Origin: Methanothrix sp.
GTDB lineage: Archaea > Halobacteriota > Methanosarcinia > Methanotrichales > Methanotrichaceae
Length of the DNA: 37,418 nt
Direction of reading: 5' to 3'
Assembly: GCF_026419855.1 (NCBI RefSeq)
Contig: NZ_JAOAKP010000013.1
Coordinates: forward strand, 1 to 37,418
Below are positions 1 through 37,418 of the stretch, piece by piece; the stretch's first letter is position 1, and each line of letters begins with the position of its first letter. The notes beneath the pieces were generated by a model. The model was not told the DNA's origin and searched no databases. It worked only from the letters and a program-made list of their open reading frames with translations. A program made the translations under genes and the position numbers.

Positions 1-84
1 TATGTTTCGTGGCGATTGAATGAGTGCTTCCAGCAACCGCCTTGCATGACCTCCAAGTTGCTGGGTACATAAGAGCGAATTGAC
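1..84 (+). repeat. Dispersed repeat copy R1 (partial, diverged)
   Basis: The first 84 bases align with a repeat found again at 27019-27140 (same orientation) and at 15481-15602 (opposite orientation). Shared blocks include TGGCGA-TGAATG, CCAGCAACC, AAGTTGCTG and AAGAGCGAA. This copy is more diverged than the other two, and its left end lies outside the window, so the full length is unknown. There is no coding evidence: a weak protein-level resemblance exists in one minus-strand frame, but no open frame is shared by all three copies. Confidence 0.6.
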
Positions 85-540
85 TTATATGAAGTGACGC
101 AAATAACTATAAATTGCTTTCAGCATTCAGTTGAATTGGTATAGTGCATCTTCAGATACCTCTCTGAAGGGGGTCTCCTTGGTGATTTTGTATGACGCTC
201 ATATGGTCGAATCGTCGGATTGGCGATCTCTGCAAGTCCCAAACAGCAACATCCGACTTCGCCTCTTTCTGTAAGGTTACCGATCCACTGGCTCACAGGG
301 ATGAGCCTATATGTATACCACAGGAGTGCCACAAAACAGCATACGTCTGAACTAGGGATAGGCAGATGACCGCCACGGCATACGATCATAAAAAAATATG
401 TTTCAGATGCGCGCAATAGTGCTTATAACCGTAACATAATACCACGCGCTCTATAACTCATGCATCTCCACATGCCACAGAGTATAATAAGCAGTAAGAA
501 ACAGGATACACAGGAGCGCCGTATATCAAAAATACATACG
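85..540. other. Intergenic region without a recognisable gene
   Basis: About 450 bases upstream of the S-layer gene. Only short accidental open frames are present, without a ribosome binding site or recognisable product. A 22-base segment at 198-219 recurs with two differences at 32945-32966. No tRNA-like or riboswitch-like fold was recognised. Confidence 0.5.
198..219 (+). repeat. Short repeat shared with 32945-32966
   Basis: The segment CTCAT-TGG-CGAATCGTCGGA occurs here and at 32945-32966, with 20 of 22 positions identical. Both copies lie in intergenic DNA, each beside other dispersed repeats. It may be the surviving core of a larger decayed element; function unknown. Confidence 0.45.
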
Positions 541-558
541 CATAAAATATATATACGG
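519..558 (+). promoter_or_regulatory. Promoter of the S-layer gene with flanking inverted repeat
   Basis: An AT-rich TATA-like element (AAAATATATATA, about 544-555) lies about 35-45 bases before the chosen start at 590, so transcription should begin near 575-580. CCGTATAT at 519-526 and ATATACGG at 551-558 are perfect inverted repeats around the promoter core and could bind a regulator. The promoter call is good; the operator role is speculative. Confidence 0.55.
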
Positions 559-589
559 TAAACAAATGGATACTGGATGGGAGGTGTTC

Positions 590-3500
590 ATGTACCGCAA
601 AAGTTTGTTTGTTATCGCGCTCATCGTCATATCAGCTGGATTTTTATCAGGAGGTGTGGCGGAGAATGCAACAGGGAATGCATCGGCTGAGCAGTCAGCA
701 GCAAAGGTGACGGCTCCGCAGGATGATTTCTTCTCCACAGGCACCTCCTCCAGTGGTATAACCGTGACGTTCAAAAGGCTGGGAAACAATACGGCAAGAA
801 CTCCAGTCTCTCTATCGAAGAGCACCGCAGAGAGCAAGGCGGATGATGCGAGAGGTAACGCAACATCCACAAACGCGACGGCAGAGAAGCAACCCACTTC
901 AGTGAATGCGAGCTCTGCGGTGGGGCAGAACCGCACCGCTCAGAGTGCCGCGCCAAGCTTGGCCGCGGCTGCTGTCACAGCTTCTGCATCCAATGTCTCT
1001 GCATCGACCCCCGAGGGGATCGCTCCTAAAGGAAACCTAGCATCGAATGTGACGTCTGAGAGCAGCACATCAAACGCGAGTGCAGCCGCGAATCTTTCGG
1101 CCCTCGTGACTCCTGAGGGGCTCACTCCGGAGGGTAATCTGACATCAAACGCGACATCAGCACTTGCAGAGAATGCAAGCCTGGCAGGCAATCTGAGCCC
1201 CAGCCTTCCTGCTGCCCTTGCAGCGGCAAACATCTCAGCTGTGAACCTGACCGGGGGGAACGTGACAGAGGAGAATGTAACCGCAGCTGAGAATGTGACA
1301 GAGGAAGTTGTTGAAGAGGTCCCAGAAGAGGAGGTCGCAGAGGAGGAGTTCACAGATAGGATCTGGAGAGAAGGAATGCCTGAGACTTATACATGGACGC
1401 CACAGACGTTCTCAGGATTCTTCTACGACCTTGACGACATGGTCGGCACCGAGAAGCTGACTGTCACCCTGAGCCGCTCTGGCGACAGCTACAACCGCGC
1501 CATCGACACAGGAAATATAAGATACACCAGTGACGTTCAGGATATCAGCTTTGAGTTTGAAGATTGGGGCAAGTATCAGGTCATTGGATTCATGGCGGAG
1601 AAGTACTTCGCCGGTTACTCTGGAACTGAAGTGGTCGATGATGTGAGTCTGATCAATGAGAACCAGCTCAGGCGCGTGCTGATGGACAGTGATGAGGAGA
1701 AAACCATAACCTCCGGCTCTGTCCTCCCGCTCGAGGAGGGGTACGAGCTCAGGATCAAGGAGATAGACATCAACGGCAACAAGGTGCATCTCGCGCTCGC
1801 AAAAGATGGTGAGGAGATCGACAGCAAGGTCATATCCCCTGACAGCCTGGAGAGCGCCACGTACATGTACGAGGAGGAGATCGGCGGCAAGGATGTTCCA
1901 CTAATAATGGCCCACGTCTCGAACGTCTTCGCCGGCGCAGAGTCGAGCCTTGTCACTATAGATGGACTCTTTCAGATATCAGATACATACGCCTCCGTCG
2001 AGGAGGGCGATAAGTACGACAAGATGGAGGTTGTGTCGGTCTCTGACTCCGGAATCGAGCTGGAGAATGAGGATTCAGTAACCCTGAGAAAGGGCACAAC
2101 TGTCAGGCTTATGGGCGGGGTCGGCCTGCAGGTGGCTGACTCTGATGTCCTCAGGTTCGCACCTGTCGTTGAGAGGACCGGCACCTACGAGGTCAGGGGA
2201 ACTGTGGTCGATCCCACCAAGGTGGAGAGCTTCACATGGACCCCCTACAACTTCGAGGGATTCTACTACGATATCGACGAGGATATCGGCACCGAAAAGC
2301 TTGTCGCGAGGTTCTCCGGAAGCAAGATCGAGGACGGCGATCTGAAGTACGAGACGTCTCCTCAGCCGGTTGAGTTCGAGTTCGATAGCTGGGGCAGGTA
2401 CGATGTCATCGGGTTCATGGCAGACAAGTACTTCGCCGGCTACAACAACGAGACCCTGTTCACAGATGAGTTCAGCATCATAAACAACGGCGAGCTGAGA
2501 AAGGTTCTGATAGACAGCGATGAGGAGCGCACGATATCATCGGGATCTGTACTGCCACTTGAGGACGGCTATGAGCTCCAGATAAAGGAGGTCGATCTCG
2601 ACGGGAATAAGGTCTGGCTCTCCCTGACAAAGGACGGGGATGAGGTTGACAGCAAGGTCGTCACACCTGCATCTGGAGATCTCGCGGCCTCGACATACAC
2701 CTACAAGGTGAGGATAAGCTCAGAGGACGTCCCGATAATCGCAGCCCATATAAGCAATGTCTTCCGCGGCAGGGAGGCGGATCTGGCAACAGTCGATGGA
2801 ATATTCCAGGTCTCTGACACGCCTGAGTCTGTGGAGGAGGGCGACAAGCACGGCAAGATGGAGGTGGATTCGCTCTCCGATAATGGCATAACGATGAAGA
2901 ACGATGGCTCGATAAGCCTCGGAAGGGGCAAGGATATCGAGATCATGGGCAATCTGAAGTTCAGGGTAGCTGATAATCCGGAGAGAAACCTCTGCCCGAT
3001 AGCCCTGCGCGTGGGCAAGACAGAGCCGCTCAGGCTCAACCTGACAGAGGCCATCGTTGGTAAGCCGATCATGATCCAGGTCACATCCGGTGGAAAGGCC
3101 GTAAGTGGAGCGAAGGTGCTTGTCGGCGGCAAGGAGATCGGCACAACCGACGCAGGCGGGATGATCAGATACACGCCGGAAAGGGCTGGAAGCGTTCAGG
3201 TCCAGGCGAAACTGTCGGGATACGAGGACGCGAGCGGAACCCTACTTGTTAGATCCGAAGCTGATCTGAGGAGACTCGTGATAACAGCGCCTCCGGAGGT
3301 CATGAGGGGCGAGACCTTTGTTGTGACGGTCAGGGGCGGCGCAAATGCCACTCAGGCGATAGAGGGAGCGAATGTCAGCATAGATGGTCTGCCTGCGGGA
3401 GTGACGGACAGCAAGGGATCCATATCCCTATCGGTAAATGAGACAGGAGACCACACGATATCTGTGGAGGCAGCAGGCTACGACAGGGCGACGAAGAGTG

Positions 3501-3898
3501 TGAAGGTGCTTTCTCCGATCAGCGTCGTCAGCATGAATGTCACTGGTGATGCGATTGCCGGTAAGCCGCTGAAGATCGTCGCCGAGGTCCAGAACACAGG
3601 AAAGACGCCTGATTCCAGGCAGCTGCAGCTCCTGGTTAACAGGAACGCCACCGGCAACAAGAGCATTACAGTGGAGCCCGGAGAGATCGAGAAGGTGACG
3701 TTTGAGTACAGGCCGAAGGAGCCTGGCGTCTACACATTCGAGGTGGAGGGCATCCAGAAGACCGTGTCCGTCGAGGAGGCGAAGGGCGGATGGCTCGTCT
3801 GGGCTGTGGCCCTGCTGATAATCCTGCTCGCCGGAATCGGTGTGTATCTCTACAGGACAGGAGAGCTGGAGGAGCTGAAGAAGCGCCTCAGGATGTGA
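590..3898 (+). CDS. S-layer family surface protein with duplicated S-layer domain
   Basis: Probable major cell-surface or sheath-associated protein of about 1102 residues. It opens with a signal peptide (MYRKSLFVIALIV, hydrophobic to about residue 22). Residues 22-255 form a low-complexity Ala/Ser/Thr/Asn region with about twenty N-x-S/T sequons, ending in a Glu/Val-rich acidic stretch. Two copies of the Methanosarcinales S-layer duplication domain follow, starting near residues 265 and 546 (paired motifs TYTWTPQTFSGFFYD and SFTWTPYNFEGFYYD). Then come PEGA/CARDB-like beta-sandwich segments (about 835-1060) and one C-terminal membrane helix (about 1067-1088) with a short charged tail. An in-frame ATG at 566 exists, but 590 is preferred: GGAGGTG lies 4-10 bases before it, the signal peptide begins there, and 566 would lie near or before the predicted transcript start. 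The sequon density suits glycosylation by the AglB encoded at 22965-25085. Confidence 0.9.
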   Translation: MYRKSLFVIALIVISAGFLSGGVAENATGNASAEQSAAKVTAPQDDFFSTGTSSSGITVTFKRLGNNTARTPVSLSKSTAESKADDARGNATSTNATAEKQPTSVNASSAVGQNRTAQSAAPSLAAAAVTASASNVSASTPEGIAPKGNLASNVTSESSTSNASAAANLSALVTPEGLTPEGNLTSNATSALAENASLAGNLSPSLPAALAAANISAVNLTGGNVTEENVTAAENVTEEVVEEVPEEEVAEEEFTDRIWREGMPETYTWTPQTFSGFFYDLDDMVGTEKLTVTLSRSGDSYNRAIDTGNIRYTSDVQDISFEFEDWGKYQVIGFMAEKYFAGYSGTEVVDDVSLINENQLRRVLMDSDEEKTITSGSVLPLEEGYELRIKEIDINGNKVHLALAKDGEEIDSKVISPDSLESATYMYEEEIGGKDVPLIMAHVSNVFAGAESSLVTIDGLFQISDTYASVEEGDKYDKMEVVSVSDSGIELENEDSVTLRKGTTVRLMGGVGLQVADSDVLRFAPVVERTGTYEVRGTVVDPTKVESFTWTPYNFEGFYYDIDEDIGTEKLVARFSGSKIEDGDLKYETSPQPVEFEFDSWGRYDVIGFMADKYFAGYNNETLFTDEFSIINNGELRKVLIDSDEERTISSGSVLPLEDGYELQIKEVDLDGNKVWLSLTKDGDEVDSKVVTPASGDLAASTYTYKVRISSEDVPIIAAHISNVFRGREADLATVDGIFQVSDTPESVEEGDKHGKMEVDSLSDNGITMKNDGSISLGRGKDIEIMGNLKFRVADNPERNLCPIALRVGKTEPLRLNLTEAIVGKPIMIQVTSGGKAVSGAKVLVGGKEIGTTDAGGMIRYTPERAGSVQVQAKLSGYEDASGTLLVRSEADLRRLVITAPPEVMRGETFVVTVRGGANATQAIEGANVSIDGLPAGVTDSKGSISLSVNETGDHTISVEAAGYDRATKSVKVLSPISVVSMNVTGDAIAGKPLKIVAEVQNTGKTPDSRQLQLLVNRNATGNKSITVEPGEIEKVTFEYRPKEPGVYTFEVEGIQKTVSVEEAKGGWLVWAVALLIILLAGIGVYLYRTGELEELKKRLRM

Positions 3899-3902
3899 AG
3901 CA

Positions 3903-3933
3903 GCGCCCATATCGGGCGCCTCACTACTTTTTA
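3903..3933 (+). terminator. Hairpin plus T-rich terminator after the S-layer gene
   Basis: GCGCCC at 3903-3908 pairs with GGGCGC at 3914-3919 across a five-base loop, and a T-run follows at about 3928-3932. It begins five bases after the S-layer stop codon. Confidence 0.6.
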
Positions 3934-4074
3934 GCCAGTGCTTTCTGTCATGACATAATCATTTCTGCGGCACATCTTAAATAGGCCTTGCCGCACCATC
4001 AAGCTTTACGTAGTTCATAACTTGACTGATGATTTGGTCGGTGGGTGCCGGTTCTTGCTGCATCCTTCAGAGAC

Positions 4075-4103
4075 CCGGTCTTCAAAAACCTTAAACAGAC
4101 CGG
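4075..4103 (-). terminator. Stem-loop overlapping the stop of the LRV protein gene
   Basis: CCGGTCT at 4075-4081 is a perfect inverted repeat of AGACCGG at 4097-4103. It spans the TAA stop of the minus-strand gene at 4091, and in the minus direction the loop contains a T-run (GGTTTTTGAA). Its position suits a transcription terminator or 3'-end processing hairpin. Confidence 0.4.
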
Positions 4104-4960
4104 TCCCTCAGACGCTCCCTCACAGCTCTCTGCACGCTCGGATCCGGATCGTTGCTGAGCCTGTTCACTACTGGTATTGGCGTGGATCTGTTCTTCGCAA
4201 CCGCCTCCCTCACCAGAAAAGACCAGTGCCCTGATAGCGCCTCCAGCGCCTCCTCAGGTGTGGAGGGGTTCTCAGCCACAGCGCGCCTGACCTCGACCAT
4301 TCTGTCTCTGGAGAGAGAGATCAGCGATTCCGGCGGTGATTTCACATTGGCAGCGACCGCAACCCTCACATCCGTGATCCTGTCGTCTGCGAGACGGGCA
4401 AGAACCTCCGGCGGAGTCACAGGATTCCGGGCGACCCTGTACCTGACCAGCCAGCTCTGATCCCGGGAGAGTCTTTCTATGACCTCCACCGGAACCGTCG
4501 GATTCGATGCGACCGCGGCTCTCACATCATCGCTATGGCTGGCCGAAAGCCTGATAATATCATGCTCTGGTGTCCTCGGGTTCTTTGCCACTGCCTCCAT
4601 GACTATGTAGCGCAGCCGCTCATTTGTGGTATCGAACTCGACCATCTCATCTTCTGATAGCTCTGATAGTAGGCTCTCTGGAGTTGCTGTGTTCAGAGCA
4701 ACAGCAGATCTCACATAGCCATCAGGATCCCTGGCGAGCATCTCCAGGACATCCAGAGGCGTTTTTGGGTTTCCGGCGACCGCCTCTCTCACCCACTGAA
4801 CCCTGTCCCTGGAAAGGGCTTTCAGGATCGCGATTGGTGTCGACGGATTCCACCCCACCGCACGCCTGACCCGCCAGGAGATCGATCCCGATAGCTCCTC
4901 AAGCACCTCCGGCTCTGTATCAGGTGATGATGCCCTGCGCTCAAGCTCTATCTCTTCCAT
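4091..4960 (-). CDS. Leucine-rich-repeat variant (LRV/HEAT-like) protein
   Basis: A 289-residue soluble protein built almost wholly of degenerate helical repeats of about 24 residues. Nine repeats can be counted by their turn motif (NPSTP, NPKTP, NTATP, NPRTP, NPTVP, NPVTP, NVKSP, NPSTP, NRSTP), each followed by a helix of the type V-x-x-LSxD and then VRxAVA. This is the pattern of the leucine-rich repeat variant (LRV) family, an alpha/3-10 helical solenoid used for protein-protein contacts. No signal peptide, membrane segment or catalytic motif is visible, and no cysteine cluster of the Azotobacter LRV type is seen. It stands alone on the minus strand, so its partner cannot be inferred. Family assignment is good; function is unknown. 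Confidence 0.8.
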   Translation of the reverse strand: MEEIELERRASSPDTEPEVLEELSGSISWRVRRAVGWNPSTPIAILKALSRDRVQWVREAVAGNPKTPLDVLEMLARDPDGYVRSAVALNTATPESLLSELSEDEMVEFDTTNERLRYIVMEAVAKNPRTPEHDIIRLSASHSDDVRAAVASNPTVPVEVIERLSRDQSWLVRYRVARNPVTPPEVLARLADDRITDVRVAVAANVKSPPESLISLSRDRMVEVRRAVAENPSTPEEALEALSGHWSFLVREAVAKNRSTPIPVVNRLSNDPDPSVQRAVRERLRDRSV

Positions 4961-5000
4961 GATTGTAGGTATACGTGCAGGGTTTTGATCCTTATCATGG

Positions 5001-5122
5001 CGACGATTCTGGATCGTCTACTTCCATCACCAGAATCCAAGCATCCAAGTCCGCATGCTTCATAGACTTTGATTCACATTCGTCCAGAATCGTGATTCCT
5101 GGCACGGCCCGATTCCGGGATT
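5001..5122. repeat. Cluster of GATTC / GAATC inverted motifs
   Basis: In the 180-bp gap between two minus-strand genes, GATTC-type motifs recur: GATTCTGG (5005-5012), CCAGAATC (5030-5037), GATTCACATTC (from 5071), CCAGAATC (5084-5091), GATTCCTGG (5094-5102), GATTCCGG and GGATTC (about 5111-5122). Several pair as short stem-loops. It could end transcription of the upstream gene or regulate the LRV gene. Confidence 0.45.
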
Positions 5123-5140
5123 CATGCATAGAATTTTCGA

Positions 5141-6058
5141 CTACATTCTGAAGAGAGTGTATGTGTACAGCTCCTCGAGCGTTCTCTCCGGCTTCCGCTC
5201 ATCATGCTTGCCCAGCCGGACTCTGACCACAGGCAGGCTGAAGCATTGATTCAAGTGCCTTATGAGCTCAGGCTCGCCGCTCACAGCCACGTATTTAATA
5301 AGAGGAGCATACCTCTCGACCGCTTTCTCCACCCTATCCTTCAGATGCTCGCCGTGCCTCCTTATGTCCTCCTCCCTGAGCCGCTCGAACCTCCGCTGCG
5401 ACCATCCCCCCTTCGAGTGCTTCTCCTTTACAGGCGTCCTCACGATCTCAAAGGACTCGAGATGATCTGCCCCAAGCGAGAACATGATCATGCTGTCGCC
5501 TGCATGCGCCGATACCAGGAGCACAGGAGCCTCCATGATCTCGCAGATGGGATTGAGCTCGAATCTGCGCCCCCTGGTCATACCATCAGAGCTGAACGGC
5601 AGAGGCGGCACGATTAAGAACATGAAGACATCGGGCAGACTGAGAAGAGATATGCCCCTTTCAGCTGCCAGAGCCTTCAGGGATCTCGGCAGAAGAGTAT
5701 CAGGAGCGCCCGCCAGGAGCTCTCCCGGTTTGCGGTACTCGCTCAGGATATCCTCTTCAGCCGATTCCATACTATCAAGCCGCCTAAGCAGCCTCTTCAT
5801 CTCCCTTGGAGAGAGCTTCTGAATGCCAGGAACCTCAGAAGGTTCCTCAGAAGAGCGCTCTGCGGATCCTCTGAGCCTGATCTCCGCCTCCTTAAGGGCG
5901 CGCCTGGTCTCCTGGTAGGCGCTTGTGACCCTCTTCAGGCGCTCCTCGCGTTTTTCGAGTGCGCGCTCAAGCTCCTCCCTCTCACGAGTGAGATCCTGGA
6001 GCATGCGTTCCAGCTCTGCAATCCGCTCCTGATAGCGCTTTTTTCCGAAGAGATCCAC
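5141..6058 (-). CDS. Vms1/VLRF1-like release-factor family protein (putative peptidyl-tRNA hydrolase)
   Basis: A 305-residue protein. Residues 5-68 are a strongly predicted coiled coil (Glu/Arg/Leu heptads). Residues 170-305 resemble the eRF1/aRF1-like catalytic fold of the Vms1/ANKZF1/VLRF1 group, which releases nascent chains from stalled ribosomes by cleaving peptidyl-tRNA. The key segment at 214-230 (HSKGGWSQRRFERLREE) corresponds to the GGQ loop of release factors, but the glutamine follows GGWS rather than GG. Such altered GGQ loops with a retained glutamine are a feature of the VLRF1 clade. No zinc finger, ankyrin or VIM segment is present. The next gene upstream on the same strand is tbp, about 100 bases away. 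Fold assignment is by motif only, and activity is inferred. Confidence 0.65.
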   Translation of the reverse strand: MDLFGKKRYQERIAELERMLQDLTREREELERALEKREERLKRVTSAYQETRRALKEAEIRLRGSAERSSEEPSEVPGIQKLSPREMKRLLRRLDSMESAEEDILSEYRKPGELLAGAPDTLLPRSLKALAAERGISLLSLPDVFMFLIVPPLPFSSDGMTRGRRFELNPICEIMEAPVLLVSAHAGDSMIMFSLGADHLESFEIVRTPVKEKHSKGGWSQRRFERLREEDIRRHGEHLKDRVEKAVERYAPLIKYVAVSGEPELIRHLNQCFSLPVVRVRLGKHDERKPERTLEELYTYTLFRM

Positions 6059-6155
6059 AGAATCACACCATCCTCAGACTGCTGTTCCCCAGCATTCTGA
6101 TGCGTTGCCGGGATCCGGAATCAAGCTGACAGTTGCCACAAACTATGCTCATCCA

Positions 6156-6707
6156 TCAGAGCAGTCCGAGGTTCTCGAGCTGCTGCCTCACGATCCTGAC
6201 GCCCTCCTCACACTCCTCAGGGGATTTTCCGCCTGTCACAACCAGCTTTCCAGAGCTGAATATCAGCACCACCACCTTGGGCTGCTTTATCCTGTACACC
6301 AGGCCGGGGAACTGCTCAGGCTCGTACTCTATGTTCTCAAGCCCGAGGCCGAGGGCGATCGCGTTGAGGTTTAGATCTGTCTTCAGATCCGCGGAGGCCA
6401 CAATATTCTGAACGTGGATCTCCGGCTCGAGGTTGATGTTATCAAACCCGATCGATTTCAGCGTCCGGGCCATGTTTGTGATGACAGTCCTCACATCCTC
6501 CACGTTCTTGGCGCCGGTGCAGACAACCTTGCCAGATGTGAAAATCAGAAAAGCTGCCTTCGGAGACTTGACCCTGTAAACAAGCCCGGGAAACTTCTCC
6601 TTGTTGTACTCAGCGCCTTCAAGCTCGGACTCGATCTTGACAAGATCGAACTCATCAGCAAGCTTTGTGGATGCCACCACGTTCTCGATATTTATTGTGG
6701 ACTCCAT
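6156..6707 (-). CDS. tbp: TATA-box-binding protein (TBP)
   Basis: General transcription factor that binds promoter TATA boxes and recruits TFB and RNA polymerase. The 183-residue protein shows the saddle-forming direct repeat: [20 protein letters not shown] with SGKVVCTG in the first half and [20 protein letters not shown] with SGKLVVTG in the second. Length matches archaeal TBPs. I chose the ATG at 6707 ([11 protein letters not shown]) because GGAG lies nine bases upstream. The in-frame ATG at 6716 directly abuts that GGAG and has no room for a ribosome binding site. The upstream region holds three tandem TATA-like elements. Confidence 0.97.
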
Positions 6708-6743
6708 ATCGCGCATCTCCAGGAGAGGCTTTTAAACGTAGGG

Positions 6744-6776
6744 GTATATAAAGGTAGTATATAAAGTATATAAAAA
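6744..6776 (-). promoter_or_regulatory. Triple TATA-like promoter region of tbp
   Basis: Read on the plus strand, GTATATAAAG occurs at 6744-6753 and 6757-6766, followed by GTATATAAAAA at 6766-6776. Read toward tbp these are consecutive TTTATATAC boxes. The one nearest the gene is about 37 bases from the start codon, predicting a transcript start near 6722 and a short leader holding the GGAG site. The extra boxes could offer alternative starts or TBP autoregulation. Confidence 0.6.
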
Positions 6777-7087
6777 TGGGGGCACTTCCCCACCACTGTG
6801 GGAATGGAGCAACTTCCTTTCCCTGAAGGGGAAGAGGTTCCTGCGCTTCGACTGCTCCGGTGGCGCATCAAATTTGCTGTAAATTCAAAACAGATTGGTA
6901 CGCATCACAGCTCGATAGAAATTTACAGCAAGTTCGGCGCACTACCGTATGCTTCAGATCCGTCTGCATAAATTAGGGAGAGTTCAGGGTTGAGCAGACG
7001 GCACTCCGTATTGCAATCACCCCTTGCATATTCGACCCTGGCGTGGCTCTCCAGAACGTGAGGGTTTCTGGGAGATAGCAACCTCAA
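6777..7087. other. Intergenic stretch rich in short hairpins
   Basis: No gene is seen between tbp and the hydrolase pseudogene. Short inverted repeats follow one another: TTCCCCAC paired with GTGGGAA (about 6786-6804) and TTTCCC paired with GGGGAA (about 6818-6832), then the larger inverted-repeat element at 6858-6947. The hairpins may be remnants of a mobile element or part of an RNA. Confidence 0.4.
6858..6947. repeat. 90-bp inverted-repeat (MITE-like) element
   Basis: Positions 6858-6885 and 6920-6947 form an inverted repeat in which 22 of 28 positions match. The inner 12 bases (TTGCTGTAAATT) are perfect; the outer arms begin CGGT-G-GC. Only 34 bases separate the arms. The structure resembles a very short non-autonomous element or the fused ends of a deleted insertion sequence. 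No target-site duplication was recognised. Confidence 0.45.
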
Positions 7088-8110
7088 TCAGGCCAGCTCC
7101 CGCCTCAGGAACTCGATCACCCTGGGCCACGAATCTTCCGCAGCCCTTGCAGCACCCTCAGCTGTCCCGCCCAGTCCCTCCCAGACATTAACTGTGGGCG
7201 AATAGAACTGACGCATCGTTGTTGGGTAATACGGCTACATGGTCAGCATGTACCCTCCCTGATCGTAGGAGAGAAGCTGGTATGTGCGGGAGTGGTTGTG
7301 GGATTGCAGCCTATCGATCGCTATCTGTGAGAGGATATCAGATGGCCAGACTCCGTCCCCAGGGTTGCCTATGAGCAGAAAGGCAGCCTGCGAGTTCTCC
7401 ACAGGTATGGTGGCCTCCTCGACGCGAGATCTCTGCATCTCCAGGCTGTAGAGGAAGGATGGCGCATCCAGATAAGGTGTGCCGTTCTTCTGAGCCTCCA
7501 TAAACTGCCTCTCCTGCTCCTCACTCATCATAGCCCGAAGATACGGAAATGCCCTGCCCTGATAGGTCCATGCGGGAGCATCCGGGTTCTCTCCGATGCC
7601 CGACCAGATGACACCGCTTGGTGTGTACCCCACAACTCCCCTGATCTGTGGATATATCGAGGCTGCGAGCAAGGCCAGCTCTCCACCACGCGATGCCCCG
7701 ACGATCCCTATGTGGTCTTTGGCGACCAGAGGCTGCTGGTTCAGCCATTCGATTGCCCTCCCCACAGTCTCCAGCGGTATGTTCTCAATGGTCTGCGGCA
7801 GCCCTGGTGCGCCGAAGTAGGCGAGCGCCAGCGGGGGCATGCGCCTCTTTGAGGCGATCACGCCCGCTCAGCCCTCCTTGTACCCGCCCTCAGAGCCGCC
7901 CAGCACTATGATCGCCGGCGTGGGCTCCGTGATCTCCTCGGGTATCAGGAAAACCCCACGATCGGATCTGTCAGGTTCTCCCTTGCAAGATCGATCCGGG
8001 CGATCCGCTGTATCACCTTGCTGTCCACTTCCTGGCCATTCACGTATAGACTCACAGTGAGGTTGTGTATCACCGGGAATGCGGAAACAAATTCTCTCGT
8101 ATGATTGACG
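7088..8110 (-). pseudogene. Broken BAAT/acyl-CoA thioester hydrolase-type alpha/beta hydrolase
   Basis: A decayed gene for a hydrolase of the acyl-CoA thioesterase / bile-acid acyltransferase C-terminal family. Recognisable parts are the central strand (PAIIVLGGSEGG), the nucleophile elbow GASRGGELALL, NPGDGVWPS and a C-terminal helix (WPRVIEFLRREL) ending at 7088. Three lesions are visible: loss of one G in a G-run (CCCC at 7954-7957 on the plus strand) that breaks VG-VFLIPEE; an in-frame TGA at 7868-7870; and an in-frame TAG at 7235-7237 just after the GGYMLTM segment. The 5' end (REFVSAFPVIHNLTVSLYVNG) stops where the 198-bp element begins at 8111, so the N-terminus is missing. The middle piece alone (7235-7861) is open for 208 codons and could be miscalled as a gene. 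Confidence 0.8.
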
Positions 8111-8308
8111 CGGGTAGTCTACCTATGGCGTGTGGGTAAGCGCCAAAGCAATAGCTTCGGGCGATTCGTAGCCATCAGCCACGCTGGAGAACGTCATACA
8201 GAGATGAACAGAACTCTGGGTTTCGATTTCGAGGCTGATATCGTCCAAAATAAACACGTTTGGGGAAGCCAGCCCATTGGGATCAACTCAACAAAGGTAG
8301 ACTACCTA
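8111..8308 (+). mobile_element. MITE-like element, copy 1 (198 bp)
   Basis: Sequence 8111-8308 recurs at 33024-33221 with the same length and orientation and about 13 substitutions (about 93% identity, no gaps). The ends are inverted repeats (GGTAGTCTACCT at 8113-8124 against AGGTAGACTACC at 8295-8306). Each end is also an interrupted palindrome (GGTAG-T-CTACC). No transposase is encoded. A frame open in this copy is interrupted by TGA in the other, and most differences would change the amino acid, so coding is unlikely. It abuts the truncated hydrolase pseudogene. No target-site duplication was seen. Confidence 0.75.
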
Positions 8309-8409
8309 ACATCAGCATAGGGCAAATTTGCCCGAGCAGTTCTGCACATAACTTGCAAAATAAATATGCTGTATATATACATGTCAAATTAAAATTATAC
8401 TCTTACCAG

Positions 8410-8423
8410 AAATACTTATTTAT
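8410..8423 (+). promoter_or_regulatory. Probable TATA element for the subtilase gene
   Basis: An AT-rich block (AATACTTATTTATG) lies about 65-75 bases before the subtilase start codon. The whole 8345-8460 stretch is unusually AT-rich compared with the flanking genes. Several alternative boxes exist, so the exact one is uncertain. Confidence 0.35.
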
Positions 8424-8485
8424 GATTAGTATCTAAATTACTTACTGTAATTACGTATCAGAGGTATGCGGTGGAGATGATTTGA

Positions 8486-11431
8486 ATGGGTCCTAGAAGA
8501 TGTGTTCTTCTCATTGCTGTGCTCCTCGCGATGCCCACAGGATGTGCGATATCCGTGAGCTATGGCTCCAGCGGCTATGGCGGATCTGTGACGCTCTCTG
8601 AGAGCTATGATCTGGACACCTCAACGGAGCTTTCAGAGGCTACAAGCCTGGGCCAGGGGTCCGTGGAGCAGACGAAGAGCGCCTCCGGAACAGGGACCAA
8701 CCGCATCTCCACCTCCATATCATCAAAGGGATTCGCTGCTGGCACCAGCGTGGAAAGCACATCATCGCTTTCGCTGTCGAGTGCTGTTGCTGGAGATGGC
8801 AGCGGTGCCGGCATCTCGCAGGCGATGTCTGCATGGGGCTCCGTAACTGCATCCGTGAGAGGCGTCACCGGTGATCTCGAGACCGTGCACAGAGCAGGTG
8901 TTGAGGCTGGTATGATCTCATCCGCTCAGAGCATTGGTGTGGGGAGGGACATTTCAGCAACTGATAGCATACAGATCGCCGGCACGGACGGATACATCTC
9001 TGCGGGATTCTCAAGTAAAGTAGGTTCCGGGGAGGTGGCTTCCACAGTCTCCCAGGGAGCGCTGTCCGGCACACTCGGATCAGATAGCTCCGCTGTCTGC
9101 GGAGATCTCGCCCTGAGCGGCCCTGGAAGCCTGACCGCATCCGCATCTGATGCAAAGAGCAGCAGCAAGCACGAGATTCTGATAGAGGATGATGGGAGCG
9201 ATGTGGATGAGATGGCGTCAACAACGCTCCTGGCTTCCACCGGCGGATACGCACTCTCAGGTGCATCTGTGGTTGCGACCGGAGATAGAGTTAGCCTGAG
9301 CTCGGTCATATCCAATCCAAAGGGGAGCTTGGTCACAAAAGAGGCGCAGAGCGGGGTGTCGAAGCCGGTGAGCTCCCAGTCCCTGGGATTGGCCACTGGA
9401 AACACTGTGACAACAACCTGGAGCAGGTCTGGAAGGGGCAAGATCTCTCCGATCTCATCGACCTATAAGAGCACAGATGGAACGAAATCCGTATCGAACA
9501 GCGTGAGCGGCACAGGGTATCCGTACAGCATAGCAGGCTCAGCCACATACAGCGAGAGCAGCGCTGCGATGTACCAGACGCTTAGCAGCACGAATGGAGC
9601 GCTCACAACATCCCAGAGCGCGTGGTCGAGGAGCAACGGTGAGGATCTAAGCGCAACCAGCTCTCTCGAATCCTCAGGCACGATCTCAGGCACCCAGATC
9701 GCCATCTCGGATCCCATAAAGGTCGTCGGCTCGCAGTCCCTAACGGTAACAGGCACAGCGACTGCAGCATCATCCTCCAGAGCGAGCTCGAATGGCGACA
9801 GCTCATCTGCATCAGCAAGCATGAGCGGTGCAAGCAAGATGTCTCTCACAACACTCGCCGATGCATCTAACACGGGGTGCAACAACGAGCTCTACCACAG
9901 AACCAGCGCTTTTGTTGACACCTCGGGATATGCGACATCGATAAAGGCTGACTCCTCAGCATCATATCTCAATAACTTCGCAAGATCACATGGTGAGTGG
10001 ACGAAGGCAGGATCAGGAGAGCTCACGGTCAGCGCTGAGACCGTGAAGAGTGCGGTCTCGGATGTGGAGGTCAAGACGGGAAGCGATGCAGCTCTCTCCT
10101 ACACACAGTCCGGCACAGGATCGACCGTGAAGAGCGGTCTGTACACATACGCTGCCACAAGATCCGGCGGCGATGTATACCTGTACCAGAGCCATCTCTA
10201 CTCGCATGCCTATCCGAAGAACGACCACCACAGCACAGATGAGTATGTGTCCACGGCATCCTCGGCAATATCAGCAAAGAAATCGGACATGAAGATGCAG
10301 CAATGGGAGAACGGCAAGTGGGCTGCAGCAAAGAGCTACTACAGCCCGGGAAGTTACACAACTGCGGTGAGAGCTAATGATATAGTGACCTCATCATACA
10401 ACTGGGACAGGCTCTGGGAGGTGCAGCCGAGGAGCAATACGCCATACGACAGGGTGCCGTGGGGAGTTGAGTATATGTACAGCAGCCCCTCGCTCTCCAG
10501 GACCTACGGCGGCGAGGGGATCGATGTTGCGATAATAGACACCGGCGCCGACACGCTTCATCCGGATCTCCTGATGAGGATCGAGGACTTCGCAGATGCA
10601 TATGGTCCAGGAGAGTACTCCCAGTCCGACACCCAGGGCCACGGGACGCATGTGGCGGGCACGATAGTTGCAGATGGCGGATACGATGGAAAGGGAATCT
10701 ACGGCATGGCGCCTGAGGCAGATCTCAGGGTTTACAGCACGAACTTCTACTACAGCGATGTCGCCAGCGGGATCTACAGGGCCACGGATCTCGGGGCCGA
10801 GATAATATCGATGTCTCTTGGCGGCTCCGTGGAGTCCAGCACGCTCAACAGAGCCCTCGATTACGCGATGGCGAATGGTGTTCTTGTCGTCGCTGCAGCC
10901 GGTAACGGTCTGCCGAACAATCCGACGATGGCAACGCCCGCCCGCTATCCCGCTGTCATCGGTGTCGGCGCCATAGACCGCTCAGGAAGTGCGATATGGT
11001 GGTCCTCGCCCGGCTCAAACGACGGTGATTACATACCTGAGGGCAACGAGGTCACCTTCGGAGCTCCCGGCGTGAGCGTTTACTCGACGTATCCGACGGG
11101 CATGGGATACTACGCAACGATGAGCGGCACGAGCATGGCGACGCCACACATCGCAGGGACGGCTGCAAGCCTCTGGTCCAGGTACCTCATCTACGGGAAC
11201 GGAGCTAACGATATCAGGAACATTATGATGAACTACGCGAAGCAAAACGACGTCACCACCGTGAAGGTGACTCCTGAGTCAGTGTGGTACAGAAGCTATG
11301 CAGAGCCGTACTCGAACTCTGGATACTACAAGATAGTATATCCATACATGGACGGCTCGACGTATTACCTGGGCATCCTCAAGGGCGATGATATCCTCAC
11401 AGGTGTGGGGGTTCCGAGAATAACGCTGTAG
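8486..11431 (+). CDS. Secreted subtilisin-like serine protease (S8) with long Ser-rich N-terminal region
   Basis: Extracellular endopeptidase of 981 residues. A signal peptide covers about residues 1-21 (CVLLIAVLLAMPTGCA). Residues 25-620 are Ser/Thr/Gly/Ala-rich with alternating polar patterns suggesting a beta-repeat or stalk structure; no I9-type propeptide is recognisable. The S8 domain occupies about 660-920 with the full catalytic set: Asp685 (VAIIDTGAD), His719 (GHGTHVAGT), Asn807 of the oxyanion hole (AAGNG) and Ser883 (SGTSMATPH). No membrane helix or anchor motif follows, so it is probably secreted or held by its N-terminal region. GGTGGAG lies nine bases before the ATG. A strong hairpin ends the transcript. 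The protease part is certain; the role of the Ser-rich part is unknown. Confidence 0.93.
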   Translation: MGPRRCVLLIAVLLAMPTGCAISVSYGSSGYGGSVTLSESYDLDTSTELSEATSLGQGSVEQTKSASGTGTNRISTSISSKGFAAGTSVESTSSLSLSSAVAGDGSGAGISQAMSAWGSVTASVRGVTGDLETVHRAGVEAGMISSAQSIGVGRDISATDSIQIAGTDGYISAGFSSKVGSGEVASTVSQGALSGTLGSDSSAVCGDLALSGPGSLTASASDAKSSSKHEILIEDDGSDVDEMASTTLLASTGGYALSGASVVATGDRVSLSSVISNPKGSLVTKEAQSGVSKPVSSQSLGLATGNTVTTTWSRSGRGKISPISSTYKSTDGTKSVSNSVSGTGYPYSIAGSATYSESSAAMYQTLSSTNGALTTSQSAWSRSNGEDLSATSSLESSGTISGTQIAISDPIKVVGSQSLTVTGTATAASSSRASSNGDSSSASASMSGASKMSLTTLADASNTGCNNELYHRTSAFVDTSGYATSIKADSSASYLNNFARSHGEWTKAGSGELTVSAETVKSAVSDVEVKTGSDAALSYTQSGTGSTVKSGLYTYAATRSGGDVYLYQSHLYSHAYPKNDHHSTDEYVSTASSAISAKKSDMKMQQWENGKWAAAKSYYSPGSYTTAVRANDIVTSSYNWDRLWEVQPRSNTPYDRVPWGVEYMYSSPSLSRTYGGEGIDVAIIDTGADTLHPDLLMRIEDFADAYGPGEYSQSDTQGHGTHVAGTIVADGGYDGKGIYGMAPEADLRVYSTNFYYSDVASGIYRATDLGAEIISMSLGGSVESSTLNRALDYAMANGVLVVAAAGNGLPNNPTMATPARYPAVIGVGAIDRSGSAIWWSSPGSNDGDYIPEGNEVTFGAPGVSVYSTYPTGMGYYATMSGTSMATPHIAGTAASLWSRYLIYGNGANDIRNIMMNYAKQNDVTTVKVTPESVWYRSYAEPYSNSGYYKIVYPYMDGSTYYLGILKGDDILTGVGVPRITL

Positions 11432-11442
11432 GGGAGTGGCGG

Positions 11443-11479
11443 CATGTGCGGGCAGGTTCGGAACCCTGACCCGCACATG
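11443..11479 (+). terminator. Strong hairpin after the subtilase gene
   Basis: CATGTGCGGG at 11443-11452 pairs perfectly with CCCGCACATG at 11470-11479, and the intervening bases form an inner stem (GGTT-cgg-AACC). It starts 11 bases after the stop codon. Only a weak T-rich stretch follows. The rest of the 11432-11643 gap holds no recognisable gene. Confidence 0.6.
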
Positions 11480-11643
11480 TTAATGACTATGGTGCGCAGC
11501 CATATCTCATCCGTGACGCTGTACACTTCTATCAACGCGTGTTATATCGAGCCTGTCTCAAAAAGCCGTCACTGGTAGTTCTAGAGATATTTGATGATGC
11601 AGTCTTGGACGAACTCATCAAAAGTCAACATCCGCTGCACTTG

Positions 11644-13326
11644 CTACTGCTCCATGGCAGGCACCCCCACCGTCCTGGTGCAGATGGATGCACACTCCAC
11701 TAGCGAGGCTGTATACCAATGCGCTGGTTCTCTCAGAACCTCGCCCGACGGACCCTCCTCGACTATGCTGCCCCTGAGCATCACCGCGATCCTGTCGCTC
11801 ACCTTTCTCGCCAGGGCGATGTCGTGTGTTATGAAAAGGATCGACAGGCCCATACGCTCCTGCAGATCCATGAGCAGCCTCAGGATCTTTGCCTGGACGC
11901 TGGGATCCAGCGCTGATGTGGGCTCATCAGCGATGAGAAGCTTTGGATGCATGACCAGAGCCCGCGCGATGGCGACACGCTGCGCCTCACCCCCGCTGAG
12001 CTGATGCGGGTACCTCCTGAGAAACTCAGGATCTGTCGGCAGCTCGGCGCTCTCCAGAGCCCACATCGCGCTTGTAATCCTCTCCTCCTCGCTTCCCATC
12101 TTCTGCACATCCAGAGGTTCCCTCACAGCCTGAAGCACATTCAGCCTGTGGCTTATCGATTCCTTCGGGTTCTGGAATATCATCTGGACGCGCCTGTAAA
12201 ATCCAGCGTCCCACCTCGCCCTCTCTCCCTCGAGAAGTATCTCCCCTGAGTCTGGCTCGATGAGACCCATGAGGATCTTTGCAAGCGTAGTCTTCCCGGA
12301 TCCGCTCTCGCCCACAAGCGCGACCGTCTCGCCCTCGTAGAGTGTGAGGGTGACATGCGATACCGCGTGAAAACCATTGAACTTCTTGCTCACATCCCTG
12401 ATCTCCAGCAGGGGGACTATGCCGCCCCTGTGGCATGCGATCTGCCTGCCATTCAATTCCACAGGTCTCGGTACCTCCCTCTCACAGATCTCCATCTTCT
12501 GAGTGCAGCGCGGGTGGAAAGGACATCCGCCGATCCCAGGGATGGTCCTCCCCGGAATCCCCTGGAGGTCCTTTGTTGTGCTCATGCTCGGAAACGATCG
12601 CAGAAGACCTCTGGTGTACGGATGTTTCGGGTTTCTTATTAGATCCGCAGTCCTACCCATCTCCATGATCGCGCCGGAATAGAGCACGGCCATCTTTTTG
12701 GACAGCGACGATGCGAGCGATATGTCGTGTGTGATTATTATAGAAATACGATCCGAGGTTGCGGATCTGAGAAGCTCCACGATATCAGCCTTCGTGAGCG
12801 CATCGAGTGAAGCTGTCGGCTCATCTAAGATCAGGAGATCAGGATCGTTGGCGAGCGCCATGGCGATTAGAACCCTCTGCCTCTCCCCTCCGCTAAGCTG
12901 ATGAGGATAAAGTCGGTAACGCATCTCGTCGAGTCCGACTGCGGTGAGCAGTGCGCGTGCCCTCTCCCTTATGCGCGTTTTGCTCCATTTATTGTGGGCC
13001 GATATCGCCTCGCAGACCTGCTCCTCTGCAGTGTAGACTGGATCGAGCGCATCCTCGACGTTCTGGAAGACCATTGCCATCCTGTCACCGCGCAGCCGCC
13101 TCATCTCATCCTCTGAGAACTCCAGGAGATTCATTCCATCGAATAGTAGCTTGCCGTCAAGCCGGGCGCCAGTGAGCCGCATCATCGCCAGCCCCAGCGT
13201 TGTCTTGCCAGCTCCTGACTCTCCAATTATCGCAAGAGAATCGCCCTTTTCAAGCCTCAGATCTATGCCTCTCAGGACCTCATGCTCTCCGTACCGTGCT
13301 ACAAGTCCCGATATCTCCAGCATCAT
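11644..13326 (-). CDS. Fused double ABC ATPase of an Opp/Dpp-type importer
   Basis: A 560-residue cytoplasmic ATPase that joins the two ATP-binding subunits normally separate as OppD/DppD and OppF/DppF. The first cassette has Walker A GESGAGKTT (35-43), signature LSGGERQR and Walker B LLILDEPTAS. It ends in the Opp-type C-terminal segment with GCPFHPRC, a cysteine motif of these ATPases. The second cassette, from about residue 307, has GESGSGKTT, LSGGEAQR and LLIADEPTSALD. The start overlaps the upstream permease by ATGA, and AGGAGG lies four bases before the first of two adjacent ATG codons. With the two permeases it makes a complete membrane complex. Peptides or metal (nickel) chelates are the usual substrates; the sequence does not decide which. 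Confidence 0.93.
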   Translation of the reverse strand: MMLEISGLVARYGEHEVLRGIDLRLEKGDSLAIIGESGAGKTTLGLAMMRLTGARLDGKLLFDGMNLLEFSEDEMRRLRGDRMAMVFQNVEDALDPVYTAEEQVCEAISAHNKWSKTRIRERARALLTAVGLDEMRYRLYPHQLSGGERQRVLIAMALANDPDLLILDEPTASLDALTKADIVELLRSATSDRISIIITHDISLASSLSKKMAVLYSGAIMEMGRTADLIRNPKHPYTRGLLRSFPSMSTTKDLQGIPGRTIPGIGGCPFHPRCTQKMEICEREVPRPVELNGRQIACHRGGIVPLLEIRDVSKKFNGFHAVSHVTLTLYEGETVALVGESGSGKTTLAKILMGLIEPDSGEILLEGERARWDAGFYRRVQMIFQNPKESISHRLNVLQAVREPLDVQKMGSEEERITSAMWALESAELPTDPEFLRRYPHQLSGGEAQRVAIARALVMHPKLLIADEPTSALDPSVQAKILRLLMDLQERMGLSILFITHDIALARKVSDRIAVMLRGSIVEEGPSGEVLREPAHWYTASLVECASICTRTVGVPAMEQ

Positions 13327-14156
13327 ACGTCCTCCTGCAGCCTTGGATCCATCGCCCTCTCTAGAGCTGCAGCAATAAGGCTAAAACCGACAAGCGTTAC
13401 AGAAAGCAGAACTCCCGCAGGAATCAACCACCACTTCCATGCATCCAGATACGTAAAGGCCATCGCCTGCTTCATCATCCTGCCCCAGCTCACAACCATA
13501 GGGTCTGAGACACCAAGAAATGCAAGTCCAGCCTCCATGAGAACAGCGCGCCTGGCATCCTGTATCATTATGGCTACAAGGACCGGCCCCAGGTCCGGGA
13601 GGATGTGCCTTACAAGAATGTATCCCCGCGATGCTCCAAATGCGCGGGCCGCCACGACATGCAGCCTCTCCCTGAGCGATAGCGTCTGCGATCTAACGAT
13701 CCTCGCACCGCCCGGCCAGCTGAAAAGGGAAATCAGGATTATCAGCAGCCACAGATCTGGCTTGAGATAGGCTCCCACAAGTATCATAACGACCACTGAT
13801 GGTAAAGACATCACAGCATCCACAGCCCTCATGCAGACCCTGTCGTATGTGCCGCCGAGCATCGCTGCGCTTCCCCCGACGATCACGCTTATCAGCGCTG
13901 AGAGAATTGCCACCCCAAACGCGATCATCAGCGATGTCCTCGCTCCATGTATCAGCTTGGCCGCGATATCCTGGCCGAGATCATCTGTGCCGAGCAGATG
14001 CTCTCCCGACGGCGGGCTGAATACCGGCCCGATGTCCCTGTATGATGGGGCTGTGATAGGAGCGGATACTGCAAGGCCTGCGATAATCGCCACTATCACC
14101 ATCCCGAATACTCCAGCAGAGCTTGACCGAATCTCCCTCCAGAGATCAACGTGCAT
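13323..14156 (-). CDS. ABC transporter permease, OppC/DppC type
   Basis: A 277-residue inner-membrane permease with about six hydrophobic segments. The N-terminal helix, then GEHLLGTDDLGQDIAAKLIHG, is the family hallmark of OppC/DppC/NikC proteins. The EAA-type loop that contacts the ATPase is seen around AARAFGASRGYILVRHILPD, and SWGRMMKQ with a WWLIPAG segment closes the protein. It overlaps the DppB-type gene by 11 bases and the ATPase gene by 4 bases, consistent with translational coupling within one operon. GGTGA precedes the start codon. Confidence 0.93.
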   Translation of the reverse strand: MHVDLWREIRSSSAGVFGMVIVAIIAGLAVSAPITAPSYRDIGPVFSPPSGEHLLGTDDLGQDIAAKLIHGARTSLMIAFGVAILSALISVIVGGSAAMLGGTYDRVCMRAVDAVMSLPSVVVMILVGAYLKPDLWLLIILISLFSWPGGARIVRSQTLSLRERLHVVAARAFGASRGYILVRHILPDLGPVLVAIMIQDARRAVLMEAGLAFLGVSDPMVVSWGRMMKQAMAFTYLDAWKWWLIPAGVLLSVTLVGFSLIAAALERAMDPRLQEDV

Positions 14157-15165
14157 ATCTCACCCTCGGATCCAGGCGTGTGTAGGTCATATCCACCAGA
14201 AAGTTCGTCGTCAGCACGGTTACTGTTACGATCAGCAGCACCCCCTGTATGAGCGGGTAGTCCCGGGCGCTGAGCGCGGTGTTGAGCAGCGTTCCAACGC
14301 CAGGGTAAGAGAAGACTATCTCCAGGAAGAGAGCACCTGTTATCATGTTCGGCACGCGTATCCCTATCGCTGTAACGACAGGAAGAAGCGAGTTCCTGCC
14401 AGCGTGTTTGTATCTTATGTCTCCTTCACTCAAACCCGTCGCCTTCGCTGTCATTATGAACCTCGCCCTGAGTGTTGTTAGCATGGCATTTCTTGTGAGC
14501 AGGTATGTGGGGGCTAGCTGTACGAGCACAAGCGTGATCAGTGGCAGCATGAGGTGATGCGCTATGTCCATAACAAGATCAATCCCAGAATGCCCGGCAT
14601 ACGGACTCATTGCCCCTCCCAGAGGAGCCAATCCTAGAGTCACGCCGAAGAGCAGCAGGAGAATTATTCCGATGAAGAAGTCGGGCATGCCACCCAGAAA
14701 CATCATGATCGGAAGCATAAAACCATCAAACTTCGAGCCTCGTCTGTAGCCGGATTCTATGCCCAGAATCACTCCGATGCACGAGGAGATCATGAACGCA
14801 AGACCTGTAAGGAGCAGTGTCCATGGAAGGAAGCACAGTATCACATCTGAGACACCGGTTCTGTAGTAGTAGGAGTACCCGAGATCACCCCTGAGCAGTG
14901 CAATAATGTATGTAAGCAGCTGTGCATGCCATGGCTGGTCGAGAGCGAATCTCTTTATTATCTCTGCCTCCATCTCCGGGGTCATTGCAATCAACGCCTC
15001 CTCCCCGTAGATGGCATGCAGCGGATCGCCTGGCATCATTCTTGGAAGCACAAAGTTTAGGATGAGTATGAGGAGAAACGATGCGACGTAGTTGGATAGC
15101 CATATCAGATCTATTTTTATGATAAAATCATATCTCTTTAGTAAACTAGACATATGAATAGCCAA
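14146..15165 (-). CDS. ABC transporter permease, OppB/DppB type
   Basis: A 339-residue membrane permease, first gene of a three-gene operon. It has the OppB/DppB features: an N-terminal helix, the PGDPLHAIYG segment, a large external loop (FALDQPWHAQ), RGDLGYSYYYRTGVSDVI, and the C-terminal EAA loop (RNSLLPVVTAIG) followed by SYPGVGTLL and DPRVRYAR. The start is taken as TTG at 15165 because GGGTGATG ends five bases upstream; an in-frame ATG at 15153 is the alternative. No substrate-binding lipoprotein gene lies next to the operon within this window, so the binding protein must be elsewhere or absent. Confidence 0.9.
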   Translation of the reverse strand: MAIHMSSLLKRYDFIIKIDLIWLSNYVASFLLILILNFVLPRMMPGDPLHAIYGEEALIAMTPEMEAEIIKRFALDQPWHAQLLTYIIALLRGDLGYSYYYRTGVSDVILCFLPWTLLLTGLAFMISSCIGVILGIESGYRRGSKFDGFMLPIMMFLGGMPDFFIGIILLLLFGVTLGLAPLGGAMSPYAGHSGIDLVMDIAHHLMLPLITLVLVQLAPTYLLTRNAMLTTLRARFIMTAKATGLSEGDIRYKHAGRNSLLPVVTAIGIRVPNMITGALFLEIVFSYPGVGTLLNTALSARDYPLIQGVLLIVTVTVLTTNFLVDMTYTRLDPRVRYAR

Positions 15166-15200
15166 ATTTTCATCACCCGATACAACCTAATTTTATGATT

Positions 15201-15215
15201 ATTATATCATTTAAA
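15201..15215 (-). promoter_or_regulatory. Probable promoter of the ABC importer operon
   Basis: Read on the minus strand, AT-rich sequence around 15201-15220 (GTTTAAATGATATAAT) lies about 40-50 bases before the TTG start. This is the spacing expected for an archaeal TATA box with a short leader. The wider block 15180-15290 is strongly AT-rich. Confidence 0.4.
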
Positions 15216-15480
15216 CTTATTATTACTATAATTGATATGGTATTTGCTTGATATTACAAGAATAAACTGAATTACATGATTTATTAATTTTTTGGAGAAA
15301 AATCTCATGGGCTGAGAGGAGCATCCTAAGCTCCCCCTAATTTAGGCATGTGGATCGCAGCATACTGATTATTTGTGAGCAATGGCACAGTTATCTTCTA
15401 AGAAAAGCAGCATCATTCGCCACATTTCCGTCTCACCTTGCCTAAATGATGAGGAGTTCAGGGAGCATATCTCCTGCGTT

Positions 15481-15602
15481 CTTGTATGTTCAGCAACTAA
15501 GAATGTCAAGCATACTGGTTGGTGGATGCACGCATTCATTCGCCAGGAGTACATAGCGGAAACAGTGCCTCTCCAAGCAAGTCATCAAACGGATAAGAGC
15601 GA
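15481..15602 (-). repeat. Dispersed repeat copy R2
   Basis: About 122 bases that match 27019-27140 in inverted orientation with high identity; a run near TTTGATGACTTGCT and another near CCAGTATGCTTGACAT are exact, with one single-base gap. It lies in the 495-bp gap between the divergent importer operon and the K+ channel gene. It reads open in frame with the channel gene, which explains a long apparent N-terminal extension of that gene. The other copies lie away from any channel gene, so this is repeat DNA rather than channel coding sequence. Confidence 0.65.
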
Positions 15603-15660
15603 TCTCCTGCAATCACCTGGCGAAAATCGTTTTATCCGCGGAGCTCCTCAGCTCCTGCGA

Positions 15661-16458
15661 ATGAGTTCAGAAATCAAGCATCGTGTCCACAGGCTTCTCG
15701 AGCCTGGGGACGATGAAGGGAGATGGTTTGACATCTTCATAATCTGTCTAATAGTTCTGAACGTTACCGCAGTGGTGCTTGAGACTGTCTGGTGGATAAA
15801 CGCACGCCTTGCATATCTTTTCAAAGCCTTTGAGATCTTCTCGGTCGGAGTATTCACAGTCGAATACATCCTCAGGGTCTGGTCGTGCACAGTCGATCCC
15901 CGCTTCAGTGATCCCATCCAGGGGAGAATCAGATTCATGAGAACGCCGCTTGCAGTTGTTGATCTGCTTGCGTTCCTGCCGTTCTACCTGCCATTCCTGC
16001 TTCCGGACATGAGGGTTCTCAGAGCAGTCCGACTCTTCCGGCTGCTCAGGATCATGAAGCTCGCGAGATACTCAGAGTCGATCGATCTCTTCATGACTGT
16101 CCTCAGGATGAAGAAGGATGAGCTTGTACTGGTCCTGGTCTCGCTGATGATACTTCTCCTCGTCTCCTCCACGCTTATGTATGAGGTGGAGCATGATGCA
16201 CAGCCAGATAAGTTCTCATCGATACCGGCAGCCATGTGGTGGGGTCTGGTGACTCTGGCAACCGTCGGCTATGGCGATGTCTACCCGGTAACGCCCACTG
16301 GCAAGCTCATAGGCTCTGTCGTCGTGATGCTTGGGATAGGTCTCTTCGCTCTGCCTGCAGGCATAATCGCATCCGGCTTCAGCGAGGCACTTCAGAGGAG
16401 GAGGGAGAGCGACGAGATGGTATGCCCTCACTGCGGAAAACCGATAAAGAGGAGATGA
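15661..16458 (+). CDS. Voltage-gated potassium channel with C-terminal zinc ribbon motif
   Basis: A 265-residue six-helix channel subunit expected to form tetramers in the cell membrane. S1-S3 lie at about residues 20-85. S4 carries the voltage-sensing pattern of Arg at every third position (RVLRAVRLFRLLRIMK). The pore loop has the selectivity filter TVGYGD at 201-206, followed by S6 (VVVMLGIGLFALPAGII). The tail ends in MVCPHCGKPIKRR, half of a zinc-ribbon-like CxxC motif. The open frame extends upstream to 15382, but that part covers the dispersed repeat R2 and has no channel homology, so the ATG at 15661 is chosen. The nearest GGAG is about 20 bases away; a TTTTATCC box near 15630 would give a very short or absent leader. 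Confidence 0.9.
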   Translation: MSSEIKHRVHRLLEPGDDEGRWFDIFIICLIVLNVTAVVLETVWWINARLAYLFKAFEIFSVGVFTVEYILRVWSCTVDPRFSDPIQGRIRFMRTPLAVVDLLAFLPFYLPFLLPDMRVLRAVRLFRLLRIMKLARYSESIDLFMTVLRMKKDELVLVLVSLMILLLVSSTLMYEVEHDAQPDKFSSIPAAMWWGLVTLATVGYGDVYPVTPTGKLIGSVVVMLGIGLFALPAGIIASGFSEALQRRRESDEMVCPHCGKPIKRR

Positions 16459-16778
16459 TATCAATATTTGGTTCCCCCGAGGCACCTTGCAAAGAGGGTT
16501 TTCCCTGAATCGCCATCGAGCTGGTGAGAAGGTAACCCTGTTCGGGCGTTGCGGAATGGAGAGACATGCAACCTCATGGAGTTCATGCAGCATTATGCTG
16601 GTGCACGCTGGTCCCTGATAGCCTGTTCAGCTATTCGTGCACACGACCATCGGTGATATGTACCCGAAAAATGGCGCAGCGATGTCTGAGCTTCACAGCC
16701 CGAAAGACTGTTATCAATTTTATGCATACCGGAAAAACTAAGTACTCCAGACCCTGAAGATGTACAGGAGGAGTGTCC
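16459..16778. other. Intergenic gap with promoter of the KaiC/glycogen operon
   Basis: About 320 bases without a recognisable gene. Near the right end, TTTATGCAT at 16718-16726 is a TATA-like element about 55 bases before the GTG start at 16779, and AGGAGG at 16766-16771 is the ribosome binding site. No terminator hairpin for the channel gene was identified with confidence. Confidence 0.45.
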
Positions 16779-17525
16779 GTGGATACACATGATGTTGAGG
16801 CGATTGGCGCCAAGAAATACACAAAAGTCAGGTCCGGCATACCAGGCTTTGATGAACTTGTCAATGGCGGCTTCAACAGGGGTACTGTCAATACCGTCAC
16901 CGGCGGCTCCGGTACGGGAAAGACGGTCTTCGCCACCCAGTTCATATATGAGGGCATCAGGATGGGCGACAAGGGTATGATAATAACTCCCTCCGAGAGT
17001 GCAGAGTCCCTCAAGAGGGAGATGTACTCCTCCTTCAACTGGGATCTGTGGAAGCTGGAAGAGGAGAAAAAGCTTGTCATAGTCGATGTCACAGATCCTG
17101 TGCTCAGGCTTCAGAAGAGCATAGATCTCGATCCGGTGGATTTTCTCGTTAACTTCAGAAAGCTGGTTGAGCGGAAGGTGAGGGAGGAGAACCCCCAGCG
17201 GGTGTTCATCGACGATCTGATGGCTTTCTTCTACGCGGTCCAGGCGCCCTTCAAGATAAGGTCGCTGGCAGATGATCTATTCTCGAGCCTGAGAGCAACA
17301 AGGGCGACATCCGTCATAACGATTGGCACAGCATTCGGCATGAATCAGATACTTGAGTACGGCGCGGATTCTTGCACCATGCTCAGAAGGGACAGGATTG
17401 GCAACGCCCTCGTTCGCTCCATTTACGTTATGAAGATGCGGGGCTCGAAGATATCTAACAGCATAAGGGTCCTGGACATCTCGGACGATGGCATGGCGGT
17501 CTCGGGCCTCTCGCCATATCCCTGA
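16779..17525 (+). CDS. KaiC-like RecA-superfamily ATPase
   Basis: A 248-residue single-domain KaiC/RadA-type ATPase. The N-terminal SGIPGFDELVNGGF is the KaiC family entry motif, followed by Walker A GGSGTGKT (42-49). Walker B is RVFIDDL, and the C-terminal strand region is VRSIYVMKMRGS. KaiC-like proteins in archaea are signalling or regulatory ATPases, but the target of this one is not known. The GTG at 16779 is chosen because AGGAGG sits seven bases upstream; the GTG at 16773 overlaps that site. It is separated from the glycogen synthase gene by only 8 bases and is probably the first gene of that operon, which suggests a role in controlling carbohydrate storage. Confidence 0.85.
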   Translation: MDTHDVEAIGAKKYTKVRSGIPGFDELVNGGFNRGTVNTVTGGSGTGKTVFATQFIYEGIRMGDKGMIITPSESAESLKREMYSSFNWDLWKLEEEKKLVIVDVTDPVLRLQKSIDLDPVDFLVNFRKLVERKVREENPQRVFIDDLMAFFYAVQAPFKIRSLADDLFSSLRATRATSVITIGTAFGMNQILEYGADSCTMLRRDRIGNALVRSIYVMKMRGSKISNSIRVLDISDDGMAVSGLSPYP

Positions 17526-17533
17526 GGGAGATC

Positions 17534-19318
17534 ATGATACAGAGATGGATCGTGATCGCAGGAGAGGAGGCAGGGCCGGTCTCAAACAAGATGGGCGGCA
17601 TATGGAATGTGATAGATGCTGAGGCCAGGACTCTCGCAAAGCTGATCAGCAGCGGCGAGATAGAGAACGACATCCGGATCCTCGTCGCCGGCCCATACTT
17701 CCCCACAGCTGGAGCAGACTGGAACCGGGGAAAGATGCGTATTACGGATATATCGGGCCTCGAGCCGCTGAGCATGGGCAGCGAGATCGAAACCGCCCTG
17801 GAGAGGCTCGAATCCCTCGGAATCAAATCAGTAACAGGACAGACGGTGTATCATGATGTTCCGGTCGGCTACATACTATTCGATACGCACTACTACGACA
17901 GCTGCATAGTTCGCAGGGACGCCAGGGAGATGACGCTCACGAACGCGATAAAGGAGGAGGCCTGGAGGCTTGTGGGGCTGGACTCGCTGAAATACGAGCG
18001 CCTGAGCAACGCACCCGAGTACAATCACTACCTCTGCCTCTCATATGCGATCTCGGAGCTTGTGCGTGTGCTGAAGTCAATGGCCGAGGAGCCCGCGGAG
18101 AAATACGCTGACAAGGCGGTTTCAGAGTTCGCGCGCTCTGTGCTTCCGAAGATAAGAATATCTCTCCACTGCCACGAGTTCGGTGTCTTCTACGCGCTTG
18201 CGCGTCTGAAGGCTCTCGGTCAGCCCGTTCGCACGATGGCGACGCTCCACGCCACGGTCCCTGGAAGGGCAGCAGGACACAGATCTTTGGAGATGATAGC
18301 CAGGAACGATAAACGCTGGCCTCCAAATACCCCTGTATCGATGGCTGCACTGGAGGGCCTGGCAAGGTATGCTGATATAGTGACCTTCGTCGGCGACTCT
18401 ACAATGAAAGAGGCCATGCTCTTCCACGATCTCAAGGGCATCGTGATAAGAAACGGGATAGAGGTGGAGCAGGACCATATAGACTGGGAGAAGAAGACCC
18501 GGTGCAGAGCCAGGATACAGAAGTTCATTTCAGAGACGCTCTACAACCTCTACGGCGGGGAAAAGATCGATCCTGAGAACATAATCCCGGTATTCACAAT
18601 ATCGAGGATAGAGATAGAGAATAAGGGATATCCACAGCTTCTTGACGCACTGGTCCTTCAGGATCACCTGCTCAAACACAGAGCTATGAAGCAGAGATTT
18701 GCCGAGAAGATCAGGGTAGCATGCTTCCTCATAGCGGCGCATGGCCCGAAGCAGAAGGACAGGCTCCCGCAGGGCTTCCCCATAAACCTGACGCCCGAGA
18801 TTCTTGTATGGGAGGAGAACAGGCTCTACAAGATGATACAGGAGAAGGGGCTGGAGCCATGGAGGCTCGTATCAGGAAACCGCATAGTATCCGCGATTCT
18901 CTACCCGCAATGGGTTGGGCCAGATGACGGAGGGCTGAACATGCGGGCAGACGAGATCATGGCAGGCTGCGTTGCGGGCATCTTCCCCTCACAGTACGAG
19001 CCCTTCCTTCTCACGGGACTTGAGGCAGGCAAGGAGGGGACGCCGAGCATAGTCAGCAGAGCCTGCGGCTTCAGCGATGCTCTGAAGAAGATAAAGAGGC
19101 TCACAACCGGCATGGGAGGGGTTGTTGTGGTCGACAACATAGAGCAGACTTACAATGAGACCGTGCTCGACTACGCCCTCGCGCTCGATTACTTCACCTG
19201 GAGCCATGTGGCAGATCAGATCGAGTACAGGCTCCTATGCGAGGAGTCGTTTGCGCTTGCAAAGTACATGGACTGGAGGGAGCCTGTCATGGAGTATTAC
19301 AGAAACCTGGTGGTGTGA
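17534..19318 (+). CDS. GT3-family glycogen synthase
   Basis: A 594-residue GT-B glycosyltransferase resembling eukaryotic-type (GT3) glycogen synthase, which extends alpha-1,4-glucan from a nucleotide-glucose donor. The N-terminal NKMGGIWNVI (18-27) corresponds to the donor/acceptor loop of the family. SLHCHEFG and TLHATVPGR lie in the N-terminal lobe. The C-terminal lobe carries FPSQYEPFLLTGLEAGKEGTPS with Glu489 in the catalytic EPF motif. Length is typical for archaeal members. It follows the KaiC-like gene by 8 bases and its stop shares a base with the next start (TGATG). Methanothrix and relatives store glycogen, so the function fits. Confidence 0.9.
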   Translation: MIQRWIVIAGEEAGPVSNKMGGIWNVIDAEARTLAKLISSGEIENDIRILVAGPYFPTAGADWNRGKMRITDISGLEPLSMGSEIETALERLESLGIKSVTGQTVYHDVPVGYILFDTHYYDSCIVRRDAREMTLTNAIKEEAWRLVGLDSLKYERLSNAPEYNHYLCLSYAISELVRVLKSMAEEPAEKYADKAVSEFARSVLPKIRISLHCHEFGVFYALARLKALGQPVRTMATLHATVPGRAAGHRSLEMIARNDKRWPPNTPVSMAALEGLARYADIVTFVGDSTMKEAMLFHDLKGIVIRNGIEVEQDHIDWEKKTRCRARIQKFISETLYNLYGGEKIDPENIIPVFTISRIEIENKGYPQLLDALVLQDHLLKHRAMKQRFAEKIRVACFLIAAHGPKQKDRLPQGFPINLTPEILVWEENRLYKMIQEKGLEPWRLVSGNRIVSAILYPQWVGPDDGGLNMRADEIMAGCVAGIFPSQYEPFLLTGLEAGKEGTPSIVSRACGFSDALKKIKRLTTGMGGVVVVDNIEQTYNETVLDYALALDYFTWSHVADQIEYRLLCEESFALAKYMDWREPVMEYYRNLVV

Positions 19319-20535
19319 TGAATATAGCGTATCTGAGCACAGAGTACCCTCCGCTAGTCTACGGCGGTCTCGGTGTTTATGTGGATTCGATATCTAGAGA
19401 GATCGCCTCGATGGGGCATAAGGTCTCTGTGTTCACGATGGGCAGACCTGATCTGAAGAGAAAGGAGACGAAGCGGGGCGTTACGGCGTTCAGGGATATT
19501 CCGCTTCCGATGAGCGATGCGCTCGAGATATTCTATTCAAAAGAGACCCTCTCCTGGGGCTCTGGCCTGGATTTCCTGAACAATCTCCTTAGCTACAACC
19601 AGCTGGCTGCAGCCCGTGTGAGGGACTCGGGTCCTTTTGATCTCTGTGTTGCGCACGACTGGCTCGCGCTGCCCGCAGGGATGGCTTTGCGTCAGAGCAT
19701 GCCAATGATATACCACGTCCACTGCACCGAGGTCGGGCGCTCCGAGCACCCCAACCAGCAGCTTGTATCGCTGGAGGTGAAGGGCACCAGGCTCGCGGAT
19801 CTCGTGCTGACAGTCTCGAAGGCGATGAAGGGGGAGCTCGAGGGGCTCGGCGTGCCGGCTGATAAGATAAGAGTATGTTACCACGGCGTGGACACAAGGA
19901 TCTTCGATCCATCTGCTGTGAGGCCGGAGAGGCTCGGAATGCTGAGGGAGAGTTACGGCCTGAAGGAATCTGATACAGTCCTCTTATTTCTCGGAAGGCT
20001 CGAGCCTGTCAAGGGCGTTTCCCAGCTGCTCAGCGCTCTTCCTATCATCCGCAGAAAACATCCGGATGTCAGGCTCCTCGTGGTGGGAAACGGATCCCTG
20101 AGAGATCATGTGAGATCCGAAGCTGAGCGGCTTGGCGGTGTTCTGCTCGTTGATCGCTATCTTTCCCCTCAGGAGAAAGCATATCATTATGCGCTCGCTG
20201 ACCTCTGCATATTTCCCAGCATCTATGAGCCGTTCGGGATAGTGGCGCTCGAGGCCGCATCGATGGAGCGCGCCTGTGTCGTCGGAGCCAGTGGCGTCAG
20301 CGGTCTGAGAGAGATAGTCATGAAGCCTGAGACGGATAAGCCAACAGGCGTGCATGTGAACGCTCGCGACCCGAACGATATCGCATGGGGTGTAAATCTA
20401 GCTCTCGAAGATCCGGCTCGCCTCAGGGAGTGGGGGAGGAACGCCAGGGAGCGTGTCCTGGAGATGTTCACATGGCGAAAGGCTGCTGAGAACACATTGA
20501 AGATCTACGAGGAGGTTATCGCATACCGGAGCTGA
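19318..20535 (+). CDS. GT4-type glycosyltransferase (glycogen/starch synthase-like)
   Basis: A 405-residue GT-B retaining glycosyltransferase. The N-terminus, MNIAYLSTEYPPLVYGGLGV, resembles the glycine-rich donor loop of starch/glycogen synthases. The C-lobe has FLGRLEPVKGV and the EX7E pair Glu304/Glu312 in YEPFGIVALEA. The open frame extends upstream to 19237 inside the glycogen synthase gene; the ATG at 19318 is chosen because it starts the conserved domain and overlaps the previous stop as TGATG, a common coupled arrangement. Its substrate is unknown; neighbours suggest an alpha-glucan or glucose-containing acceptor. Confidence 0.87.
   Translation: MNIAYLSTEYPPLVYGGLGVYVDSISREIASMGHKVSVFTMGRPDLKRKETKRGVTAFRDIPLPMSDALEIFYSKETLSWGSGLDFLNNLLSYNQLAAARVRDSGPFDLCVAHDWLALPAGMALRQSMPMIYHVHCTEVGRSEHPNQQLVSLEVKGTRLADLVLTVSKAMKGELEGLGVPADKIRVCYHGVDTRIFDPSAVRPERLGMLRESYGLKESDTVLLFLGRLEPVKGVSQLLSALPIIRRKHPDVRLLVVGNGSLRDHVRSEAERLGGVLLVDRYLSPQEKAYHYALADLCIFPSIYEPFGIVALEAASMERACVVGASGVSGLREIVMKPETDKPTGVHVNARDPNDIAWGVNLALEDPARLREWGRNARERVLEMFTWRKAAENTLKIYEEVIAYRS
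20511..20525 (+). promoter_or_regulatory. Strong Shine-Dalgarno before a non-canonical ATA start
   Basis: AGGAGGTTATC-type sequence (GGAGG at 20511-20515) lies within the end of the GT4 gene. The next in-frame codon of the GalT-like gene at optimal distance (seven bases) is ATA at 20523. No ATG, GTG or TTG lies in that frame between the upstream TGA and position 20619. Confidence 0.5.
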
Positions 20536-21485
20536 GGCGACATTATTTCCTTGAGGAGTACTGCGTCATAGCGAAGGAGCGGGCCAAAAGGCCAACAGAT
20601 TTCATCCGGGCGAGGGAGATGCGCACATCGAAGGAATGTCCTTTCTGCCCCGGAAACGAGGAGATGACGCCCAGAGCTGTGGCCGTATACAGAGACGATG
20701 GTGTGTTTGAAGATGGCGAGACGCGGATCAGGGGCTGGTGGGCAAGATGCATCCCGAACATGTACCCTGCGATGGTTCAGAGCCCGGTTGCGCCAACCCC
20801 AGAGTGGATGGCTATGCCTGCCAGGGGAGGACACGAGGTCATAATCGAATCGCCGGATCATGAGAGCAGTCCGGCCGCCTTTAATAACGAGACGGCGATC
20901 AGAATGATCAGCGTCTATGCTGACAGATACCGGTATCACATCGAGCATGGATCATCGTATGTATCCATATTCAAGAACTGGGGTCGTGAGGCCGGTGCGT
21001 CCCTGAGCCACACGCACACACAGCTGATAGCGCTTCCTCTGGTCCCGCCGCTTCTGATGCGAGAGATATCCTCGATATCGTCTATGCCTGCATGTCCTTA
21101 CTGCATGATCGCTGAGCGGGAGTCGGGTTCTGAGAGGATCATATTCAGAGAAGGGGAGTGGGTTTGCATAGCGCCTTTTTACTCACAGACACCCTATGAG
21201 ATGTGGATCCTGCCGTTCAAGCACATCAGCAATCTTATTGAGATCAACGGATCGATGCTCGCGGGACTTGGCAGAGCACTGAGGGATGCCCTCCACCGGC
21301 TTTCTGCACTTCTGAATGATCCTCCGTACAACTACATGCTGTTTCAAATGAGCTCAAACTACCATTTGAACATCAGGATTCAGCCTGCCATAACCAGGAT
21401 CGCAGGCTTCGAGAAGAATACAGGCATCCACATAAACCCAGTTCCTCCTGAGCAGGCAGCCTCGGAGCTCAGGTCAATCTCATGA
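20523..21485 (+). CDS. galT: GalT-family nucleotidyltransferase (galactose-1-phosphate uridylyltransferase-like)
   Basis: A HIT-superfamily enzyme that exchanges hexose-1-phosphate and nucleotide-sugar. Visible motifs are CPFCPGNE (zinc CxxC), the active-site region SHTHTQL (HxHxQ) and a second CPYC. The first ATG (20619) would begin just before CPFC and discard a conserved GalT N-terminus. That part (LRRHYFLEEY, then VIAKERAKRPTDF) is encoded in the same frame from 20532. No standard start codon exists upstream, so I place the start at ATA 20523, seven bases after GGAGG, giving 320 residues and a 13-base overlap with the GT4 gene. If 20619 is used the protein has 288 residues. Context suggests it supplies or recycles nucleotide-glucose for glycogen synthesis; ADP-glucose phosphorylase activity is an alternative. 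Confidence 0.85.
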   Translation: MPELRRHYFLEEYCVIAKERAKRPTDFIRAREMRTSKECPFCPGNEEMTPRAVAVYRDDGVFEDGETRIRGWWARCIPNMYPAMVQSPVAPTPEWMAMPARGGHEVIIESPDHESSPAAFNNETAIRMISVYADRYRYHIEHGSSYVSIFKNWGREAGASLSHTHTQLIALPLVPPLLMREISSISSMPACPYCMIAERESGSERIIFREGEWVCIAPFYSQTPYEMWILPFKHISNLIEINGSMLAGLGRALRDALHRLSALLNDPPYNYMLFQMSSNYHLNIRIQPAITRIAGFEKNTGIHINPVPPEQAASELRSIS

Positions 21486-21593
21486 TTTGAAGCGTCTGCG
21501 GAAATGCAAACGGCATCCATGACCTCGATAGTTGTAAATTGATGAAGTGACGACCGCCTGAAGCGCGGCGTGCTCCAAAGAGCAACGTATTGT

Positions 21594-21615
21594 CGTGCGA
21601 GGAGCATTTCGCACG
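21594..21615 (+). terminator. Hairpin downstream of the glycogen operon
   Basis: CGTGCGA at 21594-21600 pairs perfectly with TCGCACG at 21609-21615 around an eight-base loop. It lies about 110 bases after the galT-like stop and before the promoter of the next gene. No T-run follows directly, so it could be a processing site rather than a terminator. Confidence 0.35.
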
Positions 21616-21640
21616 CATTACCCGGAGTTCAAAATAGATT

Positions 21641-21650
21641 CATATAAAAT
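21641..21650 (+). promoter_or_regulatory. Candidate TATA element for the second GT4 gene
   Basis: CATATAAAAT at 21641-21650 matches the archaeal TATA pattern and lies about 100 bases before the ATG at 21751, implying a leader of about 75 bases. This suggests the last glycosyltransferase gene is transcribed separately from the operon before it. Confidence 0.4.
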
Positions 21651-21750
21651 TGATGTCTGACCTGACAGACAGAATCAGAACAGAATTTCGAGAGATGTGA
21701 AAGAGTTAAATCACACCAATCCGTTGAGATATACTGTTAAAGGTGAGCTG

Positions 21751-22914
21751 ATGCGTATAGGTATGTTCTCCTGGGAGAGCCTCTACTCGGTGAAGGTCGG
21801 CGGCGTGGCCCCGCATGTCTCTGAGCTGTCCGAGGCTCTCGCCAGGATGGGCCACGAGGTGCATGTCTTCACGCGGCGTGGTGATTTTGATTACTACGAT
21901 AAGATAAATGATGTCCATTACCAGCGTGTGGACCACGACCCCACGGGGGATATAGTTCATCAGATGGACACGATGTGCGATGCGATGGTCGACCGGTTCG
22001 AGTCCGTCCAGAGCATCTTCGGAAGGTTCGATCTGATCCACGGCCATGACTGGCATCCTGTGAATGCGATCGTGCGAATAAAGAAGAGTCATGCCATTCC
22101 GCTGATCTTCACAGTCCACAGCACCGAGTGGGGGAGAAACGGGAACAGCCATCCGCAGAATCCTGTATCCCGAGAGATTTCCCATCGCGAATGGCTCGGA
22201 GGTTACGAGTCTGCAAGGGTGATAGTGACGACAGAGTGCATGAAGAATGAGCTGATGATGCTCTACTCCATACCGGAGCAGAAGATCGAGGTGATCCCCA
22301 ACGGGATAGTGATCGGGAAGCTCAGAAGGGCTCTTGATGCCGGCAGGGTCAAGGAGAGGTACGGCATACACCCGCTCGCGCCTGTGATCCTCTTCTGCGG
22401 CAGGATGTGCTATCAGAAAGGGCCGGATCTTCTGGTCAGAGCGATACCCGATGTGCTCCGGGAGAGGTGGGACGCGAAGTTTGTGTTCGTCGGCGAAGGC
22501 GATATGAAGTGGGAGTGCGAGCGGCTGGCGCGAGAGCTCGGCGTCGAGCATGCGTGCAGATTCCTGGGGTACGTTCCAAGCTCAACAAAAGAGGATCTGA
22601 TGAACGCATGCGACATAATATGCCTGCCCAGCAGGAACGAGCCGTTCGGCGTGGTGGTCCTGGAGGCATGGGACGCCGGAAAGCCTGTGGTCGCCACGGA
22701 GGCAGTCACGATAATAAAAAACTTCGAGGATGGTCTGCTCGCCTACATCCAGCCGGAATCGATCGCATGGTGCATCAAACGCCTGCTCAATAACCCTGAG
22801 GAGATGAAGAGGTTATCTTCACTGGGCCGGGCGAGGCTCGAGCATGACTTCAGCTGGGACAAGATCGCAGAGATGACCGTAAGGGTCTATGAGGATGTGC
22901 TGAGAACAGCCTGA
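21751..22914 (+). CDS. GT4-type glycosyltransferase (starch/glycogen synthase-like)
   Basis: A 387-residue GT-B glycosyltransferase, related to but distinct from the gene at 19318. The N-terminus MRIGMFSWESLYSVKVGGVA carries the glycine-rich donor loop, and DLIHGHDWHPVNA follows in the N-lobe. The C-lobe has FCGRMCYQKGPDLL and the EX7E pair Glu297/Glu305 in NEPFGVVVLEA. The ATG at 21751 is chosen over an upstream in-frame start at 21697 because AGGTGA lies four bases before it and the conserved domain begins there. It follows the glycogen operon after a 265-bp gap and probably acts in the same storage or surface glycan pathway. Donor and acceptor are unknown. Confidence 0.87.
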   Translation: MRIGMFSWESLYSVKVGGVAPHVSELSEALARMGHEVHVFTRRGDFDYYDKINDVHYQRVDHDPTGDIVHQMDTMCDAMVDRFESVQSIFGRFDLIHGHDWHPVNAIVRIKKSHAIPLIFTVHSTEWGRNGNSHPQNPVSREISHREWLGGYESARVIVTTECMKNELMMLYSIPEQKIEVIPNGIVIGKLRRALDAGRVKERYGIHPLAPVILFCGRMCYQKGPDLLVRAIPDVLRERWDAKFVFVGEGDMKWECERLARELGVEHACRFLGYVPSSTKEDLMNACDIICLPSRNEPFGVVVLEAWDAGKPVVATEAVTIIKNFEDGLLAYIQPESIAWCIKRLLNNPEEMKRLSSLGRARLEHDFSWDKIAEMTVRVYEDVLRTA

Positions 22915-22942
22915 GATTCATGATGCGGGTTCTTCAGGCAGA

Positions 22943-22960
22943 TGTGCTTCGCACGTTTTT
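22943..22960 (+). terminator. Short hairpin with T-run after the GT4 gene
   Basis: TGTGC-ttc-GCACG at 22943-22955 is followed at once by TTTTT (22956-22960), in the 50-bp gap between two convergent genes. It fits a terminator for the plus-strand gene. Confidence 0.5.
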
Positions 22961-22964
22961 CGCA

Positions 22965-25085
22965 TCAGATATCGAGCTGGATCGTGCTGCCCATGAGCAC
23001 ATCCTCCTCCTCGATGCTCAGCTCTTTTGCTATCTCCGGGTTCATGATGATATATGCGTCCTCCGCTCTCACGGCTCCATTGTCTCCGGTCGAGTACGGC
23101 AGGCGGAGTGTGTAAACTCCATTCACTGGCGCTGCCTCGATCGCATACGTGAACCTCCTGCCCTGGTTCGTTGTTAGATTTAGCAGCGCAACTACAGGCC
23201 CGCTGCTCCTTCCAGTAACAACAGCTCCGGGTACATGCTCGAAGATCTTCACGCTCGCACTGCTCGGGTTGTCTCCTTTGAATGTCCCGGATTCATACAC
23301 AAGTCTAAGATGGCTCATGTTAATCCCATCGTATAGCTGGAGGCGGGCGAGCAGCGTCTTCCTGAGCCGGTCCGTGAGTTCTATGCTGAGATACTTCCCT
23401 GAGGTGCTGTATCTTATATAGCTCATCGGGTCCTCCCCGATCCATCGCGCTGTCGATGGAAGGGTGAGATACAGCATCTCCCATGATGTTATGACATACC
23501 TCACGTTCCTTCGCTCCAGTATTCTCTCCCCATCGCTCTCTATCTCAGACAAAAAGAACCTCGTGGAATCATACACTCCCGCCTGGAAGTTGTTCGCAAC
23601 CACCGGTCGTTCTGCAAGGTAGAGTATCCAGTTGCCGTAGCTCCAGCTGCTCATTATGCCGTACTCCGGCCTGCTGGAGGGATCATTGAAGAAGCTGGTC
23701 ACTGGCGTGTTCTCCTTCAGCCACTTCAGCGCATCCACCCAGTCGCTCTCTATATCAGGTGCATCGTCAGAGATCCTGCTGAGCCTCCAGAAGGAGGGAA
23801 CGGCCATCACCACAAGAATGATAAGCGTGAGAGCCATCATATGCCTTCTCTTCAGAGACCTTTTCTCAGCAAGCACGCAGAACTCTGAGAAGAGAACAGC
23901 GAAGAGGATGGACATGTTCATCGCGAGGATGTAGAGAAACCTCTTCTGCCCGATTGTGAGAAGCAGGGCGATTAAAGTCCATACGATCAGTAGAACCTTC
24001 TTCCGATCGTAAATGTGACGTCTTGCTACCAGCGCAAGAACTGCCACTGTTATGATTATGTTGAGCCCCAGAACCGACATGAGGTCCATGGTGAGGAGCG
24101 GGCTGGCCTCCTCTATGAGCCCAGCCATCTCTCCGCCGATGATGTAGGGGAGCCTGCTCACCAGTGTTTTGTAAACCACTGATGTGATGCTATCTCTGAG
24201 TGCGTAGACGAAAAGCAGAAGGATCAAGCCAGCGGATATCATGATACCCGGAAGCGAGTACCATGGCAGGCGTTTCTGCGAGAGAATGTAGATGTAAATC
24301 GCAAATCCAAAAAGAGATGCGCCAAGAAGGGCGAATATGGCAATGGCCGATGGGAGCATCCAGTGACTGCTACAGAACGGGAGCACAAGAAGCGAGGCGA
24401 TCGCAGGCGCGATCACGAGATCTTTCGGTGGCTCTCTGCCATCTCTGAGATCCAGTGACATCCTGGCGATGGTGTAGATCAGAACCATGAGGACATAAGC
24501 GGCTGAGCCCATCCATGTGTAGGCGAGAAGCGCCATGAAGAGCCCGGCGGCTGCAGACCACCTCACATCGCTGGCGGCTCGCAGAAGCGATAGCATGATG
24601 AGCGAGAGCAGCAGCATCTCGAGAGCATGGTGATCAACGTATCCAAATGAGTTCACAGCCACCGCGTATGATGATATTGCGAGGAAGAACGCAGATGCCA
24701 GGCCGGTCCGCGCATCGAACATCTCCCTCGCAGCCAGGTAGATTACCCCGACAGTGAGGGCGCCGAGAACTGGCGGAAGCATCGACGATATGACCTCAAA
24801 GCCGTATGTGCCACTGCCGAGCGATGCCACAGCAGCCCCTAGGATATCGAAGAGCGGTGGCCAGGTTATCTCCAGCCCGTTTGGATAATCCACGTACGAG
24901 TCGAACCAGAGCGTGGCAGGAAAGTGGTCCACTGTATAAATAATCCTGCGCATGTGGTAGTAGGAGTCCGGGCCGTAGAAGAGGACAGATCCATCTGATA
25001 GAGCGAGCCTTCCAGCATAGAGCCTCAACATAAATGCTGAGGTGATCAGAACCACCAAAGCCCAGAGCCTGCGCTGCGACCTCAT
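22965..25085 (-). CDS. aglB: Oligosaccharyltransferase AglB (STT3 family)
   Basis: Integral-membrane enzyme that transfers a lipid-linked glycan to Asn in N-x-S/T sequons on the outer face of the cell membrane. It has 706 residues. The N-terminal half has about a dozen membrane helices with family motifs GPDSYYHMRR (catalytic Asp40), GYVDHHALEM (Asp151) and EEASPLL (325-331, the SSE/TIXE-type loop). The C-terminal soluble part begins near residue 440. The position of the signature WWDYG reads SWSYG (480-484) within MSSWSYGNWI, while the following ERPVVANNF is typical. The substitution touches residues that recognise the sequon Thr/Ser. The short soluble domain suggests a short-type AglB. A likely substrate is the S-layer protein at 590-3898. 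Confidence 0.92.
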   Translation of the reverse strand: MRSQRRLWALVVLITSAFMLRLYAGRLALSDGSVLFYGPDSYYHMRRIIYTVDHFPATLWFDSYVDYPNGLEITWPPLFDILGAAVASLGSGTYGFEVISSMLPPVLGALTVGVIYLAAREMFDARTGLASAFFLAISSYAVAVNSFGYVDHHALEMLLLSLIMLSLLRAASDVRWSAAAGLFMALLAYTWMGSAAYVLMVLIYTIARMSLDLRDGREPPKDLVIAPAIASLLVLPFCSSHWMLPSAIAIFALLGASLFGFAIYIYILSQKRLPWYSLPGIMISAGLILLLFVYALRDSITSVVYKTLVSRLPYIIGGEMAGLIEEASPLLTMDLMSVLGLNIIITVAVLALVARRHIYDRKKVLLIVWTLIALLLTIGQKRFLYILAMNMSILFAVLFSEFCVLAEKRSLKRRHMMALTLIILVVMAVPSFWRLSRISDDAPDIESDWVDALKWLKENTPVTSFFNDPSSRPEYGIMSSWSYGNWILYLAERPVVANNFQAGVYDSTRFFLSEIESDGERILERRNVRYVITSWEMLYLTLPSTARWIGEDPMSYIRYSTSGKYLSIELTDRLRKTLLARLQLYDGINMSHLRLVYESGTFKGDNPSSASVKIFEHVPGAVVTGRSSGPVVALLNLTTNQGRRFTYAIEAAPVNGVYTLRLPYSTGDNGAVRAEDAYIIMNPEIAKELSIEEEDVLMGSTIQLDI

Positions 25086-25112
25086 GAGAGACCCGCCTGT
25101 TGCTGAACCAGC

Positions 25113-25126
25113 ATATATATTTTAAA
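25113..25126 (-). promoter_or_regulatory. TATA element of aglB
   Basis: Read on the minus strand, TTTTAAAATATATATGC at about 25111-25126 lies some 28-40 bases before the aglB start codon, predicting a very short or absent leader. It sits between the aglB start and the end of the FKBP gene, so aglB can be transcribed on its own. Confidence 0.55.
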
Positions 25127-25129
25127 AGA

Positions 25130-25558
25130 TCACAGTATCTCCAGCAGCCGGATCTCGTATATCAGATCGACGCCTGCAAGCGGATGGTTGGCGTTCAGCA
25201 CCACCTTATCTCCTATTATATCCATTACCTCCACCTTGATCACCCTTCCATCGTCCTCCACGACCTCCATCGTGTCACCTATATTCAGCTCAACATCCAT
25301 TGGCAGCCTGGACCTCTCGACCTCGACCTCGAGATCCTGCCTGTACGGCCCATACCCCTTCTCCGGAGGTATCCTGACGGTCTTCACTTCCCCCGGGCTC
25401 ATTCCGATGACTGCTTCTTCGAACCCGGGGAGCACCCTGCCGTCTCCCAGAACAAACTCGAATGGCTCCCCGCCCTCGGATGTATCCACAATGACTCCTC
25501 TCTCAAGCCTCGCAGTGTAATGCACACGGACCCTGTCCCCGAGCTTAGCTCCGCTCAT
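25130..25558 (-). CDS. FKBP-type peptidyl-prolyl isomerase (SlyD-like)
   Basis: A 142-residue cytosolic folding helper that isomerises Xaa-Pro bonds. The FKBP core shows VRVHYTARLERG, DTSEGGEPFEFVLGDGRVLPGFEEAV and GMSPGEVKTVRIPPEKGYG. An inserted flap-type domain follows, and the fold closes with NHPLAGVDLIYEIRLLEI, the SlyD-type ending. Unlike bacterial SlyD it has no His-rich metal-binding tail. The start at 25558 (MSGAKLGDRV) is favoured because GGAG lies about nine bases upstream; the in-frame start at 25591 adds eleven residues without family similarity. Confidence 0.93.
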   Translation of the reverse strand: MSGAKLGDRVRVHYTARLERGVIVDTSEGGEPFEFVLGDGRVLPGFEEAVIGMSPGEVKTVRIPPEKGYGPYRQDLEVEVERSRLPMDVELNIGDTMEVVEDDGRVIKVEVMDIIGDKVVLNANHPLAGVDLIYEIRLLEIL

Positions 25559-25644
25559 ATGCTCATCTCCAGGCATCACGCCTGTATGCACAGCATGTAT
25601 AATATCTTGCTGCTGCTCACAGATTAAAGCATAATTAACCGTAA

Positions 25645-25654
25645 AATACTTATT
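25645..25654 (+). promoter_or_regulatory. TATA element of the small membrane protein gene
   Basis: AATACTTATT at 25645-25654 lies about 35-43 bases before the ATG at 25688, and GGAGG (25677-25681) lies six bases before that ATG. The gap 25559-25687 also holds the divergent promoter of the FKBP gene. Confidence 0.45.
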
Positions 25655-25687
25655 CAGTTATAAACAACTCTACGCTGGAGGTTCGGA

Positions 25688-26110
25688 ATGGATCAGCTGG
25701 TGGCCACGATTGTGCCGATATTTGCGGCCGGTTTCGCGATACAGCAGTTTCTTGAGATACTGGATCCCATAGTTGTGAGGCTTATAGGGGAGAGGGACAA
25801 GAAGCTGATCCTCGGGATAATATCGCTGATCGCGGGTCTTATGATAGCCTTCGGCACAGGCCTGCGCGTGCTGGCACCTCTATGCATCTACAGCGATATT
25901 CAGCAGGGATATTACTTTGACTTGCTCGATGCCCTGATCACAGCGTTCATAATAAGCGCCGGCACAGAGGGCATCAACTCTGTGATGAAGTTCCTGGGCT
26001 ACGCGAAGGAGAGCAAGAAGGGGGATGCAGCGGCTCTGAAGGCGTGGGTTAGCAGGGACGAGGATGCCAGGGACATCATGTACAGAATGGACAGAAAAAG
26101 GGAAAGATAG
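25688..26110 (+). CDS. Small membrane protein of unknown function
   Basis: A 140-residue protein with no function I recognise. Three hydrophobic segments are seen at about residues 4-26, 40-66 and 78-93. The third leads into AFIISAGTEGINSVMKFLGYAKE; a G-T-E-x-[IL]-[NH] motif after a helix occurs in various small holin-like membrane proteins, but that likeness is weak. The C-terminal 35 residues are highly charged (SRDEDARD, RMDRKRER) and should lie in the cytoplasm. The start has a good GGAGG site. It converges with the next gene, three bases separating the two stop codons. Confidence 0.75.
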   Translation: MDQLVATIVPIFAAGFAIQQFLEILDPIVVRLIGERDKKLILGIISLIAGLMIAFGTGLRVLAPLCIYSDIQQGYYFDLLDALITAFIISAGTEGINSVMKFLGYAKESKKGDAAALKAWVSRDEDARDIMYRMDRKRER

Positions 26111-26113
26111 TGA

Positions 26114-26809
26114 TCAGCTTAGGGTTACAGCAGCGGGGATCGCGTCTATGACGACCGTCTCGCTGGGTATGCTGTCCTTCACAAAGCTGACCAGGTACCT
26201 TCCGGGATCGGTTATGTTCAGCGACATGTGGCTGTATCCCGCCGGCATGACCACTCTGTTCACAGAGACCGTCGAATCAGGAGAGACCTTATACACATCA
26301 GCCATGCCCGCTGTCTTTGTGTAGGCGAGAAGCCACACGCTCGAGCCGGCAGGCGCCTTCACATATCTGGTAAGGCTATCCGCGCCGTGGATGTAGAGAT
26401 GGTTGCTCTCAGTGTAGAGAGGCGCTGATACATATGTTGTGTATGGCACTGCCGTTCCGCCGATGTATACGTAGGAGGGAGGCGACACCATCTCGAATCT
26501 TATGAACGTCCCCTCCGGAGTGTACGCCCAGCCACCGACATTTCCTGAGCCCCAGGCCCAGCTCTTATCCGGCGGAAGGTTCGGTGGGGTCTTCCACTTC
26601 GATCTGAAGTAGGTTGAGCCCTTGACGTAGAAGACATAATTATCGTACACTGAGAGTCCTGCGCCGGTTGGATCCTCGAGGAAGTTCAGGGTACCCTCAT
26701 GGTACGTCTCGAGCATATCGTCTGCAAGCCAGGACTTGTTCTCCTCAGCACCACTGGCTGCAGCTACAAATGCCAGCAGCGCGATCGCAAAACCAAAACC
26801 AATTCTCAT
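26114..26809 (-). CDS. Secreted protein of unknown function
   Basis: A 231-residue exported protein with a clear signal peptide (IGFGFAIALLAFVAAASGA, cleavage probably after residue 20). The mature part is rich in Tyr, Ser, Pro and beta-strand patterns, with segments such as KSWAWGSGNVGGWAYTPEG and LYIHGADSLTRYVKAPAGS. One sequon (NIT) lies near the C-terminus. No catalytic or metal-binding motif and no membrane anchor is seen. GGGGTGA precedes the ATG by about seven bases. The sequence suggests an extracellular beta-sandwich protein; no family was recognised. Confidence 0.75.
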   Translation of the reverse strand: MRIGFGFAIALLAFVAAASGAEENKSWLADDMLETYHEGTLNFLEDPTGAGLSVYDNYVFYVKGSTYFRSKWKTPPNLPPDKSWAWGSGNVGGWAYTPEGTFIRFEMVSPPSYVYIGGTAVPYTTYVSAPLYTESNHLYIHGADSLTRYVKAPAGSSVWLLAYTKTAGMADVYKVSPDSTVSVNRVVMPAGYSHMSLNITDPGRYLVSFVKDSIPSETVVIDAIPAAVTLS

Positions 26810-27189
26810 TCAGGATTCACCCCATGGTTCCCCAGATTTAGTGAGAATAGCGGGAGGATTTAAAAGCATTTCTGGATACACTCATAATTGCCGGATGTGG
26901 ACAAAGTGCCCTGCCGAGGGATCTCCGTTACCGCAGGATCTCACCAGTGTTTCAGAGAGATCATTTGCAGTTAGTGGGCTCGAGTACAGAAACCGGCTTG
27001 TATATCCCATGACCTGCACGCTCTTATCCGTTTGATGACTTGCTCGGAGAGGCACTGTTCCCGCTATGTGCTCCTGGCGAATGAATGTGGGCATCCAGCA
27101 ACCAGTATGCTTGACATCTAAGTTGCTGAAAACACAAGAGCGAACCTGCAATCTCAAACGCTGTTGATCTTAGTGATGCGAGTGATCTA
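26810..27189. other. Intergenic gap carrying dispersed repeat R3
   Basis: About 380 bases between two minus-strand genes. The only recognisable content is repeat R3 (27019-27140). Short open frames here fall on the repeat and have no supporting ribosome binding site. Confidence 0.5.
27019..27140 (+). repeat. Dispersed repeat copy R3
   Basis: About 122 bases highly similar to 15481-15602 in inverted orientation and more distantly similar to 1-84 in direct orientation. It begins CGCTCTTATCCG and ends AAACACAAGAG. In the minus direction both good copies can be read as peptides ending in ASHQTDKS, but the frames are not otherwise conserved into a full gene. It is likely a decayed mobile element or repeat family. 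Confidence 0.65.
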
Positions 27190-28266
27190 TTACTTATACC
27201 TGCTGACTATCGATTTATCAATCCATATCTTCACAGCTCTCAGAAGCCTTGCGGGGATTGTTATGCATGTCCTCCCGTATACCCCCACGGCCCTGCCGCA
27301 GCCTGTGGAGATAAGGGCGATTGGATTCTCGGTGCATGCGAGTATTGAGTATTGGGCCAGTGGCCGCCTTCTGATCATCCTTTTCAGGTTCTCGGCCATA
27401 TGCTTTGCCTGCCTCTCAGCCTCTATGCCCGTCTTGGTCGCGAGCTTCTGATCGATCTCGACCCAGGCACAGTCCCCGATCGCGAAGATATCATCCTGAA
27501 CGCGCAGATAGGGATCTGTCAGAAGCCAGCCGCGCTTCTTCGGAAGCCGGAGGTTTTCAGAGAACTGCGTCGGCTTTATGCCCGTTGTCCATATTGTCAT
27601 ATCGCAGTCCAGGGTTGTGCCATCCGCGAAGGTTATGCTGTCCCTATGTATCTCAGAGACCTGAGTGGATGTGAGTATGCTCACTCCCCTCTCAAAGAGT
27701 ATCCTCTCCACCAGCCTGGAGATCCCCTCGGGGAACTGTGGGAGTATCCGGTCCTGCATCTCCACTATGTATATGTTTGACTCCAGAGAATCGGCGAGGA
27801 CTGATGCGACCTCCACACCTGTGAGGCCAGAGCCGACGACCATTATCCTGTCCGGGCTCTCGCGCTCTATGAACTCCCGGGCGTGCAGCGTTCCCTCAAA
27901 TGTGTTCACAGAAAACGCATTCTCCGAGCCCTTCACGCCGTAAAAGTTCTGCTCGGCCCCCACGGCTATCACGAGAATATCATATTCGACCCGCGACCTC
28001 TGGCAGACGACGGTCCCGTCATCGAGATCGAGCGCCCGCTCGCTGATGTGCATGGCGCCGGAGCGCTCGCAGAAGTCGCCCAGCGGAGCGATCATATCGT
28101 CGATACCGACCAGACCTGCAAGGTAATCAGGGTATAAAGCCTGACATTCTATCTGGTGCTTAGGCTCTATGAGCGATATCTCTAGGTCTGCATTTGCTAG
28201 CAGCCTGATGAGCTCCGCTCCAGCTATTCCGCCTCCAACGATCACAAGTCTGGGAGAGCTCCGCAT
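27190..28266 (-). CDS. NDH-2-like FAD/NAD(P)-dependent oxidoreductase
   Basis: A 358-residue flavoprotein of the pyridine-nucleotide-disulfide oxidoreductase superfamily, closest in design to type II NADH dehydrogenases and sulfide:quinone reductases. Motifs are the FAD dinucleotide fold VIVGGGIAGAEL (8-19), ILVIAVGAEQNFYGV, the NAD(P) fold MVVGSGLTGVEVAS and the second FAD contact DIFAIGDCA. No redox-active CxxC pair is visible. The C-terminus is hydrophobic/basic (ARLLRAVKIWIDKSI), suggesting peripheral membrane binding as in NDH-2. It lies 86 bases downstream of trpC on the same strand, with its own TATA-like box (GATTTTTAAGC) near 28291-28300 and a terminator-like hairpin in between. The electron acceptor is not predictable. 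Confidence 0.85.
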   Translation of the reverse strand: MRSSPRLVIVGGGIAGAELIRLLANADLEISLIEPKHQIECQALYPDYLAGLVGIDDMIAPLGDFCERSGAMHISERALDLDDGTVVCQRSRVEYDILVIAVGAEQNFYGVKGSENAFSVNTFEGTLHAREFIERESPDRIMVVGSGLTGVEVASVLADSLESNIYIVEMQDRILPQFPEGISRLVERILFERGVSILTSTQVSEIHRDSITFADGTTLDCDMTIWTTGIKPTQFSENLRLPKKRGWLLTDPYLRVQDDIFAIGDCAWVEIDQKLATKTGIEAERQAKHMAENLKRMIRRRPLAQYSILACTENPIALISTGCGRAVGVYGRTCITIPARLLRAVKIWIDKSIVSRYK

Positions 28267-28293
28267 GGCCTCTCACTACGCACCAGCTGCGCT

Positions 28294-28328
28294 TAAAAAT
28301 CCTTTGGCCACGCTTCACCCTCTGGCCA
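28294..28328 (-). terminator. Terminator-like hairpin at the end of the trp operon
   Basis: Read on the minus strand, TGGCCA (28328-28323) and TGGCCA (28310-28305) form a stem with a 12-base loop, followed by AAGGATTTTTAA. The T-run coincides with the TATA-like box of the next gene, so the end of trp transcription and the start of the flavoprotein gene may share sequence. Confidence 0.4.
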
Positions 28329-28352
28329 GAACACCTCGAGGCTGCAGGAACT

Positions 28353-29102
28353 TCACGCTGCCTGGGAGACCTCGATTCCCGTTATCTCCCCAAGCAGAGC
28401 GGGGTTTTTCATTATCGATGTCCCAATGAGGATCGCATCCGCGCCTGCGCTCATCATTCTCAGAGCGTCCTCTCTCGAGCCCACCCCGCTCTCAGCGACC
28501 GTGAAGAGGCCGAGATCTCTCGCAAGCGGACCGAGAGCCTCGAACCTTCTCAGATCCACCTCCAGGGTTCTGAGATCCCTGTTGTTTATTCCAACCATCG
28601 TGGCGCCGGCATCTGCTGCCATATCAAGCTCATACTCATCATGAACCTCTACCAGAGGCTCCATTCCAGCTGCCCTGACATCCTCTATTAGCTCCTCGAT
28701 ATCTGCTATGGATGCGATCAGCAGCACGAGATCTGCCTCAGCCTCACGGATCTGTTTTCTGTTTATTATGAAGTCCTTCCTGAGAACTGGAATGGATGTG
28801 TAGGTTCTGGCCTCTTCCAGGGATGATATCGAGCCTAGGAAGTACGTGGGCTCTGTGAGAACTGAGATACCGCACGCGCCCATGCTCTCATAGAACCGTG
28901 CTATATCTCCAGCCTCGCCCTCTCTCAGGGGCCGGGATATCGCCCGCGGTTTTATCTCGGCTATCACCGGTACCAGGCCCTTGTTCCTTGCTGACAGAGC
29001 AGAGCCTATGAGATCTCTGGATTCCAGCCGATCAAACGACTGTCTCACTCCAGCCATTCGCAGCTCTGTTGCGCTCAGTATTCCTTCTATGAGCGGATGC
29101 AT
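28353..29102 (-). CDS. trpC: Indole-3-glycerol phosphate synthase
   Basis: Converts carboxyphenylamino-deoxyribulose phosphate to indole-3-glycerol phosphate, the fourth committed tryptophan step. The 249-residue beta/alpha barrel shows PVIAEIKPRAISRP, SVLTEPTYFLGS, VLRKDFIINR, LLIASI, GINNRDLRTLEVD and VAESGVGSREDA, all family landmarks including the catalytic lysines. The start overlaps the end of trpG by 71 bases, unusually long. GGTGGTGGAGG lies directly before the ATG. It is the last gene of the trpDFEGC run. Confidence 0.95.
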   Translation of the reverse strand: MHPLIEGILSATELRMAGVRQSFDRLESRDLIGSALSARNKGLVPVIAEIKPRAISRPLREGEAGDIARFYESMGACGISVLTEPTYFLGSISSLEEARTYTSIPVLRKDFIINRKQIREAEADLVLLIASIADIEELIEDVRAAGMEPLVEVHDEYELDMAADAGATMVGINNRDLRTLEVDLRRFEALGPLARDLGLFTVAESGVGSREDALRMMSAGADAILIGTSIMKNPALLGEITGIEVSQAA

Positions 29103-29679
29103 CCTCCACCACCTTCACCCAGTTCGATATTATCTTCATGCCGCAGGGTGTGAGAACAGACTCCGGATGGAACTGAAGCCCCTCTACGCTGAGATTCATG
29201 TGCCTGATTCCCATCACCACCCCATCATCGCTCATCGCAGATACCACAAGATCAGGTGCCAGGGTCTTCACCGCCAGAGAGTGATATCTGCCCCCGATCA
29301 GCGGGGACTCAATGCCTCTGAACACACCACGACCATCGTGTATTATCCGAGAGACCTTTCCATGGAGAGGCTTTGTGTGGGATATGCTACCTCCAAACGC
29401 GATGTTGATCGCCTGGTGGCCCAGGCACACACCAAGTACCGGCACGCCGGATGACCCAAAAAACCTTATTATCTCGATGCAGTTCCCTATGTCCCTGGGG
29501 TTCGCTGGATGCCCTGGGCCTGGGGATATCACGATGCCAACCGGGTCTATATCCCTCGCCTCCCTCAGTGATATCCGGTTCGGGACGACCAGCGTCTCAG
29601 GGTAGAGCTGCGATACGTAATCCACGAGGTTCCACACGAAAGAGTCCTGGTTGTCCACGAAGAGTATTGGTCTGTTCAA
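29032..29679 (-). CDS. trpG: Anthranilate synthase glutamine amidotransferase subunit
   Basis: Class I glutamine amidotransferase that supplies ammonia to TrpE. It has 215 residues with nucleophile Cys85 in GVCLGHQAI and the catalytic His171/Glu173 in FHPES; the N-terminal VDNQDSFVWNLVDY is typical. After the usual end (NWVKVVED, near residue 192) a tail of about 20 polar residues (SAHRRNTERNRAANGWSE) runs on; this tail is what overlaps trpC. It overlaps trpE by ATGA at its start, pointing to coupled translation and equal amounts of the two subunits. Confidence 0.96.
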   Translation of the reverse strand: MNRPILFVDNQDSFVWNLVDYVSQLYPETLVVPNRISLREARDIDPVGIVISPGPGHPANPRDIGNCIEIIRFFGSSGVPVLGVCLGHQAINIAFGGSISHTKPLHGKVSRIIHDGRGVFRGIESPLIGGRYHSLAVKTLAPDLVVSAMSDDGVVMGIRHMNLSVEGLQFHPESVLTPCGMKIISNWVKVVEDASAHRRNTERNRAANGWSETVV

Positions 29680-31112
29680 TCGATCACCCCCAGCGCACGC
29701 TTCATCGCGCCCATCTTCCTCTCGGTCTCGGCCAGCTCCCTCTCAGGCTCCGAGTCCGCGACTATTCCAGCGCCAGCCTGCACCCTTGCGATATTATCTT
29801 TCAGAATGACACTCCTGATGGCTATTGCGAAGTCTGCGCTTCCGTCAGCTGAGAAGTACCCGATACCTCCTCCGTAGATCCCCCTGGGCTCTCTCTCAAG
29901 ATCGTCGATGATCTCCATGGCTCTCATCTTCGGCGCGCCTGATAGAGTCCCTGCGGGAAACACAGCGCGCGCTGCATCAAATTGATCGCACTCCTCTCTC
30001 AGCACGCCCGAGACCGTGGTCTCGATGTGCTGGACGTGGGAGTATCTCAAGACCGACATGAAGTCCTCCACCCTCACACTTCCTGCCCTGCACACGCTCC
30101 TCACATCGTTCCTTCCGAGATCCACGAGCATCACATGCTCTGCCCTCTCCTTCTCGTCGTTAAGCATCGCCCTCGCCAGGGCCTCATCCTCCTCAGGGGT
30201 TCTGCCTCTGGGGCACGTCCCCGCGATCGGATTGACCCGCAGGGTCCCGGCGTATGTGTTGAAGAGGGTCTCCGGAGATGCGCCCACAATTGCGATATCC
30301 CCGAACTCGAAGAGGTATGTGTATGGGCTGGGGTTGATCCTCCGGAGGTTTCTGTAGAGCGCTATGGTATCACTGCATTCGATGTCTGTGAATCGCGCGA
30401 GCACCACCTGGAAGATATCTCCATCGATAATGTGCTTCTTTGCGGCCACAACCGCCTCCATGTACTCCTCGGGATCACCGGAGCGCACGATCCTCCCGCG
30501 GAGCTCGGAATTCTCTGGATACTCGTCAACACCCTCTACCCTCCCTATCAGATCTGTCTTCGCCCCGGGAAGCATTGGAACGACCGCGAAGTAGACCCGT
30601 CTCATGAGGTGATCGAAGATGAAGGTGCTCTCGACTATCGCGAACTGTGCATCAGGAGTGCTGGATGTGGAGACTCTCCCGAGACGCTCCTTGACCATAT
30701 CATAGGCGATGTATCCGATACCGCCCCCGAGGAAGACCTGCCTTCCGAAGAAGTTCCTCTCATCTGATCTCGGGCATGGTATCGCGGCTCGCAGAGCATC
30801 GAACATATCGAACTCCGGAAGCAGCCTTCCTTTTATTCCGTAATTGGACTCCTCGATCTCCGCACATCCCGAGAGCCTCTGGCTCAGGAATTTCTCCCCG
30901 CCATTGAAGACCTCGACCTCTATCTCGCGGTTCTTCAATCTCACAACCGCGGATGGATCTGCGCCGACGAACGAGAACCTGGCCCGCTGGCCTGATTTCT
31001 CCACAGATTCCAGGAGGTAAGGATACCGTCGGTCTCTCAGGGAGAGATAGAGCGAGAGCGGCGCATCAACACTGATCTTGTCCGTGACGTCGATGAGGAC
31101 CGGATAAATCAA
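29676..31112 (-). CDS. trpE: Anthranilate synthase component I
   Basis: Converts chorismate and ammonia to anthranilate in complex with TrpG. It has 478 residues. The N-terminal part carries LLES (33-36), the motif linked to tryptophan feedback inhibition. The catalytic half shows DGDIFQVVLARF, NPSPYTYLFEFGD, GASPETLF, NPIAGTCPRGRTPEED, LVDLGRNDV, AVFPAGTLSGAPK and GGGIGYF, all chorismate-binding family landmarks. Four-base overlaps join it to trpF upstream and trpG downstream. Confidence 0.96.
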   Translation of the reverse strand: MIYPVLIDVTDKISVDAPLSLYLSLRDRRYPYLLESVEKSGQRARFSFVGADPSAVVRLKNREIEVEVFNGGEKFLSQRLSGCAEIEESNYGIKGRLLPEFDMFDALRAAIPCPRSDERNFFGRQVFLGGGIGYIAYDMVKERLGRVSTSSTPDAQFAIVESTFIFDHLMRRVYFAVVPMLPGAKTDLIGRVEGVDEYPENSELRGRIVRSGDPEEYMEAVVAAKKHIIDGDIFQVVLARFTDIECSDTIALYRNLRRINPSPYTYLFEFGDIAIVGASPETLFNTYAGTLRVNPIAGTCPRGRTPEEDEALARAMLNDEKERAEHVMLVDLGRNDVRSVCRAGSVRVEDFMSVLRYSHVQHIETTVSGVLREECDQFDAARAVFPAGTLSGAPKMRAMEIIDDLEREPRGIYGGGIGYFSADGSADFAIAIRSVILKDNIARVQAGAGIVADSEPERELAETERKMGAMKRALGVID

Positions 31113-31735
31113 TGACAGGATCTCACCCTCCTCACGAACTCCTCAACCTTCGCCGGATCCTTCCGCCCATCAGTCTCGACGCCGCTGGAGACATCAACAG
31201 CATACGGTCTCACTGTATCAATCGCGTCAACGATGTTCTCTGGCCTCAGGCCACCTGCAAGTATCAGTGGAGCGTGGAGCATCGATTTCATTCTAGCTGT
31301 CACAGACCAGTCGTGTGTCCTGCCGGATCCTCCTAAACCTGAGGGGGCTGGTGTATCAACAAGAACCGCATCAGCAACCCTGCTCACCTCCGCAGCTCTT
31401 TCAGATCCGGGAGGCACTGCGACGATGATCCTCTGAGGAATGCGTCTTCTGATCTCCTTTATCTCGTTGGGAGAGAGCTTCCCGTGGATCTGAAGCGCGT
31501 CGCTCTGAAGATGACCTGCGAGCTGGACAGCATCATCTACGCCAGATGGCTCCACAACGGCGACGCTCACTGTGAACGGCGGTACCATCTCGATCAGCTT
31601 TCTGGCCTCATCCACAGAGAGGCGATGCCTTGAGCGCTCTATCTCCACTATGAATCCGACTGCATCTGCGCCTGATTTCAGCGCGCATCTCAGCTCGTAT
31701 TCATCTGTGAGCCCGCAGATCTTGACCCTGGTCAT
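31109..31735 (-). CDS. trpF: Phosphoribosylanthranilate isomerase
   Basis: Amadori-type isomerase of the third tryptophan step. The 208-residue beta/alpha barrel opens with RVKICGLTDE (catalytic Cys7), and continues with GADAVGFIVE, LQIHGKLS, VLVDTPAPSGLGGSGRTHDW (catalytic Asp region) and LAGGLRPENIVDAI, VDVSSGVETDGRKD. The usual SPR segment after the second strand reads IERSRHRLS, a mild departure. It overlaps trpE by ATGA and follows trpD after 28 bases. Confidence 0.95.
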   Translation of the reverse strand: MTRVKICGLTDEYELRCALKSGADAVGFIVEIERSRHRLSVDEARKLIEMVPPFTVSVAVVEPSGVDDAVQLAGHLQSDALQIHGKLSPNEIKEIRRRIPQRIIVAVPPGSERAAEVSRVADAVLVDTPAPSGLGGSGRTHDWSVTARMKSMLHAPLILAGGLRPENIVDAIDTVRPYAVDVSSGVETDGRKDPAKVEEFVRRVRSCH

Positions 31736-31763
31736 TGAAGATCACCGAGAAGCGGGGGATACC

Positions 31764-32789
31764 TCACAGGAATCTCCTGAGCCTTGCAGGATCCCCATTC
31801 TCCTCGACCAGTGCCTTCAGGGTCTCCAGTGCGCTCCCTGAGCTTATGGCGCCCTCGGCGATCGCGCACCCATCTCGTAGGGTGGATGCCATTCCTGAGA
31901 CGTAGACGGCAGCGCCTGCGTTCATCGCCACCAGATCCCTCGCCCTGCTCTTCTCCCCCTTGAGTATCCTCACAAGGCGCTCCGCATTCTCCTCAGGAGT
32001 TCCTCCGGCGATCTCATTCAGATCTGCAAGCGGATATCCTAGATCCCGGGGGTCTATAACGTAGTTTCTCACCGCCCCATCGCAGAGCTCAGAGACGAAG
32101 GTGGTGCCAGTGTTTGATATTTCATCGAGACCGCTGCCGTGCACAACCATCGCCCGCTTCGTTCCGAGAAGGCCCAACACGTTTGCGATCTTCTCGCAGA
32201 GTGCTTGAGAGTATACCCCCACGACCTGCGCCTCCGCACCTGCTGGATTTGTTAGTGGCCCCAGAACGTTGAACACCGTCCTGACCCCCATCTCCCTTCT
32301 GACATGCGCGACACGCTTCATCGCCGGATGAAAGAGAGGGGCGAGCATGAAGCCGATACCAACAGACTCTATGATGCTCTTCACCCTATCAGGAGGACAG
32401 GAGATGTTCACACCCAGAGCCTCGAGGACGTTGGCGCTTCCGCATCGCGAGCTCACAGCGTAGTTCCCGTGCTTCGCGACCGGCACGCCGCACGCAGCGG
32501 CAACTATCGCGGCTGCCGTGCTCACATTTATCGTGTTCATGCTGTCCCCACCTGTACCGCATGTGTCCACCAGTGTACCGGAGACCCTCGGCCTTATCCG
32601 AATCGCGGACTCACGCATCCTCTTTGCCATGCCAGCGAGCTCCTCAGCAGTCTCGCCCTTCATCCTGAGAGCGGTGAGAGCCGAGGCGATCTGCGCGTCA
32701 GTGGCGCCATCGAAGAACGCGCCCAGCATCGATTCAGCCTCCGCCATGGTGAGATTCTGTCCCTCAATCAGCCTCGCAAGATAGTTCAA
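31764..32789 (-). CDS. trpD: Anthranilate phosphoribosyltransferase
   Basis: Joins anthranilate to phosphoribosyl pyrophosphate, the second tryptophan step. It has about 341 residues. Motifs are DTCGTGGDSMNTINVST (PRPP binding), VPVAKHGNYAVSSRCGSANVLEALGV, HPAMKRVAHVRREMGVRTVFN and LGPLTNPAGA; the family's usual KHGNRAVSS reads KHGNYAVSS here. The open frame begins with GTG at 32798, but that GTG is part of an AGGTGAT ribosome binding site, so the TTG at 32789 is chosen, giving MNYLARLIEG. It is the first gene of the operon; trpA and trpB are not in this window. Confidence 0.94.
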   Translation of the reverse strand: MNYLARLIEGQNLTMAEAESMLGAFFDGATDAQIASALTALRMKGETAEELAGMAKRMRESAIRIRPRVSGTLVDTCGTGGDSMNTINVSTAAAIVAAACGVPVAKHGNYAVSSRCGSANVLEALGVNISCPPDRVKSIIESVGIGFMLAPLFHPAMKRVAHVRREMGVRTVFNVLGPLTNPAGAEAQVVGVYSQALCEKIANVLGLLGTKRAMVVHGSGLDEISNTGTTFVSELCDGAVRNYVIDPRDLGYPLADLNEIAGGTPEENAERLVRILKGEKSRARDLVAMNAGAAVYVSGMASTLRDGCAIAEGAISSGSALETLKALVEENGDPARLRRFL

Positions 32790-32812
32790 CAGGATCACCT
32801 TTATGCAAGTTA

Positions 32813-32850
32813 ATGTACTTTGATGACTAAATTAGTACATCGTATATAAG
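32813..32850 (-). promoter_or_regulatory. trp operon promoter with candidate repressor operator
   Basis: On the plus strand CGTATATAAG at 32841-32850 reads as a TATA box (CTTATATACG) toward trpD. Directly downstream of it lie the perfect inverted repeats AGTACAT (32834-32840) and ATGTACT (32813-32819). These sit between the TATA box and the predicted transcript start near 32816, where repressors act in archaea. The half-site TGTACT is one base from TGTACA, the TRP-box consensus bound by TrpY in Methanothermobacter. Confidence 0.55.
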
Positions 32851-32944
32851 ATTTGCGTATAAATGATCAAAATATGACGGGTATGTCTTTGGATCGGAAA
32901 GCGCTGCGGTTCTGGAGCTTGAGGGATCGTCGAAAAACTGTTGG

Positions 32945-32966
32945 CTCATGTGGCCGAATCGTCGGA
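32945..32966 (+). repeat. Short repeat shared with 198-219
   Basis: Second copy of the 22-base segment described at 198-219, two differences. It lies 58 bases before MITE-like copy 2. Confidence 0.45.
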
Positions 32967-33023
32967 GAGACGAGATCTTATGATACAAGCAGCTGCAAGC
33001 GGCTTTACTTCCCCCTGCAAGTT

Positions 33024-33221
33024 TAGGTAGTCTATCTATGGGGTGTGGATAAGCGCAAAAGCAATAGCTTCAGGCGATTCGTAGCCGTCAGCCACGCTGG
33101 AGAACGTCAGACAGAGATGAACAGACCTATGGGTTTCGATTTCGAGGCTGATATCGTCCAAAATAAACACATTTGAGGAAGCCAGCCCATTGGGATCAAC
33201 TCAACAAAGGTAGACTACCTA
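33024..33221 (+). mobile_element. MITE-like element, copy 2 (198 bp)
   Basis: Matches 8111-8308 over the full 198 bases. Its terminal inverted repeats are TAGGTAGTCTATCT at 33024-33037 and AGGTAGACTACCTA at 33208-33221 (13 of 14 pair). The right end is also a palindrome (GGTAG-A-CTACC); the left end has one mismatch. It sits about 65 bases upstream of the TATA box of the chelatase gene. No transposase and no clear target duplication are present. Confidence 0.75.
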
Positions 33222-33284
33222 CCTCTAGCAGATATGTTAATCTATAACTTAATGTTGATGTCACAAATTGATACTAAAAACATA

Positions 33285-33292
33285 CTTATATA
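33285..33292 (+). promoter_or_regulatory. TATA box of the chelatase gene
   Basis: CTTATATA at 33285-33292 lies 35-43 bases before the ATG at 33328. AGAGGT at 33315-33320 is a ribosome binding site seven bases before that ATG. Confidence 0.55.
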
Positions 33293-33327
33293 ACTAGATG
33301 TGATCAAACTTAACAGAGGTATAAAAA

Positions 33328-35328
33328 ATGCATCATCTCAAGAGACGCGCTATCCCGTTCACATCGATCGTTGGTCAGGATATGATGAAGCTGGCCCTCG
33401 TGCTCAATGCCATTAACCCAAGGATAGGTGGCGTCCTCATACGGGGAGACAAAGGCACTGCGAAATCAACTGCAGTTCGTGCCCTTGCAGATATTCTCGA
33501 TGAAATACCGGTTGTTGGCGGCTGTCCCTTCAACTGCAATCCCTTCAGCGAGGATGAGATGTGTGATATATGCTACCAGAGGAGCCAGAATGGGGAGCTG
33601 CAGGTTCTAATGAGAAGAATGCCGGTCGTTGATCTTCCGCTGGGCGCCACAGAGGACAGGATTGTCGGATCCCTGGATGTGGAGCGCGCGATAAAGGAGG
33701 GCATCAAGGCGCTGGAGCCGGGGATACTTGCTGCAGCGAACAGGGGCATTCTCTACATAGACGAGGTGAACCTCCTGGATGACCATGTTGCCGATGTTCT
33801 TCTCGATGCTGCAGCCATGGGGGTGAACATCGTCGAGAGGGAGGGGGTTTCTGTCGCCCATCCATCTAGATTCATGCTCGTCGGCACGATGAACCCTGAG
33901 GAAGGAGAGCTCCGCCCGCAGCTCCTCGACCGCTTCGGCCTCCAGGTCAACGTCGAGGTTATCTCTGATGTAGATCTCAGAGTCGAGATCGCAAAGAGGG
34001 CCGAGCGGTTTGAAGCCAATCCGGAGGATTTCATCTCTGAGTGGAGCGAGGAGCAGAACCTCTTGAGGGAACGGATACGCAGAGCGAAGCAGGTGCTTCC
34101 AGGGGTCGTGATGGACGACTATCTAATAAGGCTCATAGCCCAGACATGCATCGATATGGGGGTTAGGACTCACAGAGCTGAGATAGTCACGGCCAGGACC
34201 GCCAGGACCATAGCGGCTTTCGAGGGGAGGAGCGAGGTCACAGAGGGGGATGTGAGGAAGGCTATGATGCTGGCGCTGCCCCACAGAATGAGAAGCAAGC
34301 CGTTTGAGCCGCCATCAATGGCTCAGGAGAAGCTCGAGCAGGCGATGGCAAAGCACCAGGAGCATAAACATCAGCAGAAGCATCAGCATGAGCATCACGA
34401 TCATAAAAGTCAGCATTCGGGGGAGACCAGAGAGCAGACAGGCGCCGGGCCTGAGGAGAGGGTCTTCAAGATAGGCTCTCCGATAGATTTAACGCAGCTC
34501 AGAAACGCCCTGAGGCGCGACAGGGTGCTGAGAAGGATGCCTAAAGGGAGAAGGGTGAGCAGCCTGAGCATGCGCAGATCCGGAAGGTACCTCAGATCCC
34601 AGCTGCCTCTGGGAGGGAGGGATATCGCATTCGACGCCACGATCAGGGCTGCTGCGCCTTACCAGCACATGCGTGAAAGAAGGTTCGCGGTGAGCATACT
34701 CCCGCAGGACATAAGGGAGAAGGAGAGGGTGAGAAAGACCTCTGCCACTGTGCTATTCGTTGTCGATGCGAGCGGCTCGATGGGCGCGATGCGCCGCATG
34801 GAGAGCGCCAAGGGCGCCGTGCTCTCGCTCCTCATGGACTCCTACCAGAAGAGGGACAGGGTAGGTATGGTTGCGTTCAGGGGAAATGATGCAGATCTTC
34901 TCCTCCCTCCATGCTCAAGCGTGGATCTCGCGATGAAACGACTCTCAGAGCTTCCCACCGGCGGCAGGACTCCGCTGTCTGCAGGCCTCTCAAGGGCTCT
35001 CAGGGTCATGCAGGGGGAGCTGATGAGGAACCGGGAGACCAGGCCGATGATGGTGCTCATTTCAGATGGAAGGGCGAATGTATCTCCATCCGGCAATCCA
35101 AAGAAGGAGATCATTCAACTCGCTGAGGAGGCGAGAAGGCTTGGGGTCCACACCGTGGTCATAGACACAGAGGTCATGGGATCATCGTTCATGAAGATGA
35201 GGCTGGGCTACTGCAGAGACCTCGCAGAGGCAGCTGGTGGCAGGTACTACCCCATAACCGATATCACTTCCGAATCCCTGAGCAGGATCGTGGAGAAGGA
35301 GCACATGGGTCTGTTCCAGGGAAGCTGA
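33328..35328 (+). CDS. BchI/BchD-type (ChlID) metal chelatase subunit, AAA+ plus VWA
   Basis: A 666-residue protein joining the AAA+ motor (ChlI/BchI) and the VWA subunit (ChlD/BchD) of a magnesium- or cobalt-chelatase. Such subunits drive metal insertion into tetrapyrroles by a separate large subunit (BchH/CobN), which is not in this window. The AAA+ part has Walker [10 protein letters not shown] (40-48), a four-Cys insert (Cys66, 70, 79, 82), Walker B ILYIDE (141-146) and the sensor [17 protein letters not shown] linker with nine histidines in residues 343-363 follows. The VWA domain carries the MIDAS motif DASGSMG (480-486). In methanogens, which lack chlorophyll, cobalt insertion for B12-type corrinoids is the likeliest use. 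The His-rich linker may bind or store Co or Ni. Confidence 0.9.
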
Positions 35329-35363
35329 GAAACCTTTTATCCCTGCAGGGGGATCTGCCCCAC

Positions 35364-36263
35364 ATGTCATCCCTATCGGGAGATGTTGGCGGTCTGAGGC
35401 TCGAGAATCCTCTGATACTGGCGGCCGGCATTCTTGGAACTACAGGAGCGTCAATGCGCAGGGTCGCTCTCGCAGGTGCCGGTGCCGTGGTCACTAAATC
35501 CATCGGGGTGGAGCCGAGGGATGGCCATCCAGGGCCGACTGTGGTGAGGCTGGGCGTTGGGTTATTAAACGCCATGGGTCTGCCAAATCCGTCTTACAGG
35601 GCGTTCCAGGAGGAGATCGAGAGTGCAAGAGAAGGCGGTGTGCCGGTGATAGCGAGCATCTTCGGCTCGTGCCCGGAGGAGTTCGCCGAGATTGCATCTG
35701 CTCTGGATGCAGACGGCTTCGAGCTAAACCTCTCATGCCCGCACGCCGAGGGCTACGGGATGGAGATCGGCTGCGATCCGGCAAACGTCGAGGAGATCAC
35801 GAGAGCTGTGAGGAGAGCCGTGAGTGTTCCGGTCTGGGTCAAGCTCACTCCGAACGTGACGGACATAAGGGTTCTCGGGATCGCAGCCCAGCGCGGTGGT
35901 GCAGATGCTGTTGTCGCCATAAACACCCTGAAGGCGATGGCGATAGATGTCGAGTCCGGATACCCGATACTGGGCAACGTGATCGGCGGTCTCTCTGGCC
36001 CTGCAATCAAGCCTGTTGCTCTGAGATGCGTTTACGAGCTCTCCGGCGCTCTCGAGATACCTGTTGTGGGAGTGGGCGGTGTATCGTGCTGGCAGGATGC
36101 TGTCGAGATGATCATGGCAGGCGCAGCTGGTGTTCAGATCGGCACAGCGCTCATGGGAGGGCTGGAGGTCATAAGGGAGATCACAAATGGCATCTCCAGG
36201 TTTCTTGACAGAAAGGGCTGGCGCCTGGAGGATATACGCGGGATCGCACGGAGGCGCAGATGA
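35364..36263 (+). CDS. pyrD: Dihydroorotate dehydrogenase B, catalytic subunit
   Basis: Oxidises dihydroorotate to orotate in pyrimidine synthesis. The 299-residue FMN barrel has LENPLILAAGILGTTG, VVTKSIGVEPRDGHPGP, NAMGLPNPSYRAF, FELNLSCPHAEGYGMEIG with the class 1B catalytic cysteine, WVKLTPNVTDI, and the FMN phosphate site GVGGV with GAAGVQIGTALM. Class 1B enzymes pass electrons to PyrK, whose gene overlaps this one by ATGA. ACCTTTTATC at about 35332-35341 may be its TATA box, which would give a very short leader. Confidence 0.95.
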   Translation: MSSLSGDVGGLRLENPLILAAGILGTTGASMRRVALAGAGAVVTKSIGVEPRDGHPGPTVVRLGVGLLNAMGLPNPSYRAFQEEIESAREGGVPVIASIFGSCPEEFAEIASALDADGFELNLSCPHAEGYGMEIGCDPANVEEITRAVRRAVSVPVWVKLTPNVTDIRVLGIAAQRGGADAVVAINTLKAMAIDVESGYPILGNVIGGLSGPAIKPVALRCVYELSGALEIPVVGVGGVSCWQDAVEMIMAGAAGVQIGTALMGGLEVIREITNGISRFLDRKGWRLEDIRGIARRRR

Positions 36264-37033
36264 GGTTCAGACCTGCAAATCTTGTTATAAAAGATGTTGT
36301 GCGTGAGACATCATCTGTCAGCACTATACGCTTTGAGAGATCCCTCAACCCCACACCAGGGCAGTACATCATGGTGTGGGTGAGGGGTGTGGACGAGATA
36401 CCGATGAGCTTCTCAGCTCCGGACTCGATCACCGTGCATGCGGTTGGTGATGCAACAAGAGCGCTGTGTGGTCTGAAGCCTGGAGACAGTGTGGGCAGCC
36501 GGGGTCCGTTCGGAAATGGCTTCAGGCTCACCGGCGATAAAATCCTCCTCATCGGCGGAGGAGTCGGTGTGGCTCCCCTTGCATTTCTCGGGGAGGATGC
36601 TAAGGCGCGGGGATTTGATGTGACCTCCCTGATAGGGTTCAGATGCAAAGACGATATCATATTTCTGGACCGGTTCAGGCAGCTTGGGGATGTGATACTC
36701 ACCACTGACGACGGGAGCGCCGGGATCGAGGGCAGAGCCTCAGCAGGTTTGAGTGCCATCGATCTCAGGGATTACAATCAGATGTACCTATGCGGTCCAG
36801 AGATGATGATGATCGATATAATAAGGAGGTGCAGAGAGCATGCATCCAGGATCCAGGCGAGCATCAACAGATACTTCAAATGCGCCGTGGGGATCTGCGG
36901 ATCATGCTGCCTGGATCCTGAAGGTATAAGGGTGTGCGTCGAGGGACCGGTGATCACAGGAGACAGGCTGCTCGATAGCGAGTTCGGGAGGTACAGGCGC
37001 GGCCCGTCCGGGATGAAAGAGAGCTGCTACTAG
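36260..37033 (+). CDS. pyrK: Dihydroorotate dehydrogenase B, electron transfer subunit
   Basis: Iron-sulfur flavoprotein of 257 residues that passes electrons from PyrD to NAD+ or another acceptor. The FAD-binding beta barrel includes TPGQYIMVWV and IPMSFS, followed by GDSVGSRGPFGNGF. The nucleotide fold has LLIGGGVGVAPL, and YLCGPEMMM is typical of the ferredoxin-reductase-like domain. The [2Fe-2S] site is the C-terminal cysteine group CAVGICGSCC plus the Cys in IRVCVEGP. It overlaps pyrD by four bases. Confidence 0.95.
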   Translation: MRFRPANLVIKDVVRETSSVSTIRFERSLNPTPGQYIMVWVRGVDEIPMSFSAPDSITVHAVGDATRALCGLKPGDSVGSRGPFGNGFRLTGDKILLIGGGVGVAPLAFLGEDAKARGFDVTSLIGFRCKDDIIFLDRFRQLGDVILTTDDGSAGIEGRASAGLSAIDLRDYNQMYLCGPEMMMIDIIRRCREHASRIQASINRYFKCAVGICGSCCLDPEGIRVCVEGPVITGDRLLDSEFGRYRRGPSGMKESCY

Positions 37034-37043
37034 AGGTACTGTC

Positions 37044-37418
37044 ATGATTGCGCGATTCAGATACGGAGATCGTGTGTTTAGCGGTCGTGTTGATGGCGAC
37101 TGTATTTTGTCTGACGGGATTTCATATGAGCTGCAGGATGTAAAGCTACTTCCGCCTTCAGTTCCCACAAAGGTCGTCTGCGTGGGCTTGAACTACGTGG
37201 AGCACGCGCGTGAGCTCAAAATGGACCTTCCATATGAGCCGATCATCTTTTTAAAGCCACCCTCTGCTGTTGTGGGCCACAACGACGACATAATTCTGCC
37301 GGATAGAAGCAAGCGTGTCGACTACGAGGGGGAGCTTGCTGTTGTGATCTCGAAGAGATGCAGGGGTATATCAGCAGAGGATGCGGACGACTACACCCTC
37401 GGATACACATGCTTCAAC
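37044..37418 (+). CDS. Fumarylacetoacetate hydrolase family protein (partial, runs off the window)
   Basis: The first 125 residues of a fumarylacetoacetate hydrolase (FAH) family enzyme; the 3' end lies beyond 37418. The FAH fold is evident from KVVCVGLNYVEHARE, PIIFLKPPSAVVG and DYEGELAVVISKRCRGI, where Glu of the EGE segment is part of the metal site. Family members hydrolyse C-C bonds of acylpyruvates or decarboxylate or isomerise related keto acids; the substrate cannot be told here. GAGGT lies eight bases before the ATG and the gene follows pyrK by ten bases, so it may share that transcript. Confidence 0.88.
   Translation, partial: MIARFRYGDRVFSGRVDGDCILSDGISYELQDVKLLPPSVPTKVVCVGLNYVEHARELKMDLPYEPIIFLKPPSAVVGHNDDIILPDRSKRVDYEGELAVVISKRCRGISAEDADDYTLGYTCFN

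Follow-up and report, generated by a model that had tools for sequence, protein, structure and literature searches.

The window, the whole stretch of 37,418 nucleotides of Methanothrix sp. DNA that was analysed, carries three genes that overlap in series between positions 17534 and 21485 and encode a glycogen-synthase-like protein, a GT4 glycosyltransferase and a GalT-like protein; another GT4 gene lies at 21697-22914 (Table 1). The first two genes share a single base in a TGATG junction (19316-19320), and a longer open reading frame from 19237 is possible for GT4. The GalT-like gene, when read from the ATA at 20523, overlaps GT4 by 13 nt, the GT4 stop codon beginning 10 bases past the first base of the ATA. 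The initial annotation had stated that the GalT-like frame contains no ATG, GTG or TTG between the upstream in-frame TGA and the ATG at 20619, and that a GGAGG sequence stands before the ATA inside the end of GT4. Both statements were borne out when the sequence was checked, with a spacer of 7 nt between GGAGG and ATA. The motif GGAGGT-N6-ATA occurs once in the window, compared with 0.27 occurrences expected by chance, which alone is not significant; the case for an ATA start therefore rests on comparison with related genomes.

Table 1. Features of the GT4/GalT-like locus (positions in the window) and further genes with candidate non-canonical starts
Feature	Position	Strand	Basis or remark
In-frame TGA upstream of the GalT-like frame	20487-20489	+	Sequence
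Extended Shine-Dalgarno (SD) sequence GAGGAGGT, within the C-terminal codons of GT4	20509..20516	+	GGAGG core 20511-20515
ATA, putative GalT-like start (codon 0)	20523..20525	+	Homologous column in relatives; invariant A at a GT4 wobble site
GalT-like / ADP-glucose-phosphorylase-like gene (320 codons, then TGA at 21483-21485)	20523..21485	+	Pfam; PDB 1z84
CTG, rival start (codon +3), sharing bases with the GT4 stop as CTGA	20532..20534	+	Taken to be a normal Leu codon within the gene
Upstream GT4 glycosyltransferase, likely start ATG 19318, stop TGA 20533-20535	19318..20535	+	Pfam Glycos_transf_1, E 7.9e-32
Glycogen-synthase-like gene, at the head of the overlapping series	17534..19318	+	Pfam Glycogen_syn, E 2.7e-19
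ATG, first canonical in-frame codon (codon +32), judged not to be the start	20619..20621	+	Would drop the conserved HYFLEEYCVIAKERAKRPTDF
CPFC motif, probable zinc site	20637..20648	+	Translation; aligned with CPFC of 1z84
HTHTQ, the GalT-family active-site HxHxQ motif	21009..21023	+	Translation; aligned with HSHSQ of 1z84
ChsH2-like Zn-ribbon/OB gene	L181, G000:C114:35924-36328 (L178-L184)	minus	ACG 7 nt after GAGG
LolC/E-like ABC permease	L145:9754-10932, G005:C1:999754-1000932 (L209-L212)		CTG at the start column
ThiI	L143:18076-19239, G005:C1:968076-969239 (L149-L153)	minus	CTG candidates

The predicted protein is a GalT or GalT-like nucleotidylyltransferase, as indicated by the HxHxQ motif and by Pfam matches above cut-off to GalP_UDP_transf, whose domain spans position 20619, and to DUF4921. 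The stricter NCBIfam GalT equivalogs score below their cut-offs (TIGR00209, 54.9 bits versus 102.1; NF008724, 82.5 versus 448), so that any true GalT activity of this protein is putative. Among proteins of solved structure, the best match is the Arabidopsis GalT-like protein 1z84 (E 9.7e-45), which we take to be an ADP-glucose phosphorylase; the alignment starts at residue 2 of the proposed protein and covers PELR...RAKRPTDF, with RAKRPTDF identical in both proteins. A conserved GalT N-terminus ahead of 20619, as claimed by the initial annotation, is supported: positions 20523-20618 are coding, and alignment of the 32 residues in question with GalT homologues, as it had proposed, finds them conserved in every orthologue seen and in the plant structure. 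No available ATG, GTG or TTG would give this N-terminus. Given 1z84 and the glycogen-synthase-like and GT4 neighbours, it is reasonable to guess at a role in ADP-glucose/glycogen metabolism.

For the family comparison, 50 genomes were searched and the start regions were read for the column counts, taking the ATA as codon 0. Comparison of the start region within the genus (six genomes) reveals ATA in this genome and four other species, a closed genome being among the five, and ATC in the sixth; the other five genomes have no canonical in-frame codon before column 0, and three of them lack ATG at the 20619 column. Across the Methanotrichaceae, this homologous column holds a non-ATG codon (ATA, ATC, ATT or ACG) in 22 genomes from nine genera. 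ATC is present in nine genomes of genus g8 and in G001, G006, G009, G010, G022 and G047, ATT in G007 and ACG in G008; all four variants differ from ATG by one base. Column 0 is ATG in 16 Methanotrichaceae genomes, sister genera included. Outside the family it is the start in all 20 orthologues read (ATG in 19 and GTG in one), where it is followed by S/P, E/Q/D, I/L/V, R, K/R and HYFL, and column 0 is hence the ancestral start. Codons 1 and 2 obey the same P/T/S-E rule in non-ATG and ATG species. The GT4 stop lies at +10 in each of the 22 non-ATG genomes; in genomes with ATG at the column and a preceding GT4 gene, it lies at −2 or further upstream.

On the tree, the state of the column (canonical or non-canonical) changes twice, the simplest history being a loss of AUG near the base of the family and a single regain in the clade of 16 rows, while a single non-AUG clade is not rejected by the AU test (p 0.118). 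Under either history, the putative near-cognate start has been passed down through several genera, drifting one base at a time. It appears to be an old feature under selection rather than a sequencing error.

Minimum changes per base were counted for the 22 non-ATG genomes on a tree of GalT from which the first four codons had been left out. Bases at GT4 third-codon positions from −42 to +9 changed two to eight times each (about five on average), with four exceptions, which did not change at all: the SD guanines at −12 and −9, the A that opens codon 0 (base 0) and the G at base 6, with which the Glu codon 2, GAG, begins. Base −1, a GT4 second-codon position, changed five times, and the third base of codon 0 changed three times, with all four letters seen. 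The zero-change pattern implies that codon 0 is where the GalT frame comes under constraint and that the SD is kept beyond the needs of GT4. This genome and G005 both contain the 16S 3' end GGATCACCTCCT, and pairing computed with AUCACCUCCU gives −11.3 kcal/mol for the SD duplex at this locus. The SD is strong in the non-AUG genomes (7-nt spacer, −9.2 to −16.4 kcal/mol), the mean energy being −10.9 kcal/mol in non-AUG versus −6.5 kcal/mol in AUG species (Mann-Whitney p 8e-7, kinship ignored). No conserved sequestering hairpin was found around the SD (RNA-structure z-scores −1.0 to +1.2). It is thus the comparison that fixes the position of the predicted start, the conservation of its SD and codon 0, and its non-AUG identity.

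The initial annotation had left the choice between ATA, CTG and a restart coupled to the GT4 stop. The column, its invariant A, the SD and Glu codon 2 all favor the ATA at 20523, which is very probably the GalT-like start; the CTG is unconserved, and coupling, to which the overlap points, is likely. A start at CTG 20532 would use termination-reinitiation at the 4-nt CTGA overlap with the GT4 stop, leaving the upstream codons to GT4 only. Most g8 genomes and G047 carry ATG at codon +3, forming the classic ATGA overlap at which reinitiation is established in archaea (PMC6728339), and G014 carries TTG; however, G010 has CTA and both G006 and G008 have ATA, and the first base of the codon changes five times on the tree, like a neutral wobble site. 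The SD would sit 16 nt away from such a start, which also provides no reason for keeping either the Glu codon 2, left untranslated, or the A of codon 0. With the outgroups starting at column 0 and carrying an ordinary L/I/V residue at codon +3, we consider initiation at the CTG unlikely.

A programmed −1 frameshift near the end of GT4 would instead yield a GT4-GalT fusion, in which codon 0 is an internal Ile codon. The GalT-like gene is in the −1 frame of GT4, and SD-like elements are able to stimulate frameshifting. Of the rivals, only this one would also account for AUA, AUC and AUU as Ile codons: since these three make up the Ile set, an Ile retained in a frameshifted product would leave a similar pattern, save for the ACG in G008. 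There is, however, no slippery heptamer, the 15-nt stretch available for the shift varies freely between genera, in-frame stops occur at codon −5 in several species, and GalT has its own ATG in 16 genomes of the family and in other families, making a frameshift very unlikely. The ATG at 20619 is the first canonical start and the probable choice of an automatic gene finder, but beginning there would leave the conserved upstream stretch, HYFLEEYCVIAKER included, untranslated; the retention of these residues in all orthologues and the plant structure, the absence of an ATG at the 20619 column from G001, G002 and G003, and the lack of any canonical codon up to +45 in some relatives render it highly improbable. 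Although the window comes as one contig from a draft assembly, the recurrence of ATA at the base that the initial annotation had marked for rechecking, and an intact frame in all six genomes of the genus, argue so strongly against a base-call error or a decayed gene that this explanation can practically be set aside.

We therefore favor initiation at AUA 20523, and consider likely the joint reading of a buried strong SD, an altered ancestral AUG, probable coupling to GT4 and probable low output. How the codon is used we infer from this arrangement. The strong SD (GAGGAGGU) in the last GT4 codons would set the initiator tRNA, most likely Met-tRNAi directed by the SD, on the near-cognate codon 7 nt downstream. 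The ancestral AUG probably became AUC in an ancestor within the Methanotrichaceae, giving rise to AUA, AUU or ACG in its descendants, with the SD retained at high strength as a probable compensation for the weak start codon. Ribosomes ending GT4 probably feed the AUA site by termination-reinitiation, since the GT4 stop lies only 10 nt beyond it, within the 13-nt overlap conserved in position in all 22 genomes. The purpose of the weak codon is probably to hold GalT at a low fixed ratio to GT4. Several points weigh against an AUA start: ATG occurs at codon 0 in none of the 22 genomes where GT4 overlaps, and E. coli initiates from codons of this kind at well below 1% of AUG (AUU at about 0.3%, quoted in PMC10666635). 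An altered aIF1 was considered as an explanation and rejected, which also counts against such a start; its sequence in the genus is ordinary, with the RRYGKEVT loop kept and no obvious defect (two genomes of the genus gave no match).

The closest parallels are mostly bacterial. The AUA and AUU starts of Staphylococcus (infC, ccpN, cvfC1 and citZ) have extended SDs and give about 10-30% of AUG output (PMC13009471). They resemble the GalT-like case in placing a near-cognate AUH codon, conserved between species, at optimal distance from an extended SD and, for ccpN and citZ, in their metabolic context, but they were demonstrated by ribosome profiling and reporters (PMC13009471), whereas the GalT-like start is predicted from sequence comparison, and differs in its archaeal host, its overlapping gene junction and a codon that drifts among AUA, AUC, AUU and ACG. 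The GTC start of Streptomyces sigR is likewise a genus-wide non-canonical start with a conserved strong RBS (AGGAGGTG) and an occasional GTT, but the change is in the first base (G) and the start is repressed through IF3 (PMC5472188); archaea lack bacterial IF3 and use aIF1/aIF1A/aIF2. In E. coli, infC and pcnB (both AUU) share a start of the AUU class that limits output; the product of infC, IF3, controls its own synthesis, a logic not evident for a sugar-nucleotide enzyme. Archaeal termination-reinitiation pairs have an overlapping stop and start and an internal SD for the second gene of the pair (PMC6728339, PMC10666635), as seen here, but those known have ATGA or TGATG, whereas the proposed GalT-like start is non-canonical and precedes the stop by 10 nt. 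Among 61,358 ancestral AUG codons in a study of start-codon switching based on annotated starts, one had changed to AUU and two to CUG (PMC5622118).

A survey of stretches of two genomes of the genus, G005 (540 kb) and G003 (560 kb), covered 226 orthologous genes, 192 of them with a strong coding signal. Most flags were antisense frames or overlaps with upstream genes and were discarded by eye. Four of the 192 genes have no canonical start for their conserved N-terminus: GalT and those for a ChsH2-like protein, a LolC/E-like permease and ThiI, making three further non-canonical starts (ACG, CTG and CTG, respectively) likely. The ChsH2-like gene lies downstream of a thiolase-like gene, and its ACG, 7 nt after GAGG, is shared by the six genus genomes and G007, five of these seven having no nearby canonical alternative; most other family members have ATG at that column. 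The LolC/E-like permease has CTG where G011, G048, G049, G013 and G020 carry TTG. The CTG start of ThiI is the least certain of the four: no canonical start precedes codon 53, a pair of CTG candidates is kept in all six genomes of the genus, and other genera have ATG. Each of the four touches the gene before it, the ChsH2-like one by abutting and the other three by overlapping. A Methanosarcina control gave one flag (transposase-like) among 48 comparable genes, too few for comparison with 4 of 192 to claim enrichment. The surveyed G005 contig also contains at least three near-identical copies at a spacing of 6,885 bp (G005:C1, about 1640522-1655165), the flagged ORFs repeating at that interval.

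In the open-access literature searched, we found no description of an archaeal gene with an AUA or AUC start conserved by descent. Gene callers limited to ATG, GTG and TTG would mis-start or truncate such genes, here with a loss of 32 residues that include RAKRPTDF. Archaeal initiation factors are eukaryote-like, and the occurrence of AUG, AUC, AUA, AUU and ACG in one context offers a natural series for testing how they judge start codons. We tentatively raise the possibility that near-cognate starts (AUA/AUC/AUU, ACG and CUG) are a regular device in thermophilic Methanothrix, and perhaps in the family, for the downstream member of gene pairs that overlap or abut, in which a strong SD and handed-over ribosomes would replace AUG. 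If so, the start codon would set the ratio between the products of the gene pair.
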